Of a stretch of DNA of 64,000 bases, positions 1 through 64,000 are shown piece by piece. The number at the start of each line of letters is the position of its first letter. Position 1 is the first letter of the stretch. Source of the stretch: Ruficoccus amylovorans. Lineage in GTDB: Bacteria; Verrucomicrobiota; Verrucomicrobiia; Opitutales; Cerasicoccaceae. The position numbers were made by a program, and so were the translations under genes. The notes beneath the pieces are model-generated. The model had not been told where the DNA came from, made no database searches, and saw only the letters and a list, made by a program, of their open reading frames with translations. The stretch is from positions 496,001 through 560,000 of the forward strand of contig NZ_JACHVB010000035.1 of NCBI RefSeq assembly GCF_014230085.1. The letters are read 5' to 3'.

Positions 1-608
1 AGGTCGGTGCGGAAGCGGGCCAGGTCGCGGTTGTTGACGCCGATCATCTCCGGCTCGAAGCGCAGCGCCCGCTCAAGCTCGGGGGCGGTGTGGATCTCGT
101 AAAGGGTGTCCAGCCCAGCGAGCCCGGCGGCGTCACTGAGGCGGGCGATCTCGTCGTCCTTGAGGGCACGGACGATAATCAGGATGCAGCGGGCCCCGGC
201 CTCGGCGGCTTCGAGCACCTGGATCGGGTGGACCATAAAGTCCTTGCGCAGGCAGGGGGTGGAGCGGCGGTGGTCGCCGATGAAATCCGTCACCGTCCAC
301 AAGTCCTTGAGCGAGCCGCCGAAGTATTTCTCGTCCGTCAGCACGGAGATGGCGTCGGCCTCGGCATTGAGGTACTTGCGTGCCTGTTCCTCGGCATCGG
401 GCAGCTCCGCGATTTGCCCGGCAGAGGGCGAGCGGCGCTTGATCTCCGCGATCACACCCAGGCCGGGGGCTTTGGCCAGCGACTCGATGAAGCCCGGACC
501 GGTGCGCGGGCGCTCCCCGAAGCGGGCCAGCTCGGCTTCGGACACAGGGCGCAGGCGCGGGGCGAGTTGCTCGCGCGTGTGCGCCATGATTTCGGTGAGT
601 TTGTCCAT
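1..608 (-). CDS. trpC: Indole-3-glycerol phosphate synthase TrpC (3' end outside window)
   Basis: Closes the indole ring in tryptophan synthesis by converting carboxyphenylaminodeoxyribulose phosphate to indole-3-glycerol phosphate in the cytoplasm. The minus-strand protein begins MDKLTEIMAHTREQL and carries the family signature IAEIKRRSPS near residue 50, the catalytic lysine region CLRKDFMVHPIQVLEA, and the late barrel motif MIGVNNRDL. About 200 of the usual 255-270 residues are present; the C-terminus runs off the left edge. The ATG at 606-608 fits the family N-terminus and has no Shine-Dalgarno sequence. It is divergent from mazG across 168 bp. No other trp gene is visible. Confidence 0.95.
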   Translation of the reverse strand, partial: MDKLTEIMAHTREQLAPRLRPVSEAELARFGERPRTGPGFIESLAKAPGLGVIAEIKRRSPSAGQIAELPDAEEQARKYLNAEADAISVLTDEKYFGGSLKDLWTVTDFIGDHRRSTPCLRKDFMVHPIQVLEAAEAGARCILIIVRALKDDEIARLSDAAGLAGLDTLYEIHTAPELERALRFEPEMIGVNNRDLARFRTD

Positions 609-776
609 CGGGTGGAAATAAGATGTCGGGGGAAAGTCTCGTAAAAAGGAAAAGGCTGGGAGCCTTCCCCGTCCGGGCGGCTTTTTCAATGCCTAAATCA
701 ACCCGAAAAACCACCTCTCGGAAAAGAAAGCGCGGGTTTGCCTTTGCGCGTTTAAGGGTCAGAATAGATTTCAACT

Positions 777-1484
777 ATGAGCGATTTGACGGCTGTTTCC
801 TCCAGTTCAAACGCCTCTGGCGAGAGCGCCCTGTTCGCGCTTCGCGAGACTGTGGCCCGCCTGCGCGCCCCCGGCGGCTGCCCCTGGGACCGCGAGCAGA
901 CGCACCAGTCGATCTGCGACTGTCTGATCGAGGAGGTGGCCGAGCTGCTGGAGACGATTGACCGGCTCGACATGCCCCACATGCGCGAGGAGCTGGGCGA
1001 CCTGCTCCTGCACGTGGTCATGCACGCCCAGATGGCGGAGGAGGCCGGGCACTTCGACCTCGAAGCCGTCGCCGCCGAGGTCAACGAAAAGCTCATTCGC
1101 CGCCACCCGCACGTCTTTGGCGACCTCGATCTGAAGGACTCCGAAGCCGTTCTGCAAAACTGGGACCAGATCAAGGCGACAGAGAAAAAGAACGGCGTCC
1201 AGGGCGCCGGGCTTTTCAAGCACCTGCCCCCGCAGTTGAGCGCTCTGCTCAGCGCCCGCGAGGTTTTCAAGCAGATCACCAAGAAACACCTGCCCGCGCC
1301 GCCGAGCGTGGATCAGGCCCGCATCGAATCCCTCTCGAAACAACTCACCGAGCCGGAAGCGGGCCAGCGGCTCTTCGAACTGGCCGCCGCCTGCCGCCTG
1401 GCCGGGATCGACCCGGAGTCGGCGCTCCGGCGATTCACCCAAACCGTACAGGACCAGACCGAAGCCCGTGCCGCTAAAAGCTGA
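777..1484 (+). CDS. mazG: Nucleoside triphosphate pyrophosphohydrolase MazG
   Basis: Hydrolyses (d)NTPs to the monophosphate and pyrophosphate, a house-cleaning activity that can also lower ppGpp. The 235-residue protein has the MazG opening CPWDREQTHQSI near residue 40, then the metal-binding helices EEVAELLE and EELGDLLLHVVMHAQMA, and FGDLDLKDSEAVLQNWDQIK in the C-terminal half. It is somewhat shorter than E. coli MazG (263), and its second MazG repeat is weak. Its stop overlaps the GTG start of the next gene by 17 bp, so the two are probably translationally coupled. Confidence 0.93.
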   Translation: MSDLTAVSSSSNASGESALFALRETVARLRAPGGCPWDREQTHQSICDCLIEEVAELLETIDRLDMPHMREELGDLLLHVVMHAQMAEEAGHFDLEAVAAEVNEKLIRRHPHVFGDLDLKDSEAVLQNWDQIKATEKKNGVQGAGLFKHLPPQLSALLSAREVFKQITKKHLPAPPSVDQARIESLSKQLTEPEAGQRLFELAAACRLAGIDPESALRRFTQTVQDQTEARAAKS

Positions 1485-2214
1485 CAACCTCCGGCTGACC
1501 GAAGTCGAGACCTCTCAGGGGCGCGTCCTCGTGCCCTATGAGGTGCGCCGTCGCAAGGGGGCGCGCTACATCCGGCTGTCTATCGGGGCGCGTAACCACG
1601 CCGTGCTCTCCGTGCCCTGGCTCTGCCCGATAGCCGAGGCCATGCACTTCCTGCGTTCGCAGGGCACCTGGCTGGAAAAAAATCTTAAGGAAAACCCCAG
1701 TCGCTGCTCGCTGGTCAACTACCTGGAGGCGAATCCCCGTCTTTACGGGCTGGGGCAGGTCTTCCGGCTTAACCTGCAACTGACCCGTGCCCGGCCCTTT
1801 TACATTTACGACACCCAGTCGGGCGAAATTGAACTGCGCCTGCGCTCGACCGAAGATCAGGAAACGGAGATGGTCACGCTGGTCCGGCAATTCGCCGCCG
1901 AGGTGATCGAGACGCGCACGCGGGAGTTTGCCCGCGAGCACGGCCTGGGCATCGGGCGGGTCAGCGTGCGCGACCAGTCGAGCCGCTGGGGCTCGTGCTC
2001 AAGCCGGGGCACGATCTCGCTCAACTGGCGGCTGGTGCTGCTGCGGCCCAACCTCCAGGATCACGTCATCCTGCACGAGCTGGCCCACGTGACCGAGATG
2101 AACCACAGTCCGCGCTTCTGGGATCTGCTGCGCCGCTACGATCCGCGCACCGACCAGCACAATTCCCAGCTCAACCCCGCCGCCTCACGTCTCATGCCCC
2201 TGGGGCGAGCCTGA
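1468..2214 (+). CDS. YgjP/DUF45-type zinc metallopeptidase
   Basis: A 248-residue member of the YgjP-like family (DUF45), predicted soluble zinc-dependent peptidases of poorly known substrate. The diagnostic run is SSRWGSCSSRGTISLNW followed by the zinc motif HELAH (residues ~199-203) and the downstream MNHSPRFW segment; HExxH plus the later acidic or His ligand is the expected layout. The GTG start at 1468 lies inside mazG. No signal peptide or membrane segment is visible. It ends 20 bp from the convergent mntR gene. The family assignment is firm; the cellular role is not known. Confidence 0.85.
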   Translation: MPLKADNLRLTEVETSQGRVLVPYEVRRRKGARYIRLSIGARNHAVLSVPWLCPIAEAMHFLRSQGTWLEKNLKENPSRCSLVNYLEANPRLYGLGQVFRLNLQLTRARPFYIYDTQSGEIELRLRSTEDQETEMVTLVRQFAAEVIETRTREFAREHGLGIGRVSVRDQSSRWGSCSSRGTISLNWRLVLLRPNLQDHVILHELAHVTEMNHSPRFWDLLRRYDPRTDQHNSQLNPAASRLMPLGRA

Positions 2215-2234
2215 GGTTCCCTTGCATCACGAGC

Positions 2235-2666
2235 CTATTTGCCGGGACGCTCGTTGAGAAATTTCTTCATCGCCTGCAGCGACTCGCGGCTGAGGTGATG
2301 TTCGATCCCTTCGGCGTCGGCGTTGGCCTGCGCCTCGCTGACACCGATCCCGCGCAGGAAATGCACGACCAGGGTGTGGCGTTCGGCGGAGGCGATAGCC
2401 CATTCGGTGCCTTTGTCGGTGAGGACGATCCCCTCGTCCGGGCAGCGGTTGATGAGCCCGCGCTTTTCCAGGCGCGCCAGGGCGCGGATGACGGAGACAT
2501 GGGTCACGCCGAAGATCTTTGTCAGGTCAACCACGCGGGCCGTGCCTGTATCCTCGCGCAGCTCATGGATGGCCTCCACGTAGTCCTGCGCCAGTTCGTC
2601 GGAGTGCTGACGGCGCACGCGCTCGTGCCGCTGAGCGGTATGGGCAGGGGTAGGGCTCTGTGGCAT
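2235..2666 (-). CDS. mntR: MntR-type manganese/iron-responsive repressor (DtxR family)
   Basis: A DtxR-family metal-sensing transcription factor of 143 residues. It starts MPQSPTPAHTAQRHERV and shows the MntR pattern: ELAQDYVEAI (metal-ligand Asp on helix 1), a winged helix covering VVDLTKIFGVTHVSVIRALARL, and the C-terminal metal site DAEGIEHHLS, matching the DAEGMEHHVS segment of E. coli MntR. The short length, with no SH3-like domain, also fits MntR rather than DtxR/IdeR. A longer in-frame extension exists, but ATG 2664-2666 matches the family N-terminus. It lies 127 bp downstream of feoB on the same strand and may share its transcript. Confidence 0.88.
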   Translation of the reverse strand: MPQSPTPAHTAQRHERVRRQHSDELAQDYVEAIHELREDTGTARVVDLTKIFGVTHVSVIRALARLEKRGLINRCPDEGIVLTDKGTEWAIASAERHTLVVHFLRGIGVSEAQANADAEGIEHHLSRESLQAMKKFLNERPGK

Positions 2667-2793
2667 GGCCGCATGAAACCTGCTCCCCGCGGCGATGACA
2701 AGGTTTTTGCATCGCGGCAATCTCCGCCGAGAGACGCAGAACCGGAAATGCAGGGGCCCCAAAAAAAATAGCAAGAACTTGGGTAACTGCACA

Positions 2794-5028
2794 TTAGCTG
2801 AGTTGCCGCCAGACAAAGGCGACGGCGATGCAGAGGGGGATGCCAAAGGCGAAGGGCAAGAGGGTGGCCAGGGCGGTCCAGCCGGCGCTGCGGGTTTCCT
2901 TGTAAATGGTGTAGATCGTCGTGCTGCATGGGTTGTGGCAGAGGCAGAATAACAGCAGGCAGACGGCGGTCAGGGTGGTCCAGCCTCCGGCGGTGAGGAT
3001 CTGGTGGACGATCCCGTCGTCGGCCTCAAACATCACCCCCGCGCCCGCGCCGAGGTCGGTCATCCCGGTTTGCAGGACGGTCAGCATGAGGATGGTCGGG
3101 ATGACGATTTCGTTGGCCGGGATGGCGATGATGTAGGCGAGCAGGATTAGCCCGCTCAGGCCCATCACCCAGCCCAGCGGCTCCAGCCAGCCGCTGAAAA
3201 TCGTGGCCAGCGGTTCGCCGCCGACGTGGACATTGGCGACGAGCCAGATGACGGCCCCCGCGGGGACGGCGAAGACGATGGCCCGCCACAGCACGAACAG
3301 TGTGCGGTCGATAATTGAGGTGTAGAGCGTCTGCCAGAAGTTCGGCGGTCGGTAGGGGGGCAGTTCCAGACTGAAGGTGGAGGCCTCGCCGCGCAGGACG
3401 GTTTTGCTGAGAATCCACGAGCTGAGAAAGGTCAGCCCGAAGCCGAACACGACCACGCTGAAGACGACCGCCGTCGCCGCCAGGGTCGAGAACTGCGGCG
3501 AGACGAGCGCCCCGAAAAAGATGGTCGCGATCAGGATGAGCGTGGGCCAGCGTCCGTTGCAGACCGAGAAGTTGTTCGTAATCATCGCGATCAGACGCTC
3601 GCGGGGCGAGTCGATCACCCGGCAGGCGATGATGCCCGCCGCGTTGCAGCCCAGCCCCATCGACATGGTCAGGGCCTGTTTACCGTGCGCCCCGACGGCC
3701 TGGAAAATACGGTCGAGGTTAAAGGCTACCCTCGGCAGGTAGCCGAGGTCTTCCAGCAGGGTGAAGAGGGGAAAGAAAATCGCCATCGGCGGCAGCATGA
3801 CGCTGATGACCCAGGCGCAGGAGAGGTACATGCCGTCCACGGTCAGCCCGGTCAGCCAGCCGGGGAAGCCGAGATCGACCGTTAACTGCCGCAGCGCCGG
3901 GTGTCCCCAGTCCAGGAGGATACCGGCGAGGAAGCTGGAGGGGTAATTGGCCCCGATGATCGTGATCCACAGGATGAGGGCGAAGATGAGCAGCATGACC
4001 GGGTAGCCGGTCAGCGGGTGGGTGAGCACGCGGTCGAGCCGGGCCTGCCAGCGGGCGCGGGCGGAGTCCGAGGGCTGGCGCACGCAGGCGGAGAAAATCT
4101 TCGAGGACTCGGAGTAAATCTGCTCCGTCAGGCGGTCGTGGAGGTTGCCGGGCGCGTGCCAGCGGAACGACTCGGCCAGCTCGCAGAGGCGTTCACCCGC
4201 TTCGCGGTCGTGGTCGCTGATGGCGTGGGGGCCGGATTTGCCACCGCTGGCGGCGTGGTCGGCGGCCAGTTGGCCAATCTCGCCCGAGCGCAGGGAGGCA
4301 GTCACGGTCTCGTCGGCGCAGAGCAGACGCAGCGCGATCCAGGGAACGTGCCGCAGGGTGGGGAAGGCTTCACGCAGGGCCTGGCTCAGGGTCTCAAGCG
4401 GCTGCTCGATCTCCGGAATGGCCAGCGGCAGGCGTCGTCCGGCGGGGCGCTCACCGGCGGCCACGCGGGCGAGTGCCTGGAGCAGTTCGTCGATGCCTTC
4501 GCCGCGCCGGGCCGCGCAGGGGATGACGGGCACGCCCAGCTCGGCTTCGAGCGCGGGCACGTCGATCTCGATCCGGTGCGCGCGGGCCTCGTCCATGAGA
4601 TTCAGGCACACGACCACGCGCTTGGTGATCTGGAGAATTTGCAGGACGAGGTTGAGGTTGCGCTCGATGGCGGTGCTGTCGATCACGACGAGCGTTACGT
4701 CGGGGCGGCCGAAGAGGACAAAGTCGCGGGCCACTTCCTCGTCCGGTGAGGCCGAGAGCAGGGAATACGTGCCGGGCAGATCCACGAGTCGGTAGGTTTT
4801 CCCTCCATAGGAAAAAGCTCCCTCGGCGCGGGCGATGGTCTTGCCGGGCCAGTTGCCGGTGTGCTGGTGGAGCCCGGTCAGCCGGTTGAAGACGGTGCTC
4901 TTGCCCGTGTTTGGATTACCCGCCAGCGCGATGACCGCGTCGCAGTTGTCGGCGTTCAGACCCAGTGGGCGCGAAGCCGCCGCCGGTGGGCAGTGGCAGG
5001 ACGTGGAGGTGCATTGGGAACACTTCAT
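2794..5028 (-). CDS. feoB: Ferrous iron transport protein B
   Basis: Inner-membrane Fe(II) importer with a cytoplasmic G domain. In the 744 residues I see G1 GNPNTGKS (37-44), G3 DLPG (83-86) and G4 NLMD (143-146), then a helical spacer and a membrane core with Gate motifs such as MSMGLGCNAAGIIACR and the late SWILSK/NEIVIPT segments. The N-terminus MKCSQCTSTSCHC is unusually Cys-rich, which could be a redox or metal-delivery site (inference). Its ATG overlaps the stop of the upstream DtxR-FeoA gene as ATGA, so the pair is translationally coupled. No separate feoA or feoC is present; the FeoA module is in the upstream fusion. Confidence 0.96.
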   Translation of the reverse strand: MKCSQCTSTSCHCPPAAASRPLGLNADNCDAVIALAGNPNTGKSTVFNRLTGLHQHTGNWPGKTIARAEGAFSYGGKTYRLVDLPGTYSLLSASPDEEVARDFVLFGRPDVTLVVIDSTAIERNLNLVLQILQITKRVVVCLNLMDEARAHRIEIDVPALEAELGVPVIPCAARRGEGIDELLQALARVAAGERPAGRRLPLAIPEIEQPLETLSQALREAFPTLRHVPWIALRLLCADETVTASLRSGEIGQLAADHAASGGKSGPHAISDHDREAGERLCELAESFRWHAPGNLHDRLTEQIYSESSKIFSACVRQPSDSARARWQARLDRVLTHPLTGYPVMLLIFALILWITIIGANYPSSFLAGILLDWGHPALRQLTVDLGFPGWLTGLTVDGMYLSCAWVISVMLPPMAIFFPLFTLLEDLGYLPRVAFNLDRIFQAVGAHGKQALTMSMGLGCNAAGIIACRVIDSPRERLIAMITNNFSVCNGRWPTLILIATIFFGALVSPQFSTLAATAVVFSVVVFGFGLTFLSSWILSKTVLRGEASTFSLELPPYRPPNFWQTLYTSIIDRTLFVLWRAIVFAVPAGAVIWLVANVHVGGEPLATIFSGWLEPLGWVMGLSGLILLAYIIAIPANEIVIPTILMLTVLQTGMTDLGAGAGVMFEADDGIVHQILTAGGWTTLTAVCLLLFCLCHNPCSTTIYTIYKETRSAGWTALATLLPFAFGIPLCIAVAFVWRQLS

Positions 5029-5990
5029 GAACGGGCCTCCGGTTCGGGTGTTTCGATCACGATCTGGTCGGCCTGTTCCGGGCGCAGAGCCACCAGGGTA
5101 TTACGAATCCGGTAGGCCACGGGGCTGCCCATCGGGCTTTTCAGCTCGACGCTCACGCGGCTTGGCGGGACAAAGCCCAGGTCAAGCAGGCGCGTGCGTT
5201 CGGAGCCGGTGCAGGAAGCCAGTAGGCGAACGACGATGGCCTCCTCTCCTTCGGCCAGGCTGGAGAGCCGGGCCACGCGGGGCAGTTCGTCGCAGTCGGC
5301 TTCGGCCACGCGAACGAGCGCCGCGGCGGCGCGGTCGAGTGTGCACTCGCGCCCCTCGACCCAGATGCGCATCTGGTCATTCCCCCGTTCGACCACCTTC
5401 AAGAGCATGCCGGGAGCCAGCCCCAACTCGACCAGCAGGTGGCCGAGGGCTTCGGGTTCGTCGCCGACGTGGAGGACGCGGACGATAGCCCCCAACGGGG
5501 AGGCTTCAAGCGCGCCGCCTGTCAGCTCGGGTAGTTCCCCGGCTCGGGTCGGGATCGGGTCGCCGTGCGGGTCGTAGCGCGGGTGCCCGAGCTGCTGGGA
5601 AAGCGCATCCACGTCCTCGGCGGAGATGTGGTGCTCGGCCTCGTCCGCTTTGCGGTGCCAGCGGGCGGGGCGCTCGTCGGTCATACGGGCCAGGTAGGTC
5701 TCGTAGAGGCGGTGCGCCCGGATGACCTGACGGGCGTAGCTGCGGCCCTCGTCGGTCATCCCGACAGCGGAACCCTGAAGACTGACCAGCCCGGCCTGAC
5801 GCATCCGTTTGAGCAGGTCCACCGTTTCGTTCAGCGAGCGGTTAAGCACACCGGCGACACCTTCCGCTGTGGCCAGTTGCCGCTCACCCTCGTATTCGCA
5901 CTCGTGCAGGTATTTGAGGGTGTCTTCCGTGCAGACACGGTCCAGCGACTGGGTGGAACGGTATTGCGAGAGCGGAGAGGGTTCGGCCAT
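5025..5990 (-). CDS. DtxR-family iron regulator fused to a FeoA domain
   Basis: A 321-residue protein combining a metal-dependent repressor with Feo machinery. The N-terminal part is a winged helix (DTLKYLHECEYEGERQLATA then LNRSLNETVDLLKRMRQAGL) and a dimer/metal domain with the AEHHISAEDVDAL motif. After ~residue 150 come two beta-rich SH3/FeoA-like modules, the second a clear FeoA (LLDLGFVPPSRVSVELKSPM, then AYRIRNTLVALRPEQA). It overlaps feoB by 4 bp. ATG 5988-5990 (MAEPSPLS) is preferred; an in-frame GTG at 6051-6053 would run through the palindrome I read as an operator. It probably represses its own operon when iron is sufficient (inference). Confidence 0.87.
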   Translation of the reverse strand: MAEPSPLSQYRSTQSLDRVCTEDTLKYLHECEYEGERQLATAEGVAGVLNRSLNETVDLLKRMRQAGLVSLQGSAVGMTDEGRSYARQVIRAHRLYETYLARMTDERPARWHRKADEAEHHISAEDVDALSQQLGHPRYDPHGDPIPTRAGELPELTGGALEASPLGAIVRVLHVGDEPEALGHLLVELGLAPGMLLKVVERGNDQMRIWVEGRECTLDRAAAALVRVAEADCDELPRVARLSSLAEGEEAIVVRLLASCTGSERTRLLDLGFVPPSRVSVELKSPMGSPVAYRIRNTLVALRPEQADQIVIETPEPEARS

Positions 5991-6022
5991 GTGGCGTGTC
6001 GTTAAGGGAAGTGATCGCTTTA

Positions 6023-6038
6023 TGTAGCTTGGGTTACA
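6023..6038 (-). promoter_or_regulatory. Candidate metal-regulator operator upstream of dtxR-feoA/feoB
   Basis: On the minus strand the site reads TGTAACCCAAGCTACA, an imperfect inverted repeat with TGTA/TACA ends, 32 bp before the chosen ATG. A good -35-like TTGACT lies at 6067-6072. A partly similar string (TTACCCAAGTTC) occurs between feoB and mntR. The position suits autoregulation by the DtxR-type protein, but this is inference. Confidence 0.35.
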
Positions 6039-6120
6039 TTTGGAATGATTCACGTTTCCAAAACGAAGTCAACTGCGCACTGGCGGAATTCGCGAGGCGC
6101 GGGGGCTTACGGCGCGGGGG

Positions 6121-6399
6121 CTAGTTGCCGGTCTCGCGGGCGAGTTCTTGCAGGCAGTGGCGGCAGAGGCAACCGTCGTAGGTTTCCTTGATCCGGGTGG
6201 AGAGTTGGGGCGTCATCGCGATCCCCGCGCACTGGCAATGGGCGATGTCGTGAGTCCGGCAAACAAAGTCGCGTCCGCAGCGCGGGCAGCGTTTGGGCTG
6301 GGGGGCGGTGTCGGCCGGGCCGGAACTGGTTGGGTGTGAATCTGCGATGGTGGGGGACTCCTTTTCCTGATCATGGCAGGGCGGGCGGTATTTTGACAA
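6121..6399 (-). CDS. Cysteine-rich CWC family protein
   Basis: A small protein with eight cysteines in paired CxxC or CxC arrangements: CPRCGRDFVC, HCQC, and CLCRHCLQEL. This is the layout of the Cys-rich CWC family (small predicted zinc-binding proteins of unknown role). The first ~30 residues are Pro/Ser-rich and look disordered. The start is uncertain: the longest form uses TTG at 6397-6399, and a good AAAAGGAG sequence lies only before a non-standard ATC codon in the middle of that extension. It sits between the iron block and a divergent dehydrogenase; no operon link is visible. Confidence 0.75.
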   Translation of the reverse strand: MSKYRPPCHDQEKESPTIADSHPTSSGPADTAPQPKRCPRCGRDFVCRTHDIAHCQCAGIAMTPQLSTRIKETYDGCLCRHCLQELARETGN

Positions 6400-6470
6400 A
6401 TCCCAAGTGATGAGCGGCTAAACCGTAGTCTTGCAACTCGGACAACACGCGCGCCATGCCATCCCAAATG

Positions 6471-6520
6471 ACTCACCTGTGTGAGTATGGTTTGGATTGC
6501 CGGGCGTATTTAATATATGC
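6471..6520 (+). promoter_or_regulatory. Candidate promoter with upstream palindrome for the 2-hydroxyacid dehydrogenase
   Basis: A perfect inverted repeat ACTCAC-N4-GTGAGT (6471-6486) lies just upstream of a -35-like TTGGAT (6492-6497). That is followed after 16 bp by TATATG (6514-6519), a fair -10. An operator placed directly before a -35 box is typical of an activator site. The downstream ATG is at 6582. Confidence 0.35.
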
Positions 6521-6581
6521 AGATATGATGAATCCTTCCTGCCGCCAGCTACGGCTGGTTGTTGAATCCTTTTGCATCCCG

Positions 6582-7580
6582 ATGAAGAAACCCAAATCGA
6601 TATTTCTGCTCAGTCCCGCCAGTCGCGACTCTATCTACAACGAAGCCGTGCTCGACGAGATCGGTAAGCTGACCGATAACGACCGCCGTGTGCACAGCGG
6701 TGAAGATGTCCTGAACCATCCAGAGGACTACCGTGACGTGGAAATTGTTTTTTCCGGCTGGGGCTGTCCGATCATGGATGAGCAAATGCTGGCCTCTTTG
6801 CCGTCGCTGAAGGCGCTTTTCTATGGGGCCGGTTCGGTCCGCAGGCTGGTGACAGATGCCTTCTGGGAGCGAAATATCCGGCTCACCAGCGCCTACACGG
6901 TGAATGCCCATCCGGTCGCGGCTTACACCATGGCCAGCCTGATCTTCGGGTTGAAACGGGCCTGGGGGGTCAATCAGGACTTGAAGCGGGGCATCTCCTC
7001 CCACGCAAATATCATCGGCTTGGATGAAGGAACGCGCGTCGGGCTGGTCTCTCTCGGGGCTATCGGGCGGCTGGTCTGCCAGTACCTTTCGGTGTTTTCG
7101 CTCGATGTGGTGGCCTACGATCCGTTCGCGGGCGACGAGGTCTTCGAAGAGCTGTCGGTGCGGCGGGCCTCCAGTCTGGAGGAGCTTTTTTCCGAGTGCC
7201 ATGCGGTCTCGATCCACACCCCGCTGCTGCCGGAAACCCGTGGCATGATTACCGGCGAACTGCTGGAAATGCTTCCTCCGAACGCCGTGTTTATCAATAC
7301 CTCGCGGGGGGCCGTTGTCGATGAGGAAGCCCTCACGCGGGTGCTGGAGAAACGGCCCGACATTTTTGCCGTGCTCGACGTGATCACGGATGAAGAGGCG
7401 TATTGCCAGACGCCCTTGCTGAAGCTGCCGAACGTTTTTCTGACGCCCCACATCGCCGGTTCGCTCGGGAATGAGCGTTACCGGCTCGGGCGGATGACCG
7501 TGGAGGAGTGCAGGCGCTACCTGGCCGGAGAGCCGCCGGTTGTTTCCGTGACGAAGGAGAATTTTACCCGCATGGCCTGA
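6582..7580 (+). CDS. D-isomer-specific 2-hydroxyacid dehydrogenase
   Basis: NAD(P)-dependent oxidoreductase that interconverts a 2-hydroxyacid and a 2-keto acid; the exact substrate cannot be read from sequence. The 332-residue protein has the Rossmann segment GLVSLGAIGRLV (a variant of GxGxxG), the catalytic Arg in NTSRGAVVDEEAL, an acidic residue in the following strand, and the catalytic His in LTPHIAGS. The N-terminal lid is rather divergent. ATG 6582 (MKKPKSIFLL) was chosen over an ATG 126 bp upstream because the upstream stretch contains promoter-like DNA and non-conserved residues. Monocistronic; convergent with the next gene. Confidence 0.87.
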   Translation: MKKPKSIFLLSPASRDSIYNEAVLDEIGKLTDNDRRVHSGEDVLNHPEDYRDVEIVFSGWGCPIMDEQMLASLPSLKALFYGAGSVRRLVTDAFWERNIRLTSAYTVNAHPVAAYTMASLIFGLKRAWGVNQDLKRGISSHANIIGLDEGTRVGLVSLGAIGRLVCQYLSVFSLDVVAYDPFAGDEVFEELSVRRASSLEELFSECHAVSIHTPLLPETRGMITGELLEMLPPNAVFINTSRGAVVDEEALTRVLEKRPDIFAVLDVITDEEAYCQTPLLKLPNVFLTPHIAGSLGNERYRLGRMTVEECRRYLAGEPPVVSVTKENFTRMA

Positions 7581-7649
7581 TTTTTTAGACAGCGCCCCTG
7601 TCGTCAAGATGGCTGCCCTGACTGTTCAAAGACGCCAGGGGGCACCGTG

Positions 7650-8348
7650 CTACGAGCCGGGGGCGTAAAAGAGCTTCCAGGCGAGCGGCTCCGAGCTGGA
7701 GGCGTTGACCCCGGTGGTGGCGGCGGGCTGGGTCAGCAGGAGGTAGCCCTGGCGGTCGGGACGCAGGCGCAGCTTGCTCATCACCAGCGGTTGCCATTCG
7801 CCGTTTGCCTGCCCGGCCACGCGAAACTGGTAGTCGAGCACGGGCTGGCGTGAATCGCTCGCGGGCAAGGTCAGCGTCTGCGCGGAGAGTGCGGGGAGCT
7901 GGAGAGTTTCTTTATCCAGGGCGACACCGAGTTGGACGGGTGAGAGGTTAAAAACACTTAAAGCCGGGGGCGCGCCCCGGGCCGCGCTGGGAACGGCGAT
8001 CATGGTGCAGCCCTGCCGTCCGCCGTCGGCCTTGGTCCCGACCAGCAGGACCAGCGCGCTCTTGGCTCCCTCGGGGAGGTCGGTGTAGGCGATGGGGGCG
8101 GTCTGGAGCTTGCCCGCCGAGTCAAAGCTCGGCGGGGTGGCAAAAAGCGCGAAGCGGCTGGCCGGGTAGTCAATCGGCTCGGCGAATTGCCCGTCCGCCA
8201 GCTTGAGCGGGTGGGACTCCTTGCCGTCGTAGTAGTAGGCTTCGGCGGGGAGCTGGCCCTGGCACAGGACGCGCACCTGGGTGGCGTTTGAGGCGAGGGG
8301 GAGGAGCGCCAGCAGGGCGGCGAGGGCGTGGAGGCAAAGCATTTTCAT
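7650..8348 (-). CDS. Secreted hypothetical protein beside the Verru_Chthon A gene
   Basis: I do not recognise a family. The 232-residue protein has a signal peptide (MKMLCLHALAALLALLPLASNA, cut around residue 22), followed by a largely beta-type, Pro/Ala-rich sequence without cysteine pairs or catalytic motifs. It follows the 1168-residue pilin-like gene by 20 bp on the same strand, so it is very likely co-transcribed and may work with that surface or periplasmic protein. Part of it (ALFATPPSF, ALVLLVGTKADGG) resembles small cell-envelope proteins found next to pilin cassettes in verrucomicrobia, but this is only an impression. Confidence 0.7.
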   Translation of the reverse strand: MKMLCLHALAALLALLPLASNATQVRVLCQGQLPAEAYYYDGKESHPLKLADGQFAEPIDYPASRFALFATPPSFDSAGKLQTAPIAYTDLPEGAKSALVLLVGTKADGGRQGCTMIAVPSAARGAPPALSVFNLSPVQLGVALDKETLQLPALSAQTLTLPASDSRQPVLDYQFRVAGQANGEWQPLVMSKLRLRPDRQGYLLLTQPAATTGVNASSSEPLAWKLFYAPGS

Positions 8349-8368
8349 CGTGGTCGTGCCGGGGTGGG

Positions 8369-11300
8369 TTAGACTTCGTCTTCGCTGAGCCAGCGGAAGG
8401 CGATGACCTTGAACTGGCGTCCGAGGCTGTCGGGGTCGGACGGCTCGAAGTAGTCCGGATCGTTGGTGCTGGTGGAAGCCGGATTGACGGGTGTGGGCAT
8501 GCGCTGGACGATGGCCTCGCACCAGGCTTGGCCCTGCACGGCGGCGGTGATCGGGTCCACGGCGTCGCCGTAGGCGCGGATGATAAAGGTGTCCGAGCGG
8601 GCGCTCATGAAGGGGCCGAGCGCCTGCACGATGTCGCCCTGGGTGATCCATCCGGTGGTGGCATCGTAGTGGTAGCCCTGCGAGCCAACTTCAAGGAAGG
8701 GGGAGGGCAGGCCGTCGGTGAGGCGGCCTGCACCGATACCGGCATTGTCAAGGACGGGGTCATTGATGCCGGAGGCATTAATGGCGGCCTGAAGCGCACC
8801 GCGCTGGCCATAGGCGTCGTTGCTGAGGCGGCGGTTAATGAACTCCGAGAGCGAGAAGAACGGCCCGCGTTGCTTGACCTGCTCGACCATGGCGCGGGCG
8901 AGCGTGTCCAACTGCTCATCGCTCAGGGTGCGGTAGCCGTTCCAGACATCGGTCAGGGTGTTGTCCACATCGTCGCCCTGCGAGGGGGAGGCCAGGTGGG
9001 TGTAGAGGCGTTCAAGTGTGCTGCCCCCGGCAGTCGCGCCGGTTTCGGGGTCGAGCTCCAGATCGCCGAGGCTGCCGAGGAAGGCTTTCCAGGCATCGAC
9101 GGAGGTGGAGTTGATATTGAACGCGCCCTCAAGCATGAGGTTGGCGGCGGCGAAGTCGAAGAAGTCGTTCAACTGCGCGGCGGGAATGTCCGTCTCGCTG
9201 TAGTGGATACGCTTGAGGCGGGAATTGGCCGCCACGTAGTCGTCGTCGTTGAGGTCGGCGGGCGTTTCGACGGTGGAAAGGAAAAACGGGTCCCAGAGCG
9301 CGTCATTGAGCAGGTAGGCGGCGTCAATGGCGGCGGGTTCGCCGTCGGTGGTGGCGTAGCCGGTGCCGCTGTCGCGTTCGAGTTCAGTGAGGTCGTCGAT
9401 GAAGACGTTGGGCATGGAGTTGCCGATGAGGAAGGTCGGGCCCATGTTGTTGTCCAGCAGGCGGGCATGCTGGAGCCAGCCCAGCGACAGGATCGGGACG
9501 TCCTGCGGCGGAAGCTCGGCGATGACCGCGGAGGTGACGCCGCTGAGCCCGAAGGAGGTGCCGAAGCGGTCGGCGCTGCTCCAACTGGTCAGGCTCGTGT
9601 CATAGCCCAGCTCGGCTCCCCAGCCGGGGACAATGTACGGGGCCTGCGTGGCGTTGGTGGCGTCGAGGTTGAGCCCGCTGGGGGCGGCCTGGCGGGCGAG
9701 CGCGTTGCTGTGGGTGAGCATGATGGGCTCCTCGCCGCTGGAGAAGTTGGCCGGGTAGTCGTTGATCGGGTAAAGGAAGGCACTCACCTTGAAAACGGGG
9801 GCAAAGAGCGGGTTGTTGATTGCGTCAATGGAGTCACCGGAGGTCCCTGTCATCCCGATACGAGAGAGCGGGCGTCCGCTCAGGCGGCTGAAGTAGCGGT
9901 CGAGGCCGACCGGGCTGTCGCTGGCGGTGTCGAAGAGGTCACGGCTCTGGCCGCCGTCAACATCCACCGGTTCAAGCACGGCCATGCTGCCGATGCTGCC
10001 CTGGGTGCTTTCGCTGAGGTCGTTCCAGTTGCGCCAGACGAATTTCGGCTGCACCGTGGCGCTGCCCGTGGTTGGGTCGATGTCCATGACCGACGGGTCA
10101 ACCGTGACCGTGCCGAAGTCGAGCGTGACCGTGCCGGAGAAGTCGCCCTGATCCAACTCGTTCTCACCGTCATAGGTGGCTGAGGTTCCGTTGGGCAGGC
10201 TGTAAATCTTGACTGAACCGGCCGGCAGGGAGACATCGTCGATCTTGAAGACAAACCCCGCCACTGTGCTGTATCCGGAGGAGGCGCTGGCGTCGGGGAC
10301 GGTGTAGCTGGTCACATTCGCGTGCTGGAAAACACCGTCTATGGACGAGTCGATGCCCTTGTCCGAGGTGGTGCCGGAGCCGATCACCTGGAAGGGGCCG
10401 TTAAGCTGGCCGGAGCCATCCACACCGACGCCATTTTTGGCCAGGACCGGGAAGAGCTTGGCGGCCGCGTCCTTGAGCATGAACTCGACTTCGTAGTTGT
10501 GGGCGGAGAGGGCGACGTTGTACGGGTTCCAGAGCTGGGCACGGATGGCGACATGGACCTTGAGGTCGTACTCCGGAGCGGTGTCGGTGGAGGTGGCGGT
10601 CGGGGTAAACTCCGGCATGAAGTCAAGCTGGGCGCGGACGAGCACGGGGCCGACGGGGTAATCCTCCGAAAGGCCCGCCGTGCGAATGGTCGGGGTCACG
10701 CTGGTATTTGCGCGGTCCTTGAGCTGCGCGAAGGCGCGGAGCTGGTCCCAGGAGGGCGAGCCGGGTGAGAACTCATTGGCCGGGGCCGGGAAATCGGCGA
10801 TGCCCTTGTTGTCGTTGACCAGATTCGCGCCGTATTGGGTGTACTCGGTCACGCCGGTGCGGTCAAAGGCGGGCATGGTGGTGGGCAGCGCACTGCCGAC
10901 GCCTTGCTCGAAAAACGCGGTCAGGTCTTTTTTCAGCCCGCCGTCACGGACATTGGAGAGCACACCCGCGCTGTAAAAAGAGACATCGTGAAAAGCCTCC
11001 CGGGTCTGGGTCTTGGCGTAGTCGCTGCCGCCGCCGTTATAGGCGAGCAGTTCGAGCTGCTTCTGGCTGGCGGCTTTGGAGAAGTTGTCGGCGTCCTTGT
11101 TCGCCTGCAGGTCGAGATCGAGCGCGTTTTCCACCCCGAGACGCTGGGCCAGCATGAGGCTGAGCTTGCCCTGCGGGATACTGGGATCGACGGGCGAGTT
11201 CACGCTGCCGTCGGCGTGCGGGTCGATGGCGTCGAAGCGGGCCTTCACGCCCTCGTCGCCCACCCAGTAGGCGTAGTGGCCGGTGGGGGTGCTGTCGTTG

Positions 11301-11875
11301 CGGACCGTGACCTTGGGCGCGTAAACGCCCTCGGTGTCTTCGTCGCTGACGGAGCCCTCGCCCAGAAGGAGCACGGCTTCGTCGCTGGTGCGGTCAAAGT
11401 CGAGCGCGCTGACGTTGTCGCTGTCGGAGACGAGCCAGGACTGAAAGGTGTTGCCGGTTTCGTTGCGCCGGTCGGCGGTGTTGCGGTAGTTGGCGAGCGC
11501 GCCGCTGCTATGGACGGAGGTGCCGGCGGGGTAGGAGGAGTTCCAGATGCCCGTCCAGTAGGGCTCGGCCACGCCGGTAATGGTGTCCGCGTCGGCGGGC
11601 GTGCTGTCCAGAATCCCCGCCGTGGCGGAAACCCGCTGGTCCGGTCCTGCTACGAGCTGGAGCTGGCCGATGGCGTTTTTCAGCCCGAGGATGGCGTTCT
11701 GGCGGGCCAGGTTCAGGTTGTTCTGCGTCGAGCCGACTTTGGTTTCGATCTGCGTGAGTTGCGAGAGCGTGATCAGCAGCAGAAAAATGAAGCTCATCAA
11801 GGAGATGGCGACGATCAGGGCGAATCCGCGGCTACGACCGTTGATTCCTGCCTGGGGGGGAAGGCAATGACGCAT
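8369..11875 (-). CDS. Verru_Chthon cassette A-type giant pilin-like protein
   Basis: A 1168-residue surface or periplasmic protein. The N-terminus carries a short basic leader, then a pilin-like segment GFALIVAISLMSFIFLLL and an amphipathic helix (TQNNLNLARQNAILGLKNAI), as in proteins handled by type IV pilus or type II secretion peptidases. The large remainder has no recognised enzyme motif. The layout matches the Verru_Chthon cassette protein A family, normally encoded with small pilin-like proteins B, C and D. Those partners are not next to it here. ATG 11873-11875 precedes the basic leader; the longer form lacks support. Function unknown; an adhesive or assembly role is inference. Confidence 0.8.
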   Translation of the reverse strand: MRHCLPPQAGINGRSRGFALIVAISLMSFIFLLLITLSQLTQIETKVGSTQNNLNLARQNAILGLKNAIGQLQLVAGPDQRVSATAGILDSTPADADTITGVAEPYWTGIWNSSYPAGTSVHSSGALANYRNTADRRNETGNTFQSWLVSDSDNVSALDFDRTSDEAVLLLGEGSVSDEDTEGVYAPKVTVRNDSTPTGHYAYWVGDEGVKARFDAIDPHADGSVNSPVDPSIPQGKLSLMLAQRLGVENALDLDLQANKDADNFSKAASQKQLELLAYNGGGSDYAKTQTREAFHDVSFYSAGVLSNVRDGGLKKDLTAFFEQGVGSALPTTMPAFDRTGVTEYTQYGANLVNDNKGIADFPAPANEFSPGSPSWDQLRAFAQLKDRANTSVTPTIRTAGLSEDYPVGPVLVRAQLDFMPEFTPTATSTDTAPEYDLKVHVAIRAQLWNPYNVALSAHNYEVEFMLKDAAAKLFPVLAKNGVGVDGSGQLNGPFQVIGSGTTSDKGIDSSIDGVFQHANVTSYTVPDASASSGYSTVAGFVFKIDDVSLPAGSVKIYSLPNGTSATYDGENELDQGDFSGTVTLDFGTVTVDPSVMDIDPTTGSATVQPKFVWRNWNDLSESTQGSIGSMAVLEPVDVDGGQSRDLFDTASDSPVGLDRYFSRLSGRPLSRIGMTGTSGDSIDAINNPLFAPVFKVSAFLYPINDYPANFSSGEEPIMLTHSNALARQAAPSGLNLDATNATQAPYIVPGWGAELGYDTSLTSWSSADRFGTSFGLSGVTSAVIAELPPQDVPILSLGWLQHARLLDNNMGPTFLIGNSMPNVFIDDLTELERDSGTGYATTDGEPAAIDAAYLLNDALWDPFFLSTVETPADLNDDDYVAANSRLKRIHYSETDIPAAQLNDFFDFAAANLMLEGAFNINSTSVDAWKAFLGSLGDLELDPETGATAGGSTLERLYTHLASPSQGDDVDNTLTDVWNGYRTLSDEQLDTLARAMVEQVKQRGPFFSLSEFINRRLSNDAYGQRGALQAAINASGINDPVLDNAGIGAGRLTDGLPSPFLEVGSQGYHYDATTGWITQGDIVQALGPFMSARSDTFIIRAYGDAVDPITAAVQGQAWCEAIVQRMPTPVNPASTSTNDPDYFEPSDPDSLGRQFKVIAFRWLSEDEV

Positions 11876-12124
11876 GATGGATAGGGGTGGCCGTTCAGGC
11901 GTGGCTGGCGCCGGAAACGGGTATTTAAGGATGGATGACAGGATGGAGAAACGGATTCGCGGAAAACAGATTGAATTCTGCAAAACACATTAGCTCACAT
12001 GAATTATTTATCAGGATGACCAAGGAAATATCTAGTAAAAAACGGGTTCACTGGATTTTTATTGGAAATCTGAAGGAATGTCTCCGCCTGTATTTATGCC
12101 GGAGGAAAAACGTTTTTCATGGAT

Positions 12125-12153
12125 AAAAAAGGCCCCGGCAAGGCTGCCGGGGC
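12125..12153 (-). terminator. Rho-independent terminator of cysJ
   Basis: On the minus strand a perfect 9-bp GC stem (GCCCCGGCA with TGCCGGGGC, 4-nt loop) is followed by TTTTTT. It lies ~146 bp beyond the cysJ stop. Confidence 0.8.
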
Positions 12154-12178
12154 TGACGAAAAATCAAGGAAATGGCTA

Positions 12179-12250
12179 AATGGTTAAAATGGCTAATTGT
12201 TACTTTCCGAGTTCAACATCCAACAATTAACAACCAGCCATTTAACCATT
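12179..12250. repeat. Imperfect inverted repeat downstream of cysJ
   Basis: Left arm 12179-12201 (AATGGTTAAAATGGCTAATT...) matches the reverse complement of 12222-12250 except for one extra A and a 6-7 nt insertion in the right arm. The loop is 20 nt. AT-rich and unlike flanking coding DNA. It could be a remnant of a small mobile repeat or an mRNA 3'-end structure. Confidence 0.6.
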
Positions 12251-12298
12251 GTGGCTATAATATCTCTTGAAACGCATCCAGATGCCAGAGGTGGTATC

Positions 12299-14128
12299 TT
12301 AATACACGTCGCGCTGGTAGCGCTTCTGTTTGCGGAGGTCTTCGAACCAGGTTTGGGCCTGTTCTTCGGACTTGCCACCGGCTTCCTGGGCGATCTTGAG
12401 CAGGGCGTTGTGGACGTCCACTGCCATGCGGTTGGCGTCGCCGCAGACATAGAAGTGCGCGCCCTCTTCGAGCCAGCGGTAAACTTCCTTGCCCTGTTGA
12501 AGCAGACGGTCCTGAACGTAGATCTTCTCGGGCTGATCGCGGGAAAAGGCCACGTCGAGCTTGGTCAGGACACCCTTTTTGAGGTAGTCCTGCCATTCGA
12601 GCTGGTAGAGGAAGTCGTAGTTATACCGCTGATCGCCGAAGAATAGCCAGTTGGCGCCCTTGTCACCGTTGACGGCGCGCTCCTCGATGAAGGAGCGGAA
12701 GGGGGCGATGCCGGTGCCGGGGCCGACCATGATGATCGGGGTGTCGGAGTCTTCGGGCAGGCGGAAATTCTTGTTTTTGTGCGTATAGACCGGGACGGTG
12801 CCTCCGGCGGAGAGGTCGTCGGCGATGAAGGTCGAGGCGACGCCCTTGCGCTGGCGACCGTGGCTCTCGTAGCGGACGGCGGCGATGGTCAGGTGGACCT
12901 CGTCCGGGTGCGCCCGGAAGGAAGAGGCGATCGAGTAAAGCCGGGGCGGCATCTTGCGCAGGATGGAGACCAGTTCGCCGCCGGTGAGCCCCTTGAGCGG
13001 GAAGTCTTCCAGCATGTCAACGACCTGGCGGCCCCACAGGTAGTTGTGGAGTTCGTCCTTGTTCTCGGGGTCGAGCAGGTGAGTGATCTTGTCCGAAGCG
13101 GCCTTTTCGTTGTACTTCTTTAAAACGTTTTTGCTCAGCCCGGTGATGTCATAGTGACGGGTGAGGGCTTCGCGCAGGGTGACTTCGCTGCCGGCATTGC
13201 CGGTGACGCGCTCACGCGGGTCGAAGCAGCAACTGTCAATGATAGCATCGACGACATCCTGTGAGTTGGCCGGGATGAGGGCGAGGGCGTCGCCGGGCTC
13301 GTAGGACATGCCCGAGCCTTCGAGCGAGAGCTCCAGGTGCCAGGTTTCCTTGATCGAGCCGGTGCCGTTGAGCAGGATGCGCTCCTTGAGCAGCGCCGGG
13401 AAAGGGTTTTTCTTATCGTAAACGAGACCGTTGGCCGCAGGGGAAGGGACCGGAGCGGACTTGGAGGCGGCACCATTGACAACTACGGCACGGGCTGGTT
13501 CGGGTCGGGCGACTTTGGCCAGGGACTTGAGAGCACCTTCGAGCCACTTCTGGAAGGGCTCTTCGTAGTCCACGTCACAGTCCGTGCGTGGGTAGTAGCG
13601 CTTGGCGCCGAGGTCTTCCAGGCGCTGATCGAAGTCGCGTCCGATCTTGCAGAAGTGTTCGTAAGAGGTGTCGCCGAGGGCCAGGACCGAAAAGCGCGAC
13701 TGCTCCAGGCGGGGGCAGCTCTTGTCCATGACGGCTTTGTAGAAAGTGCTGGCACTGTCGGGCGGATCGCCTTCTCCCCAGGTGCTGACGATGACGGCGA
13801 GGTTCGTCTCCTTGGCCAGGGACTCGGGCGTGAAGCTTCCCATGTCGCGAACCGTCGGCATAAAGCCCTGGTTCTCGGCAATTTCCTTGGCCCGCCCGGC
13901 GAGTTCTTCGCAGTTGCCTGACTCGGTGCCGAAGAGGATGGTCAGCGGGACTCCCTTGCTGGGGTGATGATGGACCGGCGCGGCGGCGGAAGCGCTCTGA
14001 AGGGCGGCTCCGGCTCCGGCGAGAAAACCGCTCAGCCAGGTATTTTGTTCGGGTGAGAGGGTGCCCAGGGCTTTTTCAAGGGACGCCTTCTGTTCGGCGT
14101 TGAAGGGAGCTTGATCGGGAAGCTGCAT
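12299..14128 (-). CDS. cysJ: Sulfite reductase flavoprotein (alpha) subunit CysJ
   Basis: Diflavin reductase that passes electrons from NADPH through FAD and FMN to a sulfite reductase hemoprotein in sulfate assimilation. Visible in order: an N-terminal [12 protein letters not shown] segment like E. coli CysJ; a flavodoxin domain beginning [15 protein letters not shown]; the FAD site RLYSIASS; the NADPH site [16 protein letters not shown] and FFGDQR; and the family-typical C-terminal RYQRDVY. ATG at 14128 (MQLPDQ) is used; an in-frame GTG at 14146 would add six residues. No cysI neighbour is present, so the partner must be elsewhere, or the protein serves another acceptor. Confidence 0.92.
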
Positions 14129-14185
14129 GAGGGGGGACTTTGTCACTATGGGGAGACAACCGGAAGGTTGTCATCGGCGGAAAAG

Positions 14186-14260
<75 letters not shown>

Positions 14261-14622
14261 ATGTGGTTAAAATTCAATAACTTGTGTCGAAGTGTCAAGC
14301 GCGTTCGATGGCCGCTTCCCCAGCCGTCGGGCGGTTGGCGACTGGTCATTCCCGCGGGGCGGAACGACACGTTCGCGAGCTTCGCAAAACACAATTCGGA
14401 ATCTGATTAAGAACACAAGAAGCGCGAAATAGTAGGGGCGGCACGAGCGGAGTCAAGGCGGGAAATGCGCATTTGACATCACTTTTTTATCGTCCCGCAA
14501 TCGGGCGGTTGGGCCGGTTGCGGATCGGGGCTGGATGGGTCGCGATAATTTTCGTGCCGGGTGATGTTTTCAGGAAAATGATTTTGCGCCCGGGCGTGGG
14601 GAGGCCTTCTATTATAGATACT
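14261..14622. other. 362-bp divergent intergenic region, tRNA/hemB
   Basis: Holds the promoter candidate at 14429-14456 reading toward the tRNA, and the leader of hemB. Just before hemB a TATTAT box (14610-14615) sits in CTATTATAGATACTATG with TTGCGC 20 bp upstream, a spacing too long for a standard promoter. No coding potential was seen. Confidence 0.5.
14429..14456 (-). promoter_or_regulatory. Candidate sigma-70-type promoter toward the tRNA
   Basis: On the minus strand TTGACT (14451-14456), a 16-bp spacer, then TACTAT (14429-14434). The -35 matches five of six consensus positions. It stands about 170 bp before the tRNA 5' end, so the precursor would carry a long leader. Confidence 0.45.
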
Positions 14623-15627
14623 ATGCGCAGACTCAACCTTCCGCGCCGTCCCCGCCGCCTGCGGCGCACGGCGGCCATCCGCAACATGGTCGCAGAGACC
14701 AGGCTTACGCCCGCGGATCTGATCCAGCCGTACTTTGTCATCGATGGCGAGGGCGCGCCGCAAGAGATCGCTTCGCTGCCGGGCCAGCGCCGCCTGCCGA
14801 TCCGTGAGTTGGTGCGCGAGTGCGAGCAGCTTCACCGCCTCGGCGTGCCGGGCGTGGCGCTGTTCCCGAGTATCGAACCGGTGCTCAAGGACGCCGCCGG
14901 CTCGGAGGCGCTCAACCCGGAGACGCTCGTCCTGCGGGCCATCCGGGCCGTCAAGCAGGCCGTGCCGGAGCTGGCCATCGTGACGGACATCGCGTTGGAC
15001 CCCTACACCGACCACGGCCACGACGGTATTTTCAACGCCGCGGGCACCGACATGGACAACGACGGCACGGTGGAGATTTTGAGGCAAATGTCCCTGCTGT
15101 GCGCCGAGGCGGGGGCGGATTTCGTCGCCCCCAGCGACATGATGGACGGGCGTATCGAGGCCATCCGCGAGTCCCTGGACGATGCCGGGTTGACCGAGAC
15201 CGCGATCATGGCCTACTCGGCCAAGTTCGCCTCGGCCTTTTACGGGCCGTTCCGCGACGCGGTCGGCAGCGCCTCTGTCGCCGGGACGAATCTGCTGGGC
15301 AAACACACCTACCAGCTTAACCCCGCCAACCGCCGCGAGGCCCTGCTGGAAACCGAACTGGACGAACTGGAGGCGGCGGACGTGCTCATGGTCAAGCCTG
15401 CCGGGGCCTACCTGGACATCATCCGGGACGTGCGCAACAACACCCATTTGCCGCTGGCGGCCTACCAGGTCTCCGGCGAATACGCGCAGCTCCACGCCGC
15501 CGCGCGGCTGGGGTGGCTCGACCTTGAACGCTGCCGCGACGAGAGCCTGCTCGCCATCAAGCGAGCCGGTGCGGACATGATCCTGACGTACTTCGCCGCC
15601 GAAGTGGCCGGTTGCTTTTCCCGCTAA
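14623..15627 (+). CDS. hemB: Delta-aminolevulinic acid dehydratase (porphobilinogen synthase)
   Basis: Condenses two 5-aminolevulinate molecules to porphobilinogen in tetrapyrrole synthesis. The 334-residue protein shows PSDMMDGRIEAIR, the Schiff-base lysine regions YSAKFASAFYGPFRDA and MVKPAGAYLDIIRD, and the C-terminal YQVSGEY. The metal segment reads DIALDPYTDHGHDGI, with Asp in place of the cysteines of zinc-dependent enzymes, so this is the magnesium-type form. ATG 14623 (MRRLNLPRRPRRLRR) fits the usual basic N-terminus; an upstream in-frame extension has no conserved residues. It is 18 bp before the nitroreductase gene and probably co-transcribed with it. Confidence 0.95.
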   Translation: MRRLNLPRRPRRLRRTAAIRNMVAETRLTPADLIQPYFVIDGEGAPQEIASLPGQRRLPIRELVRECEQLHRLGVPGVALFPSIEPVLKDAAGSEALNPETLVLRAIRAVKQAVPELAIVTDIALDPYTDHGHDGIFNAAGTDMDNDGTVEILRQMSLLCAEAGADFVAPSDMMDGRIEAIRESLDDAGLTETAIMAYSAKFASAFYGPFRDAVGSASVAGTNLLGKHTYQLNPANRREALLETELDELEAADVLMVKPAGAYLDIIRDVRNNTHLPLAAYQVSGEYAQLHAAARLGWLDLERCRDESLLAIKRAGADMILTYFAAEVAGCFSR

Positions 15628-15645
15628 ACACGCTTCCTCCTGCCG

Positions 15646-16674
15646 ATGACTCTTAAGGACAGGCTCATAACGCTGATCGGCTACAACCGGGCCTGGGAAA
15701 TCAGGTCCCGGCTCAGTGTGTGCGGGCTGGTCCTTGCCTGTTGGTCAGATTTTCACCGATACCGGCGACACGCATACATCGGCTTCGGCAAGCGCAGCAG
15801 GAAGAACCTCCGCGCGTTGATTATGAAGGATGCCCATCGGGTCGAAAAAGGGCTCTCGCTGGCCGGTATGCGCCCCTTTTTCGGAGAGCGGATGATCGGC
15901 CACCTGCAGATGCTTATCGGGTGCTACGTGGAGAGGTATGGCTACGACTTTTACGCCGATTGCGGCTTGCTGTCGCTACGCCGCTATGTCGGCGCGCACG
16001 ATGCGTTTCGGGGGCAGTCCGGATACGAAAAAATCTCACTGGTCGAAGCCTTTTGTGACACTCACCGCTCGCCCGGTTTCGGTACCCGGGTGGGAGTGGA
16101 TACACTGAGCCGGGAGGAGTTCTTTGAGTGTGCTGATGCCAGTTTCGCGCAATTCGTGGCTGGACGGCGCAGTGTACGTGATTTCTCGGGTAAGCGTATC
16201 GCCCAGGATACTATTCGTCAGGCCGCCGCGCTGGCTCAGCGTTTCCCCTCAGTGTGCAACCGGCAGTCGGTCGAACTTTATTACTATAACGAGCCCGCGC
16301 GGGTGCGGGAAATTCTCCGCCTGCAAAACGGGAACCGCGGCTTTGGCGAGACGCTAGGAGGTGTGGCGGTTATCACGGCGATCGCGGATGAGTTTGAGGG
16401 GGTGGGGGAGAGGAACCAACCTTATGTGGACGGAGGCATGTTCCTGATGAATTTCCTGCTCGCGCTCCATTCGTTGAAAGTCGGCGCTTGTGCTTTGAAC
16501 TGGTCCGTCGGTCCCGGCAGGGACAGGCAGTTGAAAAAACTGCTCGGACTCGATGACGGGCTGGTGGTTATCAGCCTGGTTGGTGTCGGTGAAGTGAGCG
16601 AGCGCCTCAAGATCGCCTGCTCCCCGCGCAAGCCACTCGGCGACGTGTACCGGGGGGATGGAACAATCGCCTAG
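15646..16674 (+). CDS. Nitroreductase-family protein with N-terminal extension
   Basis: Predicted FMN-dependent oxidoreductase of 342 residues. The nitroreductase fold begins near residue 175 with the FMN-phosphate motif RRSVRDFSGKRI, followed by RFPSVCNRQSVELYY and GACALNWSVGPGRDRQLKKLLGL. About 170 residues before it are not part of the core fold. They include a hydrophobic stretch (LSVCGLVLACW) and an Arg/Lys-rich segment (HRVEKGLSLAGMRPFFG), as in nitroreductase-like proteins of polysaccharide loci. It follows hemB closely, but a functional link to heme is not evident. Its TAG stop lies inside the flanking direct repeat CTAGGTCGTG. Confidence 0.78.
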   Translation: MTLKDRLITLIGYNRAWEIRSRLSVCGLVLACWSDFHRYRRHAYIGFGKRSRKNLRALIMKDAHRVEKGLSLAGMRPFFGERMIGHLQMLIGCYVERYGYDFYADCGLLSLRRYVGAHDAFRGQSGYEKISLVEAFCDTHRSPGFGTRVGVDTLSREEFFECADASFAQFVAGRRSVRDFSGKRIAQDTIRQAAALAQRFPSVCNRQSVELYYYNEPARVREILRLQNGNRGFGETLGGVAVITAIADEFEGVGERNQPYVDGGMFLMNFLLALHSLKVGACALNWSVGPGRDRQLKKLLGLDDGLVVISLVGVGEVSERLKIACSPRKPLGDVYRGDGTIA

Positions 16675-16832
16675 GTCGTGCCGTTAGCTTAGTTTCTAAT
16701 AAAAATATTTTCACCGCAGAGGCGCAAAGACGCAGAGCGACCTCTGTATCCACGAAGTTTCTTGTGCTTCTTGTGACTTTTTATGGCCATTAACATTTAT
16801 TAAGAACTTAGCGAACACGACACTAGGTCGTG
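16671..16832. repeat. Intergenic inverted-repeat element flanked by a 10-bp direct repeat
   Basis: CTAGGTCGTG occurs perfectly at 16671-16680 and 16823-16832. Between the copies are inverted arms (about 16675-16706 and 16795-16821, sharing GTCGTG...AGTT...TAATAAA with small gaps). Inside is a CACAGAG-type core (ACCGCAGAGGCGCAAAGA, 16713-16730) with a CCTCTGT counterpart at 16741. Bounded by arms and short direct repeats, it resembles a miniature mobile element. It fills the convergent gap between the nitroreductase and PEP-CTERM genes. Confidence 0.7.
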
Positions 16833-16934
16833 CTTGAATGCCGCCGAATGCGGTAAGCGATTGGCTTCCTCGGGACAAAAAAGACGGAACCATAAAGGTT
16901 CCGCCTTGAAGTGTGTGCTGTGTAAATTGGTCGC

Positions 16935-17660
16935 TCAGGAGCGCTTGAAGCGCCGTCCAAGAAAAAGGATCGCGAGTCCGAGCGCGCCGCCGAGCAAGCC
17001 GAAGCTGCTGGCTTCGGGGATGGCGGTGTAGTTAATGGTGATCGTGGGGGCACCGGCACCGCTATTTGCGAAGAAGAAAATCTCGCGATTGGTGTAGTTC
17101 TCGTCCGCAAGCTTGAGGATGAAGTCGGCGCTGCCACTGGCATTGGCGGAAACCACATCAATCAGAGCCTGACCGCTCAGGGTAATCGTCGAGCCTGTCG
17201 TAATGGCACCGGGGTTAGCCGAGACCGTGGTCAGCAGTGCGTTCGAGTCGTAGGTGCCGCCGGGCTTCGTCCAGGCAGTGCCGGTTTCGGCTACTGTCCA
17301 GGTGGTCGAGGCTCTGTCGTAGTCCTGGGTCAGTTCATACAGATTCAGGGCGACATCGGAGTTAAGGCTATTGGCGTCCTCCCGGCTGGTGGTCAGCGTG
17401 ATGGTCACGCTATCGATGGTGACTTGGCTGAAATCCACCCCGCTGTTGGTCAGGTCGAAAGTAAAGAGTCCGCGCAAGTGGTCACTTGCAGTGGTTGTCT
17501 GACCGACCAGAAAGTTCGTTTCTGTGGGGGTGTTGAGGGCATTGGCGTTACGGATGTAAGCGCCATCGGTGCTGGCGATGGTGACGCTGGCGGCGTTGAG
17601 CGCGGCGGCGCTGCACGCGAAGAGGGTAAGAGCAAGAATGGTCGGAGTTTTAATCTTCAT
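16935..17660 (-). CDS. DNRLRE-domain protein with PEP-CTERM sorting signal
   Basis: A 241-residue exported protein. A signal peptide (MKIKTPTILALTLFACSAAALNA, about 1-23) precedes one beta-sandwich DNRLRE/CBM96-like domain (TDGAYIRNANALNT ... GLFTFDLTNSG ... YELTQDYDRASTTWTVAE ... FFFANSG). The C-terminus IPEASSFGLLGGALGLAILF followed by GRRFKRS is a PEP-CTERM signal: PEP-like motif, hydrophobic helix, basic end. Exosortase would process it to the cell surface. The same domain opens the GH28-like protein at 19560-21983, so both probably meet the same glycan (inference). It lies downstream of the SSS symporter on the same strand. Confidence 0.85.
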   Translation of the reverse strand: MKIKTPTILALTLFACSAAALNAASVTIASTDGAYIRNANALNTPTETNFLVGQTTTASDHLRGLFTFDLTNSGVDFSQVTIDSVTITLTTSREDANSLNSDVALNLYELTQDYDRASTTWTVAETGTAWTKPGGTYDSNALLTTVSANPGAITTGSTITLSGQALIDVVSANASGSADFILKLADENYTNREIFFFANSGAGAPTITINYTAIPEASSFGLLGGALGLAILFLGRRFKRS

Positions 17661-17715
17661 GGGTATTTGGGTTTATTGGTAAGCGTATCCTGGAGGGGGA
17701 ATTTTTAAAGCGGGT

Positions 17716-17734
17716 TGTGGCTGTTACAGTCACA
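17716..17734 (-). promoter_or_regulatory. 19-bp near-perfect palindrome upstream of the PEP-CTERM gene
   Basis: TGTGGCTGTTACAGTCACA has 9-nt arms matching at eight positions around a central T. It lies 56 bp before the ATG at 17660, a normal operator distance. Spacing differs from a CRP site. The regulator is unknown; the LacI protein at 22196 is a candidate. Confidence 0.4.
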
Positions 17735-17781
17735 TCATGGGTAATATCGGTCTGGAGGATTGGATATTCAAGTGAGTCTCA

Positions 17782-19503
17782 TTAAATTTCCTTACATTGT
17801 AGCTTGAGGGTCAGGAAGATGCCTCCGCCGAGGAGCAGGAGCACGGAGCCGAAAGTCGCCAGGATGCCGTGGCCGCTGTCGTTGAAAGGGATGAGCCCGA
17901 ACATCAGGACCGCGCACACCAGCAGGCAGCCGCCCACAATGATCGCCGGGAGTGAGCTGGCCTCGGTCACTTTTCCGGCGGAAATGACTTCGCTCACCTG
18001 GCGTTCCACCCGCAGCCACCCGCTGGCCGTTTGCCGCTGAGTCAGGTGCAGGACGCTGAGGATGCCGACGGGCACCACGACGCCCACGATCAGGTCCACC
18101 AGCGTGCCGTTGGCCTGCGACCAGTCCGCCAGCGGCTGCGTCAGCGTATTGACGAGGAAGCCGTCTTCGCCGAGGCCGATTTTCAGGATGAGGCCGCAGA
18201 CGAAGCTGACCGCCACCGTCACCCAGATCGCCCGCAGGCTGACCCGTTTGCTGAAAAGCCCCCAGATCGTCGGGGCCAGCAGCGGGCCGACCATCAGGCT
18301 GGTCACGGCGACGACGACTTTCTCCGCCCCGCCCAGATAGGGGATGAGCAGGGAGACGCCGATCAGCACCGCCCCGAGGGCGACGGTGAAGCCGCGCCCG
18401 ACCCGCATCAGGTGGCGGTCCGAGGCCGCCGGTTTGAAGAGGCGGCGGTAAAATTCGTCCGTCAGCACGCCCGCGAACACGTTCAACTGCGAGCTGACCA
18501 TGCTCGCCGTGGCCGAGAACATCGCCGCCACCATCAGCCCGACCATCCCGGCGGGCAGGACCGCTCGGCAGGAGAGGATGTAGGCTTGCTGCGGGTCGGC
18601 GTTGGGGTCGATCGTGCGGTAGATCATGGGCGGGAGCAGCCACAGCAGCGGGCTGAAGAGATACAGCCCCCCGAACAGATAGCAGCTTTTTTTCGCGTCG
18701 CGCTCGCTGGAGACGCAGATGAACCGCTGGGCAAAGGCCCACTCGGCCCCGATCATGAAAAAGTGAATCACCACCCAGCCCAGCAGGAAGAACACCGTGT
18801 AGCGCTCACTGGTCAGGGCGAAAAAGCCTTCCGGGGCACGCTCAATAAAGGCTCCGACGCCGCCCACGCTGCCGAAAGCCAGCGGCACGATGAAGATGAC
18901 CGCGAGGTTCAGCACGATGAACTGGAGCACGTCGGTCATGAGCACGGCCCACAGCCCGCCCGCCATCGTGTAGATGACGACAATGCCGCCGAAGATGACA
19001 ATGGCCCACTCCAGCGAAAGGTTGCCGGTGGCGGGGTCGCGCAGCGGGTTGCCCTCCGGCAGCGGCATCATGGCCACGAGCACGATGGAGAGCGAGTAGA
19101 GCGAGACGGCCACGCCCACGATGCGGAAGACCATCATCGCCCAGGTGTAGAACTGCACCGCCGAGGCGCCGAAGCGCAGCTCGATGAACTCGGCCGGTGT
19201 GCGCACGCCGAGGCGTTTCCAGTGGCCGGCCACGAAGTAGCCGACGAGGATCGCGGCCACCCCGTAGCACAGGTTGATGACGACGGCGACCAGCCCGAGC
19301 CGGTAGGCGATCCCGCCCCAGACGACAAACGTCCCGGCGGAGAACATCGTCATGAATGAGCTCAGCCCGGAGGTCCACCACGGGGACTCACCCCCGGCGG
19401 CGAACATGTCGCTGGTGCTCTTGTTCTTGGTGGACAGGAACAGCCCGACCAGGAAAATTCCGGCCAGATAGACGATGAGCACGAAGTAATCGACCGTGTG
19501 CAT
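17782..19503 (-). CDS. SSS-family sodium:solute symporter
   Basis: A 573-residue inner-membrane transporter that uses the sodium gradient to import a solute, here most likely a sugar or uronate released by the neighbouring hydrolase. About 13 hydrophobic segments are visible. Family marks include SDMFAAGGESPWWTSGLSSFMT near the start, the conserved RTPAEFIELRFG, and SATASMVSSQLNVFAGV around residue 335, the sodium-site helix of this family. It lies 56 bp downstream of the GH28-like gene and upstream of the PEP-CTERM gene, all on the minus strand, suggesting one transcript. Confidence 0.9.
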   Translation of the reverse strand: MHTVDYFVLIVYLAGIFLVGLFLSTKNKSTSDMFAAGGESPWWTSGLSSFMTMFSAGTFVVWGGIAYRLGLVAVVINLCYGVAAILVGYFVAGHWKRLGVRTPAEFIELRFGASAVQFYTWAMMVFRIVGVAVSLYSLSIVLVAMMPLPEGNPLRDPATGNLSLEWAIVIFGGIVVIYTMAGGLWAVLMTDVLQFIVLNLAVIFIVPLAFGSVGGVGAFIERAPEGFFALTSERYTVFFLLGWVVIHFFMIGAEWAFAQRFICVSSERDAKKSCYLFGGLYLFSPLLWLLPPMIYRTIDPNADPQQAYILSCRAVLPAGMVGLMVAAMFSATASMVSSQLNVFAGVLTDEFYRRLFKPAASDRHLMRVGRGFTVALGAVLIGVSLLIPYLGGAEKVVVAVTSLMVGPLLAPTIWGLFSKRVSLRAIWVTVAVSFVCGLILKIGLGEDGFLVNTLTQPLADWSQANGTLVDLIVGVVVPVGILSVLHLTQRQTASGWLRVERQVSEVISAGKVTEASSLPAIIVGGCLLVCAVLMFGLIPFNDSGHGILATFGSVLLLLGGGIFLTLKLQCKEI

Positions 19504-19559
19504 GGGGTGGGGGGAAACTACTGCTGAAAAAGGGGAGGCTAAACTGCCGGCGCGGGCAG

Positions 19560-21983
19560 CTATTTCGCCGCGAATTCGAGGGTGTCGAGTTCCAGGCGGT
19601 AGCCGGAGCTGGCCGGGTTTTTGCCAGTGACGGTGGCTTCCAGATCCTGCGACCCGGCGGTGTCGATGTCCAGCTCACCGCAGTCGATGGTCTGGTAGGC
19701 CGGGGCGGGGGCGTAGAAATCGACCGCTTCGGCCACGACTTTGCCGTTGAGCTTGAGGTCGGCCACGCCGCCGTCGGGGCTGGTGCGGATGGTCAGGGTG
19801 AGGGCATACTTGCCGCTCGCAGGCGCAGGCACCTCGTGGACGATGGTGGCACCGGACTGGCTGGCCTCAAGCACGCGGGTGCGGCCGATCTGGCTCCCGG
19901 CGGCGCGGGCGATGAACTGCGGGGCCCCGGCGGCGCGGGACTCGCACTCGCTCAGGACGACGAGCTCGGGGCTGGAGGGCGGAGTGGGCGGCAGGGGCTC
20001 GTTAAAGGCGACATCGGTGACGTAGGCGTTGATGCTGATCTTGTCGGGCGCATCGACGGGCACCCCGGCGTTGACGCACTGGTTGAAGCGCACCGTGCTG
20101 ATCAGGTGCTCCTTGTCGTACCCGGCCAGCCGGATCGTTCCGCCGTTCATGGTGACGTTTTCAAAGAGCAGGCGGTCAATGTTACCGCGGCGGTCGAGGT
20201 AGCCGCTGGCGTTGCTGTAGCGGGTCTTTTCGATGTAGAAGTCAATCGGCTTACCGGCCTTTTCGATGGCGATGTTTTCAAAGCGCAGGTTCGTGATCCA
20301 GGCCCAGTCGGAGTAGTCACTGTAGATGCCCGCTCCGGCGTGCATGAGGATATCGACATTGCGGATGGTGATGTCGCGCCAGAGCTGCCCCTCCATCGAC
20401 GCGCCGATGCGGATGCCGTTACCTGCGGTGGTGTTCCAGATGACGAGGTTGTCGGCCAGGGCATTCTCGGTGATCATCTCGCCGTAGGTCTCGGCGTCGA
20501 GCGAGTGCCAGCCCAGGCCGTCGTCTTCGGCGCGGATGAAGCTGTCGCGCACGACGAAGTTTTTCACCGCGTCAATGTCCACCCCGTCGGTGTTCACGCC
20601 GATGCCGAAGAGGTTCATATGGGTGACCTCGATGTTCTGGGAGTTAATGTAGAGAGTCTGCCACCAACCGTTGAGGCTGCGCAGGCCGATGCCTTCGACG
20701 AGGATGTTTTCGCAGTCCTCAAAGAGGATGCCCGGCTGGCGGTTGCCCTGAGAGGAGTTGCCGGTCGCGTCGAGCACCCCGCGCCCCATCACGCGGACGT
20801 TCTTGACGCCGCGCGCCTCAATGCGCCCGCGCACGAGGGCGTTCGGAGCGAGGTAGATCGTTTGCCCGTCCTTGGGACGGATGGTCCCGGCATTGGTGTA
20901 GCCGGGCTGGTAGAAAACGACAGCCGGATCAGCGGCGTCGGGCACGTCCGTCTCAGCCGGGGTGACGATGATGGCCAGCGGCGTGCGGCCCGGGATTTCG
21001 AGCACGAGCTTGTGCGGCTCGCTTAACGTGAAGCGCAGGGCCTGGCCGATGCGTTCGACTGCGACGCCGTGGCGGGTCGGCTTGAGCGTGTAGGCGCTGA
21101 AGTCGTCCTTGACCATGACATCGACCGTGACCGGCTCGCTCCCGAGCGTGAACATGGCCACGTCGAAGTTAAAGCGATTGGCGCGGACATCGACCGGGTG
21201 CCCGCCCGCCACTACGGCGTAGCGGGGGCTGAGGGGTTCCTTGAAATTACCGGCCAGCGGAACGACGCCGGAGACGGGTGTTTCCGGTTGGCCAGCCGGG
21301 GCGTCGCGCCAGGCGTTGATAGCGGCGGCTTCGTCCGAGGGCGTGTACTCGATGACGAGCCGGGGCGCGCCTGAGAGGAAGCGGAACACGCTACGCTGGG
21401 GGCCTTCAGTCCCGAGTTTGATAAGAAAGGAAACGTCGTTCCCCAGCGATTCTTGCACCGCCTGCGCCAGGGGCTCGCTGGAAAACGACAAAGCCTGTCC
21501 CGTGGCGGCTTCGGCCGGGTTGGCCTCGACGGTGGCCAGGCAAGGGCCGAAGTCGCCGCCGACGGTGGTCCACGGGTTGCCGCTGTTGCTGCGCAGCCAG
21601 TCAACGCTGGCTTCGTCAAAAGAGCGGGCGAGTTTGTAAACGCCGACTTGTGCCACTTGCGAGGCGCTGCCGCCGCCCGCTACGTCCCGCTCCTTGATGT
21701 CGAGCACGAGCTGGGCGCTCACGATGGTGGCACCCTTGAGTTCGGGCGCGTTCAGGTCGAAGGCAAGCACGCCGCGAAAGGCGTCGCCGTGCTGGGCGGT
21801 GTTACCGACGATGAAAAGCTCGTTCGTGGTGTTGCGGCACTTCTCGGCCGACATGGTCGAGCGGATGAAGCCGTCTGCGACCGGGCTGAGGGAAAGCGTC
21901 TCGGCGGAGCTGATTCCCGCCGCCGTCAGGCATAAGGAGTTTATCACAAGCATCTTCAGCGTATGGGTTTTTCGGGAAAACAT
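19560..21983 (-). CDS. Secreted GH28-like parallel beta-helix glycosidase with DNRLRE and C-terminal binding domains
   Basis: A predicted exported polysaccharide hydrolase of 807 residues. A signal peptide (MLVINSLCLTAAGISSAE; start at 21983 or at the ATG ten codons later) leads into a DNRLRE domain (~30-190). A beta-helix (~290-600) then carries polygalacturonase-type motifs: NTDGVD, AEDDGLGW, and GNGIRIGASM where classic enzymes have GHG and RIK. The last ~150 residues look like a carbohydrate-binding sandwich (GKYALTLTIRTSPDGG). Motif changes suggest a substrate other than plain polygalacturonan. Divergent from a LacI regulator, co-directional with an SSS symporter. Confidence 0.82.
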   Translation of the reverse strand: MFSRKTHTLKMLVINSLCLTAAGISSAETLSLSPVADGFIRSTMSAEKCRNTTNELFIVGNTAQHGDAFRGVLAFDLNAPELKGATIVSAQLVLDIKERDVAGGGSASQVAQVGVYKLARSFDEASVDWLRSNSGNPWTTVGGDFGPCLATVEANPAEAATGQALSFSSEPLAQAVQESLGNDVSFLIKLGTEGPQRSVFRFLSGAPRLVIEYTPSDEAAAINAWRDAPAGQPETPVSGVVPLAGNFKEPLSPRYAVVAGGHPVDVRANRFNFDVAMFTLGSEPVTVDVMVKDDFSAYTLKPTRHGVAVERIGQALRFTLSEPHKLVLEIPGRTPLAIIVTPAETDVPDAADPAVVFYQPGYTNAGTIRPKDGQTIYLAPNALVRGRIEARGVKNVRVMGRGVLDATGNSSQGNRQPGILFEDCENILVEGIGLRSLNGWWQTLYINSQNIEVTHMNLFGIGVNTDGVDIDAVKNFVVRDSFIRAEDDGLGWHSLDAETYGEMITENALADNLVIWNTTAGNGIRIGASMEGQLWRDITIRNVDILMHAGAGIYSDYSDWAWITNLRFENIAIEKAGKPIDFYIEKTRYSNASGYLDRRGNIDRLLFENVTMNGGTIRLAGYDKEHLISTVRFNQCVNAGVPVDAPDKISINAYVTDVAFNEPLPPTPPSSPELVVLSECESRAAGAPQFIARAAGSQIGRTRVLEASQSGATIVHEVPAPASGKYALTLTIRTSPDGGVADLKLNGKVVAEAVDFYAPAPAYQTIDCGELDIDTAGSQDLEATVTGKNPASSGYRLELDTLEFAAK

Positions 21984-22030
21984 TGGGGTGGTGGTTAAAG
22001 TGTAAGGGTTGGCTGTCCCCGTACTATCGC

Positions 22031-22048
22031 CCACCCGGGCCGGGGTGG
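22031..22048. promoter_or_regulatory. Weak inverted repeat between the GH28-like gene and lacI
   Basis: CCACCCGGGCCGGGGTGG: arms CCACCC and GGGTGG around a 6-bp centre, in the 212-bp divergent region. The location suits an operator for the adjacent LacI protein, but GC-rich inverted repeats are expected by chance here. Confidence 0.2.
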
Positions 22049-22195
22049 AAACTTCAGTGCTGTTGTTACTGTCCCATTGCCGAGGGCGATTCGGAGCGGG
22101 TTTTCGTCGAATAGCAGGCGGCATGAGGCTTGGATGGGAGGAGCTGAGGCCAGAATGCGTTTGACCACGGGCCGGGTCTGGACAGCATTTTTGCC

Positions 22196-23272
22196 ATGCC
22201 CACTGCCCCGGGACATCCCGAGTCCGACCCACCCCCTGCCGTGTCCCTGCGCTACATCGCGGAGCGGGTTGGTGTGTCGCGTATGACCGTTTCCCGGGCT
22301 TTCAAGCCGGACTCCTCCGTGAAGCCCGAGCTGCGCGAAAAAATCCTCCGCGTGGCGAAGGAGTTGGGCTACGAACCGGACGCCATGGTCAGCGAACTGA
22401 TGACCAGCTTCGCCCACCGCCGGCCGGTCAATTTTCAGGAAACCTTTGCCGCGCTGTGGTGGCCCCGGCGCTGGTACAACCTCAAGGTGAAGTCCGACTT
22501 CGACGCGGATATTTTTCGCGGGCTGAACGAAGGGGCGCAACTTCATGGGCGCACGATTGACCACATCGTGTTGACCGAGGAGATGACTCCGCGCGTGCTG
22601 ATGCGGATGCTCCACGCCCGCAACATCCAGGGGGTGATCCTGACCCCGCCGCTGCCGGCCAATACCCCGGCTCCGGCCCTGGACTGGGAGCACCTGAGCG
22701 CGGTCAGCGTCGGCAGTTCCCTTAGGGAGCCCGCCCTGAACCGGGCGCAGGCGAGCCATTACCAGGGGGCCGTGCTGGCGCTGCGCAATCTCGACCGCCT
22801 CGGGTACAAGCGTCCGTGCCTGCTCGTCCGGACAGATCTGGAGGAGCGCATGAACCGCGCCTACTCGGCCGCATTTCTGGGCTGGGGGCACGCGCCCGAG
22901 CGCGTCTGGCGTCAGGCTGAGCCGGACCCGGCCGCCCTGGCCGACTGGCTGCGGCGAATGGAGCCGGATGTTGTTATTGGCGACTGCGACAAGTGGATCA
23001 ATGACCCGCCGTTGAAGGATTCGGGTTGCGACTATATTTCGCTGGACGTGCGCGAGTGGGAGGGGCCGATTGCGGGTATCTACCAGAGCACGGCCCGTAT
23101 CGCCATGTGCGCGGTCGATCTGCTGATTCGCGCCCGCCTGATGCACGAGCACGGTGTGCCTTCGGAGCCGCTTGTCATGCTCACGACCGGTATCTGGCAC
23201 GAGGGAAAAAGCCTCCGCTCGCGGCAGGGCAAACGGCGGGCTGCCTCCCGTCCGGTTTTTAAAAGTGCCTGA
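22196..23272 (+). CDS. LacI-family transcriptional regulator
   Basis: DNA-binding sugar-responsive regulator of 358 residues. The LacI helix-turn-helix is SLRYIAERVGVSRMTVSRAF (residues ~17-36), followed by the hinge region REKILRVAKELGYEPDAMV. The periplasmic-binding-protein-like sensor domain follows, but it lacks the usual ~60-70 residue pattern after the hinge: LMTSFAHRRPVNFQETFAALW replaces the common KRRTxTIGVxxP, a divergence seen in verrucomicrobial LacI proteins. It is divergent from the GH28-like gene and likely controls that transcript. Its stop is followed by the 23.3-kb repeat. Confidence 0.9.
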   Translation: MPTAPGHPESDPPPAVSLRYIAERVGVSRMTVSRAFKPDSSVKPELREKILRVAKELGYEPDAMVSELMTSFAHRRPVNFQETFAALWWPRRWYNLKVKSDFDADIFRGLNEGAQLHGRTIDHIVLTEEMTPRVLMRMLHARNIQGVILTPPLPANTPAPALDWEHLSAVSVGSSLREPALNRAQASHYQGAVLALRNLDRLGYKRPCLLVRTDLEERMNRAYSAAFLGWGHAPERVWRQAEPDPAALADWLRRMEPDVVIGDCDKWINDPPLKDSGCDYISLDVREWEGPIAGIYQSTARIAMCAVDLLIRARLMHEHGVPSEPLVMLTTGIWHEGKSLRSRQGKRRAASRPVFKSA

Positions 23273-23290
23273 GCCGAAGCGCGTTCTTTT

Positions 23291-23403
23291 TTAACCACAG
23301 AGGGCACGAAAGACACAGAGTTTTTTTGAAGGAACGAAGTTCCGTCTCAAAAGTTTTTTGGGGAGAGCGCGAGAGGATTTTTTTTCAAAAAACACCCTCT
23401 CGC
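23291..23403. repeat. CACAGAG repeat plus bidirectional hairpin between lacI and GH29
   Basis: TTAACCACAGAGGGCACGAA (23291-23310) and AGACACAGAGTTTTTTT form the dispersed motif. GGAAC-GAA-GTTCC (23331-23343) is a small hairpin. GCGAGAGG (23369-23376) pairs with CCTCTCGC (23396-23403) over a T8/A6 core, giving a hairpin that can end transcripts from both sides of this convergent junction. Confidence 0.7.
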
Positions 23404-23444
23404 ATAACCCTCAAATCTACTTTGAACCAATAATCGCCGCCGGG

Positions 23445-25244
23445 CTATTTGTGTACGCGCAGTTCGAGAGCGGCGAGTTCGGCAGGCTGCCAGCCTTCGG
23501 GCAGGGGTTCGAGGGTGAGCCGGAACGTGCCGGGGCGGGGGAGGGGGAGTTGTCCGAGCGGGGACATCCCCGGTACGGTCCCGCCGGGGATGGCGACTTC
23601 CTGCGACTCCTCGCCGATGCTGACCCGGAGCCGGGCTTCGGCTGGGGCCGTGAGCCAGTCGGCGGAGATTTCGACCGTGCCTGCCGTGGCGCTTTCAAAG
23701 TCCCAACTGAGGTGCGTTTGCGGGTCGGTCCACTCGCGGATGGCGGGGCGGTCGGCGTCGAGGTCGAGCACGGCCTGACCGCCGTAGGAGCGGTTGTGCA
23801 GGCTGGCCTGCCAGGCGGGGAGGCAAATGCGTCCGTCGCTGGCGGGACGGGGGAGGGAGGAGAGGATTTTTAACTCCCCCTTCAGGCGGAGCCGGACGAC
23901 GCTGACGTCTGCGTCGGGCGCGTCGAGCGGGACGAGGATGAGCGCGTCGTTGCCCTGACGGGCGGTTTTCAACGGTTCACCTCCGGCCAGAAGTCGTGCC
24001 TCGGCGATCTCCGAACACAGGCCGGGGACGGGCAGCGAGCCGTTGCGCGGCCAGCGGAAAACATGCAGATAAAGGAAGGTCTGGCCGTTGTGGTCGCGAC
24101 GGGTGCAGCGGCCCCACGGGAGTTTGGCAAAGGGGCTGGCATGCGCGTCGTCGATGGACTCGGCGTTGGTGTCCATCCAGCGCCCGACCGCCTCCAGTCG
24201 CTCGCGGCAGGGGGTGGGGATGCGGCCCTGACCGTCGGGGCCGATGTTGAGGAGGAAGTTGCCGCCCTTGGAGACGGTGTCCACCAGTTGGCGGATGAGG
24301 GTGCGGGGGGATTTCCAGTTGTGGTCGTGCTCCTTATAGCCCCAGGTGTCGTTGACGGTCATACAGACCTCGAAGTCGCGCCCCTTTAGCCCGGTGGCGG
24401 GGATGAACTGCTCGGGCGTCTCGGTGTCGCCGCTGAAGGCGTTCGGACGGTCGGGGTCGAGGAGACGGTTGTTGGTGATGATGCCGGGCTGGAGCCGCAG
24501 CAGGTCGCGGAAGGCGGCGGCGTGCTCCGGGGTCATTCCGATGGGCGTGTCCCACCAGAAAATGTCAATCGGTCCGTAGCGGGTCAGTAATTCGGACACC
24601 TGTGGCAGGGCGATATTCTTTAAATACGCGTCGAAGTCCCCCTCTTGTGCCGGGTCCCAGCGGCCCGCGCCGGGGGTGCCGCCGGACCAGGGTGCGGTGG
24701 GGTCGTTTCTGCCGTTGAAGGCCGCTCCGCCGGGGTGGGTCCAGTCCTGAGCTTGCGAATAGTAAAGGCCGAAGCGGATGCCCCGGCGGGCACAAGCGGC
24801 GGCCAACTCGGCCACCACGTCGCGGCCAAAGGGAGCCCCGTCCACGATATTATAGTCGCTGACGGCGGACTTGAACATGGCGAATCCGTCGTGGTGCTTG
24901 GTGGTGAAAATAAGGTACTTCTGTCCCGTGCGTTCGGCGAGGGCGGCCCAGTCGTCGGCGTCGAATTCGACCGGATTGAAACCGCGGGCGACGCGGGCGT
25001 AGTCGGCGACAGGGATTTGGGCATTGTACATGATCCACTCGCCCACGCCGTGGCCGATACCGTCGTCAATGCGTTTGCCGCGCCATTGCCCGCCGAGCAG
25101 AGAGTAGGGACCCCAGTGGATGAACATGCCGAAGCGCACCCGCCGCCACCAGGCCAGCCGACGGGCCTCAGCGTTTGCCACCGGGGCAGGGGTTGTGTGG
25201 CGGGCCGGGGTGGCGGTTTCGTTCAGGGTGGCGTTCATGGTCAT
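23445..25244 (-). CDS. Alpha-L-fucosidase (GH29)
   Basis: Retaining exo-fucosidase that removes terminal alpha-L-fucose from glycans. The 599-residue protein begins with a short linker and no signal peptide, so it appears cytoplasmic. The catalytic TIM barrel starts RFGMFIHWGPYSLLGGQW and shows YLIFTTKHHDGFAMF, FGLYYS, the nucleophile region IDIFWWDTPIG, and GGNFLLNIGPDGQG. A C-terminal beta domain follows from ~residue 400. ATG 25242-25244 (MTMNATLNE) or the next ATG two codons later are both possible. Divergent from a LacI gene across 215 bp of AT-rich DNA. A cytoplasmic fucosidase implies uptake of fucosylated oligosaccharides. Confidence 0.9.
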   Translation of the reverse strand: MTMNATLNETATPARHTTPAPVANAEARRLAWWRRVRFGMFIHWGPYSLLGGQWRGKRIDDGIGHGVGEWIMYNAQIPVADYARVARGFNPVEFDADDWAALAERTGQKYLIFTTKHHDGFAMFKSAVSDYNIVDGAPFGRDVVAELAAACARRGIRFGLYYSQAQDWTHPGGAAFNGRNDPTAPWSGGTPGAGRWDPAQEGDFDAYLKNIALPQVSELLTRYGPIDIFWWDTPIGMTPEHAAAFRDLLRLQPGIITNNRLLDPDRPNAFSGDTETPEQFIPATGLKGRDFEVCMTVNDTWGYKEHDHNWKSPRTLIRQLVDTVSKGGNFLLNIGPDGQGRIPTPCRERLEAVGRWMDTNAESIDDAHASPFAKLPWGRCTRRDHNGQTFLYLHVFRWPRNGSLPVPGLCSEIAEARLLAGGEPLKTARQGNDALILVPLDAPDADVSVVRLRLKGELKILSSLPRPASDGRICLPAWQASLHNRSYGGQAVLDLDADRPAIREWTDPQTHLSWDFESATAGTVEISADWLTAPAEARLRVSIGEESQEVAIPGGTVPGMSPLGQLPLPRPGTFRLTLEPLPEGWQPAELAALELRVHK

Positions 25245-25341
25245 TACAGTGGGAGGTTGGGCACTCAAGTGCAGTTGCATGCTGCGTACTTCTGGTTTGG
25301 GCGAAGTGCTCCCGTGCAGATCGCCATCTTGGAATGAAAGT

Positions 25342-25378
25342 AAAATATTATTTTCGTTATTTCAACTAAAAGTTTTAG
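25342..25378. promoter_or_regulatory. Two perfect palindromes in the AT-rich fucosidase/lacI intergenic region
   Basis: AAAATATTATTTT (25342-25354) and CTAAAAGTTTTAG (25366-25378) are both perfect with a single central base. They lie about 100-135 bp before the fucosidase start and 80-120 bp before lacI. Paired operators in a divergent control region are expected for a LacI regulator. Low-complexity AT DNA makes chance palindromes easier. Confidence 0.35.
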
Positions 25379-25459
25379 CATATTTTTCTTAATTCATTGT
25401 TAACTATTTGATTATGGATAAGCATTAATTTCACGAAAGTACTTGCGTAAATTTAAAAA

Positions 25460-26509
25460 ATGGTTCACGTTCCTGACATGGTTTCACTGAACAGGATCTC
25501 GGAGATTTGCGGCGTTTCGCTGGGAACCGTCTCCAAGGCTCTCAGCGGCAAGCCGGGTGTCGGCGACGCCACTCGCGAGCGTATCCTGAGTGTTGCCCGC
25601 GAGCACAATTACCGCCCGAACCGGCTGGTTCACGCTATCCAGCGGGGCCGGAGCATGATGGTTGGGGTGACGTGCAGTCAGTTCGATGATGAGTTTGCCG
25701 GAAATATCGTGGCGGGCATGTTCGAGGCCCTTTATCAGGACCACTACGACGCCATGGTCATCCAGTGGGAGCGCAGCGTGCAGGACGGCGTCCGCGCGCT
25801 GAGCAATCTGGCCGGACGCCGCGTTGACGGTATTTTGATGTTCCCCCCGGCGGCTTACCCCGAGGGAGCCTACCTGGATGAGCTTCGCTCTTTTCCCAAT
25901 CCCATCGTGGTGGTGGACCAGACCTGGCCCGGCTGTGGTTACGACCTGGTCGGTAGTCAGGACGTGGAGGGGGCGTTCGCCGCGACCGAGCACCTGATCG
26001 AGCTCGGCCACCGCCGGATCGCCCACCTGGGCTTTTTGCACGGGAGCACCGGCCGGGATCGCCTGAAGGGTTTTCAGGACGCGATGATTCGCCACGGCGT
26101 GGCTATTCACGAAAAGTGGTTGCGCGACTTGCAATCCTACCCCTCGGAGGAACCTTACGCGTTGACCCGTGAACTGCTTTCCGGCCCCGACCGGCCAACC
26201 GCCATCATGGCCTTCAACGACGAAGTGGCCCTGCAGGCGCTCGCTGCCGCCGCCGACCTGGGGTTAAGCGTGCCGGGAGATTTGTCGATTACTGGATTTG
26301 GTGACCTGAGCGTTGTGCGCCACGTGCGCCCGCAGATAACCACCGTTACGCAGGACCCCCGCGAGATCGGTCGCCGCGCCGCGAAGCTTTTGATCAAACG
26401 CATCGAAGAAAAACACGAAAACCAAGCGGCCCCTGCGGCAATGCAGGACCGGTTGCCCGCGCGCCTGCTTGTGCGCCAGTCAACGGGTCCATGCCCGACG
26501 GCCACCTAA
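25460..26509 (+). CDS. LacI-family transcriptional regulator heading a glycosidase operon
   Basis: A 349-residue LacI-type regulator. The N-terminal HTH is SLNRISEICGVSLGTVSKAL, then a standard hinge (RERILSVAREHNYRPNRLV), GRSMMVGVTCSQFDDEFAGN at the start of the effector domain, and the conserved tail ITTVTQDPREIGRRAAKLL. It begins at ATG 25460 directly after poly-A, without a Shine-Dalgarno sequence; ATG 25478 is an alternative. Only 13 bp separate it from the pseudopilin gene, so it lies at the head of a five-gene operon and probably autoregulates it. Divergent from the GH29 gene. Confidence 0.92.
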   Translation: MVHVPDMVSLNRISEICGVSLGTVSKALSGKPGVGDATRERILSVAREHNYRPNRLVHAIQRGRSMMVGVTCSQFDDEFAGNIVAGMFEALYQDHYDAMVIQWERSVQDGVRALSNLAGRRVDGILMFPPAAYPEGAYLDELRSFPNPIVVVDQTWPGCGYDLVGSQDVEGAFAATEHLIELGHRRIAHLGFLHGSTGRDRLKGFQDAMIRHGVAIHEKWLRDLQSYPSEEPYALTRELLSGPDRPTAIMAFNDEVALQALAAAADLGLSVPGDLSITGFGDLSVVRHVRPQITTVTQDPREIGRRAAKLLIKRIEEKHENQAAPAAMQDRLPARLLVRQSTGPCPTAT

Positions 26510-26522
26510 CCCCGACACCCCC

Positions 26523-27140
26523 ATGCCCCCTCGTCTCCATACCCCCCTTACCCGACGCGCCTTTTCCCTGATCGAACTGCTGGTCGTCGTCGCTATTCTG
26601 GGCCTCCTCAGTGGCATCCTCTTCAGTGTGCTGACGCATGTGCGCACGATGTCGGCGGAGACCCAGTGCGCGAGCAACCTGCGCGAGCTTTCCCGTATGG
26701 CCAGTCTCCAGTCGATGGAGAATGGCGGCTGGGTGCCGCAGGCCCGTTGGTATGACGACCTTCGCGCAGCCCGCCCGAACCTGCGTGACTACGGCCTGAC
26801 CGAGGAGCTTATCCAGTGTCCGGCGACGGAGCTTCCCTTGTCCTACGGGATCAACATCAATCTGGTGGCGGGCAGTAGCTCAGGTGCTCAATGGGGAGCG
26901 GGCGATGTCCAGTTTTGGCAGCGTGGACGCTATAAAATAGCTGAGTTGGATCCGGTCCATACTCTTTTGTTCGCTGATACATTTGGAACAACCACCGGCT
27001 ATTACGTCGTCAATGATCTGCACGCAGACTACCGGCACAGCGGGAAGATGCAGGCTTCGTTTATCGACGGCCACGTTGAGAAGCTTACAGCCGAAGACCT
27101 GACCGAACGGGGCGGATTGAGAAATGGCATCCCGAATTGA
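26523..27140 (+). CDS. Type II secretion-like pseudopilin with H-X9-DG motif
   Basis: A 205-residue pilin-like protein. The prepilin cleavage site and N-terminal helix are plain: RRAFSLIELLVVVAILGLLS, with the conserved Glu at position +5. Near the C-terminus HSGKMQASFIDG fits the H-X9-DG box of the planctomycete/verrucomicrobial pseudopilin family. The middle is divergent. It lies between a LacI regulator and secreted carbohydrate-active genes, so it is probably a cargo-associated rather than a structural pilin (inference). ATG 26523 follows the regulator stop by 13 bp. Confidence 0.87.
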   Translation: MPPRLHTPLTRRAFSLIELLVVVAILGLLSGILFSVLTHVRTMSAETQCASNLRELSRMASLQSMENGGWVPQARWYDDLRAARPNLRDYGLTEELIQCPATELPLSYGININLVAGSSSGAQWGAGDVQFWQRGRYKIAELDPVHTLLFADTFGTTTGYYVVNDLHADYRHSGKMQASFIDGHVEKLTAEDLTERGGLRNGIPN

Positions 27141-27162
27141 GGCACTTTTTATGATTTTACCC

Positions 27163-27774
27163 ATGACCAACCACACGCTGCGCCGAACCTTCCGGCTCAG
27201 CGCCCTGCTCCTGCTGGCGGCAAATGTCGCCTCTGCCCAGATGCCCCCGGCTCCGGTCATCCTGACCGAAGACGGCTTCGAGGGCGTGCCAGCCTACATC
27301 CCGGACTGGGGCGCGGGCTATCAGGGCGTTTACAAGCCCGCCACCGGCTGGAAGGAACCCTTCACCGTGAAGCTCGACCGTGAAGACCCTCACTCCGGAT
27401 TGGCCTGCATGCGGGTCGAGTTTAACGGGGCGGGGGAGGACCTGATCCGCATTCACAGCAAGGGCATCCCCGTGCCCGAAGCGCTGCGCGGGAAAAACAT
27501 CCGGGTCGAGGCCTACGTGCGCAGCGAGGGCATCGCCTCTGGCAGCATCGGGCTGGGCATCCTCCAGAAAGACGCGGGCGGAAAGACACTCGGCTATCTC
27601 GGGCTCAATGAAAAACTGGCTCCGGTCGCAGCGGGCAACGAGTGGCAAAAGATCACCGCCCAGGGCAAGCTCAACAGCAACGCCGCCAGCCTCATTCTCA
27701 TGCTGACCGCCGATGCGACCACCGGCCCAGGCCAGCTCTGGGTCGATGATGTCATCGTCCTGTCCGCCGATTAA
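27163..27774 (+). CDS. Small secreted carbohydrate-binding-like protein
   Basis: A 203-residue protein with a signal peptide (MTNHTLRRTFRLSALLLLAANVASAQ, cut near residue 26) and a single jelly-roll-like domain: VILTEDGFEGVP, the ligand-face stretch AYVRSEGIASGSIGLGI, and a C-terminal GQLWVDDVIVLSAD typical of CBM4/9-type sandwiches. No catalytic motif is seen. ATG 27163 gives the best signal peptide; an ATG four codons earlier is possible. It lies 22 bp after the pseudopilin and 18 bp before the glycosidase gene, so all are one transcript. It may help bind the operon's substrate. Confidence 0.7.
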   Translation: MTNHTLRRTFRLSALLLLAANVASAQMPPAPVILTEDGFEGVPAYIPDWGAGYQGVYKPATGWKEPFTVKLDREDPHSGLACMRVEFNGAGEDLIRIHSKGIPVPEALRGKNIRVEAYVRSEGIASGSIGLGILQKDAGGKTLGYLGLNEKLAPVAAGNEWQKITAQGKLNSNAASLILMLTADATTGPGQLWVDDVIVLSAD

Positions 27775-27792
27775 GTTCCCACCGCCAGACCT

Positions 27793-30477
27793 ATGCTTTT
27801 TTCCAAAAATATTTCCCGCCTTTTTATTGCCAGCGTCGCGTTCGGGCTTGCCTGCGCCGCTGATGTCGCTGCCGCTCCCGCGCTCACTCTCAGTTCGGAG
27901 GCGCGGGACAATGTCTTTCTGGCCGACAGCGGCCAGATGCGGCTCAAGCTCGACGGGTTTTCCGGAGACGTGGCAGGCACGGTTGTAGTGACGGATGAAT
28001 ACGGAGATGAACGTGAGCGGCTGCCCGTTTCCGGAAACCCGGCCGAGATCGTTATCGAGCTGCCGTCGAAGGGCTATTACCACCTAGCCGCCACCGTCAA
28101 GGACGCGGACGGAAACGTGCAGCAGGCCGAGGCCAGCGCCGCCGTCATCGGTGCGGCTCTCTCGGATGAGGAGCGCATGCAGTCCTTTCTGGGGCTGTGG
28201 AATGTCCACGGTGACAAGGAAATGGTGGCTGCCGCCGGGGCGCGTTTCAACCGCCGGATGACGGCCATTTTTAAATACGACCGCGACTTCCTGCGCTACG
28301 CCGACCCGTCGGTGAAGCCGGAAAAGCCCGTTGCCCCGAGTGATGAGCCGGAGTTCAGCGACATCGGAGTGATCTCGTTCGGGCTGCCGATGTGGATGCT
28401 CGACCCCGAGGACGGCAAGGGCAAGCACTCCTTTGGCAACCCGACCCGCGCCCCCGAGGATTGGGACGAACTGAAAACGCTGGTCAAGTCCTTCGCCAAC
28501 AACCCCCCTTGGCCGAGCTTTCCCAAGTACTTTGAAATCTACAACGAGCCCGAATGGCAGTGGGAGGGGAGCGACGAGGACTTCGTGCGCTTCCTCGCCA
28601 CCATCGCCGACGGTATCAAGGAGGCCCGCCCGGACACGCAGGTGCTCGGCCCCGGCTTTTCCCAACCCCGGCTGAAAACCTCCAACCGTATCGGCCTGAT
28701 CGACGCCGAGCGACTCGGTCTCTTTGAGCACCTCGACGGGATCGTGGTTCACTGCTACGTGGACGGCAGCGAGCCGGAGGGCGAGTTTATCCAGAACATC
28801 ATCGACCTGAAAAATTTTCTCGTCGAGACCGGTCACGGCGACATGCCGATCCACTTCACCGAGTTCGGCTGGACTTCGTACCCCGGTACCTGGCAGCGCC
28901 CGGTCGATGAGCTGACGCAGGCGCGCTACCTCGTGCGTTCGCTCGCGCTGCTGGCCACGCAGGACGCGGCCAGCGCGATTTACTTCTGCTACATTTTCAG
29001 CGGCAACGGCAAGCTCGGGGAGCAGGGCTTCTCCATTGCACACATGGACGGTACCCCCAAGCCTGCCTATGCCGCTTATTCTCATCTGGCCCGCTGGGTC
29101 GCAGGGGCCGAGGGGCCGTTCCAGTGGCTGCGCCTGACCCCGGGCACGCATATGGTGCTCTTTGGCCGCGACGGTGGCTCCAGTGCGATTCTCTGGGACG
29201 CGCACGGGCAGTCCGAGTTCACGCTGCCGGGCCGTCCCGCGCGGATCGAGGACATGGTGGGGCGTTCGCTGCCCATCCCGGCCGACGGCAAGCTCACCCT
29301 TTCGCCCAGCCCAGTTTTTGTTTCGTGGGAGCAGGTCAATGGCACCGAGCTGCGTCAAGCTCCGGCCCTGACCCTCATGCGCGGCAACGGCGTCGAACTG
29401 CCCGCCACCGCCGAAAGCCAGTGGCTGATCCCCGCGCCGCTCAGTGTGAGCGGGCGCGAACTTTCCGCTCCGGCCACCGCGCCGGTGGGGCCGTACCTGC
29501 TGCTGGCGCAAGGTGCGGATGGCTGGCAGGCGCAGCCGGTCGAGGTGATCGCTCCGCTCAAGCTCGAATCCCCGCGCCTGAACTGGCCCGCCGACCGGGC
29601 CGAGCCGCTGCTGACCGCCGCGGCCGAGTCCTACGCGACCGTGCCCTTGAAGGTCCGCGCCGCTGCCGCCGTGCGCGACCTGCGTTCGTTTTTTGCCGAC
29701 CCGATGGAAGTCGAGCCCGACGAGGCCGTGACCATCGAGGTGCCGCTGAGCGGCTTGACCCTGGGGCATCGCTACCGGGGCGAGTTTGAAGTCGTCAGCC
29801 AAAGCCCCGGCCAGCGTGATCGCCTGGCGCAGCCTTTCGAGTTTACGCTGCTGGCCTGCGAGCCGGTCGGTGACGACGAGCCGGACTGGGAAAAAATCCC
29901 GGCGGTCGATTTCACGCAGTGGGCGCCGTTCGGCGGGCCGGTCGAGGTGGAGAATTGCTCGGCCACACTCCAGTCGGCCTATGGCAGCGACGGGCTTTAC
30001 CTGCGGGTGCAGGTGCGTGACGACCATCACGTACAAGGTGCCTCGGCTGAAAACATGTGGAGCCAGGACGCGATTCAGATCGGGATCGACCTGGACATCG
30101 ACAAACCCTGGAGCGCGAACGAATTTTACGGTCTCAAGGGGCACCGCGTCTTTGAGTACGGGGTCGGTGGCCAGCCGGGCGAGGAAATGACCTGGCGCTG
30201 GATCTCCTACCTGCCGGAGCTTCCCGCCGGGCAGGGCGAGCCCCGCATGGACCTGGAAATTTCCCGCGAAGCGGACGTGACCACTTACGACATTCTCTTC
30301 CCCTGGGAGACCCTCGGGGCGGACGCCTCGCCGGGCGCGGGCGGCTCCATTGGTATCGCCCTGGCGGTATCCGATGTGGACCCCGGCACGCTGAAGGAGC
30401 GTCGCGTCCTGCGTCTCTTTAACGGCATCATCGACAGCAAGGACCCCGAACGCTTCGGGCGGCTCTGGCTGCGCTGA
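27793..30477 (+). CDS. Secreted clan GH-A glycosidase with C-terminal CBM9-like domain
   Basis: An 894-residue exported enzyme. A signal peptide (~1-27) leads to an N-terminal beta domain and a TIM barrel (~130-440) carrying the two clan-A acidic residues: acid/base Glu in EIYNEPEWQW and nucleophile Glu in HFTEFGWTSYPGTW. This layout resembles GH39/GH5-type glycosidases, but I cannot assign a family. After beta-rich linker modules, the last ~190 residues form a CBM9-like domain (ATLQSAYGSDGLYLRVQV, QDAIQIGIDLD, YDILFPWETLG). Its neighbours are a binding protein and an SSS symporter, so it likely feeds the imported sugar. Confidence 0.8.
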   Translation: MLFSKNISRLFIASVAFGLACAADVAAAPALTLSSEARDNVFLADSGQMRLKLDGFSGDVAGTVVVTDEYGDERERLPVSGNPAEIVIELPSKGYYHLAATVKDADGNVQQAEASAAVIGAALSDEERMQSFLGLWNVHGDKEMVAAAGARFNRRMTAIFKYDRDFLRYADPSVKPEKPVAPSDEPEFSDIGVISFGLPMWMLDPEDGKGKHSFGNPTRAPEDWDELKTLVKSFANNPPWPSFPKYFEIYNEPEWQWEGSDEDFVRFLATIADGIKEARPDTQVLGPGFSQPRLKTSNRIGLIDAERLGLFEHLDGIVVHCYVDGSEPEGEFIQNIIDLKNFLVETGHGDMPIHFTEFGWTSYPGTWQRPVDELTQARYLVRSLALLATQDAASAIYFCYIFSGNGKLGEQGFSIAHMDGTPKPAYAAYSHLARWVAGAEGPFQWLRLTPGTHMVLFGRDGGSSAILWDAHGQSEFTLPGRPARIEDMVGRSLPIPADGKLTLSPSPVFVSWEQVNGTELRQAPALTLMRGNGVELPATAESQWLIPAPLSVSGRELSAPATAPVGPYLLLAQGADGWQAQPVEVIAPLKLESPRLNWPADRAEPLLTAAAESYATVPLKVRAAAAVRDLRSFFADPMEVEPDEAVTIEVPLSGLTLGHRYRGEFEVVSQSPGQRDRLAQPFEFTLLACEPVGDDEPDWEKIPAVDFTQWAPFGGPVEVENCSATLQSAYGSDGLYLRVQVRDDHHVQGASAENMWSQDAIQIGIDLDIDKPWSANEFYGLKGHRVFEYGVGGQPGEEMTWRWISYLPELPAGQGEPRMDLEISREADVTTYDILFPWETLGADASPGAGGSIGIALAVSDVDPGTLKERRVLRLFNGIIDSKDPERFGRLWLR

Positions 30478-30587
30478 ACGTGGCCGCGCGCGGGCTGTCC
30501 GCGGCGGGGATTAAAGCTCGCCGTCACCTCCTCTTAAACCGGGAGGCACAGTCCCTTTATCTGTAACGACGAATTTTTTAGAACAAC

Positions 30588-32888
30588 ATGCATTGGCTGG
30601 ACTGGCTCATCATTATCATCCCGGTGCTCGGCATCCTCTGGGCCGCGGTACACAGCCGCCGCTACGTGCGCGGGGTGGCCGACTACCTTGCCGCCAGCCG
30701 TGTGGCCGGACGCTATGTGATCTCGGTGGCGGACTTGAGCCAGGGGCTCGGCGTCATCACGCTCGTGGCGCTGGTCGAGGCCAAGTACCAGACTGGCTAT
30801 GCCCTGACCTTCTGGGAGTACCTGCTGGTGCCGGTGAGCACGATCATGGGCCTGACCGGGTACTGCGTGTACCGCTTCCGCGAGACGAAGGCGCTCTCTA
30901 TCGGGCAGTTTCTGGAGATGCGCTACAGCCGTTCGTTTCGCATAGTGGCGGCCACCCTGCGCACGCTCTCAGAAATGCTGACCAATGCCATCGGCCCGGC
31001 CATCGCGACGAACTTTTTCATCTACTACATGGGGCTGCCGCACGAGGTCATGATCCTGGGCGTGCCGATCCCGTGCTTCGCCATCATCGTGGCCTTGATG
31101 CTGACCCTGTGCATCATCGTGATGTGGCCGGGAGGGCGGATTTCGCTCCTGATCACGGACTGTATCCAGTCGCTGCTGAGCTATCCGGTCTTCGTCATCG
31201 TAGCAGGGTACATCGTGCTGCATTTCTCGTGGAGCGGGGAGATCAGCCCCGTCATGCTCGACCGCGTGCCGAACGAGAGCTTCCTCAACCCCTTCGACAT
31301 CTCCGAACTGCGGGACTTTAATATCTTCGCGCTCGTGGTGACGATTGTGGGCATGGTCCTGAACCGTGCCAGCTGGATCGGCAACGACACCACCAACTGC
31401 GGACGCACGCCCCACGAGCAGAAAATAGCGGGCATCCTCGGCTCTTGGCGCACCGGGTTTTCCACACTCATGTGCCTGCTGATTGCGGTCATGGTGATCA
31501 CGCTGATGTCGCACGGGAATTTCTCGGATCTCTCGCGGAATATCCGGTTGGAACTGGCGGACAAGGTTTCGCAGGAGGCGATATCCTCGCCTTATGAGCG
31601 TGAGGCGCTCATGGACAACATCCAGGCGATTCCGGCCGTGAGCCACCAGATCGGGGTGGATGCGCCGCTCTCGCAGGCGGTCAACCTCGACACGCCCTAT
31701 CTGGAGGCGGCCCGCTCCGCGCTCAGCGACGACGGACAGGGTAACCTCGAGTACCAGAAGTTCCGCACGCTTTACAACCAGATGATGTTGCCCGTCGCGT
31801 TGAGAAATCTTTTCCCCGTCGGGCTGATCGGGATCTTCGGGCTGCTCATGGTCATGCTCATGCTCTCGACTGACGATTCGCGTATTTTCAACTCCTCGTC
31901 CACCATCATTCAGGACATCATCCTGCCGCTGAAGAAAAAGCCCCTCACGCCGGAGGGACACCTCAAGCTCCTGCGTTGGGGCTCGGTCGGGGTGGCGGTG
32001 TTTTTCCTCATCTGTTCGCTGTTCTTCGTCCACCTGGACTACATCAACATGTTCATCACGATCATGACGGCGGTGTGGCTCGGCGGGGCCGGACCGATCA
32101 TGATCTTCGGGCTGTACAGCCGCTTCGGCACGACCACGGGGGCGTATTGTTCGCTGCTGTTCGGGTCGGGGTTTTCTATCGCCAGCCTGTTCGTGCAGCG
32201 CGAGTGGGCGGACACGATTTACCCATTCCTGCTCACGCACGGCTGGGTGACGCCATTCGCGAATTTCCTTCAGAGCGTTTCCGCCCCCTTCAACCCGTAC
32301 ATCGAATGGAAGATGAGCGCGGTCAAGTTCCCGATCAATTCGTACGAGCTTTACTTCATGTCGATGGGCATGGGGGTGGCTGCCTACATCATCGGCTCGC
32401 TGCTGACCTGTCGCGAACCGTTTAACCTCGACCGCATGCTCCACCGGGGTAAGTACAACATCGACGGTGACGTTAAGCCGCGCGTTGCCTGGACCTGGGG
32501 CAATTTCGCCAGCCGGCTCGTAGGCATCACCCCCGAGTACACCCGGGGTGACAAGATCATCGCCTGGTCTGTCTTCGGCTACGCGATCATCTACAAGCTC
32601 GGATTCTGCTTCATCCTGGTGCTGGTCTGGAACCTCATCTCACCCTGGTCTAACGAGTGGTGGAGCACCTATTTCTTCTTCACCAGTATCGTGGTGACGG
32701 GCGTCGTCGGCATCGTCTCAACGGTCTGGTTCGGGATCGGCGGGGTCGTGGACCTGCGCCGCCTCTTTAAAGACCTGAAAGCGCGGGTGGACAACCCGCT
32801 CGACGACGGGCGCGTTGTCGGCCACATTTCGCTGGCCGACCAGGCGGCTTTCGAGGCTCGCGAAAAGGAAGAGGGTAAGGAATCCTGA
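30588..32888 (+). CDS. Large SSS-type sodium:solute symporter
   Basis: A 766-residue membrane transporter, longer than typical SSS members (500-600). It starts with a membrane helix (WLDWLIIIIPVLGILWAAV) and continues with a classical core: GVADYLAASRVAGRYV, a long cytoplasmic or periplasmic insertion (~330-400, RLELADKVSQEAIS), the sodium-site helix MLMLSTDDSRIFNSSSTIIQDI, and extra C-terminal helices ending in an acidic/basic tail. It closes the lacI-pilin-binding-glycosidase operon after a 110-bp gap and presumably imports the liberated sugar. It ends at a convergent junction with argH that holds a nested palindrome. Confidence 0.87.
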   Translation: MHWLDWLIIIIPVLGILWAAVHSRRYVRGVADYLAASRVAGRYVISVADLSQGLGVITLVALVEAKYQTGYALTFWEYLLVPVSTIMGLTGYCVYRFRETKALSIGQFLEMRYSRSFRIVAATLRTLSEMLTNAIGPAIATNFFIYYMGLPHEVMILGVPIPCFAIIVALMLTLCIIVMWPGGRISLLITDCIQSLLSYPVFVIVAGYIVLHFSWSGEISPVMLDRVPNESFLNPFDISELRDFNIFALVVTIVGMVLNRASWIGNDTTNCGRTPHEQKIAGILGSWRTGFSTLMCLLIAVMVITLMSHGNFSDLSRNIRLELADKVSQEAISSPYEREALMDNIQAIPAVSHQIGVDAPLSQAVNLDTPYLEAARSALSDDGQGNLEYQKFRTLYNQMMLPVALRNLFPVGLIGIFGLLMVMLMLSTDDSRIFNSSSTIIQDIILPLKKKPLTPEGHLKLLRWGSVGVAVFFLICSLFFVHLDYINMFITIMTAVWLGGAGPIMIFGLYSRFGTTTGAYCSLLFGSGFSIASLFVQREWADTIYPFLLTHGWVTPFANFLQSVSAPFNPYIEWKMSAVKFPINSYELYFMSMGMGVAAYIIGSLLTCREPFNLDRMLHRGKYNIDGDVKPRVAWTWGNFASRLVGITPEYTRGDKIIAWSVFGYAIIYKLGFCFILVLVWNLISPWSNEWWSTYFFFTSIVVTGVVGIVSTVWFGIGGVVDLRRLFKDLKARVDNPLDDGRVVGHISLADQAAFEAREKEEGKES

Positions 32889-33195
32889 GGCGGTCGTCGC
32901 AGTTCGAATACGGTCACGAAGGACACGAAGAAGGCACGAAGGGCACGAAGGACTTCCTGCTTGAGATGCCGTTTCTCAATAGAAATGCGTTCGGTGCTCC
33001 AATCCCCTTGATTGAGCAAGGAATTTTACAGACAGAGAGAAGAAAGTTTGCCGAGCAAGAAAGGCGCGACTTCCTTACTTTCCGGCCTTCCTGTTAAATC
33101 ATTGAGTATCAAAAAGGGTGGAAAGCGGCCTAACCGCATTGTGCTCTTCGTGCCTTCTTCGTGTCCTTGGTGACCACGCCTTTGTTCTCAAGGTG
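32889..33195. repeat. Nested inverted repeats between SSS symporter and argH
   Basis: Outer arms 32912-32946 and 33141-33175 are 35 nt and match at 33 positions (GGTCACGAAGGACACGAAGA...), separated by 194 bp. Inside, 33078-33112 (CTTTCCGGCCTTCCTGTTAA...) and the reverse complement of 33009-33047 are two divergent copies of a second repeat, so a smaller palindrome sits inside the larger one. The whole 307-bp convergent gap is made of these arms and a short unique centre. No gene is visible. Confidence 0.85.
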
Positions 33196-34602
<1,407 letters not shown>

Positions 34603-34686
34603 AATCTGAAAACAATAGCCATGCCACACCCGCGCCCGGAAATCACGCCTTTTTATTGAGGGGGACCGGCTGGAGTAGAGTGAGAG

Positions 34687-35076
34687 CTAGGCGGCGAGGA
34701 CAGCGAAGCTGGCTCCGAGCAAGCCAAGGATAAAAAGGCCGAGGAGCACGAAGAGCACCTGAAAGACGAGGCTGAAAATATAGGTGACGAAAGCCTTGCC
34801 GAAGCTCACGTCGAAGATGCCGCCGATGATGAGGACGTTAATCAGCACCGCAAGGAGCACACCGAGGATGTTGCCAAGGCCGGGAATGAATGTCCCGGCT
34901 CCGCCCAGCGCGGAGATGACCAACCAGGTGACGATGAGGATGAGCAAGGCCCGCCCGAGGGTGTTTTTATGCTTGGGAACTCCGGCCACGCTGGCCCCGA
35001 GGCGGAGGAAAAACGTGGCGAAAAACACCAGCAGAAAAACCAGTACGACGGTGACGAGGAGAGCGACAAGAGACAT
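34687..35076 (-). CDS. Small multi-pass membrane protein, unknown
   Basis: A 129-residue protein with about four hydrophobic helices: near 5-27 (LLVTVVLVFLLVFFATFF), 43-58, 67-87 (LGVLLAVLINVLIIGGIF) and 95-122. Almost no charged residues occur outside a KHKN loop. I do not recognise a family. It lies 64 bp downstream of two ExbD genes on the same strand but is too short and has the wrong pattern for ExbB/TolQ. It might be an accessory subunit of that unit (inference), or unrelated. Confidence 0.7.
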   Translation of the reverse strand: MSLVALLVTVVLVFLLVFFATFFLRLGASVAGVPKHKNTLGRALLILIVTWLVISALGGAGTFIPGLGNILGVLLAVLINVLIIGGIFDVSFGKAFVTYIFSLVFQVLFVLLGLFILGLLGASFAVLAA

Positions 35077-35139
35077 GGCGCTTATTGTCTCAGGCCCCGG
35101 CTGGCTGGCAACCGGAAAAACGGGGTCCGGCTGGACCAG

Positions 35140-35571
35140 CTAGCGGGCGAACTGCACGTCGTTGACACCGGCGCGGGCGCAGGCGTCCATGACCTTGACC
35201 ACGGCCTGGTGGGCGGTGCCGTCGGCGGGGGACAGCGTGACGCGGGCTTCAGACTGGTTGGCCCGGCAGGCCGACTGATAGCGAGCAAGCATGGCGGCCA
35301 GTTCCTGGTAGCTGGGAGAGTCGGGGCGGTCGTAGGCGTAGTCGTTGACCACGGCCTGTCCGTCGTCGCGGATTTCGATGATCTGCTCGTCGGGGAACTC
35401 CAGCGGCGCGACCTGTTCGACCGTGCCGGGCAGCTCAAAGGAAAGGTCCGCCTCCTGTTTTTCCAGGGTGGAAGAGAGCATGAAGTAGATCAGCAGCAAA
35501 AAGACGCAGTCGATCATCGGGGCAATGGGGATGCCCACGCGTTCGTCGGGTTTCTTGCGCAGGCGGGCCAT
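35140..35571 (-). CDS. ExbD/TolR-family biopolymer transport protein (second of tandem pair)
   Basis: A 143-residue inner-membrane protein with one N-terminal TM helix and a periplasmic domain, of the kind that couples proton flow through ExbB/TolQ to TonB or TolA. The TM motif is IPIAPMIDCVFLLLIYFML, with the essential Asp in MIDC, and the C-terminal KVMDACARAGVNDVQFA matches the family. It begins 3 bp after the other ExbD gene. No exbB or tonB gene is in the window. Confidence 0.88.
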   Translation of the reverse strand: MARLRKKPDERVGIPIAPMIDCVFLLLIYFMLSSTLEKQEADLSFELPGTVEQVAPLEFPDEQIIEIRDDGQAVVNDYAYDRPDSPSYQELAAMLARYQSACRANQSEARVTLSPADGTAHQAVVKVMDACARAGVNDVQFAR

Positions 35572-35574
35572 GAC

Positions 35575-35985
35575 TCAGTTGCCCTGGAAGGTGGCGTAAA
35601 TGACCTCGCTTGCTCCGGCCTGGGCGCAGGCGTCGAGCACGGGGCGGATTTTTCCATACGGGGTCGCCCGGTCGGCCCGGACCTCGACGGAGAGATCAGG
35701 CTGGGCGGTCAGGGCGCGTTCGAGGCGCAGGCCAAGCTGGGGCAGGGTGAGACTTTCGGCCCCGAGCCAGGCGGTCCCATCCGCGTCGAGCGAGAGCGTC
35801 ACCCGGTGGGCGGGATTGTCCGGCACGCGGCTCTCGGCGGACTCGGGCAGGTCCACCTCGCGGACCCGGTCGGCGCGGGCAAGCGTCCCCGCGTAGAGGA
35901 AGAACACCAGCAGCAGGAACACCATGTCGATCATGGGGGCCATCTGGAAATCCGCCTCCGGGTGCTCGCGCTTACGCAACCTCAT
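35575..35985 (-). CDS. ExbD/TolR-family biopolymer transport protein (first of tandem pair)
   Basis: A 136-residue ExbD-like protein: FQMAPMIDMVFLLLVFFLYA is the single TM helix with the proton-pathway Asp, and the periplasmic domain ends VLDACAQAGASEVIYATFQGN. ATG 35983-35985 (MRLRKREHPEADF) was chosen; a longer frame adds 13 non-conserved residues. The pair is more similar in plan than in sequence, so it is not a recent duplication. It is divergent from the zinc exporter at 36150 across 164 bp. Confidence 0.88.
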   Translation of the reverse strand: MRLRKREHPEADFQMAPMIDMVFLLLVFFLYAGTLARADRVREVDLPESAESRVPDNPAHRVTLSLDADGTAWLGAESLTLPQLGLRLERALTAQPDLSVEVRADRATPYGKIRPVLDACAQAGASEVIYATFQGN

Positions 35986-36149
35986 TGCAACAGCCAGCGC
36001 ACCGTGCATTCGCCCCGAAGTCAAGCCGGGAGCGGACTGCGGGCTTTTCCTTGATAAAAATAATGCTCCGGACTTGCCTTGTGAGACCGCGTTTCATTAA
36101 AGCGATCCCAATCCGGGGCCGTGTCTTTACGGTACCGGGCCGAGTGAAC

Positions 36150-37124
36150 ATGCACACGCATTCCCACGACCACAGTCACGCTCACGGACATGGCCACGGC
36201 CATTCCCACGGGCATGGGCACAGTCACGCCCCGGCGGGCGTGCCCCGCAAGCGGCTGCTCCAGGCGCTGTTGATCAGCCTGATCATCATGTCGGCGCAGA
36301 TCACCGGGGGAATTATTTCCGGTAGTCTGGCGCTCCTGTCGGATGCCCTGCACACGGCGACCGACGCGGTGGCGCTGCTCATCAGCTACTTCGCCCTGCG
36401 GCTTGGGGACAGCAAGAGCACCACGAGTTTCACCTTCGGGCTGAAGCGGGCCGAGATCATGGCCGCCGTGCTCAACTCCGGCGTCCTCATCGGGCTGAGC
36501 CTGTGGCTCATGTACGAGGCAGTCATGCGGTTTATCCACCCCGAGCCGATTGAGCCGGGGATCATGGCCGGGGTGGCGCTGATCGGGCTGATCGCCAACA
36601 TCTTTATGGCGATGCTCCTGCAAAAGGGCTCCAAAGACAGCCTGAACATGCGCTCGGCCTACCTGCACGTGCTCAGTGACGCGGTGGTGAGCATCTGCGT
36701 CATCGGCGGAGGCATCGTCATCATGGTCTGGAAATCGGCCACCTGGGTGGACCCGCTGCTCACGATGTTGATCTCTGTCTGGCTCATTCGCGCGAGTTGG
36801 GGGATCGTCTGGCACGCCTCGAAAATCCTCATGATGGCCGCGCCCGAGTCGCCCACGGTGGAGGAAATCGGAGCCGCCATCGGCGACATGGACGGTGTGT
36901 GCAACGTCCACCATGCCCACCTCTGGGCCTTGAACGAGCAGAACGTCCACTTCGAGGCGCATGTGGAGGTTCGTGATTGCCGCCTGAGCGAAACCACGCC
37001 GCTGCTCAACCGGATCGAAAGCACCCTGCACGAGCATTTCGGTATCAGTCACGTGACGATTCAGTTCGAGTCCGGGCGCTGCTCCGAGGACTGCGGCCTG
37101 ATCGTCGAACGCGACGCAGAGTGA
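36150..37124 (+). CDS. CDF-family zinc/cobalt/cadmium efflux transporter
   Basis: A 324-residue cation diffusion facilitator exporting Zn(II) or similar ions in exchange for protons. The N-terminus is a dense His tract (HTHSHDHSHAHGHGHGHSHG) for metal loading. The membrane core has the paired metal sites in SDALHTATDAVALL (HxxxD) and HVLSDAVVSICV (HxxxD), pointing to zinc. The C-terminal cytoplasmic domain contains VHHAHLWALNEQNVHFEAHV. A longer upstream frame exists, but ATG 36150 is directly before the His tract. Start lacks a Shine-Dalgarno sequence. Divergent from the exbD pair. Confidence 0.92.
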   Translation: MHTHSHDHSHAHGHGHGHSHGHGHSHAPAGVPRKRLLQALLISLIIMSAQITGGIISGSLALLSDALHTATDAVALLISYFALRLGDSKSTTSFTFGLKRAEIMAAVLNSGVLIGLSLWLMYEAVMRFIHPEPIEPGIMAGVALIGLIANIFMAMLLQKGSKDSLNMRSAYLHVLSDAVVSICVIGGGIVIMVWKSATWVDPLLTMLISVWLIRASWGIVWHASKILMMAAPESPTVEEIGAAIGDMDGVCNVHHAHLWALNEQNVHFEAHVEVRDCRLSETTPLLNRIESTLHEHFGISHVTIQFESGRCSEDCGLIVERDAE

Positions 37125-37156
37125 TGGCGCGTTTGTCTCACTGCTGGTTTATTTTT

Positions 37157-37231
37157 TAACCACAGAGGCAGGGCATGGCCTGCACCCTCGGTGCTGCGCA
37201 CCGCGATGCTTTTGCCTGGGGGCAAAAGCAT
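37157..37231. repeat. CACAGAG repeat and two hairpins at czcD/hypothetical convergent junction
   Basis: TTAACCACAGAGGCAGGG (37157-37174) is a member of the dispersed motif. It is followed by GGTGC-TGC-GCACC (37190-37202) and by a perfect 11-bp stem ATGCTTTTGCC/GGCAAAAGCAT with a 4-nt loop (37206-37231). No T-tract follows, so if they act it may be as transcript-end protectors rather than as intrinsic terminators. Confidence 0.65.
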
Positions 37232-37267
37232 GGGACAGTATGTGCCCGTCCTGGCCCTCGCGCTCGT

Positions 37268-37957
37268 TTACCGGGTGACGCCTGCCTGCTCCTTGAGCCA
37301 GCCGAACATGTCCGTCACGGTGATTTCCTCGATCGCCTGTTCGCTCGCCATGACGGGAGCTTCGGGTGTGATTTGCGGCGGGGGCGGGGCGAGGTTCGAG
37401 CGCTGCCCGGCGGGGACCTGATCCAGCCCGAGGGAGCCGTTGCCGGTCATGGTGACGCTCCAGCGGCCTTCGCCCAGGCGACGATAGACGGCCCGCCCGA
37501 AGGTCGTCGGGGGGGCGTCGTTGGCCATGATGTCCCAAGGCTCGTCGAGGACCAGTGCCTGGTCCGGCGGCATTGAGCTGTCGAAAACCCGCCGGATGCC
37601 GACGCGGTTTCCGGCCACGTAAAAGTCCACGAAAATTTCTTTGGTTGTGTCGAGCGGGGTGGGGATTTCGGCCACCTGGCCGTCGCCGCGCTGGTAGCGG
37701 ACGGTGAGCTTGCCGTTACGGATGTCCAACTCAGTCACGACCGATTGGCTCAGGGCGCGCTCGTACTGGTCGCGCAGTCTGGCGTAGTCGCTGGCCAGCC
37801 CGGTCAGGCGGTCGCGGTAAATGTCCTCGGCCATTTGCGCACGGGTGAGCTTGAGCCCGGCCACGCCGACAGCCCCGGTGACGGCCAGCAGCAGCAATAG
37901 CACGATCCATGATCGCACTTCTTGCAGCATCCCCCAAAATCCTTTGCCCTTACTCAC
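37268..37957 (-). CDS. Single-pass membrane protein, unknown
   Basis: A 229-residue protein I do not recognise. A short basic N-terminus precedes one TM helix (WIVLLLLLAVTGAVGVAGL, residues ~17-35), then a likely coiled coil (LTGLASDYARLRDQYERAL, ~52-70), a beta-rich region (ELDIRNGKLTVRYQRG), and a Pro-rich stretch (RSNLAPPPPQITPEAP) before a short helical tail. Topology implies a periplasmic domain. It lies 72 bp after cstA on the same strand; the spacing allows co-transcription but no functional link is visible. Confidence 0.7.
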   Translation of the reverse strand: MSKGKGFWGMLQEVRSWIVLLLLLAVTGAVGVAGLKLTRAQMAEDIYRDRLTGLASDYARLRDQYERALSQSVVTELDIRNGKLTVRYQRGDGQVAEIPTPLDTTKEIFVDFYVAGNRVGIRRVFDSSMPPDQALVLDEPWDIMANDAPPTTFGRAVYRRLGEGRWSVTMTGNGSLGLDQVPAGQRSNLAPPPPQITPEAPVMASEQAIEEITVTDMFGWLKEQAGVTR

Positions 37958-38029
37958 GTCGTTGTTTTGTTCTCCGCTTCTAAGACAGCAGGGGTGGGGG
38001 AAATGTTCAACCCGTTTTCGCGGGGGGCG

Positions 38030-39640
38030 TTAAACGTCCTCGCGGGCCAGTTCGGCCTGTCCGCGGGTGACGAAGTTCAGCGACATGGCCGCGACGAAGA
38101 CCCCCAGCAGCAGCATGCCCAGGCTGAGCAGGCGCAGCAGGCCCGACTGTGCCGGGTCGAGCGCCATCAGGCCCATGGCCAGTAGCGGCATGACCAGCAT
38201 GAACAGCGCCGGAATCAGCGCAAAGGTGTAGCGGATGCCCTTGGCCTTGAGATAGACCACAAACGTCACCAGCGCCAGTGCCGCCATGAGCTGGTTGGTT
38301 GAGCCGAACATGGGCCAGATTGCCTGCCAGGCCGGTTGGCCGTTAAAGGTCTGGAAAACCAGCGCCGCGGGCGGGATCAGCACGAGCACGGTACCGAGGT
38401 AGCGGCTGGTCTGGTCGCGCCAGTCGAAGAACTCTTCCAGCAGGAAACGGCTCAGGCGGGTACAGGTGTCGAGCGTGGTCAGCAGGAAGGTGCTCACGGT
38501 CAGCGCGGCGAACTCGACCCCGAGGTCGGCCGGGATGCCCAGATGGGCGAAAAAGACCGACGCGCCCGAGGCGAAGATGGCGACCGGGTTTTCCCCCTCA
38601 ATATCCGCCCCGCTGAGGATGGCCACTGTCGCCAGCGCGAAGACCGCCAGCACGCCCTCCAGCAGCATACCGCCGTAGGCCACGCGCTGGGCGTCTGACT
38701 CGCGCTTGAGCTGCTTCGAGGTCGTGCCGCTGGCCACCAGGCTGTGGAAGCCGCTGCACGCCCCGCAGGCCACGGTGATGAAGAGCATGGGCGCGATGTA
38801 GCCGGGGTTCACCTTGTCGGTGATAAAGCCCTCGAAGGCGGGGATCTGGAAGCTCGCGCCTGTCAGGAGCATGCCGCCCACGCCGAGGATCAGCATGGCG
38901 AACAAAAAGGTCGAACTGAGGAAGTCTCGGGGTTGCAGGAGCATGTCCACCGGCAGCACCGCTGCCACGAGCGCGTAAACCATCACCACGGCCAGCCACA
39001 GGTTTTTGTCGAGCACGGGGGCGGGAAAGAAATTGCCCACCGCCAGCCCGGCGAAGGTCAGCGGCACGAAAACCAGCAGCAGCGGCCCGAACTTCATCCC
39101 CTTGCGCAGCAGCCAGCCGAAGATGACGGCGGCGACCACGAACCAGCCCGAGGCCGTGGCCACGGCGGGCTCGGTGCGGAAGGTGCCCGCCGTCAGGTCG
39201 GCAAAGACGATGATGACGTACATCAGCGTCAAGAGCAGGAAGATACGAAAAAACTGGGCCGTCTTTTTACCGACCAGCGAGCGGGTGATCTCGGAGACCG
39301 TCCGCCCGGCGAAGCGCAGGCTCATCAGGGTGCTGCCGTAGTCGTGCACCCCGCCGACGAAAATTGACCCGATGAGAATCCACAGCCAGGTCGGCCCCCA
39401 GCCGAAGTACTGGGCCGCGAAGATCGGCCCCACGATCGGACCGGCCCCGGCGATGGACGAGAAGTGGTGCCCGAAGACGATGGAGGCCCGCGTCGGCACG
39501 TAGTCCACGCCGTCGGCGTGGGTGCAGGCCGGGGTGGGGCGGCTGTCGTCGCTGCGACAGCGCGAGGCCAGGAACTTCCCGTAGAAGCGGTAGGCAAAAA
39601 CAAAAAAGAGGACGGACAGGAGGAGGATAACCTGAAGCAT
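38030..39640 (-). CDS. cstA: Carbon starvation protein CstA (short form)
   Basis: Inner-membrane transporter of the CstA family, implicated in uptake of peptides or pyruvate under carbon limitation. The 536-residue protein has about 15 hydrophobic segments and the family marks DYVPTRASIVFGHHFSSIAGAGPIVGP, KKTAQFFRIFLLLTLMYV, and the conserved GACSGFHSLVASGTTSKQL. It is the shorter class, lacking the C-terminal half of E. coli CstA (701 residues). ATG 39638-39640 (MLQVILL) is used; a GTG 11 codons upstream is possible. Divergent from the Gfo pair across 248 bp. Confidence 0.93.
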   Translation of the reverse strand: MLQVILLLSVLFFVFAYRFYGKFLASRCRSDDSRPTPACTHADGVDYVPTRASIVFGHHFSSIAGAGPIVGPIFAAQYFGWGPTWLWILIGSIFVGGVHDYGSTLMSLRFAGRTVSEITRSLVGKKTAQFFRIFLLLTLMYVIIVFADLTAGTFRTEPAVATASGWFVVAAVIFGWLLRKGMKFGPLLLVFVPLTFAGLAVGNFFPAPVLDKNLWLAVVMVYALVAAVLPVDMLLQPRDFLSSTFLFAMLILGVGGMLLTGASFQIPAFEGFITDKVNPGYIAPMLFITVACGACSGFHSLVASGTTSKQLKRESDAQRVAYGGMLLEGVLAVFALATVAILSGADIEGENPVAIFASGASVFFAHLGIPADLGVEFAALTVSTFLLTTLDTCTRLSRFLLEEFFDWRDQTSRYLGTVLVLIPPAALVFQTFNGQPAWQAIWPMFGSTNQLMAALALVTFVVYLKAKGIRYTFALIPALFMLVMPLLAMGLMALDPAQSGLLRLLSLGMLLLGVFVAAMSLNFVTRGQAELAREDV

Positions 39641-39843
39641 GAGCGAGGATTGGGGAGCTGAATTATCGGGCACCGTGTTCGGCTAAGTCAATCATTCAGC
39701 AGGTACAGTTTTGTCCTCCAAGGGGTTGTTTCTGTTATGCTCGCGGGCCTTTACTCACTGGGCAGGCATTCCTTTCAAAAAAGCGTAAGCCCGGTGATAT
39801 TAAATCATTTTTTTGAGACGGGATTGTGTTTAAAGCTTGCCGC

Positions 39844-39857
39844 CTAACACGTGTTAG
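39844..39857 (+). promoter_or_regulatory. 14-bp perfect palindrome upstream of the Gfo/Idh/MocA pair
   Basis: CTAACACGTGTTAG is a perfect palindrome with a central CG, the form often bound by LacI or GntR-type regulators. It ends 32 bp before the ATG at 39889, within the likely promoter or leader. No regulator gene is adjacent; cstA is divergent on the other side and could share the site. Confidence 0.5.
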
Positions 39858-39888
39858 ATAGCCTTTGTCCTCAAACCTCTTTATAGTT

Positions 39889-41046
39889 ATGGACGAATTA
39901 CGGATAGGAATCGTCGGCCTGGGAAATATGGGCGGTACTTATTGCGGCCAATTTTCGGCTGGCGAGTACAAGCGTTGCCGCTTGACGGCGATTTGCGACT
40001 CGGATGCCCAGAAGCTCGAAGCCGCCAATGCGGGCGATGCGAAGCGCTTCAGCGACGCCAGAGAGATGTTTGAGAGCGGCCTGATCGACGCGGTCATCAT
40101 CGCCACCCCGCACTACGCCCACACCACGCTCGGGATCATGGCACTGGAAAAGGGCCTGCACACGCTGGTGGACAAGCCGATTTCCGTGCACAAGGCCGAC
40201 TGCGAACGCCTGATCGCCGCCCACACAGACAGCAGCGTGGTGTTCGCCGCGATGTTCAACCAGCGCACTGACCCGCGCTACATCAAACTCAAGGAGCTGA
40301 TTGACTCGGGCGAACTGGGCAAGATCAACCGCATCAACTGGATCATCACAGACTGGTTCCGCACCCAGCAGTACTACAGCTCCGGCGGTTGGCGTGCGAC
40401 CTGGGCCGGTGAGGGCGGCGGCGTGCTGCTCAACCAGTGCCCGCACCAGCTTGACCTGTGGCAATGGCTGTTCGGGATGCCCGCCAAGGTCCGCGCTTTT
40501 TGTGGCGTGGGGCGTTACCATGAGATTGAAGTCGAGGACGATGTGACCGCGTACCTGGAGTACGCCGACGGCTCCAACGGTGTCTTTATCACGACCACGG
40601 GCGAAGCCCCCGGAACCAACCGCCTGGAGATCGCCGCCGAAAAGGGCCGCGTCATCATCGAGGGCGACGACCTGCAATGGCTGCGCAACGAAGTTCCCAC
40701 CTCCGAGTGGTCGAAGACTTGCCAGGGTGGTTTCCAGAAGCCCGCGCAATGGGAAATCACCATCCCGGCCAAAGGGCGCGGACCTCAGCACGTTGGCATT
40801 ATCCGAAACTTTATCGAAGCGGTCCTCGACGGAAAGCCGCTCATTGCCCCGGCGGAGGAGGGGATCCACTCGGTGGAGCTGGCCAACGGCATGATACACT
40901 CGGCCGACATCGGCCAGACAGTCAACTTTCCGCTGGATGGCGCGACCTATGAGGCCGCGCTTAAAAAAAAGATAGAGACCTCTACCTTCGTGAAGAAGGT
41001 CGATGAATCCGCAGGCAAGGCTGCGGACATGAGCAGCACCTACTAA
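39889..41046 (+). CDS. Gfo/Idh/MocA-family NAD(P)-dependent oxidoreductase
   Basis: A 385-residue sugar or cyclitol dehydrogenase-like protein. The Rossmann fold starts IGIVGLGNMGGTYCGQF (GxGxxG) and the conserved active-site EKP-type motif appears as LVDKPISVHKADCERL, with Lys in place. GGGVLLNQCPHQLDLWQWLFG carries the catalytic Asp/His pattern. There is no signal peptide, so it acts in the cytoplasm. It pairs with a second family member 32 bp downstream, the usual arrangement for catabolism of oxidised or amino sugars. ATG 39889 follows a 14-bp palindrome. Confidence 0.88.
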   Translation: MDELRIGIVGLGNMGGTYCGQFSAGEYKRCRLTAICDSDAQKLEAANAGDAKRFSDAREMFESGLIDAVIIATPHYAHTTLGIMALEKGLHTLVDKPISVHKADCERLIAAHTDSSVVFAAMFNQRTDPRYIKLKELIDSGELGKINRINWIITDWFRTQQYYSSGGWRATWAGEGGGVLLNQCPHQLDLWQWLFGMPAKVRAFCGVGRYHEIEVEDDVTAYLEYADGSNGVFITTTGEAPGTNRLEIAAEKGRVIIEGDDLQWLRNEVPTSEWSKTCQGGFQKPAQWEITIPAKGRGPQHVGIIRNFIEAVLDGKPLIAPAEEGIHSVELANGMIHSADIGQTVNFPLDGATYEAALKKKIETSTFVKKVDESAGKAADMSSTY

Positions 41047-41078
41047 TCCGTTTTCAGAACGACATCCCGATTATACCC

Positions 41079-42158
41079 ATGGCTCAGAAAGCAGACGGCA
41101 TGAATTACGCGCCCGAGGCGGCGAAGGTTGAACGCGTGGTCGAGCCCGGCGAATTTGTATTCGCGGCGGCTCACCTCGACCACGGCCACATCTTTGGCCA
41201 ATGCAACGGGCTGACCGAGGCGGGCGCGGAATTGCGCTACGTGTACGACCCGAACCCGGCCAAGGTGGAGGCCTTCGTGAAGCGTTTTCCGCAGGCCAAG
41301 CCGGTGGATTGCCTGGAGCGTATCTTTGAGGACAAGGACGTGAAGCTGGTGGCGGCTGCCGCTGTCCCCTCCGAGCGCGGGGCGCTCGGCTGCCGCGTCA
41401 TGCAGGCCGGACTGGACTACTTTACCGACAAGTGCCCTTTCACCACGCTGGAGCAGCTTGAGACGGCCCGCAAGGTCGTGGCCGAGACCGGACGCAAGTA
41501 CATGGTCTATTACTCCGAGCGCGTGCACGTGGAGTCGGCCTGGTACGTGGACCAACTGATCCAGGACGGTGCCATCGGCGATATTGTGCATATGGAGATA
41601 TTTGGGCCGCACCGTCTCTACAAGGACACCCGCCCGGAATGGTTTTTCCAGAAGGCCAAGTATGGCGGCATTCTGACGGATATCGCCTCGCACCAGTTTG
41701 ACCAGTTCCTGCACTACGCCCGCTCGCGGGGGGGCGAAGTCCTCCATGCCCGCGTGGACAATATTGCCAACCCCGACACGCCCGAACTGGAAGACCTCGG
41801 CGAAGCCGTGCTCAAGCTCGACACCGGTGCCTCCTGCTTCTCGCGGGTAAACTGGTTCACGCCCGACGGCATGCGCGGCTGGGGTGACGGTCGCAGCTTC
41901 ATCACCGGGACCAAGGGCACAATCGAGGTGCGCAAGTACTTCGACTTCGGCCGCAGCGACGAGGGTAATCTCGTCATCATCGCCGACCAGCAGGGCGAAC
42001 AACTTATTGATGTCAATGGCAAGGTCGGCTTTCCCTTCTTCGGGCGACTGATTCTCGACTCCCTCAACCGGACCGAGAGCGCCATGACCCAGGAGCATGC
42101 CTTCCTCGCCTCCGAGCTCTCGCTCAAGGCGCAGGCCATCGCTGACCAGCGCCGCTAG
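41079..42158 (+). CDS. Gfo/Idh/MocA-family oxidoreductase (second of pair)
   Basis: A 359-residue relative of the preceding protein. The N-terminal nucleotide fold is degenerate: the usual GxGxxG is replaced by AAAHLDHGHIFGQCNG, while FTDKCPFTTLEQLETAR keeps the Lys motif and GGILTDIASHQFDQFLHYARS keeps the catalytic Asp/His region. Loss of the canonical glycine motif makes cofactor binding uncertain. The two genes are 32 bp apart and clearly co-transcribed. Its TAG stop is immediately followed by the 42.2-kb repeat. Confidence 0.83.
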   Translation: MAQKADGMNYAPEAAKVERVVEPGEFVFAAAHLDHGHIFGQCNGLTEAGAELRYVYDPNPAKVEAFVKRFPQAKPVDCLERIFEDKDVKLVAAAAVPSERGALGCRVMQAGLDYFTDKCPFTTLEQLETARKVVAETGRKYMVYYSERVHVESAWYVDQLIQDGAIGDIVHMEIFGPHRLYKDTRPEWFFQKAKYGGILTDIASHQFDQFLHYARSRGGEVLHARVDNIANPDTPELEDLGEAVLKLDTGASCFSRVNWFTPDGMRGWGDGRSFITGTKGTIEVRKYFDFGRSDEGNLVIIADQQGEQLIDVNGKVGFPFFGRLILDSLNRTESAMTQEHAFLASELSLKAQAIADQRR

Positions 42159-42404
42159 TGTACCGTTAGCCAAGTTCTTGCACTAAATTTGGGGGCTGTG
42201 CGCCCCCAAACCCCGCCCCGGGTTGTACCCGGAGGCACTGAGGAGCATCCAAACTGAGTCGCACCCTCCAATTTATGTCAGGAACCAAGCTAACCGTGGT
42301 CGCAAGCCGACGTTTGTACGTATTATTTTCCACCACAAAGCCGCAAGGGAACAGGAGGACTATCTTAAAAACTCTGCGCTCACCGTGTCCTCTGTGGTTA
42401 AAAA
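42156..42404. repeat. Nested inverted repeats and hairpins between the Gfo pair and the YdiJ-type gene
   Basis: Arms 42159-42189 and 42270-42300 are 31 nt each and match at 20 positions after inversion, sharing GTTAGC and TAAATT blocks; the left arm starts right after the TAG stop. Between them are a perfect 9-bp hairpin TTTGGGGGC/GCCCCCAAA (42188-42210) and CCGGGT-TGT-ACCCGG (42218-42232). The outer region has CACCACAAAGCCGCAAGGGA (42332-42351) and CCTCTGTGGTTAAAAAA (42389-42405) of the CACAGAG family. Arm sequence is related to that at 16.7 kb. Confidence 0.75.
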
Positions 42405-42421
42405 ACTAAAACGGCTCGGCG

Positions 42422-45376
42422 TCAGCCCGGCTTGAGCGCGTCATAAAGAATCTCGGCGGGGTGCAGGGCGGTGCGGCCCGTGCCGTCGTGGATCTGGTGT
42501 CGGCAGGAAGTGCCGGGGGCGGCCACGAGCGTGTCAGCGGGCAGTTTGCGCACGGTGGGGAAGAGCACCAACTCTCCGACTTTCATCGAGACTTCGTAGT
42601 GCTCCTTTTCGTAGCCGAAGGAACCGGCCATCCCGCAGCAGCCCGAGGGGATGACGGTGACGGTGTAGTTGCCGGGCAATGACAGCGCGCGCACGCTCGG
42701 TGTGATCGAGGCGAGCGATTTCTGGAAGCAGTGGCCGTGCAGGTGGATGCTCTTCGGCTCGTCGGTGAAGGCGTCCGCGCTGATGCGCCCGGCGTCGATC
42801 TCACGTTCGATGAACTCTGAAAACAACAGACAGTTCTTGGCCAGGGCGCGCGCGGCGGGCTTGAGTTCGCCGGGCACGAGGTCGGGGTATTCGTCGCGGA
42901 AGCCGAGGATGCCCGAGGGCTCGATCCCGACCAGTGGCGTTTCCCCGGTGACGAGCGGGGCCAGCAGGCGCACGTTTGCTTCGGCGATTTGGCTGGCCTT
43001 GCGCACGAGTCCTTTTGAGAGCCACGTCCGGGCGCTTTCGCGGTGGCGCGGGATGACCACCTCGTAGCCGAGCCGCTGGAGCAGCTTGATCGCTTTTTGG
43101 CCGACAGGCACGTCGTTGTACTCGGTAAACTCGTCGCAGAACAGGTACACCTTGCGCTTCGGAGCGGCTTGGGCCGGTTGTTTTTTAAACCAGCGGGTGA
43201 GGGTAGTGCGGTGGCGCAGCGGGATAGTGCGGTCCGGGTGGAAGCCGTTCACGCGGTTGAGCAGGCGGCGGATCGGTGCAGTGCCAAAGAGCAGGTTCCA
43301 GGCCCAGGGGGCGACATCGACGAGCTTGTTGAAAAGCGTGTAGTTGGCGATCATGCGCGAGCGCAGGGGGACGCCATGCTCGTCGTAGTAGTGCTGGAGA
43401 AACTCGGCCTTGAGCTTGGCGATGTCCACGTTGGAGGGGCATTCGGATTTGCACGCCTTGCACGAGAGGCACAGGTCCATGACCTCCTTGACCTCGCCGG
43501 AGTCGAAGGGCTTGAGCGCGTCGCGCGGGTGGGTGAGGGTGTGGCGCAGGATGTTGGCGCGGGCGCGGGTGGTGTGCTTTTCCTCGCGCGTGGCCATGTA
43601 GCTCGGGCACATGGTGCCCCCGGCCAGGTGCCCCTTGCGGCAATCGCCGGACCCGTTGCATTGTTCGGCGGCGCGGAGCACGCCGAGCGTAGAGGAGAAG
43701 TCGAAAAAGGTGTCGTACTGCGGAGTCTCCTCGTCGGGGGAGACGCGCAGGGCGGTGTCCATCGGCGGGGTGTCGATGATCTTGCCGGGGTTGAAGATCC
43801 CGAGCGGGTCGAAGGTTTCCTTCACGCGCCGCATCATGGCGAAGCACTCCTCGCCGACCATGAACGGGATGAACTCGCCGCGCAGGCGCCCGTCGCCGTG
43901 TTCGCCGCTGAGGGAGCCGTTGTACTTCTTGACCAGAGCGGCGATGTCCTCGGCCACGCCACGAAAAGTTTTCAACCCCTCGGCGGTTTTGAGGTTGAAC
44001 ATCGGGCGCGTGTGCAGTTCGCCCGAACCGGCGTGGGCGTAGTACACGCATTCGATGTGGTACTTCTCGCGCATGAGGGTGTCGAACTCCGCGATGTACG
44101 CGGGCAGGTCGTGCACATCGACAGCGGTGTCCTCGACGATTTCGCGCGGCTTGGCGTCGCCGGGGACGTTGCTCATCAGCCCTTGTCCGGCACGGCGTAG
44201 CTCCCAGATACGCGCCTGGTCGGGGCCCTTGAGGATGGGGAAATGGTAGCCGAGTCCGTCGGCCTTAAGTGCGACGACTATTTCGGCCAGGCGGCGGTCT
44301 ACCTCGGCCTCGTCGTCATGGCGGATGTCCACTACGAGAATCGCGCCGGGATCCCCCTGCACGAAGAAGCGGTTCTTCGCCTGCTCGATGTTGCGCTTGG
44401 TGGCTTCGAGGATGTGGCGGTCGAGCAGTTCGACGGCGAAGGGCTGGTGCGGGAGTGCGTGGAGGACGGCGCGCAGCGACTGGTCCACATCGGCGAAGTG
44501 CGCGCAGAGCAGGGCGCTGTGTGCCGGTGGCAGCCGGTTGAGGTCCAGCTCGAACTCGACCCCGAAGAAGAGCGTGCCCTCGGACCCGGCGATGAGGCGG
44601 CAGAGATTAAAGGGCTGCTCCGAGGCCGGGTCGAAGACGCGGGCATCCATCAGCAGGTCGAGCGCGTAGCCGGTGTTGCGGCGCGGGATGGAAGACTTGG
44701 GGAAATTTTTGGCAATCAGCTCGCGGTTGTTTTTGTCGCCGAGGAGGTCGCGGCAGAAACGGTAAATCTTCGCCTCCAGCGAGTCCTCGGGGCCGGCGCA
44801 TTTTTGCTCCAAGCCCTCCTGGTCGAGTGGGCCGAACGTCACTTCCGTGCCGTCGCTGAGAAAGCCGCGGCAGGAGACGAGGTGCTCGCGGGCCGAGCCG
44901 TAAACGACGGAGTTCGAGCCGCAGGAGTTGTTGCCGACCATGCCGCCGATCATGGCGCGGTTGGCGGTCGAGGTCTCGGGGCCGTAGAGCAGTCCGTGCG
45001 GCTGGAGAAAGTGGTTCAATTCGTTGCGGACGACGCCCGGCTGCACGCGCACGCGGCGGCTGGCGGCGTCGAGGGAAAGTATCTGGTTCAACCGCCGGCC
45101 AACATCGACCACGATCCCGCCGCCGACGACCTGCCCGGCCAGCGAGGTGCCCGCCGTGCGCGGGATGAGCCCCACCCGGTGCCGGGCGGCGAAGCGGATC
45201 AGCGTGGCGATGTCCGCCTCGTCGGCAGGGAAGGCAACCGCCTGCGGGAACTCCTGATACTCGGATGCGTCGGTGGCGTAGAGCTTGCGCATGACCGGGC
45301 TGGTGTGGAGTTCGCCGGTCAGTTGCTGTTTGAGTTCTCCGAGTACAGGTGCGGGTTGGGTCAGGGCGGAGGGCAT
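42422..45376 (-). CDS. FAD/Fe-S D-2-hydroxyacid dehydrogenase (YdiJ-type)
   Basis: A 984-residue, three-part redox enzyme. An FAD-binding domain (PRTAGTSLAGQVVGGGIVVD) and FAD-linked oxidase C-terminal domain occupy about residues 1-530. A ferredoxin-like region follows with CNGSGDCRKGHLAGGTMCPSY and CLSCKACKSECPSNVD, binding two [4Fe-4S] clusters, and a C-terminal CCG domain has SGCCGMAGSFGYEKEHYEVS. The architecture is that of YdiJ, which oxidises D-2-hydroxyglutarate or D-lactate-type substrates and feeds electrons to the membrane chain. The substrate here is not decided by sequence. It begins 85 bp after an AT-rich leader and ends at a repeat-bearing convergent junction. Confidence 0.88.
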   Translation of the reverse strand: MPSALTQPAPVLGELKQQLTGELHTSPVMRKLYATDASEYQEFPQAVAFPADEADIATLIRFAARHRVGLIPRTAGTSLAGQVVGGGIVVDVGRRLNQILSLDAASRRVRVQPGVVRNELNHFLQPHGLLYGPETSTANRAMIGGMVGNNSCGSNSVVYGSAREHLVSCRGFLSDGTEVTFGPLDQEGLEQKCAGPEDSLEAKIYRFCRDLLGDKNNRELIAKNFPKSSIPRRNTGYALDLLMDARVFDPASEQPFNLCRLIAGSEGTLFFGVEFELDLNRLPPAHSALLCAHFADVDQSLRAVLHALPHQPFAVELLDRHILEATKRNIEQAKNRFFVQGDPGAILVVDIRHDDEAEVDRRLAEIVVALKADGLGYHFPILKGPDQARIWELRRAGQGLMSNVPGDAKPREIVEDTAVDVHDLPAYIAEFDTLMREKYHIECVYYAHAGSGELHTRPMFNLKTAEGLKTFRGVAEDIAALVKKYNGSLSGEHGDGRLRGEFIPFMVGEECFAMMRRVKETFDPLGIFNPGKIIDTPPMDTALRVSPDEETPQYDTFFDFSSTLGVLRAAEQCNGSGDCRKGHLAGGTMCPSYMATREEKHTTRARANILRHTLTHPRDALKPFDSGEVKEVMDLCLSCKACKSECPSNVDIAKLKAEFLQHYYDEHGVPLRSRMIANYTLFNKLVDVAPWAWNLLFGTAPIRRLLNRVNGFHPDRTIPLRHRTTLTRWFKKQPAQAAPKRKVYLFCDEFTEYNDVPVGQKAIKLLQRLGYEVVIPRHRESARTWLSKGLVRKASQIAEANVRLLAPLVTGETPLVGIEPSGILGFRDEYPDLVPGELKPAARALAKNCLLFSEFIEREIDAGRISADAFTDEPKSIHLHGHCFQKSLASITPSVRALSLPGNYTVTVIPSGCCGMAGSFGYEKEHYEVSMKVGELVLFPTVRKLPADTLVAAPGTSCRHQIHDGTGRTALHPAEILYDALKPG

Positions 45377-45592
45377 GGGCGCAGTTTGTAGGTTAAACCA
45401 ATTTTTTGAAACAGGAAATTTATGTAGCGGAACAGGAAGTGTCCAGCCTTGCGGCAGTGTATGAGGGTAAAACTATGACTTTTTTTGACTAATAAATGGT
45501 CGGGTTGACCGGTCCCGTTGTTTTTCGAAACGGATGCCGTACAGATAAATGGTGACGAGAAGGCGGAACGAAAGCAATCGTTAGGTGGGCAC

Positions 45593-45621
45593 AAAAAAAC
45601 CGTCCACTATCACGCGGACGG
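45593..45621 (-). terminator. Rho-independent terminator after the choloylglycine hydrolase-like gene
   Basis: On the minus strand CCGTCC pairs with GGACGG around a 10-nt loop (45600-45621) and is followed by TTTTTTT (45593-45599). It begins ~33 bp past the stop at 45654. Confidence 0.75.
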
Positions 45622-45653
45622 CTTTCTTGGGGAAAACTACAAAAACCGGGATT

Positions 45654-46745
45654 CTACTGCTTCGGGAAGGTGAGAGCAGGGGCTTCCAGTTCGTCCGCGA
45701 TGGCCGCGGCGTAGGGCGTCTTGGCGTCGAGATCGAAATCCTTCAACGCGATGGCCTGGAGCTGTTGGTTGTCGTAGGTCTTGACGTAGTAAACCCGGTT
45801 GGCCATGTCGGCGACGACGGTCCACTGCGTGTAGTCGGCCTCGTCGCTTTTGTCGTTGCGGATGAAACCCTTGGGCAGATCGAAATTGTTCATGATGTGC
45901 TCGACCAGACGCACGCTCTCGGTGCCGTCGGGCTGGGCGACGGGCGTCATGCTGTAGGCGAAAGCGCGGATGAAGCGCGAGGGCGGGGTCGGGTCGCCGG
46001 GCAGGCCGATCCAGCCGGAGCCCGAGCCAAAGGAGTCGATCACGTGACCATCGACTTTCAGGGACGAGCCGTTGGCGTCCGAGAGCTTGGTGTAGTTCTT
46101 GAGATTGGTCAGGTGCCAGTCGAAGGTGGGGGCGTTGGTCAGCACGCCGAAGGGGTTATCGTACACCTTGAGCGTGCCGCCCGTGGGCTCGATGACGATG
46201 GATTTGCCGTTGGCGTCGTGGAGCGTGTAGTGGAAGGGCGCGACGAAACCAAAGGCCGGGAAGACGAGATTAACCACCTGCACGTCCCCGTTCTCGACTG
46301 CGGCCTTGACCTCATCAACGTTGGCAAAGCTGGTCAGGCACCAGGTCAGAAATTCCCAGGGGGCGAGGCTCTTGGCCGGATTGGCCTGGGCCGGGTCGGT
46401 GTATTCGGCGTAGCCCGGGAAATACAGGATGCCCCCGGCGAGACCCTTTTCGTTGAGGCCGTCACAGACGAGGGGTTGCTTGACGGCGTTCATGCCGACC
46501 ACGGCGTACTTGCCGGTCCACTTGAGACTGTCCTGTCCCTTTTTCGCGCCGGTGCCGGTGTAGCTGAGGCCGCGGGGGGCCACCACCGCCTCGGACTCCA
46601 GCTCGAAGCCGAACTCCATCGTGCGGCCATAGACGTAGCCGTCGTCGCTGGTTTTAACGAGCAGGCTGGTGCAAGCCTGGGTGGAACTGAGGCCCAGCAC
46701 GAGAATCGTGCCCGTGCTCAAAAGGAGTTTGCGAATGTTTTTCAT
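45654..46745 (-). CDS. Choloylglycine hydrolase/penicillin V acylase-like N-terminal nucleophile amidase
   Basis: A 363-residue periplasmic linear-amide hydrolase. The signal peptide MKNIRKLLLSTGTILVLGLS-STQA is followed directly by CTSLLVKT; cleavage exposes Cys25 as the catalytic N-terminal nucleophile of the Ntn fold. Further family marks are GRTMEFGFELES, NEKGLAGGILYFPGYAEY and LTNAPTFDWHLTNLKNY (substrate pocket and oxyanion Asn). The Cys as nucleophile and this length fit the penicillin V acylase/bile salt hydrolase group; in free-living bacteria such enzymes may degrade N-acyl homoserine lactones or other amides, which is not determined here. ATG 46743-46745 gives the correct signal peptide. 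Divergent from the cytochrome gene. Confidence 0.85.
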   Translation of the reverse strand: MKNIRKLLLSTGTILVLGLSSTQACTSLLVKTSDDGYVYGRTMEFGFELESEAVVAPRGLSYTGTGAKKGQDSLKWTGKYAVVGMNAVKQPLVCDGLNEKGLAGGILYFPGYAEYTDPAQANPAKSLAPWEFLTWCLTSFANVDEVKAAVENGDVQVVNLVFPAFGFVAPFHYTLHDANGKSIVIEPTGGTLKVYDNPFGVLTNAPTFDWHLTNLKNYTKLSDANGSSLKVDGHVIDSFGSGSGWIGLPGDPTPPSRFIRAFAYSMTPVAQPDGTESVRLVEHIMNNFDLPKGFIRNDKSDEADYTQWTVVADMANRVYYVKTYDNQQLQAIALKDFDLDAKTPYAAAIADELEAPALTFPKQ

Positions 46746-46926
46746 AGACAGGTACATGATTTGAGGGAGGTTTTGAGGCAAGGTGAGAAGCTCAGATTAG
46801 TGGCCTGCTTTACCGGGTCAACTCCTCATGTCCTGTCCGGGCGAACTGATTGACAGTCTCTTACCGGATAAAGGATGGGCGGGCTTGGCTTGACTTGAGC
46901 TACGGTATGATAAGCATACTTGCTTT

Positions 46927-49116
46927 TTGAAGACTTTACCTCGACTTCTGCTAATCGGCCTGGGAGTGGTTTGCCTGGCCGGTGCGGGCTGGGGGATCTA
47001 TTCCCTGAAAAACCGCCAGGTGGCTCCCGTTGCCCCGGTGGTGACAGGTATCGGTGTGCCAGGAACGGAGGCGTTTCCAGCCACGTTTTTTCCCGAGCGT
47101 TATGAGAAATTCAGCGCTAACGCCTGCCGCCAGTGTCACGAAGAGAGCTTTCAGGAATGGTTGCCCAGCGACCATGCACACGCCAACCGGCCCGTCATGA
47201 TGAGCATGGACCTGCCAGCCTTCCTGCCGGCGCGTGAGATCAAGGTCCCCGGTGAGTCGTTCCTGTTCTCAGAGGAAGCGGAGAAGTTCTGGATGACCGT
47301 GACCCGCGACAGCGGCGAGCAGCAGCGCTACGCCCTCGACGGGGTTATCGCCGTCACCCCGTTGCGCCAATACCTGGCGAAACTGCGCGGCGGACGCTGG
47401 CAAACCACCAGTGTGGCCTACGATCCGGCGGCGGACGAGTGGTTCGATGTTTTCGCGGGCGACGAGCGCCAGCCCGGCGAATGGGGCCACTGGAGCGGCC
47501 AGGGGATGAACTGGAACGCCAACTGCGCCTGGTGCCACATGACCGAGTACCGGAAGAACTTCGACATCGAAACCGACAGCTACCACACGACCTGGATGGA
47601 ACAGGGCGTCTCCTGCATGCAGTGCCACGTCGGCATGGAGGAGCACGTCGCCAACGCCACCGAAAGCTACTCCCCGCCGGTCCAGACCCTGAGTGCCCGC
47701 CGGATAATGGAAAACTGCGCCTCCTGCCACTCCCGGCGCGATCAGTTTACGCCCGACACCTTTGTCGCCGGGGATATTTACCATCAGCATTTCGGGCTGT
47801 CCCTGCCGGACCAGCCAGGACTCTATTACCCGGACGGTCAAATCCTCGACGAGGACTACGTCTATGCCTCCTTCCTCATGAGCCCGATGGGCCATGCCGG
47901 AGTCACTTGCCTGGACTGCCACAACCCGCACTCGGGCAAGACGATTCTTCCCTTTGAGAACAACAACCTGTGCATGCGCTGCCATGATACTGGGCTGGAC
48001 GGGGCGACCATCATCGACCCGGTCGCGCACAGCCACCACGGCCCGGACAGCACCGGCAACCGCTGTGTCGAGTGCCACATGCCGGAAACGCCTTACATGC
48101 AGCGCGATCCGCGCCGCGACCACGGTTTCCTGCTGCCCGATCCGCTGATGACCGCCGAGTTGGGCATCCCCAACGCCTGCCAGCGCTGCCACTCGGACGA
48201 GACGACCGAGTGGGCCATCGAGTGGACGGAAAAGTGGTATGGCGACAAGCTGGCCGAGAAACCCCAGCGCAAGCGCGCCCGTGCCCTTGCCGCCGCCTAT
48301 GCGGGCGACCCGGCGGCTGTCGGGCAATTACTCGGTCTGGCGGCGGACGAGCCCAACCACGCCTGGCGGGCGACTTACACCGGCCTGCTGGGGAGCTATA
48401 TCCCCGAGCGTGAGGTGATGGCCTACCTGGACAAGGCGCTCAAGGACGACAGCTCAATGGTCCGCGCGCGTGCGGTCCGGGCACTGGCCCCGATGCAGCA
48501 GGCCCAGCCGGTGATCGAACCGATGCTTAAAGACCCCTCGCGCAATGTCCGCATCGCCGCCGAGCAGGCTTATGCCGGTTGGGGTGAATCGATCCCCGAT
48601 CCCGACGCGGCCAAGGAGTGGCAGACCTATCTGGAGTTTCAGGCCGACCGCGTGAGCGGGGCCTTCATGTTGGCCGATCAGGACATCCGCGACGGGAACA
48701 ACGAGCGCGCGGCCAAGCTCATTGGCCAGGCAGTGGCGCTCGACCCGGCCTCGCCCGAAGTGCTCCGCCAGGGCGCGATCATGTACAGCCGTATCGGGGA
48801 CAACGCCTCGGCCGAGCAACTGCTTCAGCAGGCCCTGGAAGAGGCTCCCCGGCTTGCCGTCCTGCATTACTCGCTGGCTCTGCTTTACGCGGGCGATGGG
48901 CGGCTGCAGGAAGCGATCCCGCTACTGGAAAATACGGTCCTGCTCGATCCGCAGTTTTACCGCGCCTGGTATAATCTCGCTCTGGCCCGGACCAAGCTCG
49001 AAGACTGGCAGGGGGCGAAAGACGCTCTGGACAAGGCCGCTCCCGCCTTCGGGAACGATCCAGGCTGGCTCCAGACGCGCATGATCGTCGAACGTCGCCT
49101 GGCCACCCAGCGGTAG
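46927..49116 (+). CDS. Octaheme c-type cytochrome with HEAT-like and TPR repeats
   Basis: A 729-residue exported protein. An N-terminal membrane anchor or signal (RLLLIGLGVVCLAGAGWGI) precedes eight CxxCH heme sites: CRQCH (67-71), CAWCH, CMQCH, CASCH, CLDCH, CMRCH, CVECH and CQRCH. After them a HEAT-like helical part (RARAVRALAPMQQAQ, VRIAAEQAYAGWG) and two or three TPRs (AAKLIGQAVALDPASPEVL, YAGDGRLQEAIPLLE) fill the C-terminal third. The start is TTG 46927; the upstream ATG frame stops after seven codons. The heme number resembles cytochrome c554/octaheme reductases, but no Lys-heme motif is seen. The partner is unknown. Confidence 0.85.
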   Translation: MKTLPRLLLIGLGVVCLAGAGWGIYSLKNRQVAPVAPVVTGIGVPGTEAFPATFFPERYEKFSANACRQCHEESFQEWLPSDHAHANRPVMMSMDLPAFLPAREIKVPGESFLFSEEAEKFWMTVTRDSGEQQRYALDGVIAVTPLRQYLAKLRGGRWQTTSVAYDPAADEWFDVFAGDERQPGEWGHWSGQGMNWNANCAWCHMTEYRKNFDIETDSYHTTWMEQGVSCMQCHVGMEEHVANATESYSPPVQTLSARRIMENCASCHSRRDQFTPDTFVAGDIYHQHFGLSLPDQPGLYYPDGQILDEDYVYASFLMSPMGHAGVTCLDCHNPHSGKTILPFENNNLCMRCHDTGLDGATIIDPVAHSHHGPDSTGNRCVECHMPETPYMQRDPRRDHGFLLPDPLMTAELGIPNACQRCHSDETTEWAIEWTEKWYGDKLAEKPQRKRARALAAAYAGDPAAVGQLLGLAADEPNHAWRATYTGLLGSYIPEREVMAYLDKALKDDSSMVRARAVRALAPMQQAQPVIEPMLKDPSRNVRIAAEQAYAGWGESIPDPDAAKEWQTYLEFQADRVSGAFMLADQDIRDGNNERAAKLIGQAVALDPASPEVLRQGAIMYSRIGDNASAEQLLQQALEEAPRLAVLHYSLALLYAGDGRLQEAIPLLENTVLLDPQFYRAWYNLALARTKLEDWQGAKDALDKAAPAFGNDPGWLQTRMIVERRLATQR

Positions 49117-49121
49117 GCTCT

Positions 49122-49143
49122 GCCCGAGGATTCTGGGCTTTTT
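49122..49143 (+). terminator. Terminator of the octaheme cytochrome gene
   Basis: GCCC-G-AG and CT-GGGC (49122-49138) form a six-pair stem with a bulged G, followed by TTTTT (49139-49143), five bp after the stop. Confidence 0.55.
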
Positions 49144-49166
49144 CATTTTTGCGGTTCTATTTTAGG

Positions 49167-49299
49167 CCACAGAGCACACAGAGGAGGCACAGAGCGCACA
49201 GAGATTTTTTGGAAAAAGGGCCATAGCGCACGCCAAGTCAGGTTTGGGGGCCTCTTCCCTTGCTTCCCGACCTTCCTGTTAAATCCCTTGCTTGTTCAA
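49167..49299. repeat. CACAGAG and CCTTCCTGTTAA repeats at the cytochrome/carA junction
   Basis: CCACAGAGCACACAGAGGAG (49167-49186) with further ACAGAG copies to 49205 is a tandem-like member of the dispersed motif. CTTCCCGACCTTCCTGTTAA (49263-49282) with AAATCCCTTGCTTG (to 49294) is a copy of the second repeat found at 33.0 and 51.4 kb. Both lie in the 299-bp convergent gap. Confidence 0.7.
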
Positions 49300-49358
49300 A
49301 GCGTTATAAAGGCCGGTCTCAATTCTGTTACGAAATGACTTTCGCGGTCTGCGGGCAC

Positions 49359-49391
49359 AAAAAAGCCTCCGTTTGCGGCAGAGGCTTTTTT
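49359..49391 (-). terminator. Bidirectional terminator of carA
   Basis: AAAAAAGCCTC (49359-49369) and GAGGCTTTTTT (49381-49391) are perfect 11-nt inverted arms with an 11-nt loop. Read from either strand it ends in a T-run, and it lies 25 bp beyond the carA stop. Confidence 0.85.
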
Positions 49392-49415
49392 GGGAAAAAT
49401 GGGCGGGAGAAAAAA

Positions 49416-50573
49416 TCAACCCTTGGCCTTGGCGACCATCTCGTAGAACTGGGTGAAGAGCGGGTCGGCGTCGTTGGGGCCGGGGGCGGCCTCGGGGTGG
49501 TACTGCACGCTGAAAACGGGCAGATCCTTGTGGCGCAGGCCCTCGACGGTGTTGTCGTTGAGGTTGATCTCGGTGACGACGCCGCCGCACTTCTCGATCT
49601 CGTCCGGGGTGGACGCGAAGCCGTGGTTCTGCGACGTGATGGAGACCAGGCCGGTTTCGATGTTCTTGACCGGCTGGTTACCGCCACGGTGGCCGAACTT
49701 GAGCTTAAAAGTCTTCGCGCCGAGGGCGTGGGTGATGATCTGGTGCCCCAGGCAGATGCCAAAGGTCGGGTACTGCTCGATCAGCTTGGAAACGCTCTGG
49801 TGGGCGTAGGTGACGGCGGCGGGGTCGCCGGGACCGTTGCTGAGGAAGATCGCGTCGGGGCGCAGTTCGTTGACCTGCTCGGGGGTGGCAGTGGCCGGGA
49901 CCACGAACACGTCGAAGCCGTGGTTGCGCAGGCGTTTGAAAATCGAGTGCTTGGCCCCGAAGTCGAAGGCGGCAACCTTGAACGTCTTCTCCGGTCGCGT
50001 GAAGTGGTTCATCGTCGTGCCGGTGATTTTAAACAGCTCGCTCAGGGAGCCGTCGGGATCGAAGGCGTAAGGCTCCTTGCAGGTGACGTCCTTGACGTAG
50101 TCGATGCCGATCAGGCCGGACCATTCCTTGGCGCGCGTGACGGCTTCCTCGTCGGAAATATCTTCGGTGCTCAGGCAGGCCTTCATCGCACCGTCCACGC
50201 GCAGGCGCTTGGTGATGGAGCGGGTGTCCACGCCCGCCAAGCCCGGGATGAAGTTCTTTTCCAGGTACTCGGGCAGGCTCATCGTGCTGCGCCAGTTGCT
50301 GGAAACCGGGGACAGGTCACGGACGACGAAGGCTTTAACCTTGGGGCCGTTCGACTCCTCGTCCTCGGGGTTGATCCCGTAGTTACCGATCTGCGAGGCC
50401 GTCATGGTGACGATCTGCGCATAGTAGGAGGGGTCGGTCAGGATTTCCTGGTAACCCGTCATCGACGTGTTGAAAACCGCTTCGCCGACGACGGTCTTGG
50501 CCGCGCCAAATGCTTTTCCCCGGAAGACGCTGCCGTCTTCCAGAGCGAGGATGCCGCTACGTGAGGTGCCCAT
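49416..50573 (-). CDS. carA: Carbamoyl phosphate synthase small subunit
   Basis: Glutaminase subunit that supplies ammonia to CarB for pyrimidine and arginine synthesis. The 385-residue protein has the CarA N-terminal domain ([32 protein letters not shown]) and a class I glutamine amidotransferase domain with FGICLGHQ (nucleophile Cys), and [13 protein letters not shown] (His and Glu of the triad). ATG 50571-50573 (MGTSRSGIL) is used; the longer frame is not conserved. carB is not adjacent. Ends at a strong terminator. Confidence 0.96.
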
Positions 50574-50679
50574 TAACGGTCCAAAGAAATGACACCCTCG
50601 CCGGGGCGCAAATAAAAAAAGCACTTTCCTCCGCAATCGTACATGGCGGGGGTGTCAAACGCGGGGTCCGAACAGGGGT

Positions 50680-51141
50680 TCAGGCGACGCGGGTGTTTTG
50701 CGCGAGGCAATCGGCGATCAGCGCAAGTAATTCCTGGTCAGATAGTTTGCTGGAGACGCAGGCGTCCATCTCTCCTTCTTCCTTGAGGGTCTGGTAGTCC
50801 TCGGGGAAGGGGGAGCGCGAACGGCCCACGATGTGCGGGGCGTGCTCCTTCCAGTTGGTACGGATGGTGCGGGCGGCGATCACTCCGTTGAGGTCCGGTA
50901 GTTCGACATCCATCAGGACGAGGTCGAAGTCCCGGTCACGCACGGCATTCATCACCTCAATGCCGCTGGTGGCCAGTTCCACCTCGTAGCCCTCCTGACG
51001 GAGACGCTGGATAGCCCGGCGCTTACCGGCAAAGCCGTCCTGGGCGATCAGGATGCGCGGGCGCCTGTGGCCGTGTGGTCCGGCCGCAGTGATATCCGCC
51101 CCGGTGGGTGCGAGGCGGGGTGTATCGAACAGTGCTTCCAT
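50680..51141 (-). CDS. Receiver-only response regulator, partly degenerate
   Basis: A 153-residue protein with a 25-residue Pro/Ala/Gly-rich leader and one receiver domain and no output domain. The phosphoacceptor Asp78 lies in LVLMDVELPDLNG and the conserved Lys in SSKLSDQE. The acidic pair at the first strand is reduced to AQDG, and the Thr/Ser switch site reads IVGRSRS instead of IIALTA. Phosphorylation may thus be altered (inference). No kinase is adjacent. The 328-bp region upstream carries repeats. Confidence 0.83.
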   Translation of the reverse strand: MEALFDTPRLAPTGADITAAGPHGHRRPRILIAQDGFAGKRRAIQRLRQEGYEVELATSGIEVMNAVRDRDFDLVLMDVELPDLNGVIAARTIRTNWKEHAPHIVGRSRSPFPEDYQTLKEEGEMDACVSSKLSDQELLALIADCLAQNTRVA

Positions 51142-51469
51142 GGCTCATAGCAAAATAAGCATATCCCGCCTCAAAGTCCATCCATTGAACACTGTATTCT
51201 CAATTTTTATGACAATCATTCATAGTGTGCGTGGGGTAAAGGATGGGGCAGGGCAGCGGCGTTGACCCCAGGCTGAGGCGGTCGGCGGATTTGACGCCTC
51301 TCCCGCTCGCAACGTGGCGGCAGGGGATGATGGTGGGCGTGGAAGAAACGCCTTATATTGATTTCATTCCCATTTTGACCGTTAAGGGATTTATCAACGG
51401 GAAAGCCGGTAAGTAAGGCGACATCTCCGCTCTTCCTTTACGTGCTTTCCGGCCTTCCTGTTAAGTCTC
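51142..51469. other. 328-bp intergenic region between arsR and the receiver gene
   Basis: Gene-free. The left part (51150-51240) is AT-rich and probably contains the receiver gene promoter. The right part holds two copies of the CCTTCCTGTTAA repeat in inverted orientation (see 51381-51476). No other structure was recognised. Confidence 0.55.
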
Positions 51470-51476
51470 TTACTGC
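51381..51476. repeat. Inverted pair of the CCTTCCTGTTAA repeat after arsR
   Basis: The reverse complement of 51381-51418 (CCTTACTTACCGGCTTTCCC...) is similar to 51445-51476 (CTTTCCGGCCTTCCTGTTAA...) and even closer to the copy at 33071-33100. The right copy overlaps the arsR stop TAA (51470-51472), so the repeat starts at the 3' end of the gene. Confidence 0.65.
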
Positions 51477-51823
51477 CCTGTGCTGTCGTGCCTGGCAGGT
51501 GCAACCTGCTCGCCGTCTTCGATGAGGACGCGGCGGAGAGATTCTACGAGGGCGTGGGCCTCGTCGGCGTTCTTCCAGTAATAGACGTCGCGGCACATTT
51601 TCCGGTACTCGACGATTCCGGCCTGGCGCAGCACCCGCAGGTGGTGGGAGACGGTCGGCTGGGACAGGTTCAGCTTGTCGGCGAGCTGGGAGACGTTGTT
51701 GCCGTGCTTGCAGTCGGCCCCGATGGGCAGCAGGTCGAGGACTTGCAGGCGCACGATGTCCCCCACCGCCCAGAGTTGGCGGGCGAGTTCTTCCTGCGTC
51801 TTGATGATCGGTCCTGCGGCCAT
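51470..51823 (-). CDS. ArsR-family transcriptional regulator
   Basis: A 117-residue winged-helix repressor. The fold starts ELARQLWAVGDIVRLQVLDLL and the recognition helix is NNVSQLADKLNLSQPTVSHHL (about residues 42-62), followed by LRQAGIVEYRK. Two cysteines, C38 in ADCKHGN and C77 in KMCRDV, could bind metal or sense redox, but they are not in the CxCxxC pattern of ArsR/SmtB metal sites. ATG 51821-51823 (MAAGPIIKTQ) was chosen. Divergent from kamA, with a 16-bp palindrome between them, so kamA and arsR itself are likely targets. Confidence 0.88.
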   Translation of the reverse strand: MAAGPIIKTQEELARQLWAVGDIVRLQVLDLLPIGADCKHGNNVSQLADKLNLSQPTVSHHLRVLRQAGIVEYRKMCRDVYYWKNADEAHALVESLRRVLIEDGEQVAPARHDSTGQ

Positions 51824-51884
51824 GATACAAACTTCAAAAGATAAGCCAAACACCCCGCGTGGCACAAGGCAAATGTATTGAAGA

Positions 51885-51900
51885 TTTTAAATATTTAAAA
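51885..51900. promoter_or_regulatory. 16-bp perfect palindrome between arsR and kamA
   Basis: TTTTAAATATTTAAAA reads the same on both strands. It lies 61 bp before arsR and 48 bp before kamA, ideal for a shared ArsR operator. AT-richness slightly raises the chance expectation. Confidence 0.5.
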
Positions 51901-51948
51901 AGATAGTTGAATTTTGGGTCAAGGTGAGTTTATGTGTGCCCCTCTCAC

Positions 51949-53139
51949 ATGTACCCGCGCGACACAAAAGACCGGTGGTTTCAAGGGCAGGGCCTTTGGA
52001 GCCATGTCCCCGAAAGTGACTGGAAAAACTGGAAGTGGCAGTTGAAAAACCGCCTCACTTCCGTGGAGCAAGTCGAGAAGTACCTGGAACTGACGCCGCA
52101 GGAGCGGGCCGGTTGCTACTTCTCGGGGCGCAAGCTCGCCCTGGCCATCACGCCGTATTTCTTCAACCTGATCGACCGCGACGATCCGAACTGCCCCATC
52201 CGGCGGCAGATCATCCCCCGCGAGGAAGAGATGGAGACCGCGCCCGAGGAACTGCTCGACCCGGTCGGCGAGGAGGGGAGTATGGCCGTCAAGGGCATCG
52301 TCCACCGCTACCCGGACCGGGTGCTGTTTCTGGTCACGGACCGCTGCGCCTCCTACTGCCGCTACTGCACGCGTTCGCGGCTGGTTTCCAACGCGCAGGA
52401 TTACAATTTCCACCCGGAGTTCGAGTCCGGGCTGGCTTACATCGAGTCGCATCCGGAAATCCGCGACGTGCTCCTCTCCGGCGGCGATCCGCTGCTGCTC
52501 TCGGACCGTAAGCTCGACTACTTGCTGGGCCGCCTGCGGGCCATTCCGCACGTCGAGTTTATCCGCATCGGCTCGCGCATCCCGGTTTTTCTGCCACAGC
52601 GGATCACGCCCGAGCTGTGCGAAATCTTTAAAAAGCACGGCCCGATCTGGATGAGCATCCACGTCAACCATCCCCGTGAGTGCACCGAGGAACTGCGTCA
52701 GGCGACAGAACGCCTGTCCTACGCCGGGGTGCCACTGGGCAACCAGAGCGTGTTGCTCAAGGGCGTCAATGACAACGTCGAGACGATGAAAAGCCTCGTG
52801 CACCGCCTCCTGATGATGCGCGTGCGCCCATACTACCTTTACCAGTGCGACCTGATTACCGGCAGCGCCCACCTGCGCACGGATGTGCGGACCGGGATCG
52901 AGCTGATCAACCAGCTTCGTGGCCACACGACCGGTTATGCGATCCCGCAGTACGTGATCGACGCCCCCGGCGGCGGCGGCAAGGTCCCGATCAACCCCGA
53001 ATACGTGAAGAAAATCACCGATTCGGAGGTCGTCCTGCGCAACTTCCAGGGCAAGACCTACCGGTATCCGCTCGTCAACGGCGTGCCCGTTGCCTCCGGC
53101 GTCCGCCCGGAGGAGGTCAGCGTTGGCTGCCCCGGCTAG
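51949..53139 (+). CDS. KamA-family radical SAM aminomutase (lysine 2,3-aminomutase-like)
   Basis: Predicted SAM- and PLP-dependent enzyme that moves an amino group from C2 to C3 of lysine or a related amino acid, anaerobically. The 396-residue protein has the cluster motif DRCASYCRYCTRSR (Cys133, 137, 140), the core loop LLSGGDPLLL, and DAPGGGGKVPINPEYV with the PLP-binding Lys. It is longer than EpmB-type relatives and matches KamA length. No ablB-like acetyltransferase is adjacent, so a beta-lysine solute route is not proven. Start ATG 51949; a GTG five codons upstream is possible. Its TAG stop is followed by GTCGTCCC, resembling the start of the 16.7-kb repeat. Confidence 0.85.
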   Translation: MYPRDTKDRWFQGQGLWSHVPESDWKNWKWQLKNRLTSVEQVEKYLELTPQERAGCYFSGRKLALAITPYFFNLIDRDDPNCPIRRQIIPREEEMETAPEELLDPVGEEGSMAVKGIVHRYPDRVLFLVTDRCASYCRYCTRSRLVSNAQDYNFHPEFESGLAYIESHPEIRDVLLSGGDPLLLSDRKLDYLLGRLRAIPHVEFIRIGSRIPVFLPQRITPELCEIFKKHGPIWMSIHVNHPRECTEELRQATERLSYAGVPLGNQSVLLKGVNDNVETMKSLVHRLLMMRVRPYYLYQCDLITGSAHLRTDVRTGIELINQLRGHTTGYAIPQYVIDAPGGGGKVPINPEYVKKITDSEVVLRNFQGKTYRYPLVNGVPVASGVRPEEVSVGCPG

Positions 53140-53353
53140 GTCGTCCCGAACTCTCAAATATTCCCGACAGGGAAGGCGGGCAATTTGTGTTTGCCAAAAG
53201 CGGGCTCGGGCGCTTTCCTCCCACACTAACCTATTGTAAACGACGGGCCGCTGGGCGGTCTTTTTGCACAGACACGATTGAATACCGGAGTTGGCTCAAG
53301 GCCTGCTAATCGACCTTGACAGAAACTCTGATTAACGACACCTTTTCCCGCTT

Positions 53354-54577
53354 ATGGCAGTTCCGATTTCCCAAGCCTGGACCGTGGCCACCTATGTGCT
53401 CGGCCAAAAACTGCGTGGTCGCAAGCGCTACCCGCTGGTCCTCATGCTCGAACCGCTTTTCCGCTGCAACCTCGCCTGTGAAGGCTGCGGCAAGATACAG
53501 TTCCCGGACCACATCCTGAAGAAGCGCGTCTCGGCCGAGAAGGCGCTGGCCGCCGCCGAAGAGTGTGGTGCGCCTATCGTCTCCATCGCCGGGGGCGAGC
53601 CGCTGATCCATCCCGAGATCGAGCAGATCGTGGACGGCCTGATCAAGCAGGGACGCTACATTTACCTTTGCACGAACGCCCTCCTGCTGGAGCGCGCGCT
53701 CAAAAAGTTCACGCCGCACAAGCAGTTGACCTTCTCCGTGCACATGGACGGGCTCAAGGAAGAGCACGACCGCTCCGTCAGCCGCGACGGCACCTTTGAC
53801 ATCGCCCTCAAGGCGATCAAGAAGGCCGTCGAAATGGGCTTCCGCGTGACCACGAACACCACGCTGTTCAACAACGCTGACCCCGAGCGCGTCCACGAGT
53901 TCTTCGACCTGATGATGGAAGCCGGTGTCGAGAGCATGATGACCTCGCCGGGCTACCCCTACGAAAAGGCCCCCGACCAGGAAATCTTCCTCGAACGCGA
54001 CCGCACCAAGGTGCTCTTCAAGAAGATTCTCGGCGGTGCCAAGAAGGAATGGCGTTTCAACCATAGCCCGAACTTCCTGGCCTTCCTCAAGGGCGATATC
54101 GACTACGACTGCACCCCCTGGGGCAACCCGACTTATAACGTTTTCGGTTGGCAGAAGCCCTGTTACCTCCTTGGCGACGGCTACACCAAGACTTTTAAGC
54201 AGATGATGGAGACCACCGAGTGGTCCCGCTACGGCCAGCACGGTACGGACGAGCGCTGTAAGGACTGTATGGTGCACTGCGGCTACGAAGCCAGCGCGGT
54301 GGACGACAGCTTCTCGCTCGGCGGTGCCATTCGCATGTGGAAGGCCAACAAGAACATGCACAAGCCCGTCACCTTCACCGAGGACGAGGAAAAGCTCTAC
54401 GCGCTGCTCCGCGCTGACGCTATGAAGCGCGCCGAGTCCTGCGGCGCCAGCTCCTGCTGCTCCTCCTCCAAGGACGTGGCCGGCAGCGAAAAACTGCTGG
54501 AAAACATCGCTCCGAATCGCGTCACCCGCCAGGTGCAGCGCGAGGAGAATGTCCCGGCCAGCGGCACCGACCGCTAG
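53354..54577 (+). CDS. hpnH: Adenosyl-hopene transferase HpnH (radical SAM)
   Basis: Joins the 5'-deoxyadenosyl group of SAM to diploptene, the first step of the extended (C35) hopanoid side chain. The 407-residue protein begins with a membrane-associating stretch and the HpnH opening RYPLVLMLEPLFRCNLACEG, with Cys38, 42 and 45 binding the [4Fe-4S] cluster. GKIQFPDHILKKRVS and IAGGEPLIHPEI complete the core. A Cys-rich C-terminal part includes RCKDCMVHCGYEAS and SCGASSCCSSS; clustering of Cys near the end (about residues 363-373) is unusual. ATG 53354 is consistent with the family. A strong terminator follows. Confidence 0.93.
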   Translation: MAVPISQAWTVATYVLGQKLRGRKRYPLVLMLEPLFRCNLACEGCGKIQFPDHILKKRVSAEKALAAAEECGAPIVSIAGGEPLIHPEIEQIVDGLIKQGRYIYLCTNALLLERALKKFTPHKQLTFSVHMDGLKEEHDRSVSRDGTFDIALKAIKKAVEMGFRVTTNTTLFNNADPERVHEFFDLMMEAGVESMMTSPGYPYEKAPDQEIFLERDRTKVLFKKILGGAKKEWRFNHSPNFLAFLKGDIDYDCTPWGNPTYNVFGWQKPCYLLGDGYTKTFKQMMETTEWSRYGQHGTDERCKDCMVHCGYEASAVDDSFSLGGAIRMWKANKNMHKPVTFTEDEEKLYALLRADAMKRAESCGASSCCSSSKDVAGSEKLLENIAPNRVTRQVQREENVPASGTDR

Positions 54578-54617
54578 GCGCGTCTCCAACAGGCGTTTGC
54601 CTCCAACCATTTAACAG

Positions 54618-54645
54618 GCCGGGTCCAGCGTGACCCGGCTTTTTT
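54618..54645 (+). terminator. Rho-independent terminator of hpnH
   Basis: GCCGGGTC (54618-54625), a 6-nt loop, GACCCGGC (54632-54639) and TTTTTT (54640-54645): a perfect 8-bp stem, 41 bp after the stop. Confidence 0.9.
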
Positions 54646-54669
54646 GCGCCCTCTTCCAGGGGTTGCCAA

Positions 54670-54727
54670 CGAAGTCACGCGAAGGAACGCGAAGCTTCAT
54701 TTTCCTGCCTTTCTTCGCGTGACTTCG
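54670..54727. repeat. Perfect inverted repeat between hpnH and hpnG
   Basis: CGAAGTCACGCGAAG (54670-54684) is exactly inverted at 54713-54727, with a 28-nt loop that itself includes GAACGCGAAGCTTC. It belongs to the CACGAAG/CGCGAAG class of dispersed convergent-junction repeats and sits right after the hpnH terminator. Confidence 0.8.
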
Positions 54728-54770
54728 CGGGCAGCTTCTTTTTCTTCTACCGTGTCTGGCAGGTCTGGAG

Positions 54771-55403
54771 CTACAGCTCGGCAGCGATGGCCTCGGCGAG
54801 GGCTTCGCGGACGGGGCCCCAGCTTTTGAGCAGGCGGCGCAGGCGTCCAATATCGCCGGGGTGGGTGAGCATGTGCCCGGCCATGCGTAATGGGGTTTCC
54901 TTACCGGTTTCGCGGTTGTAGCCCTTGGCAAGAAAGGCGGGCAACTCGTCCGTGGCGGTGTCGCTGATGGCACGGATGACGGTCAACGGGATACCGGCCT
55001 CGGCAGCGGCTTCCACCACAGGGGCCGATTCCATGTCCACCACGGGGCAGCCGGTTTGCGCGAAAAGCACGGCCTTGGCGGCGGGGGTGGAGACGACTTC
55101 GCTGGCGGTGTGGATCTTGCCTTCGCCGCGGTCAATCACAATATCCCCGAGCTTGAGCGCCGGATCGAGCGCCCCCCCGAATCCGGCCAGGATAACCCGC
55201 TTCGGCTTGACCAGGCGCATAGCCTCGCGGGCGGGTTCAACACAGTGGACCGGTCCCATCCCGATGAGGGAGACGTGGACGGTTTGCTTTTCCCAGTCAC
55301 CAACCCAGGCTGGACGATGTCCCATCTCGTAGGAGGCGGCATGTGCCAGCGCCTGGATGAAAAGGTCAGCTTCGAAACGGGTCGGAATGAGAATCAGGGA
55401 CAT
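54771..55403 (-). CDS. hpnG: HpnG-like nucleosidase (adenosylhopane to ribosylhopane)
   Basis: A 210-residue member of the PNP/MTA-SAH nucleosidase fold, expected to remove adenine from adenosylhopane, following HpnH. The sequence shows the conserved Asp region (IVIDRGEGKIHTASEV), VHVSLIGMGPVHCVEPA, the late VVDMESAPVVEAA with the catalytic Met-Glu, and VIRAISDTATDELP carrying the active-site Asp. The next gene upstream on the strand is vapC, 11 bp away. Assignment as HpnG rests on fold plus hpnH/hpnC/hpnD context; other nucleosidases are possible. Confidence 0.82.
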   Translation of the reverse strand: MSLILIPTRFEADLFIQALAHAASYEMGHRPAWVGDWEKQTVHVSLIGMGPVHCVEPAREAMRLVKPKRVILAGFGGALDPALKLGDIVIDRGEGKIHTASEVVSTPAAKAVLFAQTGCPVVDMESAPVVEAAAEAGIPLTVIRAISDTATDELPAFLAKGYNRETGKETPLRMAGHMLTHPGDIGRLRRLLKSWGPVREALAEAIAAEL

Positions 55404-55414
55404 GTGGGAAAGAA

Positions 55415-55828
55415 TTAAAAAAGCAGGCGTGCCCCAGGGAGGGCGGCCATTTTACGGTCATTGGTGAGGATGTGGGCTTCGCGGGCGAGATAGTCTTGCG
55501 CAATCAGCCGATCAAGGAGGCCGCAGCCGCCCTTTGAACGCAAGATATTTACGACTTCAAAACCGTTCAGCGGAGTAATCATGCTGCCAGTCAGGAGGGT
55601 ATCAATGGCCTTTCTGGCGTCGTTTTTGCTGATTTTATAGTGATGCTGGAGCGTGATGTAGGCTTCTCCAATCACTTGGTTGGAGACGGTGAGCTCGGCG
55701 GATGCTTCCGCCTCCAGCAACTTTTCGAGGGCTGTTACCGTTTTGCGGAAATCCGCTTCCGGATGCCCGGTGAGCAGGCGCACGAAGACGGAGGTGTCAA
55801 TCCCGTAGGTCTGAGTCGAGCGCGGCAT
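55415..55828 (-). CDS. VapC-type PIN-domain toxin
   Basis: A 137-residue PIN ribonuclease of the VapC type. The acidic active-site residues are present: Asp11 in YGIDTSVFVRLL, Glu55 in VIGEAY, Asp106 in CGLLDRLIAQ and Asp124 in TNDRKMAAL. Overlaps the antitoxin gene by 32 bp, the usual coupled arrangement. It ends 11 bp before hpnG, so the module splits hpnG from hpnDE. Confidence 0.9.
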   Translation of the reverse strand: MPRSTQTYGIDTSVFVRLLTGHPEADFRKTVTALEKLLEAEASAELTVSNQVIGEAYITLQHHYKISKNDARKAIDTLLTGSMITPLNGFEVVNILRSKGGCGLLDRLIAQDYLAREAHILTNDRKMAALPGARLLF

Positions 55829-56039
55829 GGCGGATGGCAGCGATGTCCGGAGCGGGCAGGTTGGCGGCGATTTTATCTTTCAGCGGGGCGAGGTTTGCCC
55901 TGTTGAAGCGGCGGGGCTTGATGAGAAACCCGTCGGCGGATTCCTCAATGACGAGCGTGTCGCCGGCCTTGACGCCGAGGCGTTCCACCACATGACGGGG
56001 GAAAGTCACCTGGCGTTTACTGGTAAGTCGGACCTGCAT
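55797..56039 (-). CDS. AbrB/VapB-type antitoxin
   Basis: An 80-residue antitoxin. The N-terminal swapped-hairpin DNA-binding domain is VRLTSKRQVTFPRHVVERLG with DTLVIEES, and the C-terminal tail (PDIAAIRHAALDSDLRD) probably docks on VapC. It starts with ATG 56037-56039; the AAGGAG four bases upstream is one of the few Shine-Dalgarno-like sites in the window, though the mapped promoter candidate would make the mRNA almost leaderless. Confidence 0.87.
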   Translation of the reverse strand: MQVRLTSKRQVTFPRHVVERLGVKAGDTLVIEESADGFLIKPRRFNRANLAPLKDKIAANLPAPDIAAIRHAALDSDLRD

Positions 56040-56043
56040 ATCT

Positions 56044-56076
56044 CCTTACTTATAAGGGGAAGTCGTAAGGCGTCAA
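56044..56076 (-). promoter_or_regulatory. vapBC promoter and operator candidate
   Basis: On the minus strand TTGACG (56071-56076), a 16-bp spacer and TATAAG (56049-56054). The inverted repeat CCTTA-N4-TAAGG (56044-56057) overlaps the -10 box, as expected for VapB autoregulation. Predicted start lies only a few bases before the ATG. Confidence 0.6.
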
Positions 56077-56090
56077 GCTTGCCCGCTTCT

Positions 56091-58295
56091 TTACCCATCC
56101 AGCGCCGCGCTGACGGCGAAGCCGCTGAGGGCGGCGCTTTCGAGGGTGGCGGGCAGGCCGGTGGCGGTGTAGTCGCCCGCGAGGAGGAAGTTGCTCCAGG
56201 GGCTGGCCTTGGGGCCGGGGCGGTGAGGCTCGGTGGCGGGCTGGGCGGCGAAGGTCGCGTCGCGGCTTTTGTAAACGAGCGAACGGGCGATCTGCATCTC
56301 CGTGGCGGCGGGGAAGAATTTCTCCAGCTCAGTGCGCAGGAGGGTGACGATTTCGTCGCTTTTCATGTCGAGCCAAGCCTGGGCGGTGCTGGAAATGACG
56401 GCGTAAAGGTGTTTGCCCGCGTACTCGGGGGGGAGGGTGTGGGTGCGATCGAAGACCCAGTGCACGGGCGAGTCGAGCAGCCCGACGAAATCTGCCCCGT
56501 TGTCGTAGAGGGGGCGGTCGGTGACGAGGTGGATGCCCATGATCGGGGCGGAGGGGATAGCCGCGAGGTGGTCGCGCAGGCGCGAGCCCTCGGGCAGGAG
56601 CGACCGCAGGGCCGTCCAGGGCAGGGCGCTGACGAAGAGCTCCGCCTCGATCCGCTCGCCTCGTGGCGTTTCCACTGCCGTGACGCGCTGGATGCCGGTT
56701 TCGCGGTCTTCGGCCACCTCGACGCGGGCGATTTTTGAGGACAGGCTGAGGCTGCCGCCGATGCTGTTGAGGAAAAGGCTCGTCTCGGGTTCGAAGAGTT
56801 CGCTCAGCCCGACCTTGCTCACGATGATGTCGGCGGCGTCGGATTTGCCAAAGAGCGAGCGGCGCAGGGTCTCGTGCAGGAGCCGGGCGCTGGCGGTGGA
56901 GGTGGGCTCGTTGAGGGCGGCCACGCAGAAGGGTTCCCACAGGGCGCGGACGGAGCCCGCGGTCTGCCCGTGGCGGCGCAGCCAGTGGGCGGCGGTCTCG
57001 TCGTCGGCGGGGACAGCCTCCAGGCGCATGACCAGCCCCATCCGCAGGATGGCGAGCCGGTCGGCGGTGTTCAGTTCGGAAAATTTGAAAAGCCCGGCCA
57101 GCAGGTTGAAGGGCGCGGGCAAGGGTTGTGCGGCTAATTCGGACCAGCGTCCGCCGGGGCTGACATAGGGCACGCGCATGCTCGGCTGGCGCTCCAGTTT
57201 GTCGGTGATGCCGAGCAGCTCGGCCAGTTTGAGAAAGCCCGTGTAGCAGCCCATGACGATGTGCTGGCCGTTGTCGATGGTGAGGCCGGTGGCGGCATCG
57301 GTCAGGCTGTGGGCACGCCCGCCCAGGTAGGTGCGGGCCTCGTAAAGGTGCGGCGTGAAGCCCTCCAGGCCGAGTTCGAGCGCGGCGGTGATCCCGGCCA
57401 CGCCCCCGCCGAGGACGGCAGCGCGGCCCGGCAGGCTGCGGGGACGTCCGGGGCGTTTGGCTTCGCGCAGGGTGCGCCACAGGAGCCGGAGTTTTTGCGG
57501 CTTGGAGAGGCGGGTGCGCTCGACGGTGAGCGCGAAGCCCCCGGCGGCGATTTTTTCTAAAATTTCCTCGTAAAACGCGCCCATGACGAGCGCGGCCTTG
57601 AGGTTCTGGCGCTCGGAATCGGGCAGGAGCCGCCGGGCCTTGTTGAAGAAGTGCTTGCAGCGGTAGTAGCAGAGGCGGAAGAGCTTCTGGCAGGCGGGGT
57701 TGGCGGCGGGGTTGGCCAGGTCGTCCTCGCTCACTTCGAGGGCGGCCAGTTCGTCCTGGGGCAGATAGACGCGGCCCATCTTGACCTTGTCCTCGACCAC
57801 GTCGCGCAGGATGTTGGTGAACTGGAGTGCGTAGCCGAGGGTTTCGGCAAACTCCGGAGTGCGCGGATGCGTGCAGCCGAAAATCTTGATCGAGACCAGC
57901 CCCACGGCGGAGGCGACCCCGTAGCAGTAGCGGCGCAGGTGCTCGAAGCTGGCGAAGCGCGCCCCGCCGATGTCCATGCTCACCCCGTCGATGATGGCCA
58001 GCAGGTCGGCCTTTTCGACCCCGTAGCGGTCGATGACGGGTTTCATTTCGGCCATCAACTTGATGGGTACGCCGTCCACGCGGTAGCAGGACTCGATCTC
58101 CTTGCGCCAGGCGTCGAGCTCGGCGCGCTTCTGATCGTCGGTGCGTCCGGGTTCGTCGGCGATGTCGTCGGCGATGCGGCAGAAATCGTAAAACACTGCC
58201 ATAGCCTCCCGGCGCTCGGGTTCGAGCGACATGAAGGTGAAGGCGAGGTTGGATTTCTTGCGGGCCTGAACCGCTTCTTTGGACTCGGACGACAT
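56091..58295 (-). CDS. hpnDE: HpnD-HpnE fusion: presqualene diphosphate synthase plus squalene-forming desaturase-like oxidoreductase
   Basis: A 734-residue two-domain protein. Residues 1-~275 are a squalene/phytoene synthase of the HpnD kind, with the two Asp-rich motifs DDIAD (43-47) and DVVED (165-169), which forms presqualene diphosphate from two farnesyl diphosphates. After a short linker (~280-292) an HpnE-type FAD flavoprotein begins at AAVLGGGVAGITAALELG (GGGVAG 296-301) and runs to the end with the amine-oxidase-like fold (EARTYLGGRAHSL, FLLAGDYTATGLPATLESA). HpnE reduces hydroxysqualene to squalene. In most hopanoid bacteria these are separate proteins. HpnC, the middle enzyme, is encoded nearby. 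ATG 58293-58295 is used. Confidence 0.9.
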   Translation of the reverse strand: MSSESKEAVQARKKSNLAFTFMSLEPERREAMAVFYDFCRIADDIADEPGRTDDQKRAELDAWRKEIESCYRVDGVPIKLMAEMKPVIDRYGVEKADLLAIIDGVSMDIGGARFASFEHLRRYCYGVASAVGLVSIKIFGCTHPRTPEFAETLGYALQFTNILRDVVEDKVKMGRVYLPQDELAALEVSEDDLANPAANPACQKLFRLCYYRCKHFFNKARRLLPDSERQNLKAALVMGAFYEEILEKIAAGGFALTVERTRLSKPQKLRLLWRTLREAKRPGRPRSLPGRAAVLGGGVAGITAALELGLEGFTPHLYEARTYLGGRAHSLTDAATGLTIDNGQHIVMGCYTGFLKLAELLGITDKLERQPSMRVPYVSPGGRWSELAAQPLPAPFNLLAGLFKFSELNTADRLAILRMGLVMRLEAVPADDETAAHWLRRHGQTAGSVRALWEPFCVAALNEPTSTASARLLHETLRRSLFGKSDAADIIVSKVGLSELFEPETSLFLNSIGGSLSLSSKIARVEVAEDRETGIQRVTAVETPRGERIEAELFVSALPWTALRSLLPEGSRLRDHLAAIPSAPIMGIHLVTDRPLYDNGADFVGLLDSPVHWVFDRTHTLPPEYAGKHLYAVISSTAQAWLDMKSDEIVTLLRTELEKFFPAATEMQIARSLVYKSRDATFAAQPATEPHRPGPKASPWSNFLLAGDYTATGLPATLESAALSGFAVSAALDG

Positions 58296-58600
58296 CGGTG
58301 GTTTTCTAAAAACAGCTATATGACGGGACAAGACGGCTCGCTGGCAAGGCGTTTATGCTGCCGGGGGAAATTGAACCCCGACTGTCGAATCTGGATGCCG
58401 GGCAGTGGAGTGGTCGGGGCATCCGATTTTGCCGCGCGGAGGGGAGGGAACATCAGGGAGCCGGCGCGGGTCCAGGTGGACGAAAGAGAAGGGGGGCTGC
58501 AGACTTGCGCCGGCCCGCCTGGGCTTTTTATGGAAAAGAGAGCACGGGCGTTTCGCTGGTTGCGCAGGGCTGTTTTCACTTCTTATTATAGCTATCGATC
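58296..58600. other. 305-bp divergent intergenic region, hpnDE/UPF0316
   Basis: No coding signal. It contains a weak hairpin GGGG-N8-CCCC (58364-58379 region). For the plus-strand gene, TTGCGC (58560-58565), an 18-bp spacer and TATTAT (58584-58589) make a plausible promoter 12 bp before the ATG. The hpnDE promoter was not recognised. Confidence 0.45.
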
Positions 58601-59182
58601 ATGGACGGTTTTGATTACACAGGTTGGATTATTATTCCGGTGCTCATCTTTCTGGCCCGCCTGATGGACGTGAGTCTGGCGACGTTTCGCCACATCCTCA
58701 TTTTCAAGGGCATGCGCAAGATTGTCCCGGCCATCGGCTTCGTCGAGGTGCTGATCTGGCTGGTGGCGATCACCCAGGTGATGCAGAACCTGAGCAACAT
58801 CGCCAGTTACCTGGGGTTCGCTTCCGGGTTCGCGGCGGGGACGTACCTGGGGATTGTACTGGAGGAGAAAATCGCCCTCGGGCACCAGCTCGTGCGGATC
58901 ATCACCCAGCGCAAGACCCCGGAACTGCGGGCCGCGCTCAGTACCAGCCGCTTCGGGGTGACGGTGGTCCCGGCCCAGGGCTCGAAGGGACCGGTGGATA
59001 TCTTCTTCGTCGCGGTCGAACGCAAGCGCATGAAAAAACTGATCAAGTGCATCCGCGAATGCGACCCGGACCTGTTCTTCACCATCGAGGATGTGCGTTC
59101 GGTCAGTTCAGCAGGCGTCTGGGGACACAATGCGGACTTTGGCGGCGAACTGGCGATGGAAGGTACGCTCAAGAAAAAATAA
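58601..59182 (+). CDS. UPF0316/DUF2179-DUF5698 membrane protein
   Basis: A 193-residue membrane protein of unknown role. Three TM helices lie at about 8-28 (WIIIPVLIFLARLMDVSL), 40-60 (IVPAIGFVEVLIWLVAITQ) and 65-90 (LSNIASYLGFASGFAAG). The cytoplasmic part has ALSTSRFGVTVVPAQGSKGP and FFTIEDVRSVSS, which fits the DUF2179/UPF0316 family found next to membrane or cyclic-nucleotide-linked proteins. It has no conserved catalytic set. It lies between the two minus-strand squalene genes, on the opposite strand. Confidence 0.8.
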   Translation: MDGFDYTGWIIIPVLIFLARLMDVSLATFRHILIFKGMRKIVPAIGFVEVLIWLVAITQVMQNLSNIASYLGFASGFAAGTYLGIVLEEKIALGHQLVRIITQRKTPELRAALSTSRFGVTVVPAQGSKGPVDIFFVAVERKRMKKLIKCIRECDPDLFFTIEDVRSVSSAGVWGHNADFGGELAMEGTLKKK

Positions 59183-59189
59183 CGCGCCG

Positions 59190-59250
59190 CGCCCGGTTTC
59201 GTAAACGCCGGGCGTACATTCCCTCTGGCCGCGCCCCCGCCGTGGCGGGG
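59190..59250. terminator. Two hairpins at UPF0316/hpnC convergent junction
   Basis: CGCCCGG (59190-59196) pairs with CCGGGCG (59208-59214), and CCCCGCC (59235-59241) with GGCGGGG (59244-59250). Neither has a strong T-run. They may end transcripts from either side. The CACAGAG repeats seen at other, wider convergent junctions are absent here. Confidence 0.4.
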
Positions 59251-59286
59251 TGTTTCAGGCAAGCCTGTGTTAAGATTGCTGCGTTC

Positions 59287-60183
59287 TCAGCGGGTGAAGG
59301 CGGCTTTTTGCAGGAGCTTGACTTTGTCGAAGCCGTTGAGCTTGGGGCGGGCGCTGACGGTGTCGTAGTCGCGGGAGACGATTTTATCCAGAATGGTCTG
59401 GCCGCCGAGCCAGGTTAGGCGGATTTCCATACTCAGGGGGAAGGGCAGGTGGCGGCTGAGGACGCGGCCCTCATTGAACATGGCGTAGGTGCGGTCCACC
59501 TGGTGCTTGAGGCAGCGGCGGAACTCCGGGGTGGCCGGAGGCTGGGAGAACATCGCCTCGGTCACGCCAAAGGTGGTCCAGTCCTCCTGTGGGACGTAGA
59601 TGCGGCCGTCCTTCTTGATGTCCACGCTCACGTCCTGCCAGAAGTTGGCGAGCTGGAGCGCCGAGCAAATCTGGTCCGACCAGGCGAAGTTCTGCTCGCT
59701 GGCGTGGCCGTGGAGGATGAGCACGAGCCGTCCCACCGGGTTCGCGCTGCGGCGGCAGTAGTCGAGGACTTCGGCAAAAGTGGAGTAGCGCAGTTTGACA
59801 CAGTCCTGCTTGAACGCGCTGAGCAGGTCGCGGAAAAGCTGCACTGGCGCGCCGGTCTTCTTGATGGTGTCGCCGAGGGCGAGGAAGATCCAGGCGTATT
59901 TCTCCTCCAGCGGGCGACCGGCGGCGGCGTTGTCGAGCTGTTCCTCGTAGGCGTCGAGCGCGGCCACGCGCTCCTGCGGGGTAAAAACGCGGCCATCGGG
60001 AGCGGTGCTTTCGGAGGCCGTCCAGCCCTCGTCTGCGAGGTCGTCCGCCGTCCGCGCAAAGGCGTACACCGCGCTCACATAGGGGCGGATACTCTTGGGC
60101 ACGAGCCGGGCGACGGGAAAGTTCTCGTAGTGCTCCCGGGTCAGGTCGTGGCAGCGGGCGTAGGATTCTTCGACAGTCATCAT
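59287..60183 (-). CDS. hpnC: HpnC-like hydroxysqualene synthase
   Basis: A 298-residue squalene/phytoene synthase-fold enzyme that converts presqualene diphosphate to hydroxysqualene. The two metal motifs are TADDLADEG (~residues 44-52) and NFWQDVSVDIKKDGRIYVPQ, and the start MTVEESYARCHDLTREHYENF matches HpnC. The double ATG at 60178-60183 leaves one-residue uncertainty. It forms, with the hpnDE fusion 1 kb away, the complete farnesyl-diphosphate-to-squalene route. Divergent from the exporter genes. Confidence 0.9.
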   Translation of the reverse strand: MMTVEESYARCHDLTREHYENFPVARLVPKSIRPYVSAVYAFARTADDLADEGWTASESTAPDGRVFTPQERVAALDAYEEQLDNAAAGRPLEEKYAWIFLALGDTIKKTGAPVQLFRDLLSAFKQDCVKLRYSTFAEVLDYCRRSANPVGRLVLILHGHASEQNFAWSDQICSALQLANFWQDVSVDIKKDGRIYVPQEDWTTFGVTEAMFSQPPATPEFRRCLKHQVDRTYAMFNEGRVLSRHLPFPLSMEIRLTWLGGQTILDKIVSRDYDTVSARPKLNGFDKVKLLQKAAFTR

Positions 60184-60371
60184 GGAAACGCCCCAGCAAA
60201 ACCGCCCCCCGCCCCCGGCGCAAGCCCCGGTTGCGGGCCGCGCTAGCTATGTGCGTGTGCGGTTTGTTCGCCCCGTGGGGTACTTGTTCGATTCTTCATT
60301 CGCCTGTGCGGTCACGCGCCGTTGCGCGTTTGCGTATTGAAGTCTGGGCGGGGATAGGCATATTGCCGCCT

Positions 60372-61610
60372 ATGATGAGAATTTCTCCAAGGCGTAAGCC
60401 GCTGGGCCTGCGCCCGCTTGTGCTTTTGCTCGTGCTGGGTGCCGCCGCTGTGGCACAGGGGCAGTCCGAGTCGCGGCAGGTGGCCGCGCTGGGCAAGATC
60501 ATCCCCGGCGAGGGCGTGGTCAATGTCGCCGCCCCGGCGGGCGAGACCGGCCAGGCCATCGTGGCCGAGGTCAGCGTCACCCCCGGCCAGACTGTGAAAA
60601 AAGGCGACCCGCTGGCTGTGCTGACGACCAAGCCCCTGCTTGAGGCCGCTGTGTTCGCCGCGCAAAAGAGTGCCGCCGCCGCCCAGGCCGATGCCGCCGC
60701 CGCGCAGGCCGGGATTGAAGTGGCGCAAAAGCAGGTCGCCGTTTTCGACCATCAGCTTCAGTCGCTGGATGCCCGCGTTTCCGCCGCGCAGAAGGAGGCT
60801 TCCGCCGCGCAGATGGGCGTGGATCAGGCGCAGAAGGCCATCGCCCGCGCCGAGGCCGAGTATCAGGCCGCCGTGGCCCGCCTGCAAGGCGAGATCGACG
60901 AGCACACCCGGCTGATCAAGGAGTGGGACCCCGGCACCAAGGACCGCGTGCAGATCCAGTCCCAGCAGCGGATTCTCGCGCTGGAGATTAAAAAGCTCGG
61001 CTCGACCAAGGCCGCGCAGGACAACGAATTGAAATCCGCCTACAACACCGCGCAGGCGCAGGCCGATGCCGCCGCCGCGCAGGTGGACGTGGTCGCCTCG
61101 GAGCGGCAGTCGATCCTCGACCAGAAGGCTATCGCGGAGGTGCAGTTGGCTCAGGTGCAGGCGCAGGCCGATGCCGCCGCCGCGCAGGCCGCCGCCGCGC
61201 AGGAGCAGGTCCGGCAAGCCCAGGCCCGCCTGGCCACCGGGACGGTGTTTTCGCCGTTGAACGGTGTGGTGGTCTCCGTCAATGCCTGGCCCGGCACCGC
61301 TGTCGAGTTGGGTGGAGTGGCCTCCGTGGCCGACACGACGGAGATGTTTGTCGAGGCCGAGGTCTACGTGGACGACGTTTCCAAGGTCAAGGCCGGGCAG
61401 GCCGCGACCGTTTCCGGCCAGCCGCTGGGCAAGGAGTTGACCGGCAAGGTTGACCGCGTGGGCGTGCAGGTCGCCGCCAACGCGGTTTTCAGCCGCGACC
61501 CGACGGCTTTCGCCGACCAGCGCGTGGTCAAGGTCCGGATCAAACTCGACGACCCCGCCGCCGTGCGTTCGCTCATTGGCGCGCAGGTCACGGTCAAGAT
61601 CAAGCCCTGA
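60372..61610 (+). CDS. HlyD-family periplasmic adaptor of a DevBCA-like ABC exporter
   Basis: A 412-residue membrane-fusion subunit. A signal or anchor (PLGLRPLVLLLVLGAAAVAQ) leads to a lipoyl half (ALGKIIPGEGVVNVAAPAGE), a very long Ala/Gln-rich coiled coil (~residues 95-310) and the second lipoyl and barrel part (ATGTVFSPLNGVVVSVNAWP, FADQRVVKVRIKLDDP). The coiled coil includes three copies of AQADAAAAQ, coded by nearly identical 28-nt stretches (60681-60708, 61056-61083, 61161-61188). It links the inner-membrane permease to an outer-membrane channel; no TolC gene is in the window. The upstream ATG was rejected as it adds non-signal residues. Confidence 0.85.
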   Translation: MMRISPRRKPLGLRPLVLLLVLGAAAVAQGQSESRQVAALGKIIPGEGVVNVAAPAGETGQAIVAEVSVTPGQTVKKGDPLAVLTTKPLLEAAVFAAQKSAAAAQADAAAAQAGIEVAQKQVAVFDHQLQSLDARVSAAQKEASAAQMGVDQAQKAIARAEAEYQAAVARLQGEIDEHTRLIKEWDPGTKDRVQIQSQQRILALEIKKLGSTKAAQDNELKSAYNTAQAQADAAAAQVDVVASERQSILDQKAIAEVQLAQVQAQADAAAAQAAAAQEQVRQAQARLATGTVFSPLNGVVVSVNAWPGTAVELGGVASVADTTEMFVEAEVYVDDVSKVKAGQAATVSGQPLGKELTGKVDRVGVQVAANAVFSRDPTAFADQRVVKVRIKLDDPAAVRSLIGAQVTVKIKP

Positions 61611-61634
61611 TCCGGGTCAGACGATGGCCGAGAA

Positions 61635-61683
61635 GGACACCAAGCATTTTAACTGAAACTCCGTGTCCCTGTGCCTCCGTGTT
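61635..61683. repeat. Degenerate CACAGAG-type remnant between adaptor and permease
   Basis: GGACAC (61635-61640) and GTGTCC (61663-61668) are inverted, and CTCCGTGTCCCTGTGCCTCC (61659-61678) matches the complement of the dispersed GGCACAGGGACACGGAG motif. It lies between two co-directional genes rather than at a convergent junction. Confidence 0.45.
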
Positions 61684-61782
61684 AGATAACCGAAATGACT
61701 ACAAACACCGGGAAATGACAGCATGGCTGTGATGATAGACCAAACGCCCACCAGCTCCCAAACACCGACGAGCGCCCATTAG

Positions 61783-62955
61783 ATGCTTTTAAACAAACTC
61801 ATGCCGCTGGGCATTCCGCTGGCCTGGCTCAACCTCATCAAGGAGAAGAAGCGCTTCTTCGCGGCAGTGGCGGGGATCACCTTCGCCGTCACGATGATGA
61901 TGTTCCAGATGGGGCTCAACTCCGCGCTCTTCAAGCAGGTCGTCGGCCCGCATGCCGAGATGGCGGCGGACATCTTCATGGTCAGCAGCCAGTACGAGTA
62001 CCTCGGCGTCAGCAAGGGCTTCCCGCTGCGGCGGCTGGTGCAGGCCGAGGGTGAGCCGGGCGTGGCGCAGACCGTACCGCTCTACGTCGGCAGCCTGCCC
62101 ATGCTTAACACCGCCAACCGCAGCACGCGCGAGGTCTTTATCATGGCCTGGGATCCGGCGGTGCAGGCTTTTGACGACGAGGAGATCGAGAGCCAGCGCT
62201 GGAAGCTCAAGCGCGAGGGCGTCGCCCTCTACGACCGGCTCTCGCGCCCTGAGTTGGGGCCGTTTGTGCAGGAGGTGGATGAGACCGGCGAGGCCGTGAC
62301 CGAGGTGGCTAACCGCCGCATGGCCATCGAGGGGTTGTTCTCGATTTCTCCGACCTTCGTGGCGGACGGTAACATGCTCACCAGTGCCGACACTTTCCTC
62401 CCCCTGTGGCCGGGCGGCGACCCCTCCGTGGTCAGCCTCGGCCTCATCCGCCTGGAGCCGGGCACGGACCCCGCCGCTGTGGTGGCGGGACTGACGGATT
62501 ATCTGCCCGACGATGTGCGCGTCTATACCCGGCAGGCTTTCCTCGACTACGAGATGCAGTACTGGCGCGAGCGCACGCCCATCGGTTTCGTTATCACGGC
62601 TTCGATGGCGGTGGCGCTGATCGTGGGCGCGGTCATCGTGTATCAGATTCTCTATACAGATGTGAACGATCACCTGGAGGAGTACGCCACGCTCAAGTCT
62701 ATTGGCTTCCGTGACAGCTACTTCACCAGCGTGATTTTACAGGAGTCGGTTATTTTAAGCGTGTTCGGGTTTATCCCTGGGACGCTTTTCACCTGGGTGC
62801 TGTTTTACTTCACTCGGCAAATAGCCCACATGGCCACGTACCTGAGCCTGCTCAACTGCGCCATCATCTTCGGGCTGACGCTGTTCATGTGCCTGACGGC
62901 GGGCGCATTGGCCACCCGTAAACTCCGCCACGCCAACCCGGCCGAAATTTTCTAG
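61783..62955 (+). CDS. FtsX-type ABC transporter permease (DevC-like)
   Basis: A 390-residue inner-membrane permease with four TM helices: one near 24-44 (FFAAVAGITFAVTMMMFQ), then a ~210-residue periplasmic domain, and three helices near 270-290 (IGFVITASMAVALIVGAVIV), 325-350 and 360-382. The C-terminal core (DVNDHLEEYATLKSIGFRDSYF) is typical of FtsX/DevC permeases. It lies 172 bp after the adaptor and 4 bp before the ATPase. DevC works with DevB and DevA in glycolipid export in cyanobacteria; substrate here is unknown. Confidence 0.88.
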   Translation: MLLNKLMPLGIPLAWLNLIKEKKRFFAAVAGITFAVTMMMFQMGLNSALFKQVVGPHAEMAADIFMVSSQYEYLGVSKGFPLRRLVQAEGEPGVAQTVPLYVGSLPMLNTANRSTREVFIMAWDPAVQAFDDEEIESQRWKLKREGVALYDRLSRPELGPFVQEVDETGEAVTEVANRRMAIEGLFSISPTFVADGNMLTSADTFLPLWPGGDPSVVSLGLIRLEPGTDPAAVVAGLTDYLPDDVRVYTRQAFLDYEMQYWRERTPIGFVITASMAVALIVGAVIVYQILYTDVNDHLEEYATLKSIGFRDSYFTSVILQESVILSVFGFIPGTLFTWVLFYFTRQIAHMATYLSLLNCAIIFGLTLFMCLTAGALATRKLRHANPAEIF

Positions 62956-62959
62956 CGAC

Positions 62960-63658
62960 ATGTCCAGGGAACCCATTATCCGCGTCAAAGACCTCCACTA
63001 CTCCTTCCGCGAAGGGGAGGGGATGAAGGAGGTCCTGCACGGCGTTTCGGCGGACTTTTACCCCGGCGAAATCGTCATCATCATGGGCCCCTCCGGCTCG
63101 GGTAAGACGACCTTTCTCAAGCTGCTGGGCGGTTTGCGCACGGTGCAGAAGGGCAGCATCGAGATCGACGGCCAACTGCTCGAAAAGGGGCGCAAGAAGG
63201 ACCTCGTCAGCGTGCGCCGAAAGATCGGTTTCATCTTTCAGAACCATCACCTGATCGCCTCGCTCAGCGTCTGCCAGAATGTCATGATGCCCCTGTCTTT
63301 CAACCCGAGGGAAACGGCGGCTACGGCCCGGCCTCAGGCGCTTGATATTTTGAAACAGGTTGGCCTGGCCGATCACGTGAATAAAAAGCCCTCGCAGCTC
63401 TCCGGCGGGCAAAAGCAGCGGGTGGCCATCGCCCGCGCCCTCGTGCACAACCCGCGCATCGTGCTGGCGGACGAGCCGACGGCCTCGCTCGACGGCAAGA
63501 CCGGCCGCGAAGTGGTGGACCACATCCAGCGCCTGGCCAAGCAGTCCGGAGCGACCATCCTCCTGGTTACGCACGACAGCCGTATCCTCGACGTGGCCGA
63601 CCGCCTGATCGAGCTGGAGGACGGCGTGCTCAACTCCGACCCGCCCATCGAGGGGTAA
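62960..63658 (+). CDS. ABC transporter ATP-binding protein (DevA/LolD-like)
   Basis: A 232-residue ATPase. Walker A GPSGSGKT (43-50), Q-loop FIFQNHHLI, signature LSGGQ (147-151), Walker B RIVLADEP (166-173) and H-loop LLVTHD are all present. The helical region and length are of the LolD/MacB/DevA group. It lies four bases after the permease stop, so the three exporter genes form one operon with hlyD. It would energise removal of a lipid or peptide from the inner membrane. Confidence 0.93.
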   Translation: MSREPIIRVKDLHYSFREGEGMKEVLHGVSADFYPGEIVIIMGPSGSGKTTFLKLLGGLRTVQKGSIEIDGQLLEKGRKKDLVSVRRKIGFIFQNHHLIASLSVCQNVMMPLSFNPRETAATARPQALDILKQVGLADHVNKKPSQLSGGQKQRVAIARALVHNPRIVLADEPTASLDGKTGREVVDHIQRLAKQSGATILLVTHDSRILDVADRLIELEDGVLNSDPPIEG

Positions 63659-63692
63659 GTCTTGGCTGGGGGCAGCAGAGTTTTTCCGGCGG

Positions 63693-64000
63693 TTACTGCC
63701 CGCTGGTGCGTTTTATGGCCAGCAGTTCAAAGTCCTTAAACTCGAATCCGACATCAAAAGTGCCGGTGACCTCCCAGCCCAGGTTCATACTGGCGAGGCG
63801 CATGTCGCTGAAGTCTGAACCGGTGAGAAAGCCCCGGCCTTGAGCCAGTTCGAAGGCCTTCAGGATGTGGGGATAAAGATCGGTCTCGACGCTCACCCAG
63901 CGGTCTCCGTGAAAATCTCCCCGCATGTAATCCCGGGTACCGAGGCTGTAGATAAATTTTTGCGAGGCGTCAGCCTTGCCGCCGTCCTGCGCGGCGAAGG
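63693..64000 (-). CDS. Partial hypothetical protein (5' end beyond window)
   Basis: The C-terminal ~102 residues of a minus-strand protein, open to the right edge. Visible sequence includes QKFIYSLGTRDYMRGDFHGD, ETDLYPHILKAFELAQGRGF and ends FKDFELLAIKRTSGQ. I do not recognise a family; the visible part looks soluble and globular without membrane helices or Cys motifs. It converges with the exporter ATPase at a 34-bp gap. Confidence 0.6.
   Translation of the reverse strand, partial: FAAQDGGKADASQKFIYSLGTRDYMRGDFHGDRWVSVETDLYPHILKAFELAQGRGFLTGSDFSDMRLASMNLGWEVTGTFDVGFEFKDFELLAIKRTSGQ

Follow-up and report, generated by a model that had tools for sequence, protein, structure and literature searches.

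The available parts of two papers describe HpnD, HpnC and HpnE as a three-enzyme route to squalene (PMC7839719, PMC12583986), in which HpnD makes presqualene diphosphate (PMC7839719). The locus of Ruficoccus amylovorans analysed here holds the first and last of these enzymes in one open reading frame and the middle one in a separate gene, which raises the question of whether the join is real, how widely it is found, when it arose, and what it means for a pathway whose second step falls to another protein. The product of HpnC is hydroxysqualene and that of HpnE is squalene, from which hopanoid membrane lipids are made.

The hpnDE gene and its surroundings

The window (the whole stretch of DNA that was analysed, 64,000 nucleotides) contained an hpnDE open reading frame on the minus strand, running from an ATG at 58295 to a TAA ending at 56091 as a single frame of 734 codons (Table 1). 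In the NCBIfam scan the HpnE half matched TIGR03467 at 367.5 bits, above the curated cut-off of 283.05, and the HpnD half matched TIGR03465 at 254.5 bits, which was the best model for the region and fell short of its curated cut-off of 278.6. The order of the Pfam matches along the protein, SQS_PSY followed by Amino_oxidase, was in agreement with this result. Since the HpnD half lies below the curated cut-off, an annotation pipeline relying on that value could report hpnD as missing.

Table 1. Features of the hpnDE locus, in window positions.
Feature	Position	Strand	Basis or remark
hpnDE, presqualene diphosphate synthase (HpnD) / hydroxysqualene dehydroxylase (HpnE), 734 aa	56091..58295	-	ORF and family models
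HpnD domain, residues 11-276	57468..58265	-	TIGR03465 match; D43, D47, D165 and D169 present
Linker, residues 277-292, between the two NCBIfam matches	57420..57467	-	rich in proline and basic residues
HpnE domain, residues 293-731	56103..57419	-	TIGR03467 match; FAD GxGxxG at 296-301
hpnC, separate gene upstream	59287..60183	-	TIGR03464, 298.6 bits, cut-off 250.45 passed
DUF5698/DUF2179 protein gene, between hpnC and hpnDE, not of the pathway	58601..59182	+	model scans
hpnH, adenosyl-hopene transferase	53354..54577	+	516.9 bits, cut-off passed
HpnG-like phosphorylase gene	54771..55403	-	94.8 bits, under the HpnG cut-off of 187.1

The squalene/phytoene synthase fold carries two aspartate-rich DxxxD motifs, and GxGxxG is an FAD-binding motif. 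Both DxxxD motifs were present in the HpnD half (D43/D47 and D165/D169). Over the fused domains of the relatives described below, a count which takes in the divergent fusion L128, residues D43, D47, D108, R164, D165, D169 and R175 were kept in 64/64 HpnD domains, and G296, G298 and G301 in 64/64 HpnE domains. No transmembrane segment was evident in the HpnDE protein of the window (top 19-residue hydropathy mean 1.63).

The first-pass annotation had described HpnD and HpnE as one polypeptide with HpnC apart, and the 734-codon frame, the two domain matches and the separate hpnC gene agree with that description; the usual form of HpnCDE, three separate polypeptides, was not what was found here. 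It had also held that the frame runs on across the linker and is no sequencing artefact, which is upheld by the reading-frame translation, with no stop codon between residues 275 and 292, and by the occurrence of the same fusion in relatives. The window's gene has none of the codons ATG, GTG and TTG from about residue 262 to the GxGxxG motif, so that HpnE could not be started separately with the motif whole. The same was true of 21/66 fused loci; the other 45 had at least one of these codons before GxGxxG (ATG in 20/66), and, to judge from the sequence, HpnE might also be translated separately from an internal start in them. HpnDE is predicted to be a bifunctional squalene-pathway enzyme of steps 1 and 3 that works with a separate HpnC (probability about 0.83).

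The rest of the pathway was sought in the same genome, the assembly of which is 97.78% complete. The only two SQS_PSY matches were HpnC and HpnDE, and no separate HpnD was found by this search. A squalene-hopene cyclase (SHC) encoded elsewhere scored 642.5 bits, above its cut-off of 431.1, and HpnC and a squalene user are both present. The distance from the HpnC frame to the first matched HpnD residue was 998 nt here versus 316 nt in a genome of the same genus (G001).

Other genes flank the locus. Just downstream of hpnDE (55415-56039, minus strand) lie genes for a PIN-domain protein and a MazE/AbrB-type partner, likely a toxin-antitoxin pair. Beside hpnH, at 51934-53139 (plus strand), is the gene of a KamA-family radical SAM protein, for which lysine 2,3-aminomutase was the best model (480 bits, missing the cut-off of 525.4). 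Upstream of hpnC, exporter genes occupy 60231-63658 (plus strand); they include a DevB-family adaptor and a DevC permease, both over cut-off, and an ABC-type ATPase called by eye from the sequence.

Distribution and origin of the fusion

A full-length fusion was found in all 10 sampled genomes of the window's family, the other nine proteins being 60-84% identical to that of the window, and in 3 further genomes of the order (54 near genomes searched). In the class, a 9-row fusion alignment served as the query against 384 genomes, 316 of which matched at 1e-40. A match was counted as full length when it lay in one place, started at or before position 12 and ended at or after position 720 of the 726-position model; 64/384 genomes had such a match and 8 more a partial one (G281, G368, G387, G401, G408, G490, G525 and G534), some of these at contig ends, some in short frames and that of G281 divergent. 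One genome counted as full length (G466) had a stop flagged in the match, and its 717-aa frame still holds both domains. The remaining 244 of the 316 matched less, among the matches listed in the HpnD half only, and they are taken to have no attached HpnE because HpnE matches at 1e-30 occurred in only 81/384 class genomes. HpnE passed its cut-off in 64/384 genomes, 63 of them with HpnD in the same frame: these 63 were 62 full-length fusions and G387, where a single frame of 922 aa holds HpnD and HpnE and the HpnE match is broken into two pieces. The remaining genome was G368, where HpnE lies at a contig end and HpnD on a different contig.

At the level of the order, 273 genomes were searched for HpnE and 15 passed the cut-off; HpnD was in the same frame at 30/30 fetched order-level HpnE loci, some of them below cut-off. 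In a sample of the phylum (n = 387, class make-up not given) the 69/69 matching genomes came from the same class. The survey of verrucomicrobial genomes that had been suggested for this fusion was thus carried out, and it places the fusion over one clade and not in this genome specially. An assembly or sequencing artefact that joined two genes has a negligible chance of being the explanation: no point was found in its favour, and it would need an identical join error in dozens of assemblies, given the fusion in 10/10 genomes of the family and 64/384 of the class, eight single-contig assemblies among them (G004, G285, G301, G309, G317, G323, G328 and G332). A triple HpnC-HpnD-HpnE frame in one relative was set aside, as a stretch of unknown bases lies inside the frame.

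Unfused HpnE-like proteins were also seen, a result that speaks against any plain rule of constant fusion. Two genomes of the order sample, G135 and G263, encode such proteins, which scored 208.4 and 185.2 bits against TIGR03467 (below cut-off) and 92 and 110 bits on a profile of fused HpnE; neither HpnC nor HpnD was found in the 8.5 and 9.5 kb around these genes. G387 has, besides its fusion, a second, unfused copy (227.7 bits, below cut-off). Seven more class genomes (G283, G378, G396, G413, G436, G441 and G574) gave weak matches that scored 109-122 bits, the frames being 418-556 aa long; with G135 and G263 this makes nine class genomes, apart from G387, with a weaker unfused match. All these unfused HpnE-like proteins are provisionally taken as related flavoproteins and not as HpnE.

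In a tree of 76 HpnD and HpnC domains, 34/35 fused HpnD domains formed one clade (SH-aLRT 93), with 20/22 standalone HpnD-like rows of the same class as the nearest relatives of fused HpnD. A tree of 47 HpnE domains placed the same 34 fusions in one clade (SH-aLRT 92). Both trees come from short searches, and the supports of 93 and 92 are below the level of 95. Since each tree groups 34 of the 35 fusions, a single ancient event is likely: the fusion probably arose once, in an ancestor common to a large clade within the class, and was retained thereafter. The exception, the divergent fusion L128 at 3707-5962 of its locus in G281, scored 229.2 bits for HpnD and 200.0 bits for HpnE, both below cut-off, and fell outside the fusion clade in both trees; it is perhaps an independent fusion, and a single HpnD clade including it was not rejected (p-AU 0.241).

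Inside the fusion clade, a family designated f35 contained PF02461 (methane/ammonia monooxygenase) in 6/6 genomes tested, from which we infer that it corresponds to Methylacidiphilaceae. The available part of a paper on such methanotrophs lists hpnCDE for the acidophiles among them and squalene synthase for the neutrophiles, with no mention of a fusion (PMC9543262).

The simplest route to the fusion would be through loss of the stop codon that separated neighbouring hpnD and hpnE genes. Such an intermediate was not seen within the class, no HpnE being found beside the standalone HpnD-like genes in the 19 stretches read. Outside the class, a search of 72,556 plasmid records with the fusion protein gave 228 matches, 26 of which covered 80% or more of the query. 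Of 14 plasmid loci read, 13 held both HpnD and HpnE, and in 13/13 of these, from Proteobacteria and Streptomyces, the two were separate. In 4/5 Azospirillum loci (L132, L136, L137 and L144) hpnD and hpnE share a reading frame that is interrupted by one stop codon between the genes, an arrangement which shows how easily an HpnDE fusion could arise. A fusion in Azospirillum itself had been suggested by a single tblastn piece covering residues 9-733; the genes proved separate. A plasmid locus of Microvirga has HpnC and HpnD fused instead.

Partners and possible roles of the fused protein

We infer the chemistry of each domain from knowledge of its family, and the product of the HpnD half in particular is so assigned because this half scores below the curated cut-off. 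The N-terminal HpnD domain would condense two farnesyl diphosphates to presqualene diphosphate, the separate HpnC would convert this to hydroxysqualene, and the C-terminal HpnE flavoprotein domain would reduce the hydroxysqualene to squalene. Squalene would then supply hopanoid synthesis through squalene-hopene cyclase and, in this genome, probably a C30 carotenoid cluster as well.

That a C30 carotenoid, and not a hopanoid, is the main product is improbable. The genome does contain two crtI-family desaturases over cut-off (G000:C23:8799-13401; L168 and L169), beside which lie glycosyltransferase-like and aldehyde-dehydrogenase-like genes with models below cut-off. The SQS_PSY matches being HpnC and HpnDE only, no separate CrtB or CrtM was found, so that the desaturases probably use squalene, and the gene content makes a squalene-based C30 carotenoid cluster the likely reading of the group. 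According to the available part of PMC10448405, both Methylobacterium extorquens and P. limnophila draw on HpnCDE squalene for their C30 carotenoids. However, SHC and HpnH are encoded in this same genome, and SHC (searched at 1e-60) occurred in 64/64 full-length and 8/8 partial fusion genomes, which makes hopanoids the common use. SHC was found in 115/244 of the other profile-matching genomes and in 3/68 of the non-matching ones.

The search for HpnC covered 60 selected genomes: 11 carried the fusion, and the remaining 49, of which 43 had SHC and 6 lacked it, came from the 244 with a lesser match. HpnC passed its cut-off in 10/11 fusion genomes versus 0/49 genomes with a standalone HpnD-like protein; in the eleventh fusion genome (G521) HpnC was in pieces. 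The best HpnC score among the 49 was 224.4 bits (G277), for a protein whose best model was HpnD, at 301.9 bits. The class thus falls into two kinds of genome, one with HpnC plus HpnDE and the other with a standalone HpnD-like protein.

The standalone HpnD-like proteins, which the tree places nearest to the fused HpnD domain, differ from the fusion in having no HpnE attached or adjoining in the stretches read, and their genomes differ from the fusion genomes in the HpnC result just given. Many class genomes (L095-L127 and L129-L131) combine such a protein with SHC, and neither HpnE nor HpnC was found beside the standalone gene in 19 stretches of 7.7-8.1 kb. At least one further squalene/phytoene-synthase-like match was present in 36/49 tested genomes with a standalone HpnD-like protein; of five such matches scanned, 0/5 passed a curated cut-off.

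Among the fusion loci, hpnC lay upstream on the same strand in 47/66, and in 40 it ended no more than 124 nt before the first HpnD residue matched; the 7 loci with wider spacing all belonged to the window's family. In the other 19/66 no HpnC was seen in the fetched flank, which was short or cut in many. No HpnC adjoined the fusion in G004, in G005 or in those f35 loci that were read, and this separation weakens the case for an obligate co-translated complex.

A physical complex of HpnC with HpnDE is nevertheless plausible; the first-pass annotation had suggested that the fusion may organise such a complex at the membrane, and the support for this is indirect. HpnC would dock on the fusion and the intermediates would stay local, with HpnC handing hydroxysqualene back to the fused HpnE and HpnD acting as the central hub of a metabolon. 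This proposal, which we hold only tentatively, draws on the co-occurrence of HpnC with the fusion, on the close upstream position of hpnC in 40/66 loci, and on the fusion of HpnD on either side, to HpnE here and to HpnC in Microvirga and in other bacteria, namely Acidobacteria subdivision 2 and specific Actinobacteria and Alphaproteobacteria in the available part of PMC5462960. That HpnD is fused to HpnC in some organisms and to HpnE in others makes an HpnD-centred assembly a fair prediction. Against it, hpnC has moved away in several lineages, the structure model of HpnDE alone, built from a 7-row alignment, reached a mean pLDDT of only 53.2 (pTM 0.36) and was of too low quality for any conclusion, and a shared operon with a fixed dose would explain the same data.

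The chances are evenly balanced that the fusion fixes nothing beyond a 1:1 dose and a shared location, the intermediates diffusing in the membrane without channelling. The order of reactions skips the fusion partner, the linker is short (8-21 residues between the domains over 66 fusion loci) and variable in sequence, and where plasmids of Proteobacteria and Streptomyces had the two enzymes at one locus they were separate genes (13/13 loci); on the other side, retention across a whole clade suggests some benefit, and operon structure could set the dose too. Extended to bacteria generally, the metabolon proposal would make HpnC, HpnD and HpnE one assembly with HpnD as its hub, HpnDE and HpnCD being two frozen halves of it and HpnC returning hydroxysqualene to the HpnE half; we offer this as a speculative possibility, somewhat against the odds.

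Real, probably old and found in many Verrucomicrobia, the fusion is no peculiarity of a single genome, and it hints at an assembly of the three enzymes. HpnDE is a construct already linked by nature, with which one could ask whether HpnC, HpnD and HpnE work as a metabolon, and such a test could help to explain how hydroxysqualene, a poorly soluble intermediate, is handled.

Comparison with known systems

No description of an HpnDE fusion was found in the literature searched, most subscription papers being outside the reach of the search. The nearest likeness is the HpnCD fusion, which, as given in the available part of PMC5462960, likewise holds two enzymes of the same pathway in one frame; it joins steps 2 and 1, whereas HpnDE joins steps 1 and 3 and leaves HpnC separate. 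With the HpnC/HpnD/HpnE pathway of hopanoid producers the present system shares the same three enzyme families and the same hopanoid partners, and it differs in having HpnD and HpnE in one polypeptide, the two being separate in the 13/13 plasmid loci described above.
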